Assembly (NCBI RefSeq): GCF_000519045.1
Contig: NZ_KI912532.1
Span: 2,967,867-3,031,866 of the forward strand
Direction of reading: 5' to 3'
Source of the DNA: Dechloromonas agitata is5
Lineage (GTDB): Bacteria > Pseudomonadota > Gammaproteobacteria > Burkholderiales > Rhodocyclaceae
Length of the DNA: 64,000 nt
Under the pieces are notes generated by a model, which was given only the letters and a program-made list of their open reading frames with translations, was not told the DNA's origin and did no database searches. Below, in pieces: positions 1-64,000 of this stretch (its first letter is position 1; the number at the start of each line of letters is the position of its first letter). The position numbers and the translations under genes are program-made.

Positions 1-12
1 CCTGTTTCCATA

Positions 13-450
13 TCAGTGAACCCGGGACCAGCCCGAGGTAATTCGAATCCGAAATGCCTTTTCGTCCTGCGGAGTAACAGATTCTGCTATGGGGCGGACG
101 ATCCGAATTTTGTAACGAGACCCCTCTTCTCTGGATATTTCGAAGGTATCGCCTTCACGCGCCCTAACTTCACGAAAATACTTCGTCATATAGGTGATAC
201 GATATTCATTCCGTGTGCCGTTTGGGTCATGAAGTCGATTGTTGTAGTAGACGAACCTGAAACGACGTAAGCCCCCAACTTCATCCTCACATTCGATCCA
301 TGCATCAGGGTTCTTCACTGCAGGATCGAGATGCGGCAGGAAAGCCAGAAGCTCCGCTTCCGATTTTGGAACGAGAATTCCACCTTGGTGTCCGCCGGTC
401 GAGCCCACATCGTTGGCGCTAAGCATCTTGCTGAAAGTCTTTTTCGTCAT
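13..450 (-). CDS. Stand-alone EcoRII-N-like DNA-recognition domain protein
   Basis: Complete 145-residue protein. Near the N-terminus it has LSANDVGSTGGHQGG followed by ILVPKS, and a YYNNRLHDPNGTRNEYRIT segment. These correspond to the signature stretch (LSANDTGATGGHQ, then YYNSR and TRNEKRIT) of the N-terminal effector-DNA-binding domain of the restriction enzyme EcoRII. The C-terminal nuclease domain of EcoRII is absent. The natural reading is a sequence-recognition subunit whose cleavage partner is encoded elsewhere in the operon. The start overlaps the SNF2 stop by four bases (ATGA) and follows GAGGAAAAT, so it is translationally coupled as the last visible gene of a minus-strand operon. 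Domain assignment is by eye from motif similarity; the role is inferred. Confidence 0.75.
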   Translation of the reverse strand: MTKKTFSKMLSANDVGSTGGHQGGILVPKSEAELLAFLPHLDPAVKNPDAWIECEDEVGGLRRFRFVYYNNRLHDPNGTRNEYRITYMTKYFREVRAREGDTFEISREEGSRYKIRIVRPIAESVTPQDEKAFRIRITSGWSRVH

Positions 451-2267
451 ATTTTCCTCGGTGCAATTTCGAGTGCACGTCTCAGATCGGTTGCATCCCT
501 AGATGAAATGGGGACACTTTCATTCGCCAGTTCGCTTTTCCAAAGGGATCGATCAATCATCACTTCCTCCACAGTGTCCTTATAGAAAAGACGATATACC
601 GTAACGGGTTGCGTTTGACCTCGACGATGGGCTCTAGCGCTTGCTTGGGCTTCCAGCGCCGGGTTCCAAACTGGAGTGAAGTGGATTACTACCGTCGCAG
701 CAGTAATGTTGAGGCCGGCTCCGGCAGCTTTGGGGTTCAATACCAAGCATGCTGGGCCATCATGCGCCGCGAAGGCATCGATTATCGGCTGCCGCCTATC
801 TTGCGGAGTCGAGCCATTGATTGCGCCCCAATGGACGTCACGAAACCCGGAGAAAGCATCTATCAACAAATCGCCGATCCGGTTAAACAATGAAAAAACA
901 ATTACCTTTCGCCCATTGAAAAATGCCTCTCGAATTAGATCTGTTGCACGTTCCATTTTTTGGGTCATTAGAGGATATGCGCGCGCACGCACGATTTCCG
1001 CATCCTCACCGTGGGTGTCGTTTTCATCAGCGCGTCGGAGCCATGGATGGGCGCAAACCAATTGCAGCTGAAGTGTTGCCACCAACGCACCTGCAACAGG
1101 ATACTTGGCTAGAGTTTGTTTCCTGACCTGCAGGTAGTGCTCCGCCAGCAGATCGTCCAGTTCGAGGGGCACATCGATGTTGATGCGTTCGGGTAAATCA
1201 CTAGCAACGTCAGCAACTCGGCGCCTAAGGATCAATGGGTCTGTGAAACGCCCAATAGCCTGTGCCGAATCAATATTGTCGGGATACGCCACTTCGAAGT
1301 CATGGCGTGAGCCAAGCAGGCCTGGAATGGCAAAATCAGCCAGAGACCAAAGGTCCAAAAGCCCGTTCTCTACCGGTGTCCCTGTCATGGGAATAGCTCG
1401 CCGGCGGGGGATGGTCACGATGGCCTGCCGCCGGTTCGAGTCCGGATTCTTGATTGCCTGTGCCTCGTCGCAGATCACCCATGACCATTCGAAAGAAGAA
1501 AAGATTGAGATGTCATTGACCATCGTGTCATAGGTAGTGATCACGACACTGGTCTTTTGAAGTCCCCGATAGACACCGGCCCTGTCCGGACCTCGATGCA
1601 CCTTGACAGATATGCCTGCAGCGAAGCGCGCGAACTCCCGTACCCAGTTGGCTATAAGGCTTGTAGGGCAAACGATCAAGGCCGGAGCTTCGGTCTGCGG
1701 CGGTTCAATCAGCAGCAGTGCAATGATCTGGAGAGTTTTACCCAATCCCATCTCGTCGGCAAGGATCAGCCCCCCGGTATGGCAGATGGTTTCCCACATC
1801 CAACGGACACCGCGCGCCTGATACGGAAAAAGGACCGCAGTCAGACCGGGAACTGCAAAATTGTCATCGAGATTCTCAGCTGCAACCCGTCCCGCCTTGA
1901 GGAACGACTCACTAGGTTCTACGCCTATCGCGGTGTCCGTATTGCGCATCAGGCGGATCGCCTCGCTGTAGGGCATATTGTCCGGGTCTAAACCATTCAG
2001 CATCTCAGCGAATAGGCGGGCCGCATCGCGTGGTAGAGGACGGATCGTAGTGCCATCCAAGACCCAAGCGTGGCCATTGCCAGGGGCCAAGTGGATGATT
2101 CTGTTTCCGCCCTGCACACGGACACCTGCAAGACGCGCCACGATGTTCCGTCCGATCTTATCGATGAGAATGACTGGTGAGATCACGCGTTCCGAAAGCG
2201 TGAAGCCCTCGGGTGGCCTTACACGCAGCTCCTCGACAGTCTCCGGCAGGCCGGAAATATCAGTCAC
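447..2267 (-). CDS. SNF2-family DEAD/DEAH helicase (defence-type)
   Basis: Superfamily 2 Snf2-type ATPase that probably translocates on double-stranded DNA. Visible motifs are Walker A in GLILADEMGLGKTLQ (about residue 170), the DEAQ box in CDEAQAIKNP, motif III in MTGTPVENGLLDLW, and motif VI in SARAHRRGQTQPVTVYRL near the C-terminus. It is short for the family (about 606 residues) and has no extra nuclease or chromatin domain. A TTG start at 2279 is possible, but the GTG at 2267 is preceded by GAGG six bases upstream and is preferred. It overlaps the HNH gene upstream and the EcoRII-N gene downstream, so all are likely made as one set. Inferred role: motor of a restriction-like complex with the GHKL ATPase and HNH nuclease. 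Confidence 0.9.
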   Translation of the reverse strand: MTDISGLPETVEELRVRPPEGFTLSERVISPVILIDKIGRNIVARLAGVRVQGGNRIIHLAPGNGHAWVLDGTTIRPLPRDAARLFAEMLNGLDPDNMPYSEAIRLMRNTDTAIGVEPSESFLKAGRVAAENLDDNFAVPGLTAVLFPYQARGVRWMWETICHTGGLILADEMGLGKTLQIIALLLIEPPQTEAPALIVCPTSLIANWVREFARFAAGISVKVHRGPDRAGVYRGLQKTSVVITTYDTMVNDISIFSSFEWSWVICDEAQAIKNPDSNRRQAIVTIPRRRAIPMTGTPVENGLLDLWSLADFAIPGLLGSRHDFEVAYPDNIDSAQAIGRFTDPLILRRRVADVASDLPERINIDVPLELDDLLAEHYLQVRKQTLAKYPVAGALVATLQLQLVCAHPWLRRADENDTHGEDAEIVRARAYPLMTQKMERATDLIREAFFNGRKVIVFSLFNRIGDLLIDAFSGFRDVHWGAINGSTPQDRRQPIIDAFAAHDGPACLVLNPKAAGAGLNITAATVVIHFTPVWNPALEAQASARAHRRGQTQPVTVYRLFYKDTVEEVMIDRSLWKSELANESVPISSRDATDLRRALEIAPRKI

Positions 2268-3084
2268 GGCAAGCCTCAATCAAGTTTCTGAGTTCTTCGA
2301 TACTGATCGGGATCGGACGCTTCGTGTGGACCGCTCGGTGACAATTCGGGCACAGCGGTACCAGATCCGTTCGCGGATCGTACGGACGGGGTTTCACAAG
2401 CAACCCTACGGGTTCAAGGTGATGAACCTCAATTATCGAACCGGCATCTCCATACGTCAGCCTTGGCTCCGCACCGCAAGCCGCACATTTCTCGCCATGG
2501 AGGCGGATGCAAAGAAGGCGGTTCCGTGGGTTGCGTTCCCGCCGTTTCACGACAGACCGCAGTATGGCTCCTTCAAAAGCCGGTACTTCGTCGTCCGCAG
2601 GCTCTTCGATAACATCATAGCCAATGAGTTCTGCCATAGCAGCCATCATCGGCACGATTACATCTCTACATGTGGCGATGATCGCTGCGTCCTCCTGTGG
2701 ATGCTCCTGAGCACGTATTGTCGCGGTCATCCTAAAGGTACCACCAGTAACGTTCCACTCGGCAAGACTTTGCCCGGGAGTTTCGACCTCGACGTCTGCC
2801 CGGATCGACCCCACCAATGCTCGCGCCAGATCAATATCCTCCGGTACGGCATTCCTGATCTGCGCAAGAACCTCTCCAGAGAAGTTGCCAAATGACAGTT
2901 CCACACGGTGCCCCTTCAGTCCAAAAGGGCGAAGATCGGCGACCGGACCATGCTTTTCATCCAGATCGTCAAACCAGATCCGTAGGCCGGAGCGAAGACC
3001 ACTTCGGTCGACAGCTGCTGCCATAGCGGCGCCGGTCCCCTCTTCCAACTCCCTAAGAATCAGCTCCTTTTTGCCTGAAATCAT
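2260..3084 (-). CDS. HNH endonuclease with N-terminal unknown domain
   Basis: 274-residue protein with an HNH nuclease domain in its last 90 residues. The zinc-binding pairs CAAC and CPNC flank IIEVHHLEPVG, and LCPNCHRAVH carries the final catalytic His. This is the McrA-like HNH layout, expected to make metal-dependent DNA breaks. The first 180 residues match nothing I recognise and could bind a partner or DNA. The ATG at 3084 lies one base after the ATPase stop (TGAGATG), which indicates coupling; an in-frame GTG at 3102 is the alternative. Being the only recognisable nuclease in the operon, it is the likely effector of the system. Confidence 0.88.
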   Translation of the reverse strand: MISGKKELILRELEEGTGAAMAAAVDRSGLRSGLRIWFDDLDEKHGPVADLRPFGLKGHRVELSFGNFSGEVLAQIRNAVPEDIDLARALVGSIRADVEVETPGQSLAEWNVTGGTFRMTATIRAQEHPQEDAAIIATCRDVIVPMMAAMAELIGYDVIEEPADDEVPAFEGAILRSVVKRRERNPRNRLLCIRLHGEKCAACGAEPRLTYGDAGSIIEVHHLEPVGLLVKPRPYDPRTDLVPLCPNCHRAVHTKRPIPISIEELRNLIEACRD

Positions 3085-4657
3085 CTCAGTCCGCTTCGTC
3101 ACCGTTCAGCTCGTCCGGCTCGGGATCAGGCACTTTGCGCAACAACTTTCTTAGGTTGTTTGAGATTTCGGTTCGGATGTCCTCGAAGATGGGTTCCAAC
3201 TCTTCATTGGTATTGTTCTGTTCAGCAACTGCGAAAGCCCAAAGAAGCAGGTCCATCCCTTCCACCGCGTAGCCGTTGGCCGCCGCCCGCTGGTAGATCT
3301 TCTGGTAGAAGTCATGATGCTTGTTGAGCAGAACCGCTGGCATATGACCGCTGTCGCCGGCACTTCGTAAAGCGGGCTGCCAAAGCTCACCTGTAGTGAT
3401 GTCCTCAACTGCGTCGACAAATACTGTGTCAATACTAACGTGGCTTTGAATTGCCAATTTGATCGTGATCTTGGGACCTTGATTGTTAGCAATAACAGCC
3501 GATTGCGTCGCTGGATCAACCGAGGTTACTTGTGGTTTCTGCGCATTGTTTGTATCAGCAATGTTCTTATTTGCACTGGTGTGGTCGATCCCATGAGAGT
3601 TTGCGTGCTCACGATTCTTCCTGCGATAGCGCTGCCCCGCTTCACGGTAGATAGGTTGAAGCAGAGTGTGTAGGCCCTCTGCCAGTTCAGGGTGGAAGAG
3701 AATGCGGGACTTCTTCACGTCAATCCGGAATGCATCGTCCAGCTCATGACCGAAGTCAAATTCGATACGCAGCAACGAATAGTGCGGTTCGGGCACACCG
3801 AAAACTTCCATCCATCCGCCATCTTGGATCAGGCGACCCTCGCGATATACGTAAAAGCCCTGCGCGCGGTTCGCAATACGCGCATGGGTCTTTTCTTCTT
3901 CCTTGGTCATATCATTGCGATGCGGAAGAATCCATGCCCTTATTCTTGCGGTCTCCACCGAACCATCCAGCAATTCCACCTCGATGATTTGCTTCTTCTC
4001 CGGCAGGACTTGTTCTGAACGTGCCGGATAGAACGGGTTCCATGGTTCGATGGGATTCCCATTGATAACGATATTAATGTCACGCTCCCGTTCGTCCGCC
4101 TTATCGAGGAAGCGATGAAAAACGAGAGAAAGATGCTTCGCAAGACTGTCCGCGAGCCTACCGATGGCGGCCATCTCCTTGGCTCCGCCGGGTTCATATT
4201 CCTTAGTCAGAATTCGGTCGCATTTTTCCCAGATGACAAGGGTTCCCTTGGCGCCACACAATTCATCAAACATTTCACGTTCATCGGCGGTAATCGGCTC
4301 CCGAAGCATTGCCCATACCCCTTCATCGGCAACATGTTCGAGGTCCCAAGCAAGCTTTTCTAATTCTTGATTGGATGCCTTGCGTGAAATAAGGGTGTAC
4401 TTAAGGCAGACAGAACTGGATGCAGTTTTCAACCCTAGGCCGAATTTTCCGAGACTTTCCGGATTTTCGCGAGCTGGAGCACCATAGCGCATTGCTGCAT
4501 GAATACCTTTCGCGTCCATACCATGGCCATTGTCTCCAAAGTAGACTAATTTGCGTCCGTCATCGCGCAGAACGATTTCGACATTGATCGTGTGGTAATC
4601 CCCCCGGCCAATAAAGGCGGTCAGAGGTAGAATTTTCTCGTAAAGGGAGAGTTCTGC

Positions 4658-4921
4658 ATGAAGAAGTCGAAGTTTTCGGACAGCCAGATCATCGAGGCGT
4701 TGAAGCGGGTCGAGGGTGGGCTATCGGTGCCGGAGTTGTGCCGGGAGTTGGGAATCAGCTCGGCGACGTTCTACAAATGGCGGGCGAAATACGGCGGCCT
4801 GGACGTGTCCATGATGGCCCGGATGAAGGAGTTGGAAGCCGAGAATGCGCGGCTCAAAAAGATGTACGCCGAGGAGCGCCTGAAGGCGGATATTCTGAAG
4901 GAGTACCTGGGAAAAAAGTAG
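4658..4921 (+). CDS. IS3-family transposase OrfA
   Basis: 87 residues with the typical IS3 OrfA layout: an N-terminal helix-turn-helix ([18 protein letters not shown]) followed by a leucine-rich coiled coil ([20 protein letters not shown]) that mediates multimerisation. It binds the element ends and is the N-terminal part of the OrfAB transposase. The last codons lie on a slippery heptamer (A AAA AAG just before the TAG at 4919-4921), where a -1 shift would continue into orfB. It begins after AAGGGAGAG. Confidence 0.93.
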
Positions 4922-4944
4922 GTCGGCCATCTCGCCGGCGTGAG

Positions 4945-5745
4945 ATGGCCAAGGAAGTGGTGGCCGGAAAGCGAATTTCGATCCGCTTGGCCTGCGACAT
5001 TTTCCAGGTGAGCGAGACCTGCTATCGGTATTCGGCCAAGAAGAATGCCGAGAATGAGGAAATCGCCGACTGGCTGATGCGGCTAACCGACAACCACCGC
5101 AACTGGGGATTTGGGCTGTGCTTCCTGTACCTGCGCAACGTGAAGGGCTTTGGTTGGAATCACAAGCGGGTGTATCGGATTTACCGGGAGTTGGAATTGA
5201 ATCTGCGGATCAAGCCCAGGAAACGGCTGGGGCGGGAGAAACCGGAACCGCTGGCCGTGCCGACTGCCATCAACCAGGTGTGGTCTATGGATTTCATGCA
5301 TGACCAGCTCGAAGACGGGCGCTGTTTCCGGTTGTTCAATGTGATCGATGACTTCAACCGGGAAGCCCTGGGCATCGAGATCGATTTCTCGCTGCCGGCC
5401 GAGAGGGTGATCCGTGCCCTGGAGCAGATCATCGAATGGCGGGGGAAACCAGCCGCCATTCGATGTGACAATGGCCCGGAGAACATCAGCGGCCTGGTGC
5501 AAAACTGGGCAGAAAAGCGGCAGATCAAGATGGATTACATCCAGCCGGGCAAGCCCCAGCAGAACGCCTACGTCGAGCGCTTCAACCGGACAGTGCGCTA
5601 CGAGTGGCTATCGCAATATTGCTGGGCAGACCTCGATGAAGTCCAGCTCTTCGCCACCCAGTGGATGTACGACTACAATCACGACCGCCCAAACATGGCC
5701 TTGGGCGGCATCACGCCAAAACAGCGGCTGGCCATGGCCGCGTAG
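4945..5745 (+). CDS. IS3-family transposase OrfB (DDE integrase)
   Basis: Catalytic half of the element. Integrase-fold DDE residues are visible as D in [10 protein letters not shown] in [10 protein letters not shown] and E in [11 protein letters not shown]. The N-terminal HTH_21-type region starts at [10 protein letters not shown]. It is expected to be made mainly as an OrfAB fusion through the -1 slippage site at the end of orfA, because the in-frame sequence [12 protein letters not shown] links the two directly. The open frame extends back to 4738, but that part is orfA read in another frame. The copy here has Gly where the second copy has Val (GREKPEP versus VREKPEP). Confidence 0.93.
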
Positions 5746-5908
5746 CTCTACTTCTGATCGCCCCTAATTCTGGGGGGATTACCGTGTCCGCCTTAGCAGC
5801 GATCGAGTTGTCAATGATGTCCGCGGCGGCTGTCTTGACGTTATAACCTGTGTCGCGAAGACCAAAAATCAGTCGTGGAGCGTCTGGTTCATTGATAAGG
5901 TCGTTCAT

Positions 5909-6612
5909 TCCCAATCCTCTAGCTCTTAGTAATATCTTGCAGCTCTCAACGTTCCAACGACTACTCTGCACATTGGTGGCAAACAAGCATCTGGGCCTTT
6001 TTGAGCGTCCGTCCAATCCATCACATGTCGCCCAATTATACGCGCGGCATCTTAGCCGATTTCCTAAGCCGACAACATCGCTATCAGATTCAGACACTAG
6101 TGCTCACGAGAGCTTTGGCAGACGGACAGACTGCCAGTTTTGATGAGGCGAACTTCAGCTCTGGCTCGGGAACTCGCTTTCACTGCCAAGAATAGCTGGC
6201 GGTGGCGCCCATTCTTGGCTGAACAGCTGGAAAACGGGGGATTGCGGCCGGACCTATTGTTTTAGCCAACGACAGGAAAGGCCGAACAACGACCTGATGC
6301 CCATTGCAACAGGTCGGCCTTTGCGGTCATTGCCCCATAAGTATTGTTGGGCAGCAATGCGCCACCTCTCTACCATTCCGTCGTAGTCGTGGGCAATTAC
6401 CGCTTTCCAATTCAGGCTACAGCAGATCCGAGCCCTCGGCTGACCTTCAACGCTCAGGCGGTGCAACGGCAGCTTACAAAGCGGAGCAGGCGTTCAGAAC
6501 GCTGACTGAACGCGAACTCCTCGGCCAAAGCTGACATTCGACTCTGCTCCAGACTCCGACCGCTTTCAGACTCAAAGCAATCCTCTCGATGTGTGGATGA
6601 AGCCTGTTCAAT
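5909..6612. other. Intergenic region without a convincing gene
   Basis: About 700 bases between the start of the GHKL gene and the end of the PP2C gene. It must contain the promoter of the left-hand operon, but no clear -35/-10 pair stands out. Short frames on both strands look non-coding. An inverted repeat AAAGGCCGA/TCGGCCTTT (6277-6285 and 6314-6322) with a 28-base loop could be a weak terminator or a relic. Nothing else is supported. Confidence 0.5.
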
Positions 6613-7575
6613 TTACAACGAAAATTTATTAATCGCTCTGGCGGCGAGCACTATGGAACGATCATCCAGGCTTGTTCGTTCCCACATGGCGGGTTCATGA
6701 AAGGCAAGGGCAATTCTATCGATAGTGAATCTCTGTTCCGCCACGTCATCGAACCATTCGCCAAGGCGACTTGCCACTTTGCTACCGTCGTGGGAAACCA
6801 GTCGTTCCGCTCCACCGTCACTCATCAGGGCGATACCGAAAACTTCGCTGGCGGACAACACACCGAATTGGACGTCGCTTGTGCTTGCCGTATCAACAAA
6901 ACAGGTCTGATTGGCAAACTCGCCCTTTGCGCTTGCCTGGTTACCTAGCGACCACAATCCTTCGGAATTCCTGGCCACAATGGCACCATCACCGACTTTC
7001 CACCAGAAGACATGGCGCTCGCCGATGACGACAACCTGCAGGGTTGCGCGAACGTCACGCACATCGCGTCGCTCCGTGCTCGCCAGGTCAGCAAGAAGCC
7101 CCTTCGCGTGCATCCGCAGCCTTTCTGCCCAGCGCGTCGACTGTGCCTGCGATGCGTCGTCATCGCCATCCAGCCAGGACGCGAGGTCATCTTCCAAGGT
7201 TCGCAAAAAACGGGTGATCCCGATGACCAGCGCCTGGGCACCACGCTCGCTGATGGCCGCAGAGCCCGCGCCGTCGCTTAAACCGAGAATCGGACGCGGC
7301 AAGTTGCGAAAGGCCACGGCGTCTTGGCAGGGTATGCCCTTGCGCCGGTGAGCCAATCCGATGACGGTGTCGCCACAAAGCTGCCAGTCCGTCATGGGTA
7401 TCTTCACTGCTGCTGGCGCGCTGGTGGATGCCGGTGTATCGACTTCAGGTATGAGCAGTGGTGTGTCAGCTTCAATATCTGACATGGGGCAGGCATATGA
7501 CGCTGGCGACGTGGTTGCGTTCGTGGCGACGACTTCGGCTTTACGCCGAAATAGGGGCTTGTGCGTGCGTGCCAT
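6613..7575 (-). CDS. PP2C-type protein phosphatase of a TerY-P triad
   Basis: 320-residue PP2C-like Ser/Thr phosphatase. Metal-binding motifs are LGLSDGAGS near residue 100, GDGAIV in the middle, LMSDGGAE and DDRSIVLAAR near the end. The first 60 residues are Pro/Thr/Ala-rich and probably flexible. ATG 7575 is preceded by GGGGGAG and lies one base after the vWA gene stop; a longer upstream frame is out of context. With the adjacent vWA protein and kinase it forms the kinase/phosphatase/vWA trio that Aravind and colleagues called TerY-P, linked to stress response and DNA processing. It presumably reverses phosphorylation by the neighbouring kinase. Confidence 0.88.
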   Translation of the reverse strand: MARTHKPLFRRKAEVVATNATTSPASYACPMSDIEADTPLLIPEVDTPASTSAPAAVKIPMTDWQLCGDTVIGLAHRRKGIPCQDAVAFRNLPRPILGLSDGAGSAAISERGAQALVIGITRFLRTLEDDLASWLDGDDDASQAQSTRWAERLRMHAKGLLADLASTERRDVRDVRATLQVVVIGERHVFWWKVGDGAIVARNSEGLWSLGNQASAKGEFANQTCFVDTASTSDVQFGVLSASEVFGIALMSDGGAERLVSHDGSKVASRLGEWFDDVAEQRFTIDRIALAFHEPAMWERTSLDDRSIVLAARAINKFSL

Positions 7576-7576
7576 G

Positions 7577-8233
7577 TTAGACACTCCCCCAGCTGTCCAC
7601 GCTCGGAAGATGCACCGAGGCGTCGGACGAAGTGCTGGCCGAAACCCGCGCCATAGATGCCGACAGCCACTGGAACAACTCGCGGAATTTGAGTCCGTCA
7701 AGCGCCACTGCGGGCTTGCTGGAGAACTGCGATAGCACACTCAGATCGGCACCCTGCACCCCGATGGGCAGGCTGACCAGCTTGCGCTGGGCGGACAGCG
7801 CGCTGGCACGCTGTGCGGCATCTTGCCAGCCATAGTCCGGCGCCCCGTCGCTGATCAGCACCAACCACGGCTGGTAGTAGGGCACGCCAGCATCGCGGTA
7901 GGATTTCTTGCGCGCTTCCAGGTCGTCAAGGGCCATGCGTGTTGCTTGCCCGAGCGGAGTGCCTCCACTTGCATCGAGCGGGGAAAATCCCACAATCTGC
8001 TCGACACCGATGAACGACTGAATGCAGTCAGCCAAACCGCCAGCGGTATAGACCGCCAAATCCACCGACCAGCGCGCCAAGTCATCGCGTTTCACTTCGT
8101 CGATGAATAACTCGATGCCGGCGTTCAATTGCTCGATGGGCTGGCCGGACATGGAGCCGGAGGTATCCAGCACCAGCGCCACCGGGCAGCGCGGCGTAGG
8201 ATTGTCGATGAGGTCATCGTGCGATTCGTTCAT
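7577..8233 (-). CDS. vWA domain protein, TerY-like
   Basis: 218 residues forming essentially one von Willebrand A domain. The MIDAS motif is DTSGSMSG near residue 25, with the following T in SGGTPLGQ and D in LISDGAPDYGW, so metal-dependent ligand binding looks intact. No signal peptide or membrane segment, hence cytoplasmic, as in TerY. Two starts are possible: ATG 8233 (after AAGGAG) and ATG 8278 (also after AAGGAG, adding an MFAFANF extension). I prefer 8233 because the MIDAS strand then begins at the usual distance. It lies between the kinase and phosphatase genes and probably scaffolds or is phosphorylated by them. Confidence 0.88.
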   Translation of the reverse strand: MNESHDDLIDNPTPRCPVALVLDTSGSMSGQPIEQLNAGIELFIDEVKRDDLARWSVDLAVYTAGGLADCIQSFIGVEQIVGFSPLDASGGTPLGQATRMALDDLEARKKSYRDAGVPYYQPWLVLISDGAPDYGWQDAAQRASALSAQRKLVSLPIGVQGADLSVLSQFSSKPAVALDGLKFRELFQWLSASMARVSASTSSDASVHLPSVDSWGSV

Positions 8234-8292
8234 GGTCGTCTCCTTGGGCGTGTTCATGAAATTGGCAAAAGCAAACATGGTGTTCTCCTTGT

Positions 8293-9300
8293 TCAAGCCG
8301 CAATCGGCTGAGAAATGGACTGGGTGCCCCGGTATTCCTTGGTCTTGGGGTTGGCGGGCTTGATCTGGGTGTCGTGCCACCCCTTGCCAAGTTCGCGCTG
8401 GTAGAGCTTGAGGAAGTCGATCCACTCCGGGATGGACGTGCGCGCAGACGCATTCGGAGCGCCTTCCTTGAAGGTGCCGATGAGTTGCTCCTTCAACTTG
8501 AAGGGTAGATGACTCCAGATGTTGAACCACGGCCCCTTTGGGATACCGCCACCACCCTGGCCGTAGGGAAAGTAGCCCTTGCGGATGTTCTCCACGGGGC
8601 CGGCACCGCCGACCACGTCGTAGGGATGACGGCCGAGCATCAGTGCCTTGAAGAGTAGGATGGCCAATGAAAAGTACTCGCTTTCCAGTGTCCGGTTGAC
8701 CTTGCCAAGCTCTTTGCCCTGTAACTCGGGAGCAAGCATGTCGGGGGCAGCCACCGGGCAGCGGAATGTCTTGCCCGCCGCGTTGACCTGCCAGCTGTCG
8801 CAATCGATCAGCGTGACCGTATCGCTATTCGGATCACACAGAAAGTTGGCCAGGTTGTAATCGCCGACCATCACGCCCGCCGTGTGCAGCTCCTGCAGTG
8901 TGCCGAGCAGACTCAGCAGATAGGCCACCACAGCCGGGCGATCAAGGTTAGGGAACTGCTCACGATAGGCCATGGCATGGGCGAGCACATTCATGCGCAC
9001 TCCGGCAGCCTTACGCATGGCATAGCCACGCCACTGACCACGCTCATCGAACACAGAAAATCGCGGCCAAGCCAGACCCGGATGCTGCTTGAGGCTGACG
9101 AGCTTGGGATCGCTGCTCATGGCATCGATCTTGGCGCGCAGGGTGTCGGCCCGCTTTTGCAGCACTTGCGGGTGGTACAGTTTGACTACCACGCCCGGAA
9201 ACCGGGGGACTGCATGGACAGCCGCTTCGCCGCCCTGGGCGAACGGAGTGTCGGACAACTGGACGGATTCTCCTGTGGCGCTGCGAACGGTGAGGCTCAT
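8293..9300 (-). CDS. Protein kinase of a TerY-P triad
   Basis: 335-residue eukaryotic-type kinase. ATP lysine in VVVKLYHP, catalytic loop in GVMVGDYNLANFLCD (Asp and Asn kept, HRD replaced by VGD), and metal site in LIDCDSW (DxD in place of DFG). The C-terminal lobe includes PELQGKE and a tail rich in Lys and Gly. The altered HRD/DFG forms are usual for kinases linked to vWA/PP2C triads. No transmembrane segment, so a cytosolic kinase. First of the triad in transcription order (kinase, vWA, PP2C), 33 bases downstream of the 284-residue protein gene, so the four genes are probably one operon. Confidence 0.88.
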   Translation of the reverse strand: MSLTVRSATGESVQLSDTPFAQGGEAAVHAVPRFPGVVVKLYHPQVLQKRADTLRAKIDAMSSDPKLVSLKQHPGLAWPRFSVFDERGQWRGYAMRKAAGVRMNVLAHAMAYREQFPNLDRPAVVAYLLSLLGTLQELHTAGVMVGDYNLANFLCDPNSDTVTLIDCDSWQVNAAGKTFRCPVAAPDMLAPELQGKELGKVNRTLESEYFSLAILLFKALMLGRHPYDVVGGAGPVENIRKGYFPYGQGGGGIPKGPWFNIWSHLPFKLKEQLIGTFKEGAPNASARTSIPEWIDFLKLYQRELGKGWHDTQIKPANPKTKEYRGTQSISQPIAA

Positions 9301-9333
9301 AGTGGTTTCTCCTGTGTTGTGGCGATCGCTCGT

Positions 9334-10188
9334 TCAGTCGAAAATCCAGTCGAAGATTTCCGAGGCGACGTAGCCCACCCCGACGGCGACGGCAAGTGGT
9401 GCTCCGACTGTGACGGCAGTGGCTGCTATTCCGGTCATGCCAAGCGCAGAGACTGCGGCTACGGCACCAGCCCCTGTCGCTGTCGCAGCAGCCCCGGCAG
9501 CAGCGCCGCTGACACCACCCTTGGCGCCGGCCTTGACCACGGTGCCGGCTACTTCCACGGCATCCGCCCGACCGTCGATCAGGTCGATGCAGCCCTTCAC
9601 GGCCGCGACGCCCCCGCCGATGATTGCTCCGGCGGCACCGCCCGCCTTGGCGGCCTGGCCCATGGCACTGCCGAGACTGCCGCTACCGGTGGCACCGGCG
9701 CGCTGGGCCAGCGACTGAGTGCTTTTCGACGACACGCCGGTACTGGTCATGCGTTTGGAGATGCCCGCCTTTTCGGCGGCTTTGTTGAATGCCTGTGCGC
9801 TTTCCTCGGAACCGACCAGTTGCGCGCTGCGATACTTGCCGTCGGCGCACTGCTTGACCAGCTTGTCGATACCCGCCTGACTGGTGACATCCTTGACCTG
9901 AAGGCGCTCAATTACCTTGCCGCCCTTGGTGGTCACCAGATCGACGGTACCGGCCGTGGTACTTTTGGTCAGTTCGGTGCTGGCGCCGTTCAGGGTGAGC
10001 AGGTTGCAGGCATTGCGCACATCCTTCACCAGAACCTCGTGGATGTGTCCCTTGAGGTGGGGGTTGCGGCCGGCGCGTTCCATTGCTCGTGCGATGACCG
10101 TGCCTTCGTAGGCTGTTTTGGAAACCACCGCGCTGTGGCCGGCATTGCTCTTGCCGATGATGATGCCGTTCGAATTGTTTTGTGCCAT
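9334..10188 (-). CDS. Nuclease-like/glycine-rich protein linked to TerY-P triad
   Basis: 284 residues in two parts. Residues 40-150 contain GHIHE, then TVDLV and ERLQVKD. The spaced E, D and QxK resemble the active-site pattern of PD-(D/E)XK nucleases (inference by eye). Residues 160-284 are Gly/Ala-rich with several hydrophobic runs (GAAGAIIGGGVAAVKG, APLAVAVGVGYVASEIFDW), as in glycine-zipper proteins that insert into membranes. No signal peptide. Start follows AAGGAGTGA. First gene of the kinase/vWA/PP2C operon, so it may be the effector or substrate of the triad. It could equally be a phage-tail or colicin-type membrane protein. Function is not established. Confidence 0.6.
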   Translation of the reverse strand: MAQNNSNGIIIGKSNAGHSAVVSKTAYEGTVIARAMERAGRNPHLKGHIHEVLVKDVRNACNLLTLNGASTELTKSTTAGTVDLVTTKGGKVIERLQVKDVTSQAGIDKLVKQCADGKYRSAQLVGSEESAQAFNKAAEKAGISKRMTSTGVSSKSTQSLAQRAGATGSGSLGSAMGQAAKAGGAAGAIIGGGVAAVKGCIDLIDGRADAVEVAGTVVKAGAKGGVSGAAAGAAATATGAGAVAAVSALGMTGIAATAVTVGAPLAVAVGVGYVASEIFDWIFD

Positions 10189-10322
10189 GATTCACTCCTT
10201 GCTTGGTTGGCAACACGGGATGTGCTGCTCGCTGGAACGAACTATGGGCGCAGAAAACAAAACGTTAGAGGAGACTTAGGGGAGATGAATGGGGATGCCA
10301 GCAGTCAGCGGATAACATTCCC

Positions 10323-10867
10323 GTGAAAAAAAACGAAATCAAGGCTGATCCAGCGACACTGCTTAGTGTCGTGCTTGCGATGCTCCCGCTACATGCGGAA
10401 GAGGGGCGGCAACGAGATAGCCTCCCCGAAGCTGAACTCGTTACAGCGCTTATTGCCCATGACAGCGCCACAGAGGAAACTGCCCTGTCGCTGGTCTTCA
10501 CGTTACGACGCCAATTTGAAGCGTTGTCGCTGCTTGATCCGCTTGAGCTTCGGAGTGGCAAGTGGGCGTTTGTTTCATTTCCAGCATCCTTGCTGGGGCG
10601 TTCCTGGCTAATGACCCTAGCCACTCCCGGTCAAGTACTGCTGCCCACTGACTATTGGGAACAAGGGGATGGCCGTCCTCCCGAGATAAAAGAGGAGCAG
10701 CGTTCTCTGTTGCATCGGGTAGAACTCGGCCGATTAAAGTTCAACCCACAGGCCAAGACAATCAGAACGGTACATGTTGCATGGGCGTTTATTCGGTTGG
10801 GTAACAATTTTCTCCTGCACCATCGTGAGGACAAAAATCGTCCAGGCGAGAAATCATATGTATTGCC
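10323..10867 (+). pseudogene. Truncated NUDIX-like protein, 3' end lost at IS
   Basis: GTG-started frame of about 181 codons before the left end of an IS3-family element; the frame then runs into IS sequence. Residues 1-110 are unrecognised. The last part (VAWAFIRLGNNFLLHHRED, then GEKSYVLPE) resembles the first strands of a NUDIX fold just before the NUDIX box, which would lie beyond the break. The right flank of the element does not continue the gene and there is no target duplication, so the 3' part seems deleted. The gene is divergent from the TerY-P operon. A short frame at 10285-10326 with a strong GGGGAG site overlaps its GTG and may couple translation. Confidence 0.55.
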
Positions 10868-10929
10868 TGAGGTGCCCCCCGTAATCAGTGCCACCGGCAA
10901 TTTAGTAAAGTCCGTTTTCGAGAAGGAGA

Positions 10930-11199
10930 ATGGACTTGAAGAAGCGGTTTTCAGAAGAGCAGATCATCGGTTTTTTGCAGCAGGCGGAAGCCGGCGTGGC
11001 GATCAAGGAACTGTGCCGGCAACACGGCTTCAGTGACGCCTCGTTCTACAACTGGCGGGCGAAATTCGGCGGCATGTCAGTTCCGGATGCGAAGCGCCTG
11101 AAGGAACTGGAAGCCGAGAACGCCAAGCTCAAACGCCTACTGGCCGAATCGATCCTTGATGCCGAAGCTCTCAAAGCGGCCTTGGGCCGAAAGCGCTGA
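10930..11199 (+). CDS. IS3-family transposase OrfA
   Basis: 89 residues: helix-turn-helix ([18 protein letters not shown]) and a leucine-heptad coiled coil ([18 protein letters not shown]). It binds the ends of the second-type IS3 element and is the N-terminal part of the fusion transposase. Start ATG follows AGAAGGAGA. It stops 27 bases before the first good OrfB start, and the usual -1 frameshift would bridge the two. Confidence 0.92.
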
Positions 11200-11225
11200 G
11201 CCCCCAGCAAAAGCGTGAGTCAGTC

Positions 11226-12056
11226 ATGGTGATGCGGAAAGCGACAGCAATTTCCCAACGCCGTGCCTGCCAGCTGGTGGGTTTGTCACGCACGGTCCTG
11301 CATTACGTATCGAAGGCGCAGCCGGAGAACGAGCAGTTGCAAGCCAGGCTGGTCGAACTGGCCGGCGAGCGCCGCCGGCTCGGCTATCGCCGCTTGCATG
11401 CGCTGGTTCGGCGAGAGGGCGTTCGAGCCAATCACAAACGGATTTATCGGCTCTACAGTGATGCCGGTCTGTCAGTTCGGCGCCGCAAAAAGCGACATGG
11501 TGTGGCTGTTGAGCGGCAGGCACTGGAACGCCCTACCGAGCCCAACCAAGTTTGGTCGATGGATTTTGTCAGTGACGCGCTGGCCAATGGCCGCCGGATC
11601 AAGGTGCTGACCATCGTCGATGATTTCAGCAAGGAGGCCATCGATCTCGCGGTCGACTTCGGCATTTCAGGCCATTACGTTACGCGTGTTCTTGATCAGG
11701 CGGCTCGCTTCCGGGGCTACCCCAAGGCCATTCGAACTGACCAGGGACCAGAATTTACCGGCAAAGCGCTCGACCAGTGGGCCTGCCAGCATGGCGTTCA
11801 GCTCAAACTGATCCAGGCCGGGAAACCCACGCAGAACGCGTTCATCGAGAGCTTCAACGGACGCTTCCGAGATGAGTGCCTGAATGACTATTGGTTTACG
11901 AGCTTGCCACAGGCTCGTATCCTGATCGCCGCCTGGCGCCGGGACTACAACCAGCATCGGCCGCACAGCGCATTGAATTATCAAACCCCGGCAGAGTTCG
12001 CGGCCGAGCATCGGGCAACCACCTCTGCCCAGCCAGCCGCCGAAGAATGTCTTTAA
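11226..12056 (+). CDS. IS3-family transposase OrfB (DDE integrase)
   Basis: 276 residues. An HTH_21-like region ([13 protein letters not shown]) is followed by an integrase core with D in [10 protein letters not shown] in [10 protein letters not shown] and E in [14 protein letters not shown]. The DDE triad is complete and the C-terminal motif [10 protein letters not shown] is typical. It catalyses strand transfer of the element. No frameshift or stop interrupts it. Confidence 0.92.
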
Positions 12057-12146
12057 CGGTACAACCCAAGGACTTTTACTAAAACGCCCTTGGCACTAAA
12101 ACCGGGGGCACCTCACTGGCGATTGGAAGCCAACTAATGCTGACAC

Positions 12147-13577
12147 CTATACAACCCGTCCAATCTTGGAAATTAACCCGCAGTCATTCGGCTGTTCAAA
12201 CCCCGAGGCCCCCTCAACATAAGACTTCAAAATCCGGCTGATGGAAGAAACCACGCCCTTCTCTGCACTGATGAACCCAACGGGGAAGCTGACGGGGTAT
12301 GAGTCGCGAAGCGAGACGTGATACACGACCACTACGAATTCCCCTTCGAAATGCAGCACCTCAACACTGCCACCAAGGAACCCCTCAATGAGTCCGTGAA
12401 CCTTGCTGGCGTTGGGTTCAAACTCCCTTTTCCACTGTTGTGCTGCCCTATGGTCATCGGGACCGCCGACGGGCAAATAGATGGTCGGCGAATAGAGCTT
12501 CTTATCCTTCGTACTCGCCTGCTCAAGAAGCTGACTGACTCTGACTTGCAGATTGCTGCTCATTCCCCAATACGGGTCGCTGGGCGCGACCCAAAGAAAT
12601 GGGGTCTGTCCCATGTCGGTCTTGCTCTCCTGTCTTGACTTGATAACCGGAGCCAAGTAATTCTGGAGCAGTTTCCAATTTGCTGACGAGTAGATTGGTC
12701 CGATAAAGGTGGTTCTTTTCTTCTGGCTATTGGATTCAAGCTTTGCCAAGTCCTCGAAGAATTGAAGGCTCACGGAACTGCCCTTCGAGTCGAAGAGTTT
12801 CAGCGTGTCACCGTCCCCGATTTCGATCATGATTTTTGCAATCTCACCGAAATTGCTGGGTCGTGCCAGATGATCCAGTTCGAGAGAAATCTGCTCATGG
12901 ACGTAATCTGAGCTTTTCAGTTTCTCAAAATCCTCTCGCTCGACATTTCGCCCTTCCTCGTCCACCTGGAAATGAACCGGCAGTCTGACGGGCATATGCT
13001 TAATCTTGTTCACCGAGTTCACGGTGTAGACGTTCGGCGAGTCCTTGTCGTCTTGGGTCAGTGCCTTGGAAAGGAACCCCTTCTGCAAGATTTCATGGAA
13101 TTGACGCTGGAAATGCTTTCTTACGTGAGTCTGGCTGCAAGATGCATTCTCGTCGTCGACCTTGATTGGAATGCCCGCCTTCCACTTGTCCGAATATTTG
13201 TCTTTGCCAAGACAAGAGAAGGTTGCGAGGTCGAAAGACAAGCAAGCCGTACTGTCTCGAAGCAGCGACAAACGCGGAACCTCACCGAGTTCAGTGAAGT
13301 AGCTGCTCGATTTTTCCGTAAGAGTCAGGCGACCGTTTTCAGACAGAGTCAATTCATCCCGCTCCACGAGGTCATCAATCGCCTCTTGAACTTCCTTGCG
13401 CGAGAAGCCGAAGAAGGTTGCGACCTGCGACATGGACATTGGAGCAAGGTGGATAAGTCGGAGAACGAATTCCCGAACGAACGGCAGCCCTTTTTCAGTG
13501 ATGTACGAGAAATGGATATTGAAGCGTTGCGCTGGCAACAGGAAGTCAATCTCGTGATAAATCGTCGTGTTTTCCAT
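12147..13577 (-). CDS. Winged-helix protein paired with SF1 helicase, function unknown
   Basis: 476 residues. Residues 35-95 look like a winged-helix DNA-binding domain (MSMSQVATFFGFSRKEVQEA, then LTLSENGRLTLTEK). The rest is mixed alpha/beta without a motif I can name. A TFIGPIYSSANWK...NYLAPVI stretch and a later VEVLHFEGEFVVVVYHVS could form a phospholipase-D-like or receptor-like fold, but no HKD motif is seen. ATG 13577 follows AAGGTGACGACA and lies 10 bases after the helicase stop, so the two genes are one operon and probably one system. A longer frame from 13628 lies inside the helicase gene. Intact, although its partner is truncated. Confidence 0.6.
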   Translation of the reverse strand: MENTTIYHEIDFLLPAQRFNIHFSYITEKGLPFVREFVLRLIHLAPMSMSQVATFFGFSRKEVQEAIDDLVERDELTLSENGRLTLTEKSSSYFTELGEVPRLSLLRDSTACLSFDLATFSCLGKDKYSDKWKAGIPIKVDDENASCSQTHVRKHFQRQFHEILQKGFLSKALTQDDKDSPNVYTVNSVNKIKHMPVRLPVHFQVDEEGRNVEREDFEKLKSSDYVHEQISLELDHLARPSNFGEIAKIMIEIGDGDTLKLFDSKGSSVSLQFFEDLAKLESNSQKKRTTFIGPIYSSANWKLLQNYLAPVIKSRQESKTDMGQTPFLWVAPSDPYWGMSSNLQVRVSQLLEQASTKDKKLYSPTIYLPVGGPDDHRAAQQWKREFEPNASKVHGLIEGFLGGSVEVLHFEGEFVVVVYHVSLRDSYPVSFPVGFISAEKGVVSSISRILKSYVEGASGFEQPNDCGLISKIGRVV

Positions 13578-13587
13578 TGTCGTCACC

Positions 13588-15265
13588 TTAGCGTGTCTTC
13601 TTCGCGGACATGAACTTGTAGCCGGCACCCTCGCCCATATCGTTCATGTAGGAAACAACCTGTCCGAGAGGCTTGTCCTTGTTATGTGTCTTCCACATTT
13701 CCGCATTGCCAATGACCAACAGCCTGTCCATTGCTCGGGACATCGCCACGTTGATTCGATTGGGGGTACGCAGGAAGCCAGGACTCTTTTGTTTATCGGA
13801 ACGCGTCAGGCTCAGGATGATGATTCGGTTCTCCTTGCCCTGATAGCTATCGACAGTGTCGATTTTCACCAATGCCTTGAACCCGTCGCTCCAGATACCC
13901 TGATTGAACTTCTGGCGAATCAGCCGCTTTTGTTCGGCATACATGCAGATGACACCGATCAGCGCATCATCCTTGTCGTTGAGATCTGAAAGGTCATTCA
14001 GGAATTGTCCGCTCTCAGAAATCTGCTTGAGCAGGTCAATGACCTGTTCTGCCTCACAACGGTTGTAAATACTGACGCCACGGTCGCTCTGGTGATTGGC
14101 ATGTTCACCAAGCGATGATGTGTCTAGCCATGTCACGGTAGAGCGAAGCGGACTCGGAGCACCCGCATAGATATCGGGAATTGCCCGATTCCCATTATTT
14201 AATTTGCCGTCGTAGAAGGTATGGGAAACGAGATTGCCGATGGGAGGAGCCATCCGATACTGAGTTAACAGCGTGGCGCTCGCTTGCTTTCCATATCCCG
14301 AGTTGAAGGCACGCGCAAAGTCGCTTCGCAGCACCTCATCAAGCTCGGTGTGTTTGTCATTGATCCCAAGCCGGCGAGCCAAGGCAGATTTGTGAGCGTC
14401 GGAGTACAAAGGGGGCAGTTGCAAATGGTCGCCGACCAGAAGAACGCGTTTTGCAGACTGCATTGCAATTGCCAGTTCGCTCGCGATTGAACGAGCCGCC
14501 TCATCAATAATCACGAAATCGTAGATGTTGTCATGAATGCCAATGTGTCCTTGCCCAATGCCGACACAGGTACCTGTTACCAGTTGTCTTGAACGAGCAT
14601 AAAACTCGTCGATATTGACCCTCTCAGCCGACAGTGCATCTTGGATGTCACGGGATATACGAGCCAACGCCCGAACCCTTTTGGCCTCATTTGGACGGAC
14701 TCCATACTCGGAACAAATATTTGAGAGCAGGATGGATTTCGCTTCTGAAACGGAGCTTTCCTTCGAGAGCGTGATTCCATAGTCCGTGTGAAGTTTGGTT
14801 CGGATGCCTTCATCCAGTTCAACGGCGATCGGTTTCAGGGCTTTGATATCTCCCTCGTCGTCAACGTTTTCAAAGCTCTTGAGGAGAAATTCGAGATGGT
14901 CAATTTGCTTGAACAGCTTCAACTCTGCGTCAACGACCTTGGAGATGAATTCGGCGTCGAGACCTAGAGCATCCGACAGTGCCTCAACTCGATAGCGATA
15001 TTCGGCATTGAACAACTCGCGCTTTTCTGCGGTGATGGCGTGGGAATAGACGTCTTTCAGGCCATGCGAAACCGCGCCTTCTCGGTTGCTGAATCTGACG
15101 ACCTCAAGCGGAGTCCCCAACCTTCCACAGTGCTTTCTTATCCGTTCGGCAGCCGTATTGACCGCTTCGTGAGACTGGCTGACCAGCAGGATTCTTCGCA
15201 CATTCAGTTTTTCAACGAGAAAGTGGACGAATGCTGCGATGAATTCCGTCTTTCCTGTACCTGGC
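13588..15265 (-). pseudogene. SF1 (Upf1/Dna2-type) helicase decapitated in its P-loop
   Basis: About 559 codons of a superfamily 1 helicase that begin in the middle of Walker A (PGTGKTEF) at the left end of an IS21-family element. Remaining motifs are VSQSHEAVN (Ia), FVIIDEAARS (II, DEAA), LVGDHLQLPP (III), QYRM (IV), VDSYQGKENRIIILSLTRS (V) and INVAMSRAMDRLLVIGN (VI). This AAA_11/AAA_12 layout is found in many defence and DNA-processing helicases. The N-terminal domain and half of the ATP site are gone. The frame continues a short way into IS sequence (from 15336), but no functional helicase can result. A 5' fragment at 17852-17990 may be its original N-terminus. Confidence 0.85.
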
Positions 15266-15450
15266 TGTCGGCGCGCGTTTAAATTTGACCACCTGTGCGC
15301 GTTGAATTTTGACCAGGTGTGATAGCCGCCTGACATAGGTTGGCTTGTGGATAAGTGTAGCTCAGAACAACTGATTTCCGAGCCACGACGAATGCGTTGG
15401 GGAAGCCGTGGAGGACGAAGTCCGGAACGGATTTCCCAACGCGGCCCCGA

Positions 15451-16248
15451 TCAGAACGGATCTGCTTCGGGTGGATTTCCCCGCTTGCTCTGCTCCCGTG
15501 CCTTGATCCTCGACTTGGCAGTGGCCGTGCTGTGCCGGAAGCGAAACGACTCGTTGCCCGTTTCCACGATATGGCAGTGATGCGTCAGCCGGTCGAGCAA
15601 GGCGGTGGTCATCTTGGCATCACCGAAGACGCTCGGCCATTCAGCGAAGGTCAGATTGGTCGTGATCATCACACTGGTGTGCTCGTAGAGCTTTGAGAGC
15701 AAGTGGAACAGCAAGGCGCCACCGGCCTGGCTGAACGGCAGGTAGCCCAACTCATCGAGAATGACCAGGTCCATACGCAGCAGCCCCAAGGCAATCCGCC
15801 CGGCTTTGCCGGCAGCCTTCTCCTGTTCCAGCGCATTGACCAGATCGACTGTCGAGAAGAAACGCACCCGTTTGCTGTGATGGGTGATGCCCGAGACACC
15901 CAGCGCCGTGGCCAGGTGCGTCTTGCCGGTGCCCGTACCGCCAATGAACACGACGTTCTGGGCTTCCTCGGCAAAGGAGAGGTCGGCCAGTTGCCGGATC
16001 AGCTTCTGATCCACTTTCGATTGCTCGAAGTCGAATCCGGCCAGATCACGATGTACCGGGAAGCGGGCCGCATGCATCTGATAGCCAATCGAACGCATCA
16101 CGCGATCCGTATGCTCGGCTTGCAGTAGATGCTCGATCAGCCAGCGGGAGGCTTCGACACGGCTGCCACCGTTGGCTGTCAGTTCCTCCCACGCACCGGC
16201 CATGCCGTGCAGACGCAGTTCCTTGAACTCGCTCATCAGCTCACGCAT
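15451..16248 (-). CDS. istB: IS21 helper ATPase IstB
   Basis: 265-residue DnaC-like AAA+ ATPase. Walker A is [14 protein letters not shown], Walker B is [13 protein letters not shown], and there is an arginine-rich C-terminus. IstB assembles on DNA and directs IstA to the target. Its start overlaps the istA stop by eight bases. Full length and without interruption. Confidence 0.93.
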
Positions 16249-17746
16249 GATCAGTCACCTCGGTACGCAAGCGGTCATAGCGGCCAGTATCGGCAATCGG
16301 CACTTCGCTGAGGGTGAGTGGCGTTTCCACCGGTGGCGGCATGGGACCCGACTTCAGGCGGTTGAGCATGTTCTCGATGTGCTCGGCACTGGGTAGGCCG
16401 GACTCCAGCACCAGATCGACGGCGACCAGCACCGCTTCCAGGTCAAACTGCGCAATCGCTGACAGCACTTTGGCCATCACCCGATCCCCACCTTCCCGGC
16501 GCAGGAGCAAGTTGCGTAATCGTTGCAACGGTTCCGGCATGTCGGCAAACGGCGCACCGTTTCTCAAGGCACCGGGCTTTCGTTCAATCAGCGGAATGTA
16601 GTGCTGCCAGTCGTAGAGGGTTTGCTGGCGACTGAAGTTGCGGGGATGACTGGCCACCCGAGTATCGTGCGCCACAATGTCGATCCGCTCTGGATAAAGA
16701 CGCAGGCTGACGGCCTGGCCCACGAGTTCGCAAGGGACCGAGTAGCGGTTGCGATCCAGTGTCACCAGACAAGTGCTCGATACCTTGCCCAATGTTTCGA
16801 CATAGCCATCGAACGGCGCCACCATCGGCATCAGGCTGGGTTGCTCGTGTTCGAGCATCTCGGCCACCGTCAGATCGGCGTACTCGGGATGACGCAATTC
16901 CTGCCACAGCCCCCGGCAGCGCTCGAGCAGCCAAACGTTCAGTTCGGTGAACGAACTGAACCGTTCCTTACCGGCATCCTGCCAGAGCCGCAGCCGACTA
17001 TCCTGGACGTTCTTCTCGACAACGCCTTTCTCCCAGCCGCTGGCGACATTGCAGAAATCCGGATCAAACAGGTAGTGGGAGGCCATCGCCGAGAAGCGCG
17101 AATTGACGATGCGGGATTTGCCTTTCTGCACCTTATCGACGGCCGTCTTCATGTTGTCGTAGATGCCGCGTCGGGGAATGCCGCCCAAGGCAGCAAACGA
17201 GCGGGTGTGGGCATCAAACAGCATTTCGTGACCTTGCGTCGGGTAGGCTTGAACGACAAAGGCCCGACTGGCGCAGAGTTTCAGATGTGAGGCAAGTATC
17301 TTCCGCCAGACGCCGCCAATGACCAGATGCTCTTCGCTCCAGTCGAACTGGAAGGCTTCGCCCAACTCGAAGTGGAGCGGAACGAAGGCTTTACTGACGG
17401 CTGCACCGCCATCGGCCCGCCAGCGCCGGATGAACTCGGTGACCCGGCAGTAGGTGCCGGTGAATCCGGCAGCCTGCAATTCGCCAAAGAGTTTCAGCGC
17501 GGTACGCCGATCCCGTTTCGGGCGCCGGGCATCCGCCTCCAGTGCCTTGATCAGGCGCGCCGCATACGGGGCAATCTTGACGTTCGGGTTCTGCCGTTCG
17601 TACCTCGGCTCCGTCCCTTCCGGTGTCCGTAACCAACGTTTGACGGTGTTCCGGCTATACCCCGTCTTCCGCGAAATCTCGGACAGCGACAGGCCATCCC
17701 GATAAAACAACCGCCGAATCCTTCCCAGATCCTTCATGGTGATCAT
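16241..17746 (-). CDS. istA: IS21 transposase IstA
   Basis: 501 residues. An N-terminal helix-turn-helix ([20 protein letters not shown]) binds the terminal repeats, followed by a DDE core with D in FQFDWSEE, D in [10 protein letters not shown] and E in [13 protein letters not shown]-terminal beta-barrel and basic tail follow. The DDE triad is complete. It follows a GGAGATGATC leader at 17747-17756 and lies upstream of istB. Confidence 0.93.
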
Positions 17747-17851
17747 CTCCTAAAATCCTGCTCAAAAAATGAGCGGACGAGTTAATCACCCTGGTCAATT
17801 TTCAGCGCGCACAACCTCGCTTTTCTGGTCAGTTTTCAACGAGCGTCAACA

Positions 17852-17990
17852 TTTGAAGCTGATCTCGAAGTGAACCGCCTCTTGCTTGGGACTTGTCATC
17901 AGCCTGGGTATCGGAGAACGCCGCCCCAATTATTTTGATCGCCTCAATCTCTTGTTCTTGAAGACCTCCGTCCCAAATTTCGATTTCCAA
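17852..17990 (-). pseudogene. 5' fragment of a gene cut by the IS21 element
   Basis: A TTG codon at 17990 preceded by AAAGGAAG (six-base spacing) opens a frame of 46 codons that reaches the IS21 end: it begins MEIEIWDGGLQEQEIEAI and ends GGSLRDQLQ. This looks like the acidic N-terminus seen just before NERD-type domains in large kinase/helicase proteins (tentative). It is on the same strand as the decapitated helicase across the element, so it may be that gene's start with the middle deleted. No target duplication supports or excludes this. Confidence 0.4.
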
Positions 17991-18771
17991 GTTGCTTCCT
18001 TTGTCTTTGTTTTCTGTGAATCTGCTTGATAGGCTGGCTGCTAATGCCGAACGAGTAAGTCTATCTCACATCAGTCACGGCATAACACGGAGTCCGCCTA
18101 CCTAAGCTGGTTTACGTCCAATTTATGACGTATTTTGAATGTTTTGTGTAAAGCAGGCCGCGAGGAGTAAGTACGAGACATCGGCAGACTAAAATAGCCA
18201 AGATGAATTTTTGAGTCAGCCCTCCCTCCTACGCCAGAGACGATAAAGGACTTTGAACGCCTTTACCCGCTGACAGACCGGTAAGCAGTAAATTGCCGCC
18301 TGACTCTGGCCAGCACTCCACGGTCCGCTTCGGCCCAAATCCAGCCTTATATCAACGGCGATATCGTACTCATCCACCCAAGTGCTGGAGATTTCTATTC
18401 ACCGCTGCCGGTGTTCGAATTCCCGAAATACCCGAATCGCGAATTCGCGTACCCCCGTACAACCTGAAGACGCGACGGCTTGAGTTTCCGCCGTAAAAGC
18501 CAATTAGCAACGCATCTCAGTAGGTGAAGCTGCATCTGTAACTTCCGAAAGTGTGATTATTGCATCCAATTCTCTGGTAACCCGCTTGGTAACCTATTCC
18601 ATTACATGGCTCTGCTTATATAACCAGGCATATGCAACTAAAGCATTTTGCTTAGCCGTATGTGAAGCCGATTGCTACACAGATCCACGAACAGATTGTT
18701 CCTTAATCAGGCTGCCCCAAGGCCAGGATTCGGCACTAACCAAGTCACTAACTGACTTCCGCTAGCGGCTG
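17991..18771. other. Region without a recognisable gene
   Basis: About 780 bases, more AT-rich than the surroundings, between the 5' gene fragment and the second GGTAATCC-type IS. Short frames on the plus strand (for example 18293-18496) have unlikely composition and no good ribosome site. The promoter of the minus-strand fragment must lie here, but I cannot point to it. Confidence 0.5.
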
Positions 18772-18835
18772 GGTAATCCCCCCGGCCAATAAAGGCGGTC
18801 AGAGGTAGAATTTTCTCGTAAAGGGAGAGTTCTGC

Positions 18836-19099
18836 ATGAAGAAGTCGAAGTTTTCGGACAGCCAGATCATCGAGGCGTTGAAGCGGGTCGAGGGTGGGCT
18901 ATCGGTGCCGGAGTTGTGCCGGGAGTTGGGAATCAGCTCGGCGACGTTCTACAAATGGCGGGCGAAATACGGCGGCCTGGACGTGTCCATGATGGCCCGG
19001 ATGAAGGAGTTGGAAGCCGAGAATGCGCGGCTCAAAAAGATGTACGCCGAGGAGCGCCTGAAGGCGGATATTCTGAAGGAGTACCTGGGAAAAAAGTAG
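18836..19099 (+). CDS. IS3-family transposase OrfA (copy 2)
   Basis: 87-residue product identical to that of copy 1: helix-turn-helix followed by a leucine-rich coiled coil, with the A AAA AAG slippage site at the stop. Role as in copy 1: end binding and the N-terminal part of the OrfAB fusion. Nothing in it is changed or broken. Confidence 0.93.
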
Positions 19100-19122
19100 G
19101 TCGGCCATCTCGCCGGCGTGAG

Positions 19123-19923
19123 ATGGCCAAGGAAGTGGTGGCCGGAAAGCGAATTTCGATCCGCTTGGCCTGCGACATTTTCCAGGTGAGCGAGACCTGC
19201 TATCGGTATTCGGCCAAGAAGAATGCCGAGAATGAGGAAATCGCCGACTGGCTGATGCGGCTAACCGACAACCACCGCAACTGGGGATTTGGGCTGTGCT
19301 TCCTGTACCTGCGCAACGTGAAGGGCTTTGGTTGGAATCACAAGCGGGTGTATCGGATTTACCGGGAGTTGGAATTGAATCTGCGGATCAAGCCCAGGAA
19401 ACGGCTGGTGCGGGAGAAACCGGAACCGCTGGCCGTGCCGACTGCCATCAACCAGGTGTGGTCTATGGATTTCATGCATGACCAGCTCGAAGACGGGCGC
19501 TGTTTCCGGTTGTTCAATGTGATCGATGACTTCAACCGGGAAGCCCTGGGCATCGAGATCGATTTCTCGCTGCCGGCCGAGAGGGTGATCCGTGCCCTGG
19601 AGCAGATCATCGAATGGCGGGGGAAACCAGCCGCCATTCGATGTGACAATGGCCCGGAGAACATCAGCGGCCTGGTGCAAAACTGGGCAGAAAAGCGGCA
19701 GATCAAGATGGATTACATCCAGCCGGGCAAGCCCCAGCAGAACGCCTACGTCGAGCGCTTCAACCGGACAGTGCGCTACGAGTGGCTATCGCAATATTGC
19801 TGGGCAGACCTCGATGAAGTCCAGCTCTTCGCCACCCAGTGGATGTACGACTACAATCACGACCGCCCAAACATGGCCTTGGGCGGCATCACGCCAAAAC
19901 AGCGGCTGGCCATGGCCGCGTAG
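19123..19923 (+). CDS. IS3-family transposase OrfB (copy 2)
   Basis: Integrase-type catalytic protein with D in [10 protein letters not shown] in [10 protein letters not shown] and E in [11 protein letters not shown] all present. It differs from copy 1 by Val in KRLVREKP. Expected to be expressed by -1 frameshift from orfA. It could supply transposase in trans to copy 1. Confidence 0.93.
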
Positions 19924-19973
19924 CTCTACTTCTGATCGCCCCTAATTCTGGGGGGATTACCCCACCAACCAAA

Positions 19974-20180
19974 CTACCCCATCCGTTTAATCAATTCGCG
20001 GATATCCTCCACGCGCCATGCAGTCGTTCGGGGGCCCAATTTGACCGGAGCGGGGAACTTGCCCAATCTGATCCCCGCCCACCATGCGGATTTGCTAACC
20101 GGGATAACCGCTAGGACTTGGGGCAATCGTGCGTACCCCTCCAACGGAATTAGTGCTGTATTCAGAACGGTATTTTCCAT
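19974..20180 (-). CDS. AlpA-family phage/island transcriptional regulator
   Basis: 68 residues containing the AlpA/MerR-like winged helix: EGYARLPQVLAVIPVSKSAW, WWAGIRLGKFPAPVKLG and AWRVEDIRELI. AlpA proteins act as excisionase-like activators of integrases in prophages and genomic islands. ATG 20180 follows AAGAAGGCACAATC; an in-frame ATG at 20210 has no ribosome site. The 3' end lies 12 bases from the IS copy 2 end. No integrase gene is visible next to it, so this is probably a remnant of the island's mobility module beside tRNA-Thr. Confidence 0.8.
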   Translation of the reverse strand: MENTVLNTALIPLEGYARLPQVLAVIPVSKSAWWAGIRLGKFPAPVKLGPRTTAWRVEDIRELIKRMG

Positions 20181-21009
20181 GATTGTGCCTTCTTGGACGT
20201 TGTTAAACATGGCACAAGCTTAATGAAACAGAAAGTCAATAAAGTTTTAAATCCGTCAATTTCCGGCATCAAAACAATCACAAACCATTGACTTTTAAGA
20301 ATAAATCATTAATCGAAATACTGCGTATCGGTGTCATCATTTGCCCTCTAAGGATCCCGAGATGGCAAAAGGTGCTAACTCCATCCCCTTCATCGGAAAC
20401 AGCCGAGATCGCTGGACAGAGGCATACTGAACAACGGACATTGGCGATTGCTAGGTTTTTTAAGCAAGACGCCTGATAGTCATACACCTTTGTCCAGGAC
20501 CAACTCAACTCAGCAGCCGCTATGTTGATGTTATAGCCGCAGTATTCCCACTTGAGCTGGACCCGTACACCTCTATATCGATTGAAGCCATAACGTCACT
20601 ACAAAGGTGGCAAAACTCATCGCCTCGACCTAAGGAAAGACTCGATGCTCGCGTTGCGGCAACATGCTAAGTGCCTTATTGAGTTGCCGATAACGATGCC
20701 GAAGTAGTATCCAGAGAGTTAGCGATTGATAGCTTGAGTCAAACAAATTCTTGTAGCCAAGAATCCTCATCTCAGGCTTGGCTGGGCTAAATACTCTGCT
20801 TTTTCTTGTCTAGACGAATTTAACTGATACAATCCGCCCCGCTTTGAGTCGTGACCACCGATCACGATCTGAGGAAGAAAGCAGCATCAAGCCTCAAGCG
20901 CATTGCACCTGATGGTATATCTGATGGTATCGAAAAGATCGAACCGGATGAAACAACGTAACCACGGCCAACACAGCGGTTACTTTGACCCCGTCAGGAG
21001 CACCAGGTT
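20181..21009. other. AT-rich island edge without genes
   Basis: About 830 bases between alpA and tRNA-Thr. The part next to alpA is very AT-rich and should hold the alpA promoter. Further right, CTGATGGTAT occurs twice close together (about 20,910-20,935) and TCGTGA/TCACGA form a small inverted repeat (about 20,851-20,869). No coding frame is credible, and no integrase or direct repeat of the tRNA end was found. Confidence 0.5.
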
Positions 21010-21084
<75 letters not shown>

Positions 21085-21145
21085 CCCGCTTACGGCCTTG
21101 CGGCCGAATCTCCGGTTTCCAGCTTGTCCCCGCCGGCAAGCCCTG

Positions 21146-21346
21146 TCAGGGCTTGGCGCCCTGCGGCATGCGCTGCTTCAGGGCAGCCAGGAATTCGCTG
21201 AAGCTGGTTTCCCGCACCGAAATGCAACTCAGCGTGTCGCGCAGGTTGAATGGGCCGTTGTCGCCCTGCCCGGCCATTGCCACACCCCGGCCAGTGCTGG
21301 CGTTAGCGGGTTGCGGGCGTAACGTCTGGGGATGGTTGGCTGACAT
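21146..21346 (-). CDS. Small hypothetical protein
   Basis: 66 residues from ATG 21346, which follows AAGGAGCACGATC. A longer frame to 21415 lacks a ribosome site. Polar, without signal peptide, membrane segment or known motif; the C-terminal half (CISVRETSFSEFLAALKQRM) could be a helix. It lies between tRNA-Thr and modB, on the opposite strand to modB. The good start signal and typical codon use make it likely real; its function is unknown. Confidence 0.55.
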   Translation of the reverse strand: MSANHPQTLRPQPANASTGRGVAMAGQGDNGPFNLRDTLSCISVRETSFSEFLAALKQRMPQGAKP

Positions 21347-21501
21347 GATCGTGCTCCTTGGTGACTCGACTGCAGTTTTACCCAGCCAGCGCAATTCTGC
21401 CGTGATGAAATTCACATGGAATCACACGCCGTGGCACCCGGCGTTTCGGAAAGTGGCCGCCCCTGTGTAAACTGCGCCCACCGCTCACCCGATCCCGGTC
21501 C

Positions 21502-22176
21502 ATGGACAGTCCCGATCTCGCCGCCGTCTGGCTGACGCTGAAGCTTGCCACGGTGGTCACCCTGTTGCTGCTCATCGTCGGCACGCCCCTCGCCTGGTGG
21601 CTGGCCCGCACGCGTTCGGCTTTCAAGGGGGCCGTGGGTGCGGTCGTCGCCTTGCCGCTGGTCTTGCCGCCGACCGTCCTCGGCTTCTACCTGCTCATCA
21701 CCATGGGGCCGAACGGGCCGATCGGGCAACTGACCCAGGCGCTCGGCCTCGGCCTGCTGCCTTTCACCTTTCCCGGCCTGGTCATCGCGTCGGTCATCTA
21801 TTCGCTGCCTTTTGTCGTGCAGCCCATCCAGAACGCCTTCGAGGCGATTGGCGACGGACCACTGGAGGTCGCCGCCACGCTGCGCGCCAGCCCGTGGGAC
21901 AGCTTCTGGTCGGTTGCCGTGCCGCTGGCCAGGCCCGGTTTCCTGTCCGGCGCCATCCTCGGCTTCGCCCATACGGTGGGCGAATTCGGCATCGTGCTGA
22001 TGATCGGCGGCAACATTCCGGAGAAGACGCGCGTCGTCTCGGTACAGATCTACGACCATGTCGAGGCGCTGGAATATACCCAGGCCCACTGGCTGGCCGG
22101 CGGCATGGTGCTGTTCAGCTTCGTCGTGCTGATGGCGCTGTACACCTTCAACCCGGCACGGAAGAAAACGCCATGA
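21502..22176 (+). CDS. modB: Molybdate ABC transporter permease ModB
   Basis: 224-residue inner-membrane permease of the molybdate/tungstate importer. Five hydrophobic segments are visible (starting [20 protein letters not shown]), with the cytoplasmic EAA loop [16 protein letters not shown]...[10 protein letters not shown] that couples to Mod[18 protein letters not shown] is a family signature. It overlaps modC by four bases (ATGA). No modA lies upstream; the neighbouring gene is an unrelated small one on the other strand. Confidence 0.95.
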
Positions 22177-23246
22177 GCGGCCAAATCGAAGCCCGCTTCC
22201 GTCTCGACCGCGGTGACTTCCGGCTCGATGTCGACCTGGCGCTGCCCGGTCACGGTGTCAGTGCGCTGTTTGGCCACTCCGGCTCGGGCAAGACGACCTG
22301 CCTGCGCGCCATGGCCGGCTTGCTGCGCACGCCGGGCGGCTATGTCGCGCTGAACGGCGAGATCTGGCAGGACGAAGCGCGCGGGCTATTTCTGCCGACC
22401 CACCGGCGCGCCCTCGGCATGGTGTTCCAGGATGCCGGGTTGTTCCCCCATCTGTCGGTACGCGGCAACATGGAGTTCGGGCAGCGGCGGGCCGCCGCCG
22501 GATCGGTCGCCCTGGGCGACATCGCCGAGCTGCTCGGCATCGCTCATCTGCTCGACCGACGACCGGCGCAACTGTCGGGTGGGGAGCGGCAGCGCGTCGC
22601 CATCGCCCGCGCCCTGCTCACCGCGCCGCGCGTGCTGCTGATGGACGAACCGCTGGCAGCGCTCGATCTCAAGCGCAAGCTGGAAATCCTGCCCTATCTC
22701 GAAAACCTGCATCGGGAACTGGACATTCCGGTCATCTACGTCAGTCACGCGCCGGACGAAGTGGCCCGCCTGGCCGATCATCTCGTCCTGCTCGATGCCG
22801 GCCGGGTCGTCGCCAGCGGCCCGCTCAACAGCGTGCTCAGCCGCACCGACCTGTCGGCCGTCTTCGCCGACGATGCCGGGGTTGTGCTCGAAACCCGCGT
22901 CGCCGAGCATGAAGCAGACGACCTGACGCGGCTCGAGTTTCCTGGCGGGACGATCTATGTGTCGCGGCGCCCGGAGGCGGTCGGTACCCGCCTGCGTTGC
23001 CGCATCCACGCCCGGGACGTCAGCCTGGCATTGGTTCCGGCCAGTCAGTCGAGCATCCTGAACTGCGTGGCGGCCACGGTGGTCGATCTTGCCCCGACCG
23101 AGACGCCCGGCCACATGCTCGTCCGCCTCGCCGTCGGCAGCGACCCGATGCTCGCCCGCATCACCCGGCGCTCAGCCGAAAAACTCGGCATCCGCCCTGG
23201 CCTTGCGCTGCGTGCCCAGATCAAGTCGGTCGCCTTGCTCGCCTGA
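22173..23246 (+). CDS. modC: Molybdate ABC transporter ATP-binding protein ModC
   Basis: 357 residues. Walker A is [14 protein letters not shown], the ABC signature is [15 protein letters not shown], Walker B is [12 protein letters not shown], and the H-loop is YVSHAPDEV. The C-terminal 65 residues form a TOBE/Mop domain ([20 protein letters not shown]) that binds oxyanion for feedback. The ATG overlaps the modB stop. It powers molybdate import for molybdoenzymes such as nitrate or perchlorate reductase; the substrate-binding partner ModA must be encoded elsewhere. Confidence 0.95.
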
Positions 23247-23389
23247 GCAAGCAGCCACCTCGCGCCAGCCGCCACGGCCGGGGAGTGCGCACATCCTCAC
23301 GAATTTTCCAGTGAATTTGTCACTTTAGTCATAGTTTTGCTTGCATTGCCGCCGGCTGATGACGACAATAGCTGACACGTCCAGAAAAT

Positions 23390-25561
23390 ATGAAAAAAGC
23401 GATCTTTGGCAGCGCAATCCTGAAACGAAGCATGAAGTCCGCGATATTTCTCTCCGCCCTCGCTGCTTTCTGGACAGCCAACAGCCAGGCAGCCCCCCCG
23501 TCCATCGAGGACCTCGGCCTCGAGGATCTGGTCAAGACCGACATCACCTCGGTCTCGCGCAAGAGCCAGAGCCTGGCCGACGTGGCGGCGGCGGCCTTCG
23601 TCATTTCGTCGGAGGATATCCGGCGTTCCGGAGCCCAGGCGCTGCCCGACGTGCTGCGGATGGCGCCCGGCATCGAGGTGGCGCAGATCGACAGCGGCCG
23701 CTATGCCGTTTCGGCACGTGGCTTCAACGGCCGTTTCGCCAACAAGCTGCTGGTGCTGGTCGATGGCCGCAGCATCTATCACCCGCTGTTCTCCGGCGTC
23801 ATGTGGGAGCTCGATCCGGCGCCGCTCGACGACATCGAGCGCATCGAGATCATCCGCGGAGCCGGCGCCGTGATGTGGGGTGCCAATGCGGTCAATGGCG
23901 TGATCAACATCATTACCCGCCACAGCCGCAGCCAGGCTGGCGGGGCGATCAACGTCGGGGCGGGAACGCAGGGAGCCGGCAATGTCTACGCCCGCCTCGG
24001 CCGGGCCGACCAATCCGGCTCGAGCTGGAAGCTGTCTGCCCAGGGGCGGCACAAGGAACCCTCGAAGCAATATGCCAACCGCCAGGATTCAGACGACCGG
24101 CTGAGCAATGCCGTCGTCGATTTTCGCTTCGACCGTGACCTGAACGCCGGCCGCGACCTGAGCGTCTGGGCCAACGCCTCGCTTTCGACGCTCGACGACC
24201 TGTGGATGATCAACCCGCAATTCCGGACCGTGACCATTCCGGGTCTCGGCCCGACTGCGGTCTTCGCCGGCATCACCCCGATCAGGCTGCGCCAGACGAC
24301 GGAAAGCCAGAGCCTGGTCGGCCGCTATCGCTGGCTGAGCGATAGCGGCGTCGAGTCCTCGGTGCAGCTATCGGCCAACCGCTCTAGCATCGATATCGAC
24401 CACGTCATCAAGGAAGAGCGCACCACCTTCGATGTGGACTACCAGTCCCGCTACTCCTTCGCCGCTCACGACCTGTTGTGGGGCTTCTCCCACCGCAGTT
24501 CATCGGACGACATCACCGTGCCGGGCACGGCAACCGATTATCTCGGCATCGATCGAACCGCCTACACCCAGCGCAACTCCGGCATCTTCCTGCACGACGA
24601 CTGGACACTCCTGCCGGAGACCCTCAAGCTCGGACTCGGCATCCGCTGGGATCATGCCAGCCGCAACGGCAGCTACATATCACCCAATGCCACGCTATTG
24701 TGGACGCCGTCGCGCAGCGACTCGATCTGGTTCAAGTACGCCGAGGCTCCACGCACGATGGCCCGCGCCGAGCAGGACATCTCGGTCTTTTCGAGCGTCA
24801 ACGTGACCAACTCCGGTGGTCTCAGCATCCCGACCTTCATTTTTGCCTTGCCGGGCAGCCGGGCCGGTTTGCGGGCAGAACGGACGCAAGGCGTCGAGAT
24901 TGGCTACCGCAAACAGTTCTCGCCCGCGTTGAGCGGGGACATCAGTCTCTACCGCTACCGCTACACCGACCTGCGCGGCGGCTCCCTGGGCAGCCTCTAC
25001 AGCTGCTCGCCAGCCTTTCCCGGCTATGTGGCGGGCGCCTGTCCGGCAGCACTCCAGGGCAAGGCTGCCTATTACGCGACAAGCCAGGTGGCCAATGAAC
25101 TGGCCGGCTGGAGCAATGGCGCCGAGCTTTCCATCGACTGGCTGGCCACCCCCGACTGGCGCCTGCAGTTGTCGTACAGCTGGAGCCAGCTGGACATGAA
25201 CGAGTACAGCAACACGGCCCAGCAAAACATGGCCCGCTTCCAAGAAAAGTCCACGCCCCGCCACTATGGCTCGCTGCGCTCGCAATGGAATATCGATACC
25301 CGGCAACAACTCGATCTCTGGCTGCGCACATCGGGCGGTTTCGAGCGCTACAACGCGCCCTACACCACGTCCATCCGCGTCCCCGGCTATGTGACGATCG
25401 ACCTGCGCTACGCCTACCGTTTCGACCGCAATCTCGAAGTCGCCCTGATCGGGCGCAACCTGATCGGTGCCCGCCGCTTCGAGTACATTTCCGACTACAT
25501 CTCCAGCGTCGCCACCGAACTGGCGCCGTCGCTGATGCTGACCACCCGCTGGGCGTTCTGA
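23390..25561 (+). CDS. TonB-dependent outer-membrane receptor (first of operon)
   Basis: 723 residues. A signal peptide ends near ANSQAA. The plug domain spans about residues 45-170 (DVLRMAPGIEVAQIDSGRY, LVLVDGRSIYHPLFSG, IEIIRGAGAVMWGANAVNGV), followed by a 22-strand barrel ending in a terminal Phe (TTRWAF), the usual BAM signal. ATG 23390 gives a long n-region; ATG 23432 (MKSAIFLSAL) would give a more standard signal peptide. It probably imports a chelated metal or other large ligand, and the plug resembles those of vitamin B12/siderophore receptors, but the ligand is unknown. It leads an operon with a YfiR protein, a histidine kinase, a phosphodiesterase and a second receptor. Confidence 0.92.
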   Translation: MKKAIFGSAILKRSMKSAIFLSALAAFWTANSQAAPPSIEDLGLEDLVKTDITSVSRKSQSLADVAAAAFVISSEDIRRSGAQALPDVLRMAPGIEVAQIDSGRYAVSARGFNGRFANKLLVLVDGRSIYHPLFSGVMWELDPAPLDDIERIEIIRGAGAVMWGANAVNGVINIITRHSRSQAGGAINVGAGTQGAGNVYARLGRADQSGSSWKLSAQGRHKEPSKQYANRQDSDDRLSNAVVDFRFDRDLNAGRDLSVWANASLSTLDDLWMINPQFRTVTIPGLGPTAVFAGITPIRLRQTTESQSLVGRYRWLSDSGVESSVQLSANRSSIDIDHVIKEERTTFDVDYQSRYSFAAHDLLWGFSHRSSSDDITVPGTATDYLGIDRTAYTQRNSGIFLHDDWTLLPETLKLGLGIRWDHASRNGSYISPNATLLWTPSRSDSIWFKYAEAPRTMARAEQDISVFSSVNVTNSGGLSIPTFIFALPGSRAGLRAERTQGVEIGYRKQFSPALSGDISLYRYRYTDLRGGSLGSLYSCSPAFPGYVAGACPAALQGKAAYYATSQVANELAGWSNGAELSIDWLATPDWRLQLSYSWSQLDMNEYSNTAQQNMARFQEKSTPRHYGSLRSQWNIDTRQQLDLWLRTSGGFERYNAPYTTSIRVPGYVTIDLRYAYRFDRNLEVALIGRNLIGARRFEYISDYISSVATELAPSLMLTTRWAF

Positions 25562-25568
25562 GCAAAGC

Positions 25569-26111
25569 ATGGCCCGCCCACTGCTTCGACGCCTCGTCCA
25601 TCGCCTGGCACTGGCCATCTGCCTGGCACTGGCGATACCGTCGACCTTCGGCGAAGTGACCTCGGAGTCGCAACTGAAGGCGGCCTACCTGGTCAATTTC
25701 CTGAAATATGTCGAATGGCCGGCCAGCCGCAGCACCATCAATATCTGCCTGTTCGGCCGCGACAGCCTCGGCCCCTACCTCGCCGGCTACGAGGGTCGCC
25801 AGATCGCCGGCCGCGAACTGCGTATCCGCAAGGTTAGCAGCCCGGAACAACTGACCGACTGCCAGGAACTGTTCATCCCGGAAACCGAGGAAGCCCGCGT
25901 CGGCGCGGTGCTGCGCTGGGTGGACCGGCAGCCGATCCTGACGGTCAGCGATGTCGAAACCTTCACCCGTGACGGCGGTGCCATCGCGCTGATCCGCACC
26001 GACAGCCGCCTGCAGTTCGACGTCAATCACGAGGCGATCGGCCGGGCCGGCCTGAAAGCCAGTTCACAAATGCTGCGCCTGGCGCGGCAGATCGTCGGAG
26101 GCAGCCGATGA
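25569..26111 (+). CDS. YfiR-family (DUF4154) periplasmic protein
   Basis: 180 residues with a signal peptide (about 1-28) and the YfiR core: [20 protein letters not shown], then [10 protein letters not shown], and late [16 protein letters not shown] and [20 protein letters not shown]. In Pseudomonas, YfiR is a periplasmic inhibitor of the CHASE8-containing cyclase YfiN. It begins seven bases after the receptor stop and overlaps the kinase start by four bases (ATGA). Because the next gene encodes a CHASE8-type sensor kinase, this protein most likely controls that kinase from the periplasm. Confidence 0.9.
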
Positions 26112-28843
26112 AACGCGACCTGCCCATCCGCCGCCGCCTGGCCCTGATCATTGCCGTCTCGCTCGGCATCAGCCTGCTGCTCACCTCGCTGTTCTTCGCC
26201 GCCCGCCAGATCGACCACCGACGCAGCGCCAAGCTGACCGAACTGCGCTCGATGGCCGAGGTCATCGCCTTCAACGCAACGGCCGTCGTCGAGTTCCAGG
26301 ACCGGCCGGCCGCCGAACACCTGTTCGCACCGCTCGGCTTGTATCCGGACATCGTCGCTGCCGACATGAGCAACAGCGATGGCAGCTTCTCTTATCCCTA
26401 CCAGCAGCCGGGTGCCCAGCCGCCCGCGGCCGAACATCGCCAGCCGAGGCTGGCCAATGGCCACCGGCAGATCGCCGACTGGCGGCACGTCACGACCATT
26501 GTCCCGATCGTGATGAACGGGAGGCGGGTCGGCTCCGTGGCCTTGACCGCCAGCCTGCAGCGCGTCTGGGGCGACGTTGCCGTCGAGTTCGCAACGATGA
26601 CGGTGGCCGCCATCGCCGCCTTCCTCATTGCGCTACTCATCGCCCACCGCATGCAGCGCTCGCTGCTCGCCGCCCTCGGCTCGCTGACCGATACGGCCAA
26701 CCGCGTCGCCAGCACCAAGAATTACAGCGAACGGGCGCACAAGCACTCGAATGACGAGATCGGCCAACTTGCCGACGCCTTCAATACGATGCTGATCGAG
26801 ATCGCCGACCGGGACGTGGAACTGGCCCGGCATCGGGAGCACCTCGAGGAGGAAGTCGCCCGCCGCACCGCGGAACTGTTGCTCGCCAAGGAAGCCGCCG
26901 AAGGCGCCAACCGGGCGAAGAGCGCCTTCCTGGCCAACATGAGCCACGAAATCCGCACGCCGATGAACGGCATCATCGGCGTCGCCGACCTGCTGGCTGC
27001 CAGCCGCCTGACGCCCCAGCAGCAAAGCCAGCTGGCCACCCTGCGCGGCTCGGCCGACTCGTTACTCTTCCTGCTCAACGACATTCTCGACTTCTCGCGC
27101 ATCGAGGCCGGCGGCCTGCAACTGGAAAAGCTGCCCTTCAATTTCCGTGATGTGATCGGCCAGGTCGCCCAGTCCTTCGCCCCGGCGGCTCGCAAGAAGG
27201 GGCTGGCCCTGTGGTTCGACATCGATCCATCGCTACCCGAGCACATCCTCGGCGACAAGTACCGGCTGGGCCAGATCATCAACAACCTGGTCAACAACGC
27301 CGTCAAATTCACGAACAGCGGCAGCATCCGCATTTCCTGCCACCCCGCAACGGCAGCCGATGGACGGGAGTATCTGCAGATACTGGTCCGCGATACGGGC
27401 ATCGGCATCAGCGACGAGGCCCTGCACGACATCTTTTCCCCCTTCCGCCAGGCCGACAACAGCATGAGCCGGCGCTTCGGCGGCAGCGGCCTCGGCCTGG
27501 CCATCGTCCATGACCTGGTGCACCTGATGGGCGGCGAGATCAAGGTGGACAGCACGCTCGGCAAGGGGTCGCGCTTTACCATCGCCTTGCCGATGACCCA
27601 TGGCACCGGACTCAATCGCCGCCTGCCGGAATGGATGCCGCAACTGCGTGGCCGGCGCGTCGTGGTTGCCTGCAACGATGCAGCACGCCGCCAGCACTGG
27701 TTGAACCTGCTGCGCTGGGCGGGCATCGAAGCCACTTCCGGCATCGGCAACGCCAAACCTGCCGGCTTCATGGCCGATGCCCTCCTGGTCGAGGATGACA
27801 CCGATTTCCGCAACATCCTGGAACTGCGCGACACCTGGCCGGATGCGCCGGTGTTGATGGTGCTCGGCGTAGGCAGCCCGGAAGGCCAGGCCCAGCCCAT
27901 GCCTGAATGGGTCGAGGGCGAATTGCATGAACCCTTCGGCGACCTTGCGCTGTGGACAGAACTGGCCCAGGTCTGGGACCTGGCCGAGGAGGACGAAGCA
28001 AGGGCCGAGGAAGGCGGCACCCTGCATTTCGGCGCCCGCGTGCTGATGGTCGAGGACAACGAAACCAATCGCCTGATCCTCGAACAGATCCTGACTGCCC
28101 TGGGCTGCAGCGTCAGCCAGGCCACCAACGGCCAGGAAGCGCTGGACATCCTGAACCGGCAGGCCTTCGACCTGGTGCTGATGGACGTCCAGATGCCGGT
28201 GATGGACGGCCTCACCGCAGCCAGTCTGATTCGCCAACGCGAGATGGCGCAGGGCCTGCCGCGCCGGCCGATCATCGCCCTGACGGCCAATGCGCTGACC
28301 GGCGACCGCGAAATGTGCCTGCAAGCCGGCATGGACGACTATGTTCCCAAGCCGGTCACCATCGGCAGCCTGAGCACGGCCATGCTGCGCTGGCTGCCGG
28401 CCAGCCGCATCGTCGCCGGAGAGGGCGAGAGCGAACAGCCCCCCGGCCACACTCCGCAGCCGGCCCCCGCCCTGCCCGCCGTGCCCACCTTCGATTTCCG
28501 CGACCTGCGCACCAGCCTGGGCAAAGCGGCGGACAGCGTGATTCCGAACATCGTCAACTCCTACCTGCGCGAGGGCAAGGCGCATGTCACTGTGCTGGCC
28601 ACCATTGGCGAGGATTTCGACCTCGAACGCATCACCCGCATCGTGCATAACCTGAAGAGCTCGAGCGCCGCACTCGGCCTCAAGGACTTCGCAGAACGCT
28701 GCAAGGCCGCCGAAACAGCGGCCCGGGCGGCACAGAAGGACAAGGTCAGGGAACTGGCGCCGGGCATCGTCGCCGGCTTCGAAGTCGTCCGCCAGGCGGC
28801 GGAAGACATGCTGGCCGAACTGACACAAGGCGGAGGTCGGTGA
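26108..28843 (+). CDS. CHASE8 hybrid histidine kinase with two receivers and HPt
   Basis: 911 residues: TM1 (about 10-32), periplasmic CHASE8-like region (35-155; [19 protein letters not shown]), TM2 (163-180), HAMP, coiled coil, HisKA with His280 ([12 protein letters not shown]), and HATPase ([27 protein letters not shown]). Then comes a first receiver that is degenerate (ACND at the acidic pocket, [10 protein letters not shown] in place of the DxxMP core), a second intact receiver with Asp693 ([13 protein letters not shown]), and an HPt domain with His847 ([13 protein letters not shown]). It forms a full phosphorelay whose terminal HPt can feed the adjacent REC-EAL protein. CHASE8 is the partner domain of YfiR, encoded just upstream. 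Confidence 0.92.
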
Positions 28844-28845
28844 GC

Positions 28846-30969
28846 ATGGATAACCACAAGCCACGCATCCTGGTCGTCGATGACGAGCCCGTCATGCGGA
28901 CGATTACCGAATCGGTGCTCGCACAGCACGAATTCGAGGTCAGCACGACGGAGTCGGCCGAGCAGGCCATCCTGATGATCAGCGAGGGCTTCGTGCCCGA
29001 TCTGCTGCTGCTCGACGTGCTGATGCCCGGCATGAACGGTTTCGAGGCCTGTCGCATCCTCCGCCGGCGACACCGGCTGGAGCATCTGCCGATCATCATG
29101 CTCACCGCGCTTGATGACCAGGACTCGATCGACGAGGCCTACCGCTGCGGCGCCACCGACTTCATCACCAAGCCGCTCAACATCCCGCTGCTGCCGCATC
29201 GCATCCGCTACCTGCTGCGCTCGTCGCTCGCCGTGCGCGAGCTGTACGACAGCCAGATCACGCTGATCAACACACAGCAGATCGCCCGCCTCGGCAACTG
29301 GCGGATGGATACGAAGGGCAACATCGTCCGCGCCTCGCGGGAATACCTCGACATCATCGGCGCCAGCCAGTTGCCGGTGCCGGAACAGCGCCTGATGCTG
29401 CGCGTACATCGCGAAGACCGCACGGTGCTGCTTCGCCAGCGTGCCGAAATGCGCATGGGGCGCTCTTACCAGATCGACTACCGGCTACGTAGCGCGACCG
29501 ACGACCGTGTCTGGCTCCACGTCCATGAGCGCGGCTTCCCGCGTTTCGACGAGCGGCAGCAGTATGTCGGGGCCGAGGGGTTCACGCAGGACATCACCGA
29601 GCGCGTTGCCCAGGAGGAGCGGATACGCCACCTCGCCTGGCATGACCCGGTCAGCGGCCTGAGCAACCGTACCCGCCTGATCGAGCTGCTCGAGCGTGAA
29701 ATCGGTGAGGATACCGACGGCCACCGCCTGTCGATCGCTTTCATTCACCTGGCCAACCTGCGCGAAGTGCAGACCGTGCTCGGCCAGGAAATCGCCGATG
29801 CGGCCATCCGGGCGCTCTCCCGCCGGCTCAAGGGCATGCTCGAAGAGCACGACGGCAGTTGCGTGACGGAAGCGGAGTGCCTGCAGGATGTGAAACTCGG
29901 GCGTTACGACGAACATGCCTTCGTCGCCACCCTGCCCGGCCGGATGAGCCGGGAGCAGGTGGATTGCTTCGCCCGGCGACTGGTCGAGAACCTCTGCCGG
30001 CCATTGATGCTGCAGGGTGAGGAAGTGCTGATCCGGCCGTTCGTCGGTATCGCCACTTACCCGGAACATGCCGACGACATCCCGGACCTGATGCGCCGGG
30101 CCATGCTGGTGGCGCTGCAGGCATCGGCCAGTGGCGGGTCGAGCGTGGCCTATTTCGACCCGCAGCACGACCGCGCGGCAAGCCAGCGCATGATGCTGGA
30201 GCGCAGCCTGCGTACGGCCCTTGAGCAGGGCGGCCAGTTGCAACCCTATTTCCAGCCCAAGCTGTGTGCCCGCACCGGCCGGCTGGCCGGGGCGGAAGTC
30301 CTGCTTCGCTGGCTGCACCCGGAGATGGGCATGGTATCGCCCGCCCAGTTCATCCCGCTGGCCGAGGAAGTCGGGCTGATCCACCCGATCAGCGAATGGC
30401 TGATTGCCCACGTTTTCGACCTGCTCGCCGACTGGCGGGCCTGGGGGCTGAATCCTGGGCGGGTCAGCATCAACCTGTCGGCCGACAGCCTGTTCGAACA
30501 CGCGCTGATCCCGTTCTTCGACGAGCAACTGGCGCGCACCGGCCTGCCGACCGAGATGCTCGCCGTCGAGCTGACCGAAAGCGTGCTGATGCAGAACGCC
30601 GATGTGGCACAAAACGTCATCGCCCAACTGCGCCAGCGCGGCATCCATGTCTCGCTCGACGATTTTGGCACCGGCTTCTCGTCGCTCGGCTACCTGAACC
30701 GCTTCAACATCGACGAGATCAAGATCGACCGCTCCTTCGTCATCGACCTCGAAGGCGACACGCGTGAACGGGCCCTGGTCGAGGCGATCATCACCCTCGG
30801 CCATGCGCTGGGCCTGAGCGTGGTGGCCGAGGGGGTCGAAACCGAAACCCAGGCTGCCCTGCTGCGCGACATCGGCTGCGATGTCTTCCAGGGCTACCTG
30901 TTCGCCCGCCCGATGCCGGCAGCGGACTTCATCGAATTCGTAACCGGCCGGGAGGCCGCGTCAACATGA
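28846..30969 (+). CDS. REC-PAS-degenerate GGDEF-EAL cyclic-di-GMP phosphodiesterase
   Basis: 707 residues: a receiver with Asp57 ([13 protein letters not shown]), a PAS/PAC region ([22 protein letters not shown]), a GGDEF domain in which the active motif is replaced by GRYDEHAF, and an EAL domain. EAL residues are kept: E in [11 protein letters not shown] (Val for Ala in the motif), N in SINLS, E in VELTES, DD in [11 protein letters not shown] in EIKIDRSF, E in VVAEGVET and Q in [11 protein letters not shown]. It therefore probably hydrolyses cyclic-di-GMP and does not make it. ATG 28846 is nine bases after GGAGG; a GTG at 28840 is less likely. Its receiver is the natural acceptor for the HPt of the preceding kinase. 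Confidence 0.92.
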
Positions 30970-32984
30970 GCCGAAATACCCGCCCCCGCCTGCACTGGCT
31001 GATCGCCGCCGGGCTCTGGCTGGCCGCCGCACCGGCCCAGGCGCTGGACGCCATCGACATGTCGCTGGAAGACCTGCTGCAGGTCAGCATTGTTTCGGCA
31101 CCGAAATTCACCGAGAACCCAGATCAGATCCCGTCCGTCGTGTCGATCATCAGCGCTGCCGACATCCGGCTCTACGGCTGGCGCACACTGGGCGCCGCAC
31201 TGCGCAGCCTGCAGGGTTTCAACGTCACCGACGACCACACCTATGCCTATGGCGGTGTGCGCGGCATCTCGCAGCCCGGCGACTACCGGCCGCGCCAGCA
31301 GATCCTGATCGACGGGCAATCGATGAACGACAACATCTACGCCAGCGCCCCGGTCGACTCGGCCTTCCCGCTCGATCTCGGGCTGATCGAGCGCATCGAG
31401 GTCATCCGCGGCCCGAGTGCGGCGATCTACGGCGGCGATGCAATGTTCGGCGTGATCAACGTCGTCACCCGCAGCGGCACCAGCGTCGGCCGCGTAGCCA
31501 GCCTCAAACTGGGCAGCGGCGCCGACCGCCGCCTGCGTTTGAGCTGGGGCGGCCAGGTCGGCGGAGCCGATGTGCTGGTTTCGGCCACCGGCTTCGGTGT
31601 GCATGGCCGCACGCTGTCGGTCGACGACGTCAATGGGGATGGCAGTCGGCGCGACCTGCATCGCGTCGGTGGCGAGGACGGCGGGCAGTTGTTCGCCAAG
31701 GTGCGCGGCAGCGACTGGAGCTTTTCGCTGATCCACAGCAAGCGTGAGCGCATCGTGCCGACCGCCAGCTATGACACCATCGCCGATGACCACGGCCATG
31801 CCGAAACCGATACCTACACCCTGCTCAACCTGGGCAAAGAATGGAAGCTGAATGCTGCCAACACGCTGCACCAGCGCCTCTACCTGGGTGATTACCGCTA
31901 CGACGGGGTCTTTCCCTACGACTACTCCGCTGATCCGGCCATCGCCGACCCGCGCCTGATGAACGTCGACCTGGCGAAGGGCAGTTGGTGGGGTATCGAG
32001 AACCGGCTGGTCAATACCCGATGGAACGGCCAGCGCATCACCTTGGGAATCGAATACAAGTCGAACTGGCGGCAGAACCAGCGCAATAGCGACCGGGGCT
32101 ATGGCTGCGTCTCGACCAGCGGCGTGAGCAGCGACCCCTGCCTGAACGATCAGCGCAGCAGCCAGCAGGTATCCGTGATGGCGCAGGATGAAATCCAGAT
32201 CGGCTCCGCCACCCTGCTCACCATCGGCGCCAGCTACGACCATGTCAGCCAGTTTGGTTCGTTCTGGAGCCCGCGCCTCGGGGTGACGCACGATGCCGGC
32301 CAGGCCGGGATTTTCAAACTGCTGTACGGTACCGCCTTCCGGGTCCCCTCGGTTTACGAGCGTTACTACACCTCACCGTCCTTCAGCTACGGCAATCCCG
32401 CGCTGGTACCTGAAAAGATGCGCTCGCTGGAAATGGCCTGGGAAAAACGCTTCACCCAGCAATCGCGCCTGACGGCCAGCGTTTACCACTTCCACATCGC
32501 ACGGATGGTGACCACCGACGAGAATGGCACGACCGTCAATGACGGCTCAAAGGTCGAGGCCACCGGCCTCGAACTCGAATACGAGCAGCGCTGGAACAAC
32601 GGCAGCCGCCTGCGTACCGGCTACAGCATCCAGCATGCAGCCGACGCAACGCGCCGCTTCGACAATTCGCCGCGCCACATGGTCAAGGCCAACCTCGGCC
32701 TGCCGACCGGCATTCCCCACCTGATGGCCGGCCTGGAAAGCCAGTGGATCAGCGCCCGCACGGCCGACTACGGTACGCAGAAAGTACCGTCCTACCTGCT
32801 GGCCAACCTCAACCTGCTCTACACCCCGGCCGGCCAGCCGTGGGAAATCGCGCTCGGCATCTACAACCTGTTCGACCGCCACTACACCGACCCGGTCGCC
32901 ACCGACGAAATCCTCGGCGCCCGCCGCTGGCAAATGCCGCAATTCGGGCGCAGCGCCATGCTGCGCACCACGCTGCACTTCTGA
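30966..32984 (+). CDS. TonB-dependent outer-membrane receptor (second of operon)
   Basis: 672 residues. Signal peptide to about residue 27 (APAQALDA), plug domain with [33 protein letters not shown] and [20 protein letters not shown], then a barrel ending in Phe (LRTTLHF). A CVSTSG...DPCLND loop could hold a disulfide. It overlaps the phosphodiesterase stop by four bases (ATGA), so it is translated from the same message as the signalling genes. The ligand is unknown. Two different receptors flanking one signalling cassette suggest that the same or related ligands are imported and sensed. Confidence 0.92.
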
Positions 32985-32997
32985 TCGATCAAGGGCT

Positions 32998-33104
32998 TTT
33001 CACCGCGAAGACGCCTGGGGGCGCAGAGGAATGACATAGAACCTGATCGGGTTTTGTCTTTCTCTGCGAATCTCTGCGCCTTCGCGCCTTTGCGGTAAGG
33101 CCTT
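32998..33104. repeat. Large imperfect inverted repeat (REP-like)
   Basis: The segment TTTCACCGCGAAGACGCC at about 32,999 is matched in inverse by GGCG...CCTTTGCGGTAAG at about 33,085-33,101, and GGCGCAGAGG at about 33,021 by TCTCTGCGCC at about 33,070. It forms one long hairpin between two convergent genes. Similar ACCGCAAAGGCGC...GGCGCAGAG elements occur as dispersed intergenic repeats in proteobacteria (from memory). It may serve as a bidirectional terminator. Confidence 0.65.
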
Positions 33105-33776
33105 TCAGTCGTCCAGTTCGATCTGCCCGGTGACGTTAGTGGTGATCGTGCTTTCGCCGGCCTCGATCGGGGCCGGGGCGGCTTCGGCGGCGAGCATGGT
33201 GGCGCGGGTGCCGCGCATGATCGGCACCGGACCACCGCCGCCCTGGTTGATATTCATCTGCTTGATCTTCCAGCCCTTGCCCAGTTGCTCGGCCACCACC
33301 GCTGCCCGGTTACGGAAGGCGTGGATGGCGTCGCGCATGGCTTCGTCCTCGGCCTGGCGGCGCGTTTCAGGCGACGGCATCTGGACGATGTCGCCCACCG
33401 CCAGGCGCATCTGCTGCAGGCGGCCGAGCAGTTCGGACACGGCGCCGAAATCCTTCGACTCGATCAGCAGCTCGCTACGCATGCGCCAACCGTCGATCTT
33501 GCGGGACTGGGTATAGATCGGATAGGTCGACTGGTTGCCGGTCTTCACCGTGACCTCCTTCTTCTCGCGGATGGCCTTGAGCGCCTCGGCAACCGTGCCA
33601 TTGACCTGGCGTGCCAGGTCGGCCGGGTTGCTGCCGCTGGCTTCGCTGAAGACGCGGGCCCGCACCATGTCGTTGGTGGCCGGGCGGCTGGCTTCGGCCG
33701 ACAGATCGACCAGTGCGCCGGCCTGAGCGGTGCAGGCCAGAGCAGCCAGCAGCGGAGCGAGCAAGTTCTTGTTCAT
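33105..33776 (-). CDS. SIMPL-domain periplasmic protein
   Basis: 223 residues with a signal peptide (MNKNLLAPLLAALACTAQAG) and a SIMPL/DUF541 domain: VDLSAEASRPATNDMVRARV at the start, YPIYTQSRKIDGWRMRSEL in the middle and an ITTNVTGQIELDD end. Members are periplasmic or envelope proteins of uncertain role, some linked to oxidative stress. It overlaps the preceding GlsB-type gene by four bases, so the two are co-transcribed. Confidence 0.88.
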   Translation of the reverse strand: MNKNLLAPLLAALACTAQAGALVDLSAEASRPATNDMVRARVFSEASGSNPADLARQVNGTVAEALKAIREKKEVTVKTGNQSTYPIYTQSRKIDGWRMRSELLIESKDFGAVSELLGRLQQMRLAVGDIVQMPSPETRRQAEDEAMRDAIHAFRNRAAVVAEQLGKGWKIKQMNINQGGGGPVPIMRGTRATMLAAEAAPAPIEAGESTITTNVTGQIELDD

Positions 33777-34027
33777 ACGCCCCCCTTGTCGCGCAGGCGG
33801 CCATAGACGACGAGCAGCACGATGGCGACGACGACCGAGGCGATGAAGCCGGCACCTTCGCCCGCCTGATACCAGCCCATGGCCTGGCCGATGATGCCGG
33901 CAAGGAAGGAGCCGAGCATGCCGAGCACGACGGTGGCGATGAAACCCATGTTGTCCTTGCCGGGATGCAGGAACTTGGCGACGACGCCGATCACGAAGCC
34001 GACCACGATGGTCCAGACGATACCCAT
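33773..34027 (-). CDS. GlsB/YeaQ/YmgE-family small membrane protein
   Basis: 84 residues with three hydrophobic helices: IVWTIVVGFVIGVVAKFL, GFIATVVLGMLGSFLAGIIG and GFIASVVVAIVLLVVYGRL. Gly-rich helices and the HPGK turn fit the transglycosylase-associated (GlsB/YeaQ) family, commonly stress-induced. ATG 34027 is six bases after GGGAGG; an upstream extension to 34072 has no ribosome site. In an operon with the SIMPL gene. Confidence 0.9.
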   Translation of the reverse strand: MGIVWTIVVGFVIGVVAKFLHPGKDNMGFIATVVLGMLGSFLAGIIGQAMGWYQAGEGAGFIASVVVAIVLLVVYGRLRDKGGV

Positions 34028-34303
34028 GAAGTACCTCCCTCTTGAGTGGCGCGAGCGCGCCGGTTGAGACAACTCAGGTTAACGCTACGCTGTTTCAGCG
34101 GTTGTCGGCAAACGGTAAAGAATTGTTATCCCAGATTGTTCATTAGGGCACGGGATGCTGGCGAGGCGGCTTGCGAGCAGATTGTCGCTGGCGCGCCAAG
34201 CCCATGGCGGTTCCATGGGCGCGAAACGACGGTGGCAAGATGCCGCAAAACGGCCGCCAGCGCGCGTGCAGGCCCGTACGGCCGCCGAATGGACAATCTG
34301 GGG

Positions 34304-35185
34304 TTATGCCAGGCCGGCCGCCAGATGATCGATCAAGGCCCGCACCCGGTGGGGCACGTGGCGGTTGCCGGGGAGCAGCGCGTGCACGCCGAGTTCCGGC
34401 CCGGGGAAATCGGCAAGGATCTCGACCACCCGGCCCGAGGCGAGAAATGGTTCAGCGATGAAATCCGGCTGGCAAGTGATGCCGAGGCCGAGCGCCGCCG
34501 CCTCGGTCAGTACCTCGCCATTGTTGGCGTTCAAGCCGCTGCGCACCGGGACGCTGACGAGTTGGCCGTCGACGACGAATTGCCAGCTCAGCGTATTGCC
34601 GGCATTGGTGTAGCCCAGGCAGAGATGATGAGCCAGTTCGGAAGGATGGGCCGGCCGGCCGTGCCGCGCCAGGTAATCCGGTGCGGCCAGGGTCAGCATG
34701 CGGCAAGCCCCGAGGCGACGGGCGATATCGCCCGCCTCGAGCCGCCGGGTGACGCGGATGGCGAGATCGAGGCCTTCCTCGATCAGGTTGATCCGGCGAT
34801 CCGAATAATCCATGTCGAGCATCACTTCCGGGTAACGCCGCGAGAAATCGAGCAGCAGCGGCGCCAGGCGCTTGAGGCCGAAACTGAGCGGCAGGCTGAG
34901 CCGGATGTTGCCGCGCGGCGCCTGGCCTTCCTCCGCGATGCCGGTTTCCGCCGCCTCGACTAGGTTGAGGATGACGCGGCATTTCTCCAGGTAGGCGGCA
35001 CCGGCCGAGGTCAGGGTCAGGCGCCGGGTGCTGCGGGCCATCAGCTTGGCGCCGAGATGCGCCTCCAGCCCGGCGATCTGCCGGGTAACGACGGAACGGG
35101 CCACGCCCAGTTGCTGGGCGGCCGCGGCGAAGCTGCCCAGTTCGGCCACCCGGACGAAGAGTTGCATGGCATCGAGTCGGTCCAT
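34304..35185 (-). CDS. LysR-family transcriptional regulator
   Basis: 293 residues. N-terminal winged helix (MQLFVRVAELGSFAAAAQQL, GVARSVVTRQIAGLEAHLG) and a LysR effector domain of the DsdC/AaeR-like type (GNIRLSLPLSFGLKRLAPLL). It is divergent from the dioxygenase/b561/YceI operon, with 95 bases between the starts, so it most likely regulates that operon. The AT-rich stretch 35,190-35,230, with ATTAGCAATAGTGATTTGC, could contain its operator. The inducer is unknown. Confidence 0.9.
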   Translation of the reverse strand: MDRLDAMQLFVRVAELGSFAAAAQQLGVARSVVTRQIAGLEAHLGAKLMARSTRRLTLTSAGAAYLEKCRVILNLVEAAETGIAEEGQAPRGNIRLSLPLSFGLKRLAPLLLDFSRRYPEVMLDMDYSDRRINLIEEGLDLAIRVTRRLEAGDIARRLGACRMLTLAAPDYLARHGRPAHPSELAHHLCLGYTNAGNTLSWQFVVDGQLVSVPVRSGLNANNGEVLTEAAALGLGITCQPDFIAEPFLASGRVVEILADFPGPELGVHALLPGNRHVPHRVRALIDHLAAGLA

Positions 35186-35280
35186 TGTTGCCCTATTAGC
35201 AATAGTGATTTGCCTATTGTCCTCTATTTCGATGCAAAAAAGGCGAATACAGTACGCCCATCGCCAACGGACTCCTCACC

Positions 35281-36084
35281 ATGAACCCGTCCCAACCTGC
35301 CCTCTTCGTCCCGCACGGTGCACCGACCTTCGCGCTGAACCCCGGTGCGGCCGGCGCCGCGCTGGCTACCAAGGCTGCCATGCTGGCCTCGCCGCGCGCC
35401 ATCGTCATCGTCAGCGCCCACTGGGACACGGCGGTGCCGACCGTCGGCTTTGCCGAGAAGCTGGAGACGATCCACGATTTCTGGGGTTTTCCGGAAGCAC
35501 TGTATGCCATCCGCTACCCGGCCACCGGCTGCCCGGAGGCCGCGCGCGAAGTGGCTGCCGCCATCGCCGCGGCCGGCCTGCCGGTAGCCAGCGACGCCCG
35601 CCGTGGCCTGGACCACGGCGCCTGGGTGCCGCTACGCCTGATGTTCCCGCATGCCGAAGTGCCGGTTGTTCCCGTTTCGGTACAGAGCCGGGGCGGCCCG
35701 GAGCAGGCCTACCGCCTGGGCCAGGCACTCGCCCCGTTGCGCGACAAGGGCTTCCTGATCATCGGCTCGGGCAGCCTCACACACAACCTGCGCGACTACC
35801 AGGCCGCCTGGCAGAATGGGGGCCAGACGCCAGCCTACGTGCGCCAGTTCGCCGACTGGCTGGCCGGACGGGTTGCCTCTGGCGACGTGCCGGCCCTGCT
35901 CGATTACCGCCGCCAGGCGCCGGGCGGCGCGCAGGCCCACCCGAGCGAGGAACATCTGTTGCCCTTCCATGTCGCACTCGGTGCCGGCGGCGACAACGCC
36001 CGTGCCACGCGCTTTCATGCCGGCATCGATGATTACGTGATCGCCATGGATGCCTACGCTTTCGAACAAGGAGAACCCCAATGA
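35281..36084 (+). CDS. DODA-type extradiol dioxygenase
   Basis: 267 residues of the LigB/DODA (YgiD) class III ring-cleavage family. Metal-ligand histidines are in FVPHGAPTF, SAHWDTAVP, LDHGAWVPL and HPSEEHLLPFHVALG. These zinc- or iron-dependent enzymes open catechol-type rings; close homologues often have unknown physiological substrates. First gene of an operon with cytochrome b561 (ATGA overlap) and two YceI proteins, and divergent from a LysR regulator. Confidence 0.9.
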   Translation: MNPSQPALFVPHGAPTFALNPGAAGAALATKAAMLASPRAIVIVSAHWDTAVPTVGFAEKLETIHDFWGFPEALYAIRYPATGCPEAAREVAAAIAAAGLPVASDARRGLDHGAWVPLRLMFPHAEVPVVPVSVQSRGGPEQAYRLGQALAPLRDKGFLIIGSGSLTHNLRDYQAAWQNGGQTPAYVRQFADWLAGRVASGDVPALLDYRRQAPGGAQAHPSEEHLLPFHVALGAGGDNARATRFHAGIDDYVIAMDAYAFEQGEPQ

Positions 36085-36605
36085 GCTACACCAAGACCGC
36101 CAAGGCCCTGCACTGGCTGATGGCCGCCCTGCTCTTCGGCCTGCTCGCCCTCGGCTTCTATATGCAAGACCTGCCGCTGTCGCCGGAAAAACTGCAGCTC
36201 TATTCGTGGCACAAATGGGCCGGCGTCACTGCCTTCCTGCTCGTTGCCTTCCGCCTCTTCTGGCGCCTGGCCCATCGCCCGCCGGCCCTGCCGGCCAGCA
36301 TGCCGAAGCGGATGCAGTTCGCTGCCCATGCCGGCCACCTGTTGCTCTACGGGCTGATGATCGCCATCCCGCTGTCCGGCTGGCTGATGAGTTCGGCCAA
36401 GGGTTTCCAGACCGTCTATTTCGGCGTGCTGCCCATTCCCGACCTGCTCGACAAGAACAAGGAGATCGGCGACCTGCTGGCCCTGGTGCACAAGAGCCTG
36501 AACCTCCTCTTCATCGCCGTGCTGGCCGGCCACATTGGCGCCGCGCTGAAGCACCACTTCATCGACAAGGACGACATCCTGACCCGGATGCTGCCCAAGC
36601 ACTGA
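36081..36605 (+). CDS. Cytochrome b561 (YceJ-like)
   Basis: 174 residues with four membrane helices and the expected heme histidines: ALHWLMAALLFGLL (helix 1), YSWHKWAGVTAF (helix 2), HAGHLLLYGLM (helix 3) and LAGHIGAALKHHF (helix 4). Di-heme b561 proteins pass electrons between quinol and periplasmic acceptors. It overlaps the dioxygenase gene and precedes two YceI genes. A b561 next to YceI is the widely seen yceJ-yceI arrangement, in which the lipocalin-like YceI binds a polyprenyl/quinone-type lipid. Confidence 0.93.
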   Translation: MSYTKTAKALHWLMAALLFGLLALGFYMQDLPLSPEKLQLYSWHKWAGVTAFLLVAFRLFWRLAHRPPALPASMPKRMQFAAHAGHLLLYGLMIAIPLSGWLMSSAKGFQTVYFGVLPIPDLLDKNKEIGDLLALVHKSLNLLFIAVLAGHIGAALKHHFIDKDDILTRMLPKH

Positions 36606-36631
36606 CACCCCACCCCAAACGGAGAAACGAC

Positions 36632-37183
36632 ATGAAAAAAATCATTCTCGCCCTTGCCCTGGCCACTGCCTTCTCGGCCCAGGCCGTCGAATACACCCAG
36701 GTCCAGCCAGACAAGAGCGCCATCAATTTCACCTACAAGCAGATGGGCGTCGCGGTCGATGGCAAGTTCAGGAAATTCACCAGCCAGCTGAATTTCGACC
36801 CGACGAAGCCGACGACCGCCAAGGCCACCTTCGAGGTCGAACTGGCCAGCGTCGACACCGGCGCCCCGGAAGGCGACCAGGAAGTTGCCGGCAAGCCGTG
36901 GTTCAACACCAAGGCCTTCCCGACTGCCAAGTTTGTCTCCGGCGCCGTCAAGCCGCTCGGCGGCAACAAGTATGAAGTCGGTGGCCAGCTGACCATCAAG
37001 GGCAAGACGCAGGATGTCGTCGTGCCGGCCACCTTCACCCCCCAGGTCAACACCGGCGTGTTCGACGGCAGCTTCACCATCCGTCGCGCCGACTTTTCCA
37101 TCGGCGAAGGCTCCTGGGCCAAGTTCGATATCGTCGCCAACGATGTCGTGATCAAGTTCCGCATCACCGCCAACAGCAAGTAA
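36632..37183 (+). CDS. YceI-family periplasmic lipid-binding protein (first)
   Basis: 183 residues with a signal peptide ending near FSAQAV and a YceI lipocalin-like barrel: SAINFTYKQMGVAVDGKFR, ASVDTGAPEGDQEVAG, FPTAKFVSGAV and LTIKGKTQDVVVP. YceI proteins bind long isoprenoid chains in the periplasm. ATG 36632 follows GGAGAAACGAC, 26 bases after the b561 stop. It is quite different from the next YceI gene, so the pair is not a recent duplication. Confidence 0.92.
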   Translation: MKKIILALALATAFSAQAVEYTQVQPDKSAINFTYKQMGVAVDGKFRKFTSQLNFDPTKPTTAKATFEVELASVDTGAPEGDQEVAGKPWFNTKAFPTAKFVSGAVKPLGGNKYEVGGQLTIKGKTQDVVVPATFTPQVNTGVFDGSFTIRRADFSIGEGSWAKFDIVANDVVIKFRITANSK

Positions 37184-37208
37184 CCCCAACCCCTACGGAG
37201 AAACCACC

Positions 37209-37787
37209 ATGAAAAAGCAACTCACCACCCTTGCCCTCGCCCTCGCCGCTGCGAGTCTTAACACCGCGGCCTTTGCTGCACCGGAGACCTATGTCGCCGA
37301 CAGCAGCCACACCTTCTCGCGCTTTTCGTACAGCCACTTCGGCTACTCGACCCAGCAGTCGCGCTTCAACAAGAACAGCGGCAAGGTCGTTTTCGACAAG
37401 GTCGCCAAGACCGGCTCGGTCGACATCGTGATCGACACCAAGTCGGTCGACACCGGTAGCGACACCTTCAACGAGCACATCCAGGGCGAGGATTTCCTCG
37501 ACACGGCCAAGTACCCGACCGCCACCTTCAAGTCCACCCGCGTGATTTTCGAAGGCGACAAACCGGCCAAGATCGAAGGCAACCTGACCCTGAAGGGCGT
37601 GACCAAGCCGGTGACCCTGACCGTTACCAGCTTCCAGGCCATGCCGCACCCGATGGTCAAGAAGGACGCCATCGGCGCCAATGCCTACACCGTCGTCAAG
37701 CGCTCCGAATTCAACGCCGGCAAGTACGCGCCGTACGTCGGCGACGACGTGCGCATCGAGGTGGCGATCGAGGCGATCAAGGAGTAA
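37209..37787 (+). CDS. YceI-family periplasmic lipid-binding protein (second)
   Basis: 192 residues. Signal peptide to about residue 23 (AAFAAPE), then YVADSSHTFSRFSYSHFGYS, VDIVIDTKSVDTGSD, YPTATFKSTRVIF and LTLKGVTKPVTLTV, the canonical YceI pattern and closer to E. coli YceI than its neighbour. ATG follows CGGAGAAACCACC. Last gene of the dioxygenase/b561/YceI operon; a strong hairpin terminator follows. Confidence 0.93.
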   Translation: MKKQLTTLALALAAASLNTAAFAAPETYVADSSHTFSRFSYSHFGYSTQQSRFNKNSGKVVFDKVAKTGSVDIVIDTKSVDTGSDTFNEHIQGEDFLDTAKYPTATFKSTRVIFEGDKPAKIEGNLTLKGVTKPVTLTVTSFQAMPHPMVKKDAIGANAYTVVKRSEFNAGKYAPYVGDDVRIEVAIEAIKE

Positions 37788-37810
37788 CCACTCAACCTCG
37801 GTAAACGCAA

Positions 37811-37839
37811 AAACGCCGGCCCCGAGGAGCCGGCGTTTC
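37811..37839 (+). terminator. Rho-independent terminator after yceI pair
   Basis: Perfect 10-base stem AAACGCCGGC / GCCGGCGTTT with an 8-base loop, followed by CATTTTTCC. It lies 24 bases after the second YceI stop and before the convergent chemoreceptor gene, so it may act in both directions. Confidence 0.88.
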
Positions 37840-37878
37840 ATTTTTCCTCCAGCCGCTACCGGTCGCTTGCCCTCCGGC

Positions 37879-39528
37879 CTAGGCGACGCGAAAACCGGAA
37901 ACAGCCATGGCCAGGCTCTGGGACAGTGCCCGCAGGTCGCCGGTCGAGGTGCTGACGCTCTGGGCTGCTGCGTTGGTTTCTTCGACCATGTTGGCGATGC
38001 GCTCCATGCTCTGGGCGATTTCGGTCGATGCAACCTTCTGTTCCGAGACCGATTCGGTAATGTCGTTCACGCCATGCCGCGACTGCAGCACGGCCTCCCG
38101 GGAATGGGAAAGCACACCTTCCACCTCGCCAGCCAGTTGCGTGCTGGCAGCGATGGACTGTTCGCCTGCATCGATGGCCGCCTGCACGGCATCCGACTGC
38201 GCCATGATCGACTGGGTGACGGCATCGATTTCGTTGGCCGACTTGCCCGACTTCTCGGCCAGTTTGCGCACCTCGTCGGCCACCACGGCAAAACCTCGCC
38301 CGGCCTCACCGGCGCGGGCTGCCTCGATGGCCGCGTTGAGGGCAAGCAAGTTCGTCTGGTCGGCGATGTCGCGCACTTCCTTGGTCATGCTGGTAATCGC
38401 CTGCGTGCTCCTGACAAATTCATCCACCGTGCGGGCGATTTCGCCCATGTTCTGGTGAATCCGGGCGACCTCGCCGACCAGTTGCGAGACCTTCTGCGAT
38501 CCCTCGTCCGCCCGCTCGACACTTTCCGAGGCCTGGCGCTGGACGTCCTGCGCCGTATCGGAGACCGATGAAATGGCCACCGTCAGTTGTTCGATGGCCG
38601 CCGCACTACTCGCCACGGCATTGGATTGCTGTTCGGACACGTCAGCCAGCGAGGACGACGAGCCAGCCAATTGTTCGGAGGCGGCATCGACCTGCTTGCT
38701 CGCCTGATGCACCTCGCCAATGATTTTTTGCAACTGGCCCATCATGGTGTTGAAAGCGGTCGCCATCCGGCCGATTTCATCCCGGTTGCGTACCTGGGCA
38801 CGCTGGGTCAGGTTGCCACTCGTGGCGATGTCGGTCATCGTGCCTTCCAGTTCGGCCAGCGGGCCGGTGATCGAGCGGACGAAGACCAGCGACAGCGTGA
38901 CCAGCACGCACAGGGCGAGCAACAGGGAAACGATCAAGCCGGTCTTGACCGCCGAGAAGGTTGCCGCCGCGATTGCAGCCTCTTCCGCATTCATTTCCTG
39001 CGAGATTTTCTGGATTTCAATGACCAGATCGTCAATCGCCTTGGTCGGGGCACGGTCCATGCCACGCACCAGTTTATCCACGGTGGCAGCCGGGTCGGCC
39101 GCGCTACGATCGTATTGCTTCAAGGCCTCGCGATAGGATGGACCCAGTGCCTCGAAGCTGGCCATCACCGCCGAAACTTTCAGCCGCTCGGCGATCTCCA
39201 GGCGGGTGGCCGAAGCCATGACTTGCCTCAGGCGATCCTTGACGACGCCTTCTTCCTCGTCGAATTGCTTGAGATGCTTGGCAAAGGCTTCCGGATCCTT
39301 GCCGCGGAGCAGGATGTTCTTCCACTCCTGGACCTGCGTCTTGAAGCGGACTTGCGCACCGCGCGCCTTGTCGATGGTTTCGACGAGCAGTTGATGACGC
39401 TCCATGCTGCGGATCGATGCATCGTTCAGCTTGCTCGCCTGCAGGAAAGCGAAAAGCCCGACGCTGAGCAATGCCAGGAGGGCCAGAAACACGAGTACGA
39501 ACAACTTCTGCCTGATCGTCAGTTGCAT
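37879..39528 (-). CDS. Methyl-accepting chemotaxis protein
   Basis: 549 residues: TM1 (about 8-28), periplasmic four-helix-bundle sensor (30-185), TM2 (about 190-210), HAMP, and a long coiled-coil signalling domain with the conserved hairpin [20 protein letters not shown] and [17 protein letters not shown]. The ligand domain is of the 4HB_MCP type; the ligand is unknown. ATG 39528 has a GGGGGAG site close by; a GTG eight codons upstream is possible. No other chemotaxis gene is nearby. Confidence 0.93.
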
Positions 39529-39684
39529 AACTCCCCCGTCTATCGGATTCACCGTGAAATTGCCACCGCTGCCTGCCGGTTCGCAATCCGGCAGGCGGCG
39601 GTGGCGGGACGACGGCTAGTATGCAATACCCTGTCGTGGCGTGGTTAACAGAACGCAGGGCGCCACGCCGGACGCCCTATCCGC

Positions 39685-40029
39685 TCAGAACTTGTCAGAA
39701 CGCAGCACCGATACGTCGCTCAGGTAACAGACCATGGCATAACTGGCGAAGTAGTTGGCCTGCAGGTGGCCCGCAATGGCGTCGGCGATGGCGGCTTCAC
39801 ACAGGATGTCGATCCGCACGTTACCGCTCAGCGGCCAGCCGCCATCGCGCGTTCCGTGCTGCCCCCAGCCGCGGGCATCGCTCGCGGTGTAACCATGGGC
39901 CCCCAAACGACGGGCGTCGGCCGCGACGCGCCCTTCGATCGAGGCTTCGCAGATCACGGTGAGCAGGGTCCGCCGGGTGTAGCTGGCCAGCGGGGGCGTA
40001 GCCGAGGTTGTTGTCGGTTGCATCGTCAT
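39685..40029 (-). CDS. sbtB: PII-like protein SbtB
   Basis: 114 residues with the PII-like fold: RRTLLTVICEASIEGRVAAD, LGAHGYTASDARGWG (T-loop region) and IDILCEAAIADAIAGHLQ. SbtB proteins bind adenine nucleotides and lock the bicarbonate transporter SbtA. ATG 40029 overlaps the sbtA stop (TGATG) and follows AAGGAG, so it is coupled to sbtA. The C-terminus YLSDVSVLRSDKF fits the family. It lacks the Tyr-containing T-loop of classical GlnB. Confidence 0.88.
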   Translation of the reverse strand: MTMQPTTTSATPPLASYTRRTLLTVICEASIEGRVAADARRLGAHGYTASDARGWGQHGTRDGGWPLSGNVRIDILCEAAIADAIAGHLQANYFASYAMVCYLSDVSVLRSDKF

Positions 40030-40982
40030 CACACCACTCCTTCGAGCTGGCGAGCCAGCCAGTAATAAGTCGGAATCCCGATCACCAGATTGAACGGGAA
40101 CGTTATGCCGAGCGCCGCACCGATCGACAGCGCCGGGTTGGCCTCTGGTACGGCGATGCGCATGGCAGCCGGTGCCGCGATGTAGGAAGCGCTGGCGTAC
40201 AGCGTGGCAAGCAGCGCCGCGCCGCCGACGCTGAGACCGAGCAGGCTGGCCGTCAGCGCACCGAGCGTGCCGGCGAAGAGCGGCATGGTCACCGCGAAAC
40301 CGAGCAGGAAGGTACCGGCCCGCCGCAGGTCACCGAACCGGCTGGCCGCAACCAGTCCCATTTCGAGCAAAAAGATGGCGAGCAGGCCCTTGAAGAGATC
40401 GAAGAACAGACGATCGAGCGGCTTGATACCATCGGCACCAGCCAGCCAGCCGATGAGCAGGCCGCCCACCAGCAGCACGATGCTCTTGCCGGCAAACACC
40501 TCATGCAGCACCTTGCCGAGCGGCGACTCGCCCTGGCCGCGCCGCGCCAGCCAGACGCCGATCATCAGGGCCGGGAATTCGAGCAGGACGAGGAAGACGA
40601 CCATGTAGCCCTCGTAGTCCTGCCCGACGCTGGCCAGGTAGGCCGCGCCGACGGCGAAGGTGACGACGCTGACCGACCCGTAATGGGCTGCCAGCGAGGC
40701 GGCATCGGCCCGCGACAGCTTGCCGAGGCGCTGCAGCACCGGGAAGGCGATCAGCGGCAGAGCGGCGCCGATGCCGACGATGACCAGCGCCGGCAGGATC
40801 AGCTCGGCCAGCGACTGGCGGGCCAGTTCGACACCGCCTTTCAGGCCGATGGCGAGGAGCAGGAAGATGCTCAGCGATTCGTAGAGCACGGCCGGGATCT
40901 TCAGGTCCGAGCGCGCCAGACCGGCCAGCAGGCCAAGCAGGAAGAACAGGATGACGGGTTCAAAAGGCATGGCATGCACCAT
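40029..40982 (-). CDS. sbtA: Sodium-dependent bicarbonate transporter SbtA
   Basis: 317-residue membrane protein with about ten hydrophobic helices in two inverted halves. Family signatures are PAVLYESLSIFLLLAIGLKGG, SLAAHYGSVSVVTF and LATLYASASYIAAPAAMRIA. SbtA imports HCO3- with Na+. Start is ATG 40982 or ATG 40970; neither has a clear ribosome site. Co-transcribed with sbtB and divergent from a LysR regulator. It implies inorganic-carbon uptake, either for CO2 fixation or for carboxylases. Confidence 0.9.
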   Translation of the reverse strand: MVHAMPFEPVILFFLLGLLAGLARSDLKIPAVLYESLSIFLLLAIGLKGGVELARQSLAELILPALVIVGIGAALPLIAFPVLQRLGKLSRADAASLAAHYGSVSVVTFAVGAAYLASVGQDYEGYMVVFLVLLEFPALMIGVWLARRGQGESPLGKVLHEVFAGKSIVLLVGGLLIGWLAGADGIKPLDRLFFDLFKGLLAIFLLEMGLVAASRFGDLRRAGTFLLGFAVTMPLFAGTLGALTASLLGLSVGGAALLATLYASASYIAAPAAMRIAVPEANPALSIGAALGITFPFNLVIGIPTYYWLARQLEGVV

Positions 40983-41067
40983 TCAATGTCGATGGCCCGC
41001 ACTATTCCATCCTCAATCCATTAAATCCAATTAAACTTTTTCGAACAAATCATTTATAAATACTTAT

Positions 41068-41979
41068 ATGCCGCGCCGTCACCTGACTTTTCGCCAACTC
41101 GAAACCTTCGTCACCGTCGCCCGGCTCGGCAGTTTTTCGCGCGCCGCCGAAGCCCTACACCTGACGCAGCCGGCGGTGTCGATCCAGGTCCGGCAGATCA
41201 CGGAAAGCGTTGGCCTGCCGCTGTTCGAGCAAACCGGGCGCGAAATCCGCCTGACCGCCGCCGGCCAGGAACTGCTGCGCACGGCGCGCGAACTGGACGA
41301 CAGCTGGAATCGTTTCGAGTCGGCGGTCGACGCGCTGCAGGGACTGAAGCGGGGCCGCCTGCGCGTCGCCCTCGTCACCACCGCCAAGTATTTCCTGCCG
41401 CGCATGCTGGGCGCCTTCTGCCAGCGCTACCCCGACATCGACATCGAGCTGGAGGTGGCCAACCGGGCGCGTATCGTCGAACGCCTGCGCGCCAACGAGG
41501 ACGATCTCTACATCATGTCCTTCCCGCCCGAGGAACTCGATGTCGTCGCCACACCCTTTCTCGACAACCCGCTGGTCGTTGTCGCGCCGGCCAGCCTGCC
41601 GCTGCCCGCTGGGCCGCTCAGCCTGGCCGATCTCGCCGTCCATCCCTTCCTGCTGCGCGAAGCCGGCTCCGGCACGCGCAAGGCAATCGACCGCCACCTG
41701 GCCGCCAGTGGTCTCTCGCTCAAGGTCAAGCTGGCGCTGGGCAGCAACGAGGCGATCCGCGACCTGGTGGCGAGTGGCATGGGCCTCTCCATCCTGTCCC
41801 GCCACGTGCTGGACGATCATCCGGAACAGGAAGGCCTGCGCATCCTCGATGTCGTCGGCTTTCCGCTGCAGCAGCCGTGGTCGGTCGTGCATCTGCGGCA
41901 GAAAATCCTCCCCCTGCCGGCCCATGCCTTCATGAACGAATTGCTGTCCGCGGTCAGCCCGGCCAACCCGGGCGAATAG
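41068..41979 (+). CDS. LysR regulator, CbbR/CmpR-like
   Basis: 303 residues. Winged helix (LTFRQLETFVTVARLGSFSR, LHLTQPAVSIQVRQITESVG) and an effector domain (LRVALVTTAKYFLPRMLGAF, FPPEELDVVATPF) of the CbbR/CmpR type that senses carbon-metabolism intermediates. It is divergent from sbtA across an 85-base AT-rich gap, so it probably controls sbtAB. CbbR and CmpR control carbon fixation and bicarbonate uptake in other bacteria. Confidence 0.9.
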   Translation: MPRRHLTFRQLETFVTVARLGSFSRAAEALHLTQPAVSIQVRQITESVGLPLFEQTGREIRLTAAGQELLRTARELDDSWNRFESAVDALQGLKRGRLRVALVTTAKYFLPRMLGAFCQRYPDIDIELEVANRARIVERLRANEDDLYIMSFPPEELDVVATPFLDNPLVVVAPASLPLPAGPLSLADLAVHPFLLREAGSGTRKAIDRHLAASGLSLKVKLALGSNEAIRDLVASGMGLSILSRHVLDDHPEQEGLRILDVVGFPLQQPWSVVHLRQKILPLPAHAFMNELLSAVSPANPGE

Positions 41980-41985
41980 GCCGGC

Positions 41986-44900
41986 TCAGCGCTCCGACAA
42001 CCACTTGAGGACGGTCTCGAACAGCCGTCTCGGCTCGACCGGCTTGCTGATATGGTCATTCATGCCGACCTCGAGACAACGCTGGCGATCCTCGCTGAAG
42101 GCATTGGCGGTCATCGCCAGGATCGGCACATCCGCGCCACCGGGCAGCGAGCGAATGGTCTGCGTGGCATCGATACCGTTCATGTTGGGCATCAGCATGT
42201 CCATCAGGATCAGGTCGTAGGCGTTCTGCATGACCAGGGCGACTGCCTGGCGGCCATCTTCGGCCAGGTCGACAAGCAGGCCGGCCATCACCAGCAGTTC
42301 GCGGGCAACCTCGCGATTGACCGGCTCATCCTCGACCAGCAGGATGCGGCGGCCGGCGTAGTGTGCGCGCAACATCGCCTCGGCGGCCCGCCAGCGTGGC
42401 TCGGCTGCGGTATCGCTGGCCGGCATGGCCGCCTTGTCGAGCGTCACCGTGAAGGCGAACACGCTACCGACACCCGGACGGCTGTCGACCGTGATGTCGC
42501 CGCCCATCATGCGCGCCAGGCTGCGGCTGATCGCCAGCCCGAGACCGGTGCCGCCGTACTGGCGCGTCGTCGAGCCATCGGCCTGCTGGAAGGCATTGAA
42601 CAGGCGCACCTGATCGGCCGGCGCGATGCCGATGCCGGTATCGCGTATGGTGAAACGCAGGCTGACTCGGTCCGCCTCATCGACCAGCCGTCCCACGGCA
42701 ACGTCGACGCGGCCCTCCGCGGTGAACTTGATGGCGTTGGCTGTCAGGTTGAGCAGGATCTGTCCAAGACGGAGCGGATCACCGGCCAGGGCCAAGTCCG
42801 CCAGGTCCGGCGGCAGGTCAATGGCGAAATGCAGGCCCTTCTCGGCAGCCGGCCCTTCGACCAGGGGACGCAGGTTGTCGACCACGGCGCCGAGCCGGAA
42901 CACGGTGTTTTCCAGGACCAGTCGGTCGGCCTCGATTTTCGAGATGTCGAGGATGTCGTTGATTACGCCAAGCAGGTGACTGGACGCCTGGACCACCTTA
43001 GTCAACTGGTCGCGCTGGCGCTCGTCAGTCGCCCGGCGCAGGGCAAGATCGGTCATGCCCATGATGGCGTTCATCGGTGTCCGCAACTCATGGCTCATGT
43101 TGGCCAGGAAGGTGCTCTTTGCCCGGCTGGCGGTTTCGGCGGCTTCCTTGGCGACGGACAGTGCGGCTGTGCGCTCATCGACCTTGCGTTCGAGCTGCGC
43201 TCGGTAGTTTTCCAGCGCCGCCTCGGCCTGCTTGCGCTCGGAAATATCCCGGGTAACGCCCAGGATGCGCCACGGCCGGCCCTGCTCGTCGAGCATGATG
43301 GTGGCGGCCACCTCGCTGGAGATGAGGCTGCCGTCCTTGCACGGCTGCTCGATTTCCAGCGTGGCGAAGCGGGCCGACAGGTCGCCGGCTGCCAGGCGCT
43401 GGAGGCGCTCGGCCAGCATCCGGTCGACGCGCTGCAACGACGCCGGCGTCATGGTGGCCGAGAATGGCTGGCTGACGACCTCATCGGGCGTCCAGCCGCG
43501 CATGCGTGCGACGGAGGGGCTGATGTAGATGAACTTCCGGCTCGGTAATTCGAGCAGCCAGATCGTATCGCGGCAGTTGTCGGCAATCAGCTTGTAGAGC
43601 GCCTGGCTGCGTTGCAGCGCCGCTTCGGTCAGCTCGCGTTCGACCGCGACGCAGGCCAGGCTGGCGTAATCCTCGATCAGGCCGATCTCGGCCGTACCCG
43701 GTACGGTCGGCTGGCGGTGGTAAATGGCGAAGGTGCCGAGCACCCGCCCGGTACGGTCCTTGAAGGGCTGCGACCAGCAGGCGCCAAGGCCGGCCTGTCG
43801 CGCCAGATCGCGGTAACTGGCCCAGTAGGGATGGTTCTGAATATCCTCGACGACCACCCGTTCACCGCGAAAGGCTGCCGTACCGCAGGATCCGACGCCG
43901 TCGCCAATCGCCACGCCGTCGATCGCCCGGTTGTAGAACTCCGGCAGGCTGGGTGCCGCGCCATGGCGGATATGCCGCCCCTCCTCGTCGAGCAGCACGA
44001 TCGAGCATAGACAGCCCGGGTGGAGCTCCTCGACGCGCCGGACCAGGGCGTTCAGCACCTCTCCCAGCGGCGCCCCCTCGCTGACCAGCTTGAGGATGCT
44101 GTTGTGCAGTTCCACCTCCCGGGTGCGCTCGGCCAGCTGAGCCTTGCTGCGCGCTTCCCGCCGATTCACGGTGATCACGTAGAACAGCAGGCCGCTGGCC
44201 AGCACGCTGACCACCAGCGCCCCGACCAGATAACGGTAGAGGTGGCTGAAGTCGGCAGCCGGTTCGCTGTCGAAAAGGAAGCCGGCCAGCGAATAATCCC
44301 GGGGCAGCATGCCGATTTCGGCGTAGCTGTCGGCAATGTGCCGCCAGCGTCCCGGATTCATGTAACCCGGCGGCACCAGCTCGGCACTGATCAGGGGCGC
44401 TGTCTGGGAGGCCTCGAAGTGCAGGAAATCCCGCCCGGCCTGTGGCGCATACTTGTCGAGAATGAGGTCAATGGCCTCGGACGGGTGCGCCATTGCATAT
44501 TCCCAGCCGCGCAGGCTGGCCCGGCGGAAGGCTTCGGTCCGCGCCCGGTGCCGGGTGATTTCGGTCTCCGAGGTGAACAGATTGTCGCCGTAGAAATCGA
44601 TGCCGGCCGCCCGCGGCGTGAAGATCTGGTAATCGACTCCGGCCTGCCGCATGAAAAACGGCTCGTTCGTGACATAGGCCGATATCAGGTCGGTCTTGCC
44701 GTCGATCAGATCCTGTACCGAAAAGCTGTGCGGCAGGCGGCGCAGGCTATCGAGCGGAACCCCCTCACGCGCCAGATAGTAGATCAGCTCCTCGGCATGC
44801 GGCTCGAACATGACGCGCTGGCCGGCCACGCCATGGATATTCGCCAGCGCGTCGTGGCGCCGGGCAAGCAACACCAGCGGCGAATGCTGGAAGATCACGC

Positions 44901-45201
44901 CGAGTACGACCACCGGCTGGCCGGCATTGCGTTCGAGAACCAGGCTGCTGGTCCCGACGCCAAACTGGGCACGCCCGGCTACCACCTCGGCCACCACATC
45001 CTGCCCGGGAGCGGCCTCCCGGATATCGACGGTCAGCCCGGCCTCATCGTAATAGCCCAACTCCTTCGCCATGTAGTAACCGGCGAACTGGAAGCCATGC
45101 TTCCATTTGAGTTGCAGGGTCACCGTTTCGGCGGCAACTGCCGGTTGCCAAAGGACGGCCCCAAGGATGAAGAAAAGGCGCAGGGCCGGCCAAAAGCGCA
45201 T
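41986..45201 (-). CDS. Hybrid histidine kinase with NMT1/THI5 periplasmic sensor
   Basis: 1071 residues. Signal peptide (about 1-23), then an NMT1/THI5-like substrate-binding domain ([40 protein letters not shown]), one TM near residue 330, GAF (about 380-530), PAS (about 540-665), HisKA with His704 ([12 protein letters not shown]), HATPase ([26 protein letters not shown]) and a receiver with Asp near 1001 ([13 protein letters not shown]). NMT1-like domains bind pyrimidine-type or aromatic ligands in ABC importers, so this kinase probably senses such a small molecule directly. No cognate regulator lies next to it. It is convergent with the LysR gene, seven bases apart. Confidence 0.9.
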
Positions 45202-45441
45202 GTTGGTCAGGCGTTATAAAAAGACATATTTTTAATATAAATCAAATCCAACTGACGCTGGTCTGAAAATAAGCGACCCCATCCGGTTGGGGGGCGAATT
45301 TCACGCGCCAGCCTATGACTAAAGACATAGATTCAGCGTTACAATGCGCCGCGTATTGCACCGCACCATTGCAGGCGCATTACAATCAGCGACCGGTCGT
45401 TTCATGCCGGCCCATGAAAAAGGCAAATCCGTAACCGACTT

Positions 45442-46410
45442 ATGAACACCGCCCAGATTCTGACTCCGCCCCCGAAAACCACGGAAGACGTGCCGGAGGG
45501 CACCCGTCGCATGATCGATGGCATGGAACGTGTCATGTACGATGGCTACTGGATCAAGACCTACCCGGTGCCGGCTGACACGCTGGAAGCCAAGAAGAAA
45601 CTGATTGACGCGCTGACGCGCCGCCTGTTCAACCACACCGAGCACGGCCTGAACATCCCCGGCACCCGCCTCAACGAAGCCCGTGCCAGCTACGAAAATG
45701 AAGCCGACCCGGCCCGCAAACGCGTCAAGGGCGCCATGCTGGCCGGTGCGCTGTTCAACCGGGCGGCCGACATTTTCCGCAAGCTGGTCGAACTGCAGGC
45801 CTGCGGTATCGAAATCCTCAGCGACAGCCCGCTGATGCGCGAATGCGGCCGGTGCCTGCTCGAAGCCATGGAACTCGGCCGCAACGTCCTGCACCGCAGT
45901 GGCGAGGAAGGCATCGACGAACTGTGGGGAGAACCCTTCCGCGCCTTCTCGATTCCCCTCGAAGACTTTTACGAAAGCCGCTACATCAAGATCGGTCGCG
46001 TCCTGCGCGACATCGACCGCATCTCGCAAGTGATGATCGACACCTTCAGCGGCATCCCGGCCTTTTCCGACATCGAGGCCCCGGTCAGCGAACTGGCCTC
46101 CGCTGCCAAGATCAAGACTGAAACCTTGCGCACCGACGGCGACATCTTCGACGTCTGGGCCCGCATGGTCACCGCCGCCGAACGCCTGTGCACCCTGCCC
46201 CTGCAATGCGATGCCAGCGCCCTTTCGTCGCCGATGACCTACAACCTGTCGGACGGCCTGCAACTGATCCGCCAGGGCCGCGACCTGATCTTCTACATCG
46301 CCCGCGCCCGCACCGCCATGCCCAAGAGCACCCAGGAATACGCCGACCGCTGTGCCAACTACCTCGCCACCGGCCGGGCCCCGCTGATTCCTGTGACGCT
46401 GCCGGTGTAA
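45442..46410 (+). CDS. Unrecognised cytoplasmic protein
   Basis: 322 residues, soluble, mostly helical, no signal peptide. Stretches such as MIDGMERVMYDGYWIKTYPV, RRLFNHTEHGLNIPG, CGRCLLEAMELGRNVL and MTYNLSDGLQLIRQGRDLIF look like a conserved core, but I cannot assign a family. Codon use matches the neighbouring core genes. It stands alone, with 240 bases of leader that include ATTCAGCGTTACAAT-type AT-rich sequence, and is followed by a PEP-CTERM gene with its own promoter. Confidence 0.75.
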   Translation: MNTAQILTPPPKTTEDVPEGTRRMIDGMERVMYDGYWIKTYPVPADTLEAKKKLIDALTRRLFNHTEHGLNIPGTRLNEARASYENEADPARKRVKGAMLAGALFNRAADIFRKLVELQACGIEILSDSPLMRECGRCLLEAMELGRNVLHRSGEEGIDELWGEPFRAFSIPLEDFYESRYIKIGRVLRDIDRISQVMIDTFSGIPAFSDIEAPVSELASAAKIKTETLRTDGDIFDVWARMVTAAERLCTLPLQCDASALSSPMTYNLSDGLQLIRQGRDLIFYIARARTAMPKSTQEYADRCANYLATGRAPLIPVTLPV

Positions 46411-46535
46411 TGGCGCCGAGCGTTGCCGAAACGCTCGCTTGAAACCCTTCCCAGCGCATCAACAATGCCTGTCGGATTTTCTTGCACCGACTTCCTGAGC
46501 AACAAAAAAGCTGCTGAATAATATAGAGAATTTTT

Positions 46536-46553
46536 TTGGCACGCCATTTGCTT
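46536..46553 (+). promoter_or_regulatory. Sigma-54 promoter of the PEP-CTERM gene
   Basis: TTGGCACGCCATTTGCTT matches the -24/-12 consensus (TGGCACG, four bases, TTGC) with GG and GC ten bases apart. It ends 42 bases upstream of the PEP-CTERM start. In Zoogloea-type bacteria PEP-CTERM genes are known to be driven by sigma-54 with the PrsK/PrsR two-component system. Confidence 0.85.
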
Positions 46554-46595
46554 TGCACGCGGGCACCAAAAAAATACAACTCTCAGGAATCAAAC

Positions 46596-47195
46596 ATGCA
46601 AATCAAATCTGCACTGCTCGGCGCACTGCTGTCATTGGCGTTTTCCGGCGCTGCCCAGGCTTCATTGATCAACTTCGAAGATGCCGGCCTGCCTGGCGAA
46701 GCTACCGCTACGGCAACCTGGGATGGCGTTGCCCAAGGGTTTAACTCCAGTGGCTTCCACTTCTCCAATGCGGACGTACTCGACCTGTCTGGTACCGTGC
46801 CTTGGTGGACAACCGGGGTGGGCAGCGCCCACAGTGGCAACTACGCCGGCTTTAACGACTGGAACGGCGCCATCACCCTGAGCAAAGTCGGGGGCGGCAC
46901 CTTCTCGATCCAGGATTTCTGGACGGCAGGGTGGCAGGGGGCATCCGGCACGCTGACGATTACGGGCCTTCTCAATGACCAAACGGTCGACTCGGAAGTG
47001 GTTGCATACAATGGCACATGGCAAGATGTCGTACTGAATTTCAGCCAGGTTGATCGTGTCGTTTTCAGCGGTGGCCTTTTCTTTGTTGATGACATCACGG
47101 TCAACGGCAGCACCCAGATTCCCGAACCCACTTCAGTGCTACTGCTTGGCCTCGGGTTGGCCGGCCTCGCCGCCAGCCGTCGCAAAAACGCTTAA
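46596..47195 (+). CDS. PEP-CTERM sorting domain protein
   Basis: 199 residues. Signal peptide (MQIKSALLGALLSLAFSGAA) and a C-terminal sorting signal: IPEPTSVLLLGLGLAGLAAS followed by RRKNA, which exosortase systems cleave in exopolysaccharide-producing bacteria. The middle is a beta-rich, Gly/Trp-containing extracellular domain (HSGNYAGFNDWNGAI) of unknown ligand. ATG 46596 follows AGGAATCAAAC; an upstream frame to 46536 is non-coding. Preceded by a sigma-54 promoter and followed by a hairpin terminator, so a single-gene transcript. Confidence 0.93.
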   Translation: MQIKSALLGALLSLAFSGAAQASLINFEDAGLPGEATATATWDGVAQGFNSSGFHFSNADVLDLSGTVPWWTTGVGSAHSGNYAGFNDWNGAITLSKVGGGTFSIQDFWTAGWQGASGTLTITGLLNDQTVDSEVVAYNGTWQDVVLNFSQVDRVVFSGGLFFVDDITVNGSTQIPEPTSVLLLGLGLAGLAASRRKNA

Positions 47196-47219
47196 CTTTC
47201 AAACTCTCGATGTTCACAA

Positions 47220-47243
47220 AAAAGCCGGAGAAACCCGGCTTTT
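47220..47243 (+). terminator. Rho-independent terminator after PEP-CTERM gene
   Basis: Stem AAAAGCCGG / CCGGCTTTT (9 bases) with a 6-base loop AGAAAC and flanking A and T runs. It lies 25 bases after the stop and is symmetric enough to serve the convergent LysR gene as well. Confidence 0.88.
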
Positions 47244-47301
47244 TGCATGACATTCCGGAAACCTGGTTATCCCCGGGGTCGGCCCCCTCTTCACATCGCC
47301 G

Positions 47302-48225
47302 CTACGGAATGAACGGCAACACCAGTTCCGAGGTCCGCGCTGCCGCACCGCACACCGCGTCGCACATCTGCCGGAAGGCCTGCACCGCACTGCTTGCGTG
47401 GCGCCGGGCGTGGCGGACGATGTGAAAGCGGCGGCGCAGGTCGAAGGCGGGGGTTGTGACTTCGACCAGGCTACCGCGCCGGAAGGCTTCGCGTAGCGCC
47501 AGGCGCGACAGGCAGCCGATACCGAGGCCGGATTCGACGGCGCGCTTGATCGCCTCGGTGTGTTCCAGTTCCAGCCGCACGGTAAAGCGGCCGAGGGCGG
47601 GGGCGAGGCTGCGGTCGAACTGGCGCCGTGTGCCGGAGCCCGGTTCGCGCAGGATCCAGGCCTGGTCGGCCAGGGTTGCGGCATCGGCCGGGCCGGCCTG
47701 GGCCAGTGGATGGCCCGGTGCGCAGAAGACGACCAGTTCGTCCTCCAGCCAGGGCTCGACGAGCAGGTCGGGATGATTCACTTCGCCCTCGATCAGGCCG
47801 ACATCGCAATCGCAGCGCAACAGGCGCTCGGCGATCGCCTCGGTGTTGGCCACCTGCAGACTGACCGGCGCAGCCGGGTGCTGCCGCATGTATTCGGCGA
47901 TGATCAGCGTGCCGAGATAGTTGCCGATGGTCAGCGTCGCGCCAACGGTGAGCGGCGCCAGCTGGCCACCGCCGAGGTAGGACTCGATCTGCCGCGCCTG
48001 GTCGAGCAGTTGCTCGGCCAGCGGCAACAGGCCGCGCCCAGTGGCATTGAGGTGCAGGGATTTGCCGAGGCGGTCAAAGAGCGGGCAATCGAACTGCCGC
48101 TCCAGTTCGACCAGCGCGTTGCTCGCCGCCGATTGCGACATGCACAGGCGTTCGGCAGCGCGCGACACGTTCTGTTCGCGGGCGATGGCGGTGAAGATCT
48201 CGACTTGGCGCAGGCTGAGTTTCAT
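47302..48225 (-). CDS. finR: LysR regulator, FinR-like
   Basis: 307 residues. Winged helix (LSLRQVEIFTAIAREQNVSR, MSQSAASNALVELERQFDCP) and an effector domain with GATLTIGNYLGTLIIAEYM and LREPGSGTRRQFDR. It is divergent from fpr, as in pseudomonads, where FinR activates fpr under superoxide stress and during sulfur metabolism. Starts are 97 bases apart; the gap holds AATATCGATAACGATAAGCC, a likely operator region. Confidence 0.85.
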   Translation of the reverse strand: MKLSLRQVEIFTAIAREQNVSRAAERLCMSQSAASNALVELERQFDCPLFDRLGKSLHLNATGRGLLPLAEQLLDQARQIESYLGGGQLAPLTVGATLTIGNYLGTLIIAEYMRQHPAAPVSLQVANTEAIAERLLRCDCDVGLIEGEVNHPDLLVEPWLEDELVVFCAPGHPLAQAGPADAATLADQAWILREPGSGTRRQFDRSLAPALGRFTVRLELEHTEAIKRAVESGLGIGCLSRLALREAFRRGSLVEVTTPAFDLRRRFHIVRHARRHASSAVQAFRQMCDAVCGAAARTSELVLPFIP

Positions 48226-48322
48226 ATCGACAATATCGATAACGATAAGCCAAATTATCCTATAACACAGCTTTAATCAAGCCCTACACTAGGGCCATCA
48301 AAAACGACTAGCCCTGATCGCC

Positions 48323-49099
48323 ATGAGCTCCCTCAACGCCGAAACCGTCCTTTCCGTCCATCACTGGAACGACTCGCTGTTCAGCTTCCGCACCACGCGC
48401 GACCCCGGCCTGCGCTTCATCAACGGCCAGTTCGTCACCATCGGTCTGGAAGTCGAGGGCCGGCCGCGCATGCGCGCCTACAGCATCGCCAGCGCCAATT
48501 ATGAAGAGCACCTCGAATTCTTCAGCATCAAGGTGCCGGATGGTCCGCTGACCTCGCTGCTGCAACACGTCAAACCGGGCGACAAGCTGCTGGTCAGCAA
48601 GAAGCCGACCGGCACGCTCGTCCTGCGCGACCTCAAACCGGGCAAGCGCCTCTTCCTGTTCGCCACCGGCACCGGCCTCGCTCCCTTCATGAGCCTGATC
48701 CACGATCCGGAAATGTACGAGCGCTTCGAGCAGATCGTGCTCATCCACGGTGTGCGCTGGACGAGCGAACTGGCCTACCACGACTACATCGCGCAGGACC
48801 TGCTGGATCACGAATATCTGGGCGACGAAATCCGCCAGAAATTGATCTACTACCCGACCGTGACCCGCGAATCCTTCCGCAATGAAGGCCGGCAGACCGA
48901 CCTGATTCGCAGCGGCAAGCTCTACGCCGACCTCGGCATCACGCCGCTCGACCCGGCCACCGACCGGGCGATGATCTGCGGCAGCACGGCCATGCTCAAG
49001 GAAATCTCGGCCATGCTCGACGGCTATGGCTTCCAGGTCTCGCCGCACATCGGCGAAATGGGCGACTACGTCATCGAGCGCGCCTTCGTCGACCAGTAG
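48323..49099 (+). CDS. fpr: Ferredoxin-NADP reductase
   Basis: 258 residues. FAD site in RPRMRAYSIASANY, NADP site in FLFATGTGLAPFMSLIHD, and the C-terminal family end HIGEMGDYVIERAFVDQ with an aromatic tail. It moves electrons between NADPH and ferredoxin or flavodoxin, supporting Fe-S repair and oxidative stress response. Divergent partner of a FinR-like regulator. Length and motifs are normal for the bacterial Fpr class. Confidence 0.95.
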   Translation: MSSLNAETVLSVHHWNDSLFSFRTTRDPGLRFINGQFVTIGLEVEGRPRMRAYSIASANYEEHLEFFSIKVPDGPLTSLLQHVKPGDKLLVSKKPTGTLVLRDLKPGKRLFLFATGTGLAPFMSLIHDPEMYERFEQIVLIHGVRWTSELAYHDYIAQDLLDHEYLGDEIRQKLIYYPTVTRESFRNEGRQTDLIRSGKLYADLGITPLDPATDRAMICGSTAMLKEISAMLDGYGFQVSPHIGEMGDYVIERAFVDQ

Positions 49100-49182
49100 G
49101 CGCCGGGCGCCCGCCGCCGGCCGGGCGATTTTTGATCTGGCTCACCGGCCGGGGCGCGCCGGCTCCGTATAATGGCCAGCTT

Positions 49183-50442
49183 ATGAAGCCGGCCTCCTCT
49201 CTCCACGCGCATCTTGCCCGCGGCGCAGCCGAAGGGCCCGCCCGGCCGGCGTTGCTGGCCGAAGGCCGCAGCTGGACCTTCGCCGAACTGGCCGCCCAAG
49301 CCAGCGCCGCCGCAGCTGTCGACGACACCCGTCCCTGGGCCGGCAGCGGCACCCCGCTCGAACTCGCCCTCGCCGCCTATCGCTGCAGCGCCGCCGGCCG
49401 CGCCTGCTTCCCGCTACCGCCGGAACGCCAGGCGCCGGCGCTCGACAAGGTGCCGCCTGGCACCGCGCTGATCATCTCGACCAGCGGCAGCGAAGGCCAG
49501 CCGCGCGCCGTGCTGCTTGGCACCGCACAGCTTGATGCCGCTGCTGCCGCGGCCAATGCGGCGCTCGACCTGCGGGCCGGCGACCTCTGGCTCGCCTGCC
49601 TGCCGCTTTACCACATTGGCGGCCAGAGCATCCTCTGGCGTTGCGCCCGCGCCGGGGCCGGCGTCTTGCTGCATGAAGGCTTTGCCATCGACGAACTGGC
49701 CAACGACCTGGTCACCCGGCCGGTGACGCATGTGTCGCTGGTCCCCGCCATGCTGGCCCGGCTCCTCGACCACGGCATCGCCCCGCCGTCTACGCTGCGC
49801 GCCGTCCTGATCGGCGGCGCCGCGCTCTCCCGGCCGCTTTACGAACGGGCCAGTGCTGCCGGCTGGCCGCTGTTCGTCAGCTACGGCATGAGCGAAACCG
49901 CCGCCATGGCCGCCGTCTTCCAACCCGCCGATGGCGTGTGGCACGAAGGACTGGTCGGCCGCGCCCTGCCCGGCCACGAATTCCGTATTGGCGACGACGG
50001 CCGCATCCGCCTGCGCGGCCCCCAGGTCATGATCGGCTATCTCGGCGGCGGCGGCCCCGACGCCGACGGCTGGCTTATCACCGGCGACCTCGGTGAAATC
50101 GACGCCGGCGGCCGCCTGACCGTGCTCGGTCGGGCCGACGACATGCTGATCAGCGGCGGCCGCAACGTGCATCCGCAGGAAATCGAATCCTGCCTGGCCG
50201 GCTGCCCGGGTGTCGTCGATATCGCCGTCACCGGCCTGCCCGATCCGGTGTGGGGCGACCTCATCGTCGCCCTGGTCGTCGGCCCGGCCGATGACGCCGC
50301 CCTGCTCGCCCACGCTCGTCAGCACCTGCCGTCGGCCGCCCTGCCCCGCCGCATCCGCCGCCTCGACCGCCTGCCGCGCAACGCCGCCGGCAAGCTCGAA
50401 CGCGGCGCGCTGCGCCGCCTGGCGGCGGGAGCCCCGGCATGA
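49183..50442 (+). CDS. menE: AMP-dependent acyl-CoA ligase, MenE-like (o-succinylbenzoate)
   Basis: 419 residues of the acyl-adenylate-forming family. The P-loop-like motif is ISTSGSEGQPRAVLLG, A5 is YGMSETAAM, A7 is DGWLITGDLGEID, A8 is GRADDMLISGGRNVHPQEIE, and the A10 Lys is in NAAGKLERGAL. Short length and the next gene (isochorismate synthase) point to o-succinylbenzoate-CoA ligase of menaquinone synthesis. TATAAT at 49168-49173 lies ten bases before the ATG, and there is no ribosome site, so the message may be almost leaderless. It overlaps menF by four bases. Confidence 0.85.
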   Translation: MKPASSLHAHLARGAAEGPARPALLAEGRSWTFAELAAQASAAAAVDDTRPWAGSGTPLELALAAYRCSAAGRACFPLPPERQAPALDKVPPGTALIISTSGSEGQPRAVLLGTAQLDAAAAAANAALDLRAGDLWLACLPLYHIGGQSILWRCARAGAGVLLHEGFAIDELANDLVTRPVTHVSLVPAMLARLLDHGIAPPSTLRAVLIGGAALSRPLYERASAAGWPLFVSYGMSETAAMAAVFQPADGVWHEGLVGRALPGHEFRIGDDGRIRLRGPQVMIGYLGGGGPDADGWLITGDLGEIDAGGRLTVLGRADDMLISGGRNVHPQEIESCLAGCPGVVDIAVTGLPDPVWGDLIVALVVGPADDAALLAHARQHLPSAALPRRIRRLDRLPRNAAGKLERGALRRLAAGAPA

Positions 50443-51779
50443 TCGCCGCCCTGCTCCGCCAGATCACCGCCCCAGAAACGGCCCAGCACCTCGCCGCACT
50501 GGCCGCCGGTGCCCCGGCATCAGCCCCCGTCAGCCTGTGCCTCGACCTGCCGGGGCAGGAGACCGACTGGCTGTCCCTGCTGCCGGCCGGCCAGCCCTGG
50601 TGGTACCGCGCTCGCCCGGCACACGGCGAATATCGCCTGGCCATCGGCCATGCGCTGCAGGTGGCGAGCGCCGGCGACAACCGCTTCGCCGCGCTGGACG
50701 GCGCTTTCGCCGGCTTCTGCAAGGACTGGCGGCGCAATGGCCCGGCCCTCGCCTTCTCCGGTTTCGCCTTCGCGGCCGACAATGCGGCGCCCCTGCCCAA
50801 TGCCCTGGTCGCCATCCCCACCCTGCTGCTCGAATGCCGCGCCGGCCGCTGCACGCTGACGCTGAGCACACCAGCCGGCCGCCTGTCGCAGGCCCAGGCC
50901 GAATGGCCGACGCTGCTTGCCGCCCGACCGGCGACGAAGGCCGCCAAGACCTTGCCGGCCCGCCCCGAACCGCTCGCCGAGCAGGCCTGGATGGCGCGCG
51001 TCGTCGCCGCACTGCGCGACATCGGCAAGGGGAGCCTGGCCAAGGTCGTTCTCACCCGTTGCCGGCCAATCGAAGGGAGCGCCCCCTTCGCGGCCGGCGA
51101 CATCCTCGCCCGCCTCAACGCGCAGCAACCAGCCAGTGTTGTTTACGCCCATGGCAACGGGGCCCAGGTCTTCCTCGGCGCCACGCCGGAACGGCTGGTC
51201 GCCAAGAACGGCCGACAGGTACGCGTCGATGCGCTGGCCGGCACCGCCTGGCCGGGTTCGCTGGCCTTGGCCGACGACAAAAACCGCCACGAACAATCGC
51301 TCGTCGTACGGGCCGTGGTTGAGGCGCTCAGCCCGCTGTGCGATGGCGCACCGCAGGTCGGCGCCGTTGAGGAACACGCCGCCGGCCAGCTCCGCCACTG
51401 GCGCAGCCGCATCGTCGGCACGGCCCGGCCGGACAGCAGCCTGTTCGACGTCGTGCGGGCACTGCACCCGACGCCGGCCGTCGGCGGTTTTCCCTCCGCC
51501 GCCGCCCGCGCCTGGCTGGCGGCCCACGGCGAACAGCGCCATGCCTGGTACAGCGGTGGCTTCGGTATCCTGACCCCGGACGGCGACGGCGAATTCTCGG
51601 TTGCCCTGCGCTCCGCCCTGCTTGACGGCAACAAGGCCCTGCTGCAGGCCGGAGCCGGCATCGTCGCCGGCTCCGATCCGGTTCAGGAACTGGCCGAGAT
51701 CGAAGCCAAGTTCGGCACCCTGCGCGCCGCCCTGAGCGACGACACCCTCCAGGCCGACCGCGGCAACCGCCGGGCCTGA
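50439..51779 (+). CDS. menF: Isochorismate synthase (menaquinone branch)
   Basis: 446 residues of the chorismate-utilising family. Core motifs are KGSLAKVVLTR, LGATPERLV, DALAGTAWPG, HEQSLVVRAV, LHPTPAVGGFP, WYSGGFG and AGAGIVAGSDP with Glu ELAEIEAKF. It converts chorismate to isochorismate, the first step of menaquinone or siderophore synthesis. The adjacent menE-like gene favours menaquinone. The N-terminal 150 residues are Ala-rich and less conserved. The operon ends at a hairpin terminator at 51848. Confidence 0.88.
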   Translation: MIAALLRQITAPETAQHLAALAAGAPASAPVSLCLDLPGQETDWLSLLPAGQPWWYRARPAHGEYRLAIGHALQVASAGDNRFAALDGAFAGFCKDWRRNGPALAFSGFAFAADNAAPLPNALVAIPTLLLECRAGRCTLTLSTPAGRLSQAQAEWPTLLAARPATKAAKTLPARPEPLAEQAWMARVVAALRDIGKGSLAKVVLTRCRPIEGSAPFAAGDILARLNAQQPASVVYAHGNGAQVFLGATPERLVAKNGRQVRVDALAGTAWPGSLALADDKNRHEQSLVVRAVVEALSPLCDGAPQVGAVEEHAAGQLRHWRSRIVGTARPDSSLFDVVRALHPTPAVGGFPSAAARAWLAAHGEQRHAWYSGGFGILTPDGDGEFSVALRSALLDGNKALLQAGAGIVAGSDPVQELAEIEAKFGTLRAALSDDTLQADRGNRRA

Positions 51780-51847
51780 CCCCCCTGTCACATCCTTGTC
51801 ACGCCTGGCCGTCACACTGGTCGGGTAATACAACTCTCTCCATCTCG

Positions 51848-51873
51848 CCCCCACCCCGGTGGGGGTTCTTTTT
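51848..51873 (+). terminator. Rho-independent terminator after menF
   Basis: Stem CCCCCACC / GGTGGGGG with a 2-base loop followed by TTCTTTTT. It is 69 bases after the menF stop and 18 bases before the convergent alcohol dehydrogenase stop. Confidence 0.85.
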
Positions 51874-51890
51874 GTTGCCCCCCAGGCGGC

Positions 51891-53039
51891 TTACAACGCC
51901 CGCCGCAAAATGTCGGTCACGACATCCGGTGGGTACTGTTCGGCGATGCCAAAGCGCTCGACACTGAGCCGGACGTTGTCGGCAATCGTCGGCAAATCGC
52001 TTTCCCGGATACCAAGTTGCGCCAGGCGTGTCGGGGTACCAATCTTGTCGAACCACGCTTCCAGCGCGGCAATCCCCTCGCCGGCGCTGGCCAGGCCGAA
52101 CACCTGCCGGGCGAAACGCTCGAACTGGGGCGGGTTGCGACCCTGATACCACTTCATCCAGGCCGGCATGACCACCGATAGCCCGGCGCCATGCGGTACG
52201 TTGAACAGCGCGGAGAGCGAATGCTCAATGGCGTGGTTGGGGTAGCCGAAGCCGGCGCACCCGGAAAAAGTCAGCCCGTTCAGGGCCAGCGTCGCTGCCC
52301 AGGCGAACTCGCCGCGTGCGTCGTCGTCAGCCGGGTTGGCCAGTAGGGTTTCGGTCGTCTCGATGATGGTGTTGATCACCGCCTCGACCAGCCGCGACTG
52401 CAAGCGGGGATGCACCGTCGCGGTGAAATAGGCCTCAATGGAATGGGCGATCACATCGGCTGCGGAATACACCAGATACTCCCGCGACACGCTCCGCATC
52501 AGCCGGGGATTGACGATGGACAGCCTGGGAAAGATGGCCGGTGCGGTGATGAAAAATTTTTCCTGGGTCTCGTCGTTGGTCACCACCGCCGAACAGTTCA
52601 TTTCGCTACCGGTCGCCGCCAGGGTCAGGATGGCGAACACGGGCAAGGCCGACTCGATGCGCGCCTGGCCGGTGAACAGCTCCCAGACATCGCCGGCATG
52701 GGCGACACCGGCGGCAATTGCCTTGGCGCTGTCGAGCACGGAACCGCCGCCGACGCTGAGTATGGCATCCACCTGCTCTGCGCGGGCCAGGGCAACGCCT
52801 TGCCGCACCGTGGACAGCAGCGGATTGCTGACGATGCCCCCCAGCTCGACGAAGCCAACGCCCTGCTCGGCCAGGCGCTGCGTCACCACGGCAAACAGGC
52901 CGTCGCGCTTGATCCGCTCGCTGCCGTAGCAGAGCAGCACCTTCCGGACGCCGTGCCTGGCCAGGTGCTGGCCGATCAACTGCTCCTTGTCGGCACCGAA
53001 TTCGATGCGGGTCGGGTTGAAAAAAGTAAAGTTTTCCAT
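51891..53039 (-). CDS. Iron-containing alcohol dehydrogenase (YqhD/BDH-like)
   Basis: 382 residues of the group III metal-dependent alcohol dehydrogenases. NAD(P) motif is ILSVGGGSVLDSAKAIA, and metal ligands are in SAADVIAHSIE and GYPNHAIEHSLSALF...VPHGAGLSVVMPAW. It reduces aldehydes or ketones with NAD(P)H; the YqhD-like pattern suggests broad aldehyde reduction. ATG 53039 follows AAGGAAGGAATC; the GTG at 53057 would include this ribosome site and is not used. Single gene, convergent with menEF. Confidence 0.92.
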   Translation of the reverse strand: MENFTFFNPTRIEFGADKEQLIGQHLARHGVRKVLLCYGSERIKRDGLFAVVTQRLAEQGVGFVELGGIVSNPLLSTVRQGVALARAEQVDAILSVGGGSVLDSAKAIAAGVAHAGDVWELFTGQARIESALPVFAILTLAATGSEMNCSAVVTNDETQEKFFITAPAIFPRLSIVNPRLMRSVSREYLVYSAADVIAHSIEAYFTATVHPRLQSRLVEAVINTIIETTETLLANPADDDARGEFAWAATLALNGLTFSGCAGFGYPNHAIEHSLSALFNVPHGAGLSVVMPAWMKWYQGRNPPQFERFARQVFGLASAGEGIAALEAWFDKIGTPTRLAQLGIRESDLPTIADNVRLSVERFGIAEQYPPDVVTDILRRAL

Positions 53040-53294
53040 GATTCCTTCCTTGCTCACTCACCTCCGGTTGCACCGGGGCCTGGGCGTCCCCGACGGGGCC
53101 AATCCAACGCGGCATCGAGCTTAAGCGAAATCGCATTCTCCCGACCACCGAATCACGTCGACCTGACGTGCTCCAATTCAGCTAAAGCGGTAGTTGGCTA
53201 CTTGGGAAAGCGGACCTTCAATGCGTGAATTAAGCAACTGCACCAATCGCGAAGCGATTGATCGTTCTGCTTGGATAAACCCTTATCCGCATGA

Positions 53295-53501
53295 CTACTG
53301 CTTGGAGTGTGCAGCCTTCCAATCGTCAGTGAGCATCCCAGCGAAACCCCAATCCTCATCGGCGATCTCTTGGATCACGACGTGCGTGTGCTCGGGCTTC
53401 TTGCCCAGCACACGCACGAGGGAATCCGTGATGTCCTTAACGATCTCGGCCTTCTGCTGCCGAGAGGCGCCCTTTGTTATTTGAACGTTTACGTATGGCA
53501 T
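53295..53501 (-). CDS. 4-oxalocrotonate tautomerase-family protein
   Basis: 68 residues starting Met-Pro, so Pro1 is the expected catalytic base after Met removal: MPYVNVQITKGASRQQKAE. The rest (EIVKDITDSLVRVLGKKPEH, VVIQEIADEDWGFAG) matches 4-OT, with one Arg (Arg39-type) position occupied by Lys/His-rich KKPEHTH. Such enzymes tautomerise 2-hydroxymuconate in meta-cleavage pathways. Start follows AAGGAATACAT. No other pathway gene lies beside it. Confidence 0.9.
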   Translation of the reverse strand: MPYVNVQITKGASRQQKAEIVKDITDSLVRVLGKKPEHTHVVIQEIADEDWGFAGMLTDDWKAAHSKQ

Positions 53502-53846
53502 ATGTATTCCTTCTGGTACCGCGAAAACTTGAATGCTAGGCGCCTACTGTGAGTTGCCATTGGTATTGTACGGCTGCTTTCAATCGGTGATGTTATCGAC
53601 CGTTTTTGCCGAATGCAGCCAGATGGCGTGCTGGTCTGGGTATCAATCATCAGTGCTCAGGCACGATGACCTCAGGTGGTCAGCCCAGCTGAAATTTCGT
53701 ACTTACGCCCATCTCACGGGGACGGCCATCGAGGCCTGATTTCAACCCGGGTGGTTCCTTAGGCGCGCGCTGCTGGCGAAGTGCCGGCGGGCGGTGCGCA
53801 GCAGGGCCGCTTAATGGACGCTCTGGACCTAGCCCAGCCGTACGCC
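53502..53846. other. Intergenic region holding a dispersed repeat copy
   Basis: About 345 bases between the tautomerase start and the sugar dehydrogenase stop. It contains the plus-strand repeat copy at 53609-53700. A 68-codon frame over it (53533-53739) is the repeat read through and is not supported as a gene. No other signal is clear. Confidence 0.5.
53609..53700 (+). repeat. Dispersed repeat, copy A
   Basis: Contains CCGAATGCAGCCAGATGG, CTGGTCTGG, CACGATGACCTCAGGTGGTC and GAAATTTCG in order. The same blocks appear inverted at 54988-55060. Copy A has about 20 extra bases in the middle. The two copies flank the sugar dehydrogenase gene. Confidence 0.6.
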
Positions 53847-54980
53847 TCAATCGGGCGTCAGCCGAATCAGCCGCCCGTCGTCGCTATCGGTCACGACATA
53901 GATGAAGCCATCCGGCCCCTGCCGGACATCCCGGATACGCTCGCCGAGCGATTCCAGCAGCCGGGTTTCCTTCACGACCTTGCCGGCATACGGGCGTTCC
54001 AGCACCAGACGTGCCAGATACTTGAATTTGAGCGAGCCAACCAGCAGGTTGCCGACCCAATCCTTGCCGTATCGCTCACTGGTCACGAAAGCCATGCCGG
54101 AAGGCGCAATCGACGGCGTCCACTGGTGCAAGGGTGGCAGGGTGCCGGCCATGGCTGATTGGCCGGTGCCGACCGCTGTGAAGTCGTAGTTCCGGCCGAA
54201 GCTCACCAGAGGCCAGCCGTAATTGCCCCCCGCTTGCGGCAGGTTGATTTCGTCGCCACCGCGCGGCCCGTGCTCATGCATCCAGAGCACGCCAAGCGGG
54301 CTGAGCGCCGCGCCCTGCGGGTTGCGGTGGCCATAGCTCCAGATTTCCGGCAGGGCGCCCGGTCGGCCGAGGAAGGGGTTGTCGGCCGGTACACTGCCAT
54401 CCTTGTTGAGGCGGATGATTTTGCCGTGGTGATTGTCGAGGCGCTGGGCATCGTCGCGCCGGCTGTAGCGTTCGCCCAGCGTCAGAAAGAGCTTGCCGTC
54501 CGGCTGCCCGTCGGCGTTCCGGCTCTCGACGATACGGCAACCGAAGTGCAGTTCGCTCGACACCTTGGGGCGTTGGGAAAACAGGACGCGCACCGCCTCA
54601 AGCTGCGCCTGGTCCCGCGACAGCCGGGCGCTGGCCAGGGCGGTGCTGTTGCCACTGCCCGGCCGGGCAGGCTCGGAGAAGCAGAAGTAGAGCACCCGGT
54701 TATTGGCAAAATCGCTATCGAGCACGACATCGAGCAGCCCGCCCTGGCCACCGACCGCGATGGCCGGCAAGCCGCTCAGCGGGACGCCGACTTTTCCGTT
54801 ACCGGCGACGATGCGCAACGCCCCGGCCCGCTCGGCGACGAGGAAATTGCCGTCCGGCAGAAAGGCCACCGCCCACGGGTGGTCGAGGCCCTTGGCGATG
54901 ACCGTTGGCGTGACGGCCTGGGCCTGGCCGCCAAGGACAAGCGCCAACCCGGCCCACAAGGAAAACAGGCGTTTCGGCAT
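53847..54980 (-). CDS. PQQ-type soluble aldose sugar dehydrogenase (YliI-like)
   Basis: 377 residues with a signal peptide (MPKRLFSLWAGLALVLGGQA) and the six-bladed beta-propeller of the GDH-B/YliI family: GLDHPWAVAFLPDGNFLVAE, GGQGGLLDVVLDSDF, YGHRNPQGAALSP, HEHGPRGGDEIN and APSGMAFVTSERYG. The conserved His, Arg, Asp-Glu cluster for PQQ and calcium appears present. It oxidises sugars in the periplasm with PQQ. A longer frame to 55082 reads through repeat copy B, so Met 54980 is preferred although its ribosome site is weak. Confidence 0.9.
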   Translation of the reverse strand: MPKRLFSLWAGLALVLGGQAQAVTPTVIAKGLDHPWAVAFLPDGNFLVAERAGALRIVAGNGKVGVPLSGLPAIAVGGQGGLLDVVLDSDFANNRVLYFCFSEPARPGSGNSTALASARLSRDQAQLEAVRVLFSQRPKVSSELHFGCRIVESRNADGQPDGKLFLTLGERYSRRDDAQRLDNHHGKIIRLNKDGSVPADNPFLGRPGALPEIWSYGHRNPQGAALSPLGVLWMHEHGPRGGDEINLPQAGGNYGWPLVSFGRNYDFTAVGTGQSAMAGTLPPLHQWTPSIAPSGMAFVTSERYGKDWVGNLLVGSLKFKYLARLVLERPYAGKVVKETRLLESLGERIRDVRQGPDGFIYVVTDSDDGRLIRLTPD

Positions 54981-54987
54981 CGTGCTG

Positions 54988-55060
54988 CGAAATCTCACGT
55001 GAGTTGACCACATCAAGTCATCGTACCTGACCAGGGCACCATCTGGCAGCACTCGGCCAA
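54988..55060 (-). repeat. Dispersed repeat, copy B (inverted)
   Basis: On the minus strand it reads GCCGAGTGCTGCCAGATGG, CCTGGTCAGG, TACGATGACTTGATGTGGTC and GAGATTTCG, matching copy A with scattered changes. It lies directly upstream of the sugar dehydrogenase start and may have brought or disrupted its leader. Confidence 0.6.
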
Positions 55061-55143
55061 TAGCAGAAATACAGCCAATCATCCTTGGATGGCTCGAATA
55101 CGTGGCAAAGCGGCCGGATAGTGACGTAACCCACTCCCGCTAT

Positions 55144-55190
55144 TTACTATATATAGTAGCTTCAGTGCCGGAAGCCACTACCTCTAGTTT
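55144..55190 (+). promoter_or_regulatory. Two putative NrdR boxes upstream of nrdA
   Basis: TTACTATATATAGTAG (55144-55159) fits the NrdR consensus ACACWATATATWGTGT at its ten-base core. A weaker second site CACTACCTCTAGTTTA starts exactly 31 bases later. Tandem boxes about three helical turns apart are the standard NrdR arrangement at nrd promoters. They precede a -35 box at 55198. Confidence 0.7.
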
Positions 55191-55197
55191 ATTTGGC

Positions 55198-55227
55198 TTG
55201 ACGCCGGCCTCCCGGTGCATTTAGAGT
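55198..55227 (+). promoter_or_regulatory. Probable sigma-70 promoter of the nrd operon
   Basis: TTGACG (55198-55203), 18-base spacer, TAGAGT (55222-55227). It lies between the NrdR boxes and the cobalamin riboswitch, with a predicted start near 55234 that would place the whole aptamer in the leader. Confidence 0.6.
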
Positions 55228-55235
55228 AGAACCCG

Positions 55236-55410
55236 TTGAAGGTTCCCCATCCGGGGATTAAAAGGGAATTCGGTGCCAGGCTAACGCCTGAAATCCGGAG
55301 CTGCCCCCGCAACTGTTATCGGCGAGTGCTTCGCCACCCTCTGCCACTGGATGCGTCCGGGAAGGCGGGTGAAGCGCACCGACCCGAGAGCCAGGAGACC
55401 TGCCGCAACG
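55236..55410 (+). ncRNA. Cobalamin (AdoCbl) riboswitch
   Basis: Characteristic blocks in order: GGTTCCCCATCCGGGG at the start, AAAAGGGAA, GGTGCCAGGCTAACGCC-type conserved pairing region, GCTGCCCCCGCAACTG, and the B12 box GAGCCAGGAGACCTGCC at the end. It is followed by a 170-base expression region before the nrdA start. It should turn expression down when B12 is bound. Confidence 0.95.
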
Positions 55411-55578
55411 TCCTTCCAATCAACGATGGGGCGGGGTGTCCCTGACGAAAGGTCTGTACGTGTTGCGGTTCGTTTGCATTCGAGAAGCTGCTGCCTCAGC
55501 GGGATTTTCCCTGGGTGACGCTCGCCTTACATCTGCCACGTTCTTTCGATTCTCCGCCCCTCATCCCGGAGAATCGTC

Positions 55579-58337
<2,759 letters not shown>

Positions 58338-58341
<4 letters not shown>

Positions 58342-59147
58342 AAGCCTTGCGACACATTCTGGCGGTGCTGACCCTGATAGCCCTTACCGGCGTCGCTCAA
58401 GCGGCCGATTGCCCCCGCATCATCAGCCAGTCGCCGTACATCACCCGCGCCCTGGAATGGTTGGGGAGAGTTGATTGCATCGTCGGAGTCAGTCGCTACG
58501 ACTTGCTGCCGCTCCCCCATACCGGCGGGGTCATGGACCCCGACCGTGCGGCGATGGAAGACCTGGAGCCCGATGTCGTCATTTATTCCGAATGGACCAA
58601 AGCAGAAGCCGCGCAGTCGGCGACACCTCCTACTGCCCAGGCCCTGCGGGTCGGGGGCTTCAGGGGAATGAACGGGGTCGAGGCCATGCTGCTTGAGGTT
58701 GGCCGCGCTGCCAGGGTGGCCGACATTGACCAGCGTATCGCCCGGTTTGCCGCCGATTGGCGGGCCGCCGCCCGAAACGTCCCCAGCCGCCAGCGCCGCG
58801 TTCTGATTCTCTCGGCGTGTGGCAAGGCACCGTACTCGTTCGGCAAAGGAACGACACTCCACGAAGTCTTCACGGCGGCCGGTTTCGAGGTCGTAGCTGA
58901 CCACGACAATGTACGCAACTTCCAGCCTGATACCCCGAACGGCGATGTGGCCGGCTGGATTGCTGGGCGCCAGCCGGACATCCTCTTCGCCTTGCAAGAC
59001 CGCAAGGCGGAAAGCTGCAATCCGGCCATCGCCAAGCCTGGCATCCCTATCCTGCCGTTGACCGGCGAATACTTCACGCATCCCGGCCCAGGTCTCCTCA
59101 AGGGATTGGACGAGTTGCGCCAAACCATGGCCGATTACGGCAACTGA
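58338..59147 (+). CDS. BtuF-like periplasmic B12/cobinamide-binding protein
   Basis: 269 residues. Signal peptide (MKALRHILAVLTLIALTGVA) and a class III (helical-linker) substrate-binding fold: DCPRIISQSPYITRALEWLG, LEPDVVIYSEWTKAEA and PILPLTGEYFTHPGPGLLKG. BtuF and iron-siderophore binding proteins share this fold. Position inside a cobalamin-riboswitch operon, between nrdA and nrdB, argues for a corrinoid ligand. No BtuC or BtuD is adjacent. It overlaps nrdA by ATGA and precedes nrdB by 16 bases. Confidence 0.78.
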
Positions 59148-59163
59148 TTCCCGAGGACATACC

Positions 59164-60321
59164 ATGAACGCAGCCTACCGTTTTGATGACTGGGATACGC
59201 CCAATCCGGCAACGACCCCGACCATTTCAGCCATCACTTCGCCGTCGACCGCAACCGCTAGTCCTGCCGCTCTGGCACCGGCGACGAATCGGGAAGAACT
59301 GGCGCCCGCCACCGCCCTGACGGCGGTCAATGCCGCCGACAAGCGCATCGTCAATGGCAAGGCTGACATCAACCAGCTGGCGCCGTTCAAATATCCGTGG
59401 GCCTGGGAATTCTTCCTCAAGGCCAACCGCAACCACTGGACGCCGCTGGAAATCAGCATGGCGCAGGACGTGCATGATTATCACCACAAGCTGACATCGG
59501 CCGAACGGCACGTCTTCTCGAACGTGCTCGCCTATCTGACGACTTCCGACATCCTGGCCATGCGCAACATCGGCCTAGCGGTGATGGAAAAAATGAGTGC
59601 GCCGGAGTTGCAGATTTACCAGGCTCGCCAGGTCTACGAGGAGGCCCTGCACACCTGGACCTACCAGCACTGCATCGAGAGCCTGGGCCTCGACCAGCAG
59701 GAAATCTACAACCGCTATCGCGTCGTGCCGGAGATTCACGGCAAGATTAAGCTGGCCAATCGACGTCTGGAACGTGTGCTGCGTTCGGACTTCGACTTGA
59801 CCAATCGCGATAATCTCCACGAGTTCGCCCTGTCGTACTTCTTCTTTGCCGTCATCTTCGAGGGCTGCTGGTTCTACAACGGCTTCACGCCGGTCTTCGC
59901 TCTGCAACGACGGGGATTGATGAAAGGGGCTGCCGAGCAGTTGCAGTACATCATGCGCGACGAAGTCTTGCATTGCGCCTTCGGCATCCGGGTTGTACGC
60001 GAATTGCTCAAGGAAGAAAACCTGAGCCTCGACCCGCAAGCCCTGCGCCAACTCTGGGATGAAGCGGAAGCGGCGGAAACCGCCTATGCCGGCTACATCC
60101 TGCGCGAGCCCATCCTGGGTTACAACGTCGAGCTCCATGTCCAGCAATTCCGCTTCATCGCCAACCGTCGCGCCCGCCAGGTCGGTGTGGCCGAGCCTTT
60201 CCCTGGTGCCGAAAATGTCCTGCCCTGGCTGGACGAGCAGGCCAACCTGCGCAAGGAGAAAAACTTCTTCGAGACCCGGGTGACCGAGTATCAGACGGGT
60301 GGGGCGCTGGCTTGGGAGTGA
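59164..60321 (+). CDS. nrdB: Class I ribonucleotide reductase small subunit NrdB
   Basis: 385 residues. The first 60 are a Pro/Ala/Thr-rich tail, then the ferritin-like fold. Metal ligands are Asp129 (TTSD), Glu160 and His163 (YEEALH), Glu233 (FEGCWFYN) and Glu267/His270 (RDEVLHCAF). Tyr167, four residues after the first His, is in place for the radical. It should therefore be a tyrosyl-radical, oxygen-dependent protein and not a Mn/Fe or Tyr-less variant. It overlaps the next gene by TGATG. Confidence 0.93.
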   Translation: MNAAYRFDDWDTPNPATTPTISAITSPSTATASPAALAPATNREELAPATALTAVNAADKRIVNGKADINQLAPFKYPWAWEFFLKANRNHWTPLEISMAQDVHDYHHKLTSAERHVFSNVLAYLTTSDILAMRNIGLAVMEKMSAPELQIYQARQVYEEALHTWTYQHCIESLGLDQQEIYNRYRVVPEIHGKIKLANRRLERVLRSDFDLTNRDNLHEFALSYFFFAVIFEGCWFYNGFTPVFALQRRGLMKGAAEQLQYIMRDEVLHCAFGIRVVRELLKEENLSLDPQALRQLWDEAEAAETAYAGYILREPILGYNVELHVQQFRFIANRRARQVGVAEPFPGAENVLPWLDEQANLRKEKNFFETRVTEYQTGGALAWE

Positions 60322-60878
60322 TGCACCTGCCGATAGTCGGTGAGCCGTATCGGGTCATTGCATATCACCGTCCAACACTGCTGACGCATCTACTGGACCT
60401 GAACGACGATGACCGATACGGCCGCTTTGCCACTTCACTATCCAATGCCGGAATTACGTCTTACGTTAACCGTATTGACCTCGAAAGGGACATCGGTTTG
60501 GCCGTGGCGAGTGCGGATGAACGCATTATTGGCTTCATCCATTTGGCTGTTCACGGAGACGCCGCAGAGCTTGGTGCCAGTGTGTCTGCCCCTTGGCGTA
60601 GGCAGGGCGTTGCTCAGCAGTTGTTCAAAGCGGCGGTGAAAAGCGCCAGGAGTGCAGGCATTCGTGAAATTCATCTGGCTACGGCACATCCGGTGGCCAG
60701 ACATATTTTGACGAGATTGGGCTACCCATGTCGAATGCAAATGACCTATCCGCGTGGCGTGGTTCCTCTGCAAGATACGGCAGCTTTCCACCTTGCAGAC
60801 ATCTCTGAGCTTGCACGAGAACTACCGCTTTGGGTCGATTTGAGCCGGTCAGGTCAACGCGATTCGGCGGTCCGGTGA
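60321..60878 (+). CDS. GNAT-family N-acetyltransferase
   Basis: 185 residues. The acetyl-CoA loop is SAPWRRQGVAQQLFKAAVKS, with preceding strand AELGASV and following IREIHLATAHPVARHILTRL. The substrate is unknown. ATG overlaps the nrdB stop (TGATG), so it is in the riboswitch operon, although codon use looks less biased than in the nrd genes. The last 15 codons (LWVDLSRSGQRDSAVR) may come from an intergenic-type sequence, and the true family length could be shorter. Confidence 0.85.
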   Translation: MHLPIVGEPYRVIAYHRPTLLTHLLDLNDDDRYGRFATSLSNAGITSYVNRIDLERDIGLAVASADERIIGFIHLAVHGDAAELGASVSAPWRRQGVAQQLFKAAVKSARSAGIREIHLATAHPVARHILTRLGYPCRMQMTYPRGVVPLQDTAAFHLADISELARELPLWVDLSRSGQRDSAVR

Positions 60879-60933
60879 CTGCGATTTCAGCATCGCGTTT
60901 CCTTATCCTGATCTTGCCGCGGAAAAACGCAGT

Positions 60934-62190
60934 CTACTTCGCCTTTTTCACCGGCACCACACCGCGCTCGATGCTCTTCCAGGCCTGTTCGAGTACGGCC
61001 AGCGTCGCCGGGGCATAGGCCTGGGGGTGGCTGGCGAAGGTGGCGATGACCAGGCGCTTGTCGAAGTCGATGTAGAGGCTGGTGCCGTGCGTGCCGATCA
61101 GGGCGACGCGGTTGGCGGCCCCCCCGAGATGCACGAAACCGTAGCGCCGCGCACTGCCCTTGCTGAGCCCCTTGATCTCGGCGCTGCGCAGGCCGGACGA
61201 GGCGACCAGGGTTTCGATGAACCAGCCGGGAATCCTCGCCCGGCTGCGGCTGCCGCGCGCCTCGACGAAGAGTTGGCCAAGCCTGGCGAAGTCGCGCAGC
61301 GAGAGGCCGAGGCCGTTGGCCAGCTCGACACCCTGGGCGTCGCTCAGCCACAGCACCTCATGTTCCGGCTGCGCGCGGCGCAGCAGTTGCTCACAAAAAA
61401 GCCTGGCCAGCGGCTGGGCATTGCTTTCGACCAGGACCCAGGCGAGCAGGTCATCGTCGGGGGTGGCCGTAGCACGGGCATCCGGCACTTCGCTGAGCGG
61501 CCTGTCCCAGTGACTCGGCTGGGCGAGCCAGGCCCGGAGACCGTTGCCGTTGGCACCTTCGCCCCAGCCGGCAGCCTGCTGCCAGGCGGCGAGTTCCTCC
61601 GGGCTCCAGGTATGGCGTTCGTCGCCATCGAGCAGGCGCTGGATGGCTATCTTGCGCAGGCCGCCCGAGGCGGCGAGTGCGGGGATGTAGCGGGAGACCG
61701 ATTTGTCGGCAGCGAGCTTGCCCTGGCTGACACTCATCGCCCCCAGCAGGTTGAGCAAGGGGCGCGTTGCGTCGAGCAGCAGGCGCGGCCGGTCGGGCAG
61801 CAGGCCGTTGCGGTAGCGCTCGGCGACGATCTGGCCGTTGCGCAGCACGACGACGCCGTCGGCGGCCAGCCGGCTGTCGAGCAGGAAGCCCAGGCTGCGC
61901 GCCTTGCCGTCATAGGGATCGACGGCCGGCCAATCGTCCAGCGAACGTTCGACCAGCGGCACGGCGGGCCGGTCGGCGGCCGGGGCGAGACGCCAGGCCG
62001 GCATGAAGGTGGTCGCCGCCTGCAGCGTCAGGCGCTGGTGCTCGATGGCCAGCCAGTTGCCCTGGTCGATCCACGGCCCGAGTTTCTGCTCGCCGGCCGG
62101 CAGCCTGTCGAACTGGCAGGTGGGCGTCGCGGCCAGGGCGGCCGACGACAGCGAGAACAGGAGCAGGACAACTGGCCAGCGGCGATTCAT
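60934..62190 (-). CDS. Beta-lactamase-fold protein lacking catalytic Ser and Lys
   Basis: 418 residues with a signal peptide (MNRRWPVVLLLFSLSSAALA). The fold resembles class C/serine hydrolases (6-aminohexanoate-dimer hydrolase group): ADGVVVLRNGQIVAERYR, LSLRDFARLGQLFVEAR, YGFVHLGGAAN and IGTHGTSLYIDF. At the SxxK position the sequence reads DATRP, so nucleophile and base are replaced by Asp and Arg. It is probably not an active hydrolase of the usual mechanism. It lies 23 bases downstream of ybdK and may be co-transcribed with it. Confidence 0.8.
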   Translation of the reverse strand: MNRRWPVVLLLFSLSSAALAATPTCQFDRLPAGEQKLGPWIDQGNWLAIEHQRLTLQAATTFMPAWRLAPAADRPAVPLVERSLDDWPAVDPYDGKARSLGFLLDSRLAADGVVVLRNGQIVAERYRNGLLPDRPRLLLDATRPLLNLLGAMSVSQGKLAADKSVSRYIPALAASGGLRKIAIQRLLDGDERHTWSPEELAAWQQAAGWGEGANGNGLRAWLAQPSHWDRPLSEVPDARATATPDDDLLAWVLVESNAQPLARLFCEQLLRRAQPEHEVLWLSDAQGVELANGLGLSLRDFARLGQLFVEARGSRSRARIPGWFIETLVASSGLRSAEIKGLSKGSARRYGFVHLGGAANRVALIGTHGTSLYIDFDKRLVIATFASHPQAYAPATLAVLEQAWKSIERGVVPVKKAK

Positions 62191-62213
62191 TTTTATTCTC
62201 CGTTTCAGGTTGT

Positions 62214-63338
62214 TCAGCGCATCAGCCGTTCGCTGGCTTCGCGCACCACATCGTTCAGGTTGCCCTGTTCCTGGAAGCGCTCGCGCAGCCAGGCCGCATC
62301 GCCCGCCCCCTCGGCGAGCTGGTTCTTCAACGGGTTCAACCAGTGCAGGCAACCCAGCGCGCTGGCGTCTTCGGAAATCGCTTCGAGCAGCGGGGCCAGC
62401 GTCTGCCGCAAGGGCTGCTGGCAGAGCCCGACCGGGTCGGAAATTTCGGCATCGAGGCCGAAGCGGCAGGCCTGGAACTTGTTGTAACGGGCAACATGGG
62501 CCTGCCTGTCGGTATGCAGCGGCGGCCGGGTGCGCAGCAGCCAGCGCGCCAGCGACTGGGCAAAGGCGGCCAGGGCGATGGCCTGCTCGATGCTCAGCGG
62601 GGTATCGCAGACGCGAATCTCGACCGTGCCGAACTCAGGTTTCGGCCGCACATCCCAGTACAAATCCTTGATACCCTGCGCGATGCCGCAGGCCTGCAGG
62701 AATTCGAAATGCCGGCAGAAATCCGGCCAGTCGTTCAGCGGCGGGCACTGCCCGCTGAGCGGGAAGGCCGATACCGCGTTGAGACGGGCCGACTGGTAGA
62801 AACTGTCCACGCCATCGACGAAGGGCGACGAAGCCGACAGCGCGATGAAAGCCGGGACATGGACGCCGAGCGCCTGGGTCAGCCAGATCGCCTCATCCGC
62901 CGAGGTGCAGCCGACATGGATGTGCTGGCCGAACACCGTGAACTGCTTGGCCAGGTAGCCGTAGCGCTGGTACAGGCCGCTGAAGCGGTCGCCCGGGCAG
63001 ATCCGGCGGTCCGGCCAATGGTGGAAGGGATGGGTGCCGCCGCCGCAGATGCCGATGTTGTTGCGCTCGCCATGCTGGCGCAGCGTGTCGCGCAGGCCGG
63101 CCAGGTCGGCCGCGATGCCATCGACCGTCCGCTGCGCCTGGGTGCTGATCTCGATCATGCTTTCGGTGATTTCCAGCTTGATTTCACCGAAGCGGCCGTC
63201 GTAATCGAGGCTGCCAAGCAGGTCGGTAGCGCCCCGCGTCAGATCGAAATCGCGCCGGGAGACCAGCTGGAGTTCGAGTTCGACACCGAGCGACAGCGGC
63301 GCGCTGTCCTTGAAGCTTTCCAGTCCCTTGCCGCTCAT
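62214..63338 (-). CDS. ybdK: YbdK-type carboxylate-amine ligase (GCS2)
   Basis: 374 residues of the glutamate-cysteine ligase family 2. The ATP/metal-binding Glu are in LGVELELQLV and KLEITESMIEISTQ, with HIHVGCTSADEAIWL and YWDVRPKPEFGTVEIRVCDT. These weak gamma-glutamylcysteine or amide ligases have an uncertain in vivo substrate. ATG 63338 follows GGGAGGCATTGC. The start overlaps the stop of the antiporter gene upstream, giving an antiporter-ybdK-hydrolase-like order on the minus strand. Confidence 0.93.
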   Translation of the reverse strand: MSGKGLESFKDSAPLSLGVELELQLVSRRDFDLTRGATDLLGSLDYDGRFGEIKLEITESMIEISTQAQRTVDGIAADLAGLRDTLRQHGERNNIGICGGGTHPFHHWPDRRICPGDRFSGLYQRYGYLAKQFTVFGQHIHVGCTSADEAIWLTQALGVHVPAFIALSASSPFVDGVDSFYQSARLNAVSAFPLSGQCPPLNDWPDFCRHFEFLQACGIAQGIKDLYWDVRPKPEFGTVEIRVCDTPLSIEQAIALAAFAQSLARWLLRTRPPLHTDRQAHVARYNKFQACRFGLDAEISDPVGLCQQPLRQTLAPLLEAISEDASALGCLHWLNPLKNQLAEGAGDAAWLRERFQEQGNLNDVVREASERLMR

Positions 63339-64000
63339 GCAATGCCTCCCTTCTCGCCGGCGCCGCATTCGCCGGATCGGCCGAGGGCCAGCCGGCAGAG
63401 GGCCGGCCCGAGCAATTCCATCATCGCCGCCGCGAACAGCGGCAGGGCCAGCGCCGAACGGCCAACCTCCGGATACAGACCGGCGATTTCATACGCCATG
63501 AACACCGCCGTCGCCGACAGGGGCTGGATGCCGACGCCCACCAGCAGGCGCTTGGGCAACGGCAGGCTGCCGCCCGACCAGGCCAGCGCGGCGGCCTTGG
63601 CAGCAGCCCTGACGAGCAGCAGGCCGAGCGCCTGCAGGCCGGCCAGCCAGGTGAACTCCTGCCAGGGCAAGGAGGCACCGACGATGACAAAGAGCACGAT
63701 GGCGAGCAGCCAGTGACCTTCCGGCAGATCGGTATAGCGCAGCGTCTGCCGCCGGTCGCGTGCAGCAAGCAGCACGCCCATCAGGAAGAGGGTCAGGAAG
63801 ACCGGCACGGCCAGCATGCGGGCGATGCCGACGGCGAGCAAGGCGCTGGCGACGAGGACGAAAACCTGGGCCAGCGACCGTTTGGGCAGCGCCCGGGCGA
63901 TGAGCAGTGCCAGCCAGGCGCCCAGGCCGCCGATCAGCACTGCGCCGGCCACCACCCAGAGCGGATGGACGACGGCATTCAGCCAGTCCTCGCTCAATTC
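63335..64000 (-). CDS. Cation:proton antiporter, partial at window edge
   Basis: At least 220 residues of a membrane protein with six or more hydrophobic helices (HPLWVVAGAVLIGGLGAWLA, LAVGIARMLAVPVFLTLFLM, HWLLAIVLFVIVGASLPW). Layout is like the C-terminal half of CPA2/Kef-type Na+(K+)/H+ exchangers, which are usually near 400 residues. The frame is open to the edge (a TTG at 63997 is only the first possible codon), so the N-terminal half lies outside. It overlaps ybdK by four bases. Confidence 0.8.
   Translation of the reverse strand, partial: ELSEDWLNAVVHPLWVVAGAVLIGGLGAWLALLIARALPKRSLAQVFVLVASALLAVGIARMLAVPVFLTLFLMGVLLAARDRRQTLRYTDLPEGHWLLAIVLFVIVGASLPWQEFTWLAGLQALGLLLVRAAAKAAALAWSGGSLPLPKRLLVGVGIQPLSATAVFMAYEIAGLYPEVGRSALALPLFAAAMMELLGPALCRLALGRSGECGAGEKGGIA

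Follow-up and report, generated by a model that had tools for sequence, protein, structure and literature searches.

The four minus-strand genes at positions 13 to 5908 of the window (the whole 64,000-nucleotide stretch analyzed, G000:C1:2967867-3031866, in a 3.63-Mb single-contig genome) encode a MORC ATPase, an HNH nuclease, an SNF2-type motor and a detached EcoRII-N domain. We regard it as probable, at roughly 60%, that these proteins make up a restriction arm that depends on ATP and targets unmethylated CCWGG, and which stands beside a Dcm-Vsr modification arm. We infer complex formation, CCWGG specificity, ATP dependence, HNH cutting and phage defense from the domains, motifs, linkage and coevolution of the genes, together with a Dcm-like target-recognition region and conserved EcoRII-N positions.

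The original prediction held the system to be undescribed, but the combination already appears in Iyer, Abhiman and Aravind 2008 (PMC2292703), and our locus matches their second type of MORC restriction-modification operon. As described in the portion of that paper available to us, a MORC protein with the GhXhhpXXRhl motif and an adjacent SWI2/SNF2 helicase are accompanied by an HNH or EcoRII nuclease, in some cases by a VP1/RAV DNA-binding protein, and frequently by a cytosine methylase (Dcm) and Vsr in the neighborhood. All of these have counterparts in our locus, and we see no structural difference apart from the MORC gene being broken by an insertion sequence in this genome. Iyer et al. 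predicted a restriction-modification function and proposed looping between recognition and cleavage sites for MORC; predictions of bacterial MORC relatives at restriction loci date from 2008. The same portion of the paper gives no two-arm survey, target or name. Our literature search found no experiment on a SNF2-type bacterial MORC restriction locus. To a kind of locus known since 2008, we add a survey, evidence that the two arms coevolve separately, with a loose tie between them, and a specific predicted target.

The core genes, the interrupted MORC gene and the flanking DNA

The GHKL/MORC gene is split in two by an IS3-like element and is not intact here. Its 5' piece (5784..5908, minus strand) carries the start codon and the first GHKL motif, and its translation is the same as the N-terminus of the intact homologues up to the break; the 3' piece (3086..4593, minus strand; PF13589 39.3 bits, cut-off 25 bits) comprises the remaining ATPase domain, the S5 domain and the C-terminal region. 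The element between the two pieces (4594..5783, plus strand, 1190 bp) possesses two ORFs (orfA 4658-4921; orfB frame end 5745), perfect 12-bp terminal repeats, a 4-bp direct repeat ACAC, and the transposase domains HTH_Tnp_1 and rve/rve_3.

The motif GFYVYREGRLI in the S5 domain of the 3' piece fits the GhXhhpXXRhl motif of the MORC family, and its columns G, Y, R, R and I were invariant among 40 aligned intact MORC homologues. In the PADLOC scan, the 3' piece matched the MzaB model with 109 bits. The first 17 Foldseek rows for the predicted structure of the intact homologue in locus L003 were MORC2/3/4 and SMCHD1 (TM-scores 0.40-0.59), with MutL structures ranked below the MORCs. Judged on the model of this homologue, the GHKL fold appears closer to that of eukaryotic MORC proteins than to the folds of MutL or Hsp90.

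The other three core genes, all on the minus strand, have open frames and conserved motifs. The stand-alone EcoRII-N (B3-like) DNA-recognition domain, a predicted CCWGG reader of 145 aa (13..450; PF09217 56.3 bits, cut-off 25 bits), aligned to EcoRII 3hqf/1na6 with E-values of 1e-6 and 2e-5 and matched RAV1 weakly (E 0.0095). The SNF2-type helicase/translocase of 610 aa (447..2279; PF00176 186 bits, with PF00271) contains SF2 motifs, Walker A and DEAQ among them. The HNH nuclease (PF01844 23.0 bits, cut-off 21.4 bits) bears an N-terminal domain of unknown fold and spans 2260..3084 (274 aa, from ATG) or 2260-3102 (280 aa, from GTG). The EcoRII-N and SNF2 genes overlap by 4 bases and, with the listed TTG and GTG starts, the SNF2/HNH and HNH/GHKL overlaps amount to 20 and 17 bases, respectively. 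Pfam matches thus confirmed all four families of the overlapping genes that had been proposed, but the operon is not intact as had been supposed, the GHKL gene lying in two pieces around the insertion.

We extended the sequence leftward from window base 1, as the original prediction had proposed, by using the flanking stretch L002, which spans both sides of the window start (window base 1 is L002:12000). From left to right, L002 holds a tRNA-Val gene (L002:5607-5682), followed on the plus strand by an integrase (L002:5869-7083), a Dcm-type C5 methyltransferase with an N-terminal HTH (L002:7318-8580), Vsr (L002:8584-9054), an EcoRII-C endonuclease of 464 aa (L002:9069-10463; PF09019 103 bits) and a transposase (L002:11077-11940), and then by the minus-strand genes in the order EcoRII-N, SNF2, HNH and GHKL, so that the modification genes and the four-gene arm are convergent. 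The earlier statement that no methyltransferase was in view is correct for the window alone, but a methyltransferase gene starts approximately 4.7 kb to the left of base 1. The tRNA gene and the integrase suggest that the locus is a mobile island. Since the MORC gene is broken, the four-gene arm is probably off in this strain; the reading frames for Dcm, Vsr and the EcoRII-type endonuclease are open. The transposase unit between the EcoRII endonuclease and the EcoRII-N gene, and another at window positions 10930-12056 (plus strand), are similar in general type to the MORC-gene insertion.

Distribution of the four-gene core and coevolution of two arms

We surveyed a collection of 84,980 species, each represented by a single genome, with the HNH alignment as the seed, and retrieved at least 57 loci, a lower bound given the two peptide patterns used. 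All four core genes were found in 52 of the 57 fetched loci, or 53 of 58 including the present locus; the remaining five comprise three with the HNH domain only (L057-L059) and two on contigs starting at the HNH gene (L037 and L053). In the 53 complete loci, the four families span 4.7 to 4.9 kb, and the gene order MORC-HNH-SNF2-EcoRII-N was found in 52, the order SNF2-EcoRII-N-MORC-HNH being found in L056 and three plasmids. The co-occurrence, which the original prediction had proposed to check, exceeds chance, and the earlier idea that the four families are a conserved unit with restriction-type content is supported. A methyltransferase was present in 52 of the 53 complete loci, contrary to the supposed lack of one, and Vsr in 48. 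The sole complete locus without a methyltransferase, L006, lies on a 7.3-kb contig that ends 186 bases before the MORC frame.

An independent search seeded with EcoRII-N matched 13 plasmid records, nine of which carry a solo copy; by coordinates, an HNH match lies within 3 kb of the solo EcoRII-N in all nine. Five of these plasmids were examined, and all of them possess a helicase, an ATP-binding protein, HNH, Dcm and Vsr (EcoRII in three, not in two), the ATP-binding protein being split in two in a Sphingomonas plasmid. One of the two plasmids without EcoRII, NZ_CP043577 of Pseudomonas putida T25-27, carries an intact cluster of Dcm, Vsr, MORC, HNH, SNF2 and EcoRII-N, with an AIPR-like frame next to it. 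In this Sphingomonas melonis plasmid, the ATPase and endonuclease genes appear split into two frames (L076:8400-10021 and 10873-12206), apparently another instance of such a locus in decay.

The four-gene unit is rare and patchy. Among 398 genomes of the phylum, 12 had an EcoRII-N match, of which 10 were in longer frames beside Dcm and two were solo (this genome and G737; the latter seems to be the genome of L010, given the same scores, and was not counted as independent). The HNH alignment matched in 5 of 76 genomes of the genus and 22 of 369 genomes of the class, at full length in this genome only in both cases; another genome of the genus bears a diverged MORC-HNH pair (L061).

Counted within the DNA fetched and excluding small EcoRII-N-like ORFs, the EcoRII-C endonuclease was found in only five of the 53 complete loci (the present locus, L003, L008, L048 and L056), implying that ordinary EcoRII is usually absent. 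The four core genes and Dcm without EcoRII-C in the fetched DNA were found in 47 loci, and L006 was found without both Dcm and EcoRII-C. These counts bear on the idea that the four genes merely assist EcoRII, helping it to bring two or more sites together while EcoRII cuts. EcoRII requires more than one site, and EcoRII-C does occur in the present locus, four other complete loci and the three plasmids with the SNF2-EcoRII-N-MORC-HNH order; its absence from the fetched DNA of 48 of the 53 complete loci, and from two of the five plasmids examined, nevertheless makes an accessory role rather unlikely. A second type of small stand-alone protein (L004:13728-14201, L006:4942-5394, L007:13249-13656 and L009:1538-1948) resembles EcoRII-type endonucleases in their N-terminal domain alone, and its subtype differs from that of the solo EcoRII-N.

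We analyzed coevolution in 32 non-redundant loci out of the 47 six-gene loci, with near-identical loci removed and L056 left out. The distance matrices of the four core proteins correlated with one another at r of 0.68-0.83 and those of Dcm and Vsr at 0.68, in contrast to 0.25-0.48 between the core and Dcm or Vsr. The maxima of 1000 permutations were 0.26-0.40, and four of the eight core-versus-Dcm/Vsr pairs exceeded their own maximum; thus, the tie of the core to Dcm and Vsr is loose but not absent. EcoRII-N, though short, correlated with the other core proteins at 0.68-0.75, so that the contrast with Vsr is not a matter of length alone. The four core proteins therefore coevolve, and Dcm and Vsr are a second, loosely tied coevolving pair.

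The same result makes it improbable that the MutL-like MORC, helicase, HNH and Vsr work together to repair deaminated 5-methylcytosine at Dcm sites. Such a role would suit the presence of Vsr in 48 of the 53 complete loci and the kinship of MORC with MutL, but Vsr coevolves with Dcm and not with the core (0.25-0.33), is missing in L028, L041 and L051 (in which Dcm is present and DNA lies on both sides) as well as in L048, and is paired with Dcm without the core in Aeromonas pE31B and E. coli.

The modification arm also occurs with other partners. Dcm, Vsr and EcoRII without the four genes in view were found in Aeromonas pE31B and in L082, L083 and L085-L089 (stretches of just 3.2 kb), and are likewise carried by phage KL3 as far as the locus is described in PMC3091744. 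In a third arrangement, seen in L003 and L090, Dcm and Vsr have an EcoRII-N-HNH_2 fusion as their neighbor (the two fusions are 38% identical), which supports the idea of an EcoRII-N reader working with an HNH cutter. In the Pseudomonas locus L003 (3200-13075), Dcm, Vsr, the EcoRII-N-HNH_2 fusion, an EcoRII-C endonuclease and the four-gene set lie side by side, as three candidate restriction arms and one modification arm.

Predicted target site and proposed mode of action

The methyltransferase of this locus shares 52% identity with E. coli Dcm across 394 columns, and its Vsr 45% with E. coli Vsr. The target-recognition region resembles E. coli Dcm more closely than the remainder of the protein does in 48 of the 52 methyltransferases (medians 67% vs 61%; 67% vs 63% in the present locus). 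All 60 solo EcoRII-N proteins keep the EcoRII residues N28, D29, G31, H36, T93, R94, E96 and R98; Y41, K92 and K97 (EcoRII numbering) are not kept in the EcoRII-N of this locus. In EcoRII, H36, Y41, K92, R94, E96, K97 and R98 matter for DNA binding. The best prediction from these sequences is CCWGG, with CCNGG also possible. In the EcoRII-type endonuclease of this locus, the N-terminal half has no PF09217 match and no recognizable EcoRII-N domain, so that this enzyme may recognize a different site or be under different control.

The conserved positions also argue against methylation-dependent cutting of a type IV-like kind, in which the HNH protein would act like McrA on modified DNA. EcoRII is blocked by methylation, and the kept EcoRII-N positions are those of the reader in that enzyme. 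Moreover, the locus's own Dcm would create self-targets in 52 of the 53 loci, and we hold this option to be the least likely of those considered.

For an ATP-dependent restriction arm, we propose the following mode of action. The Dcm-type methyltransferase would mark the predicted site CCWGG, and Vsr would repair deaminated sites. The detached EcoRII-N would find unmethylated CCWGG, the SNF2 motor would translocate along or remodel the DNA, a MORC dimer would close on the DNA in an ATP-driven manner to clamp it or form a loop, and cutting would fall to the HNH protein. The four-gene arm would then be a multi-subunit, ATP-dependent stand-in for EcoRII beside one Dcm-Vsr pair. EcoRII itself cuts without ATP, and a single polypeptide reads and cuts; the EcoRII-type Dcm-Vsr-EcoRII systems share the modification arm and the family of the site-reading domain with our locus, but work without MORC, SNF2 and HNH. 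More tentatively, at a little short of an even chance, the four genes form a distinct, ATP-dependent CCWGG restriction complex in which site reader, motor, clamp and nuclease are each a subunit of their own, and which can be exchanged for EcoRII next to a common Dcm-Vsr pair. If true, orphan dcm-vsr pairs, of which E. coli has one, could be remnants after the loss of either type of restriction arm. MORC ATPases of plants and animals function in gene silencing, and the minimal six-gene cluster (Dcm, Vsr, MORC, HNH, SNF2 and EcoRII-N) with its predicted CCWGG site makes the action of a bacterial MORC on DNA testable.

Resemblance to named systems and neighboring genes

The family models of named systems, as represented by NCBIfam equivalogs and PADLOC models, point to single-protein resemblances only (in PADLOC, ZorD/DpdE, MzaB, REase_II and mREase_IV). 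The SNF2 protein is related to the motors of Zorya (ZorD), DISARM (DrmD) and DpdE, but scored far under the equivalog cut-offs (ZorD 232 vs 1500, DrmD 42-77 vs 610-950 and DpdE 41 vs 500 bits) and also missed those of other models, and no other Zorya, DISARM or Dpd match was found among the scanned window proteins.

The MZA system (mzaABCDE), described as validated in the portion of PMC9523054 available, contains MzaB, which is related to MORC, and thereby offers a precedent for defense by a relative. We considered whether the loci provide an MZA-like abortive infection or regulated defense, in which the core would sense foreign DNA and an AIPR or sigma-like protein would execute or control the response. 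Of the 53 complete loci, 14 encode AIPR and 19 a sigma-region-4/HHH protein; an AIPR neighbor matched MzaE with 261 bits, one sigma-like protein matched MzaA weakly (E 0.008), and the intact MORC homologue of L003 matched MzaB with 189.2 bits, albeit far under the equivalog cut-off of 850 bits. On the other hand, neither AIPR nor a sigma-like protein was detected in the present locus, and 16 of the 53 complete loci had no AIPR, sigma-like protein or EcoRII-C in the fetched DNA, five of them (L006, L011, L023, L031 and L051) reaching a contig end within 3 kb of the core. We regard an MZA-like response as unlikely, though less so than the other alternatives to an ATP-dependent restriction arm.

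The sigma-70-region-4/HHH protein is encoded downstream of EcoRII-N on the same strand (e.g., L015:13003-15273, L040:13044-14702 and L049:13021-15219), in frames of approximately 550-990 aa that are shorter in L048 and in L025, in which the contig ends there. Only small motifs in it scored above family cut-offs, with weak PADLOC matches to PglW and MzaA; it is possibly a regulator or effector.

Directly to the right of the MORC gene, the window encodes on the minus strand (6613-9300) a PP2C phosphatase (6613-7740), a VWA domain (7577-8803) and a kinase-like frame (8293-9300; PF00069 match under the family cut-off). This trio resembles a TerY-P-type triad, and looks like a further conflict-related cassette of the island, distinct from the MORC locus.
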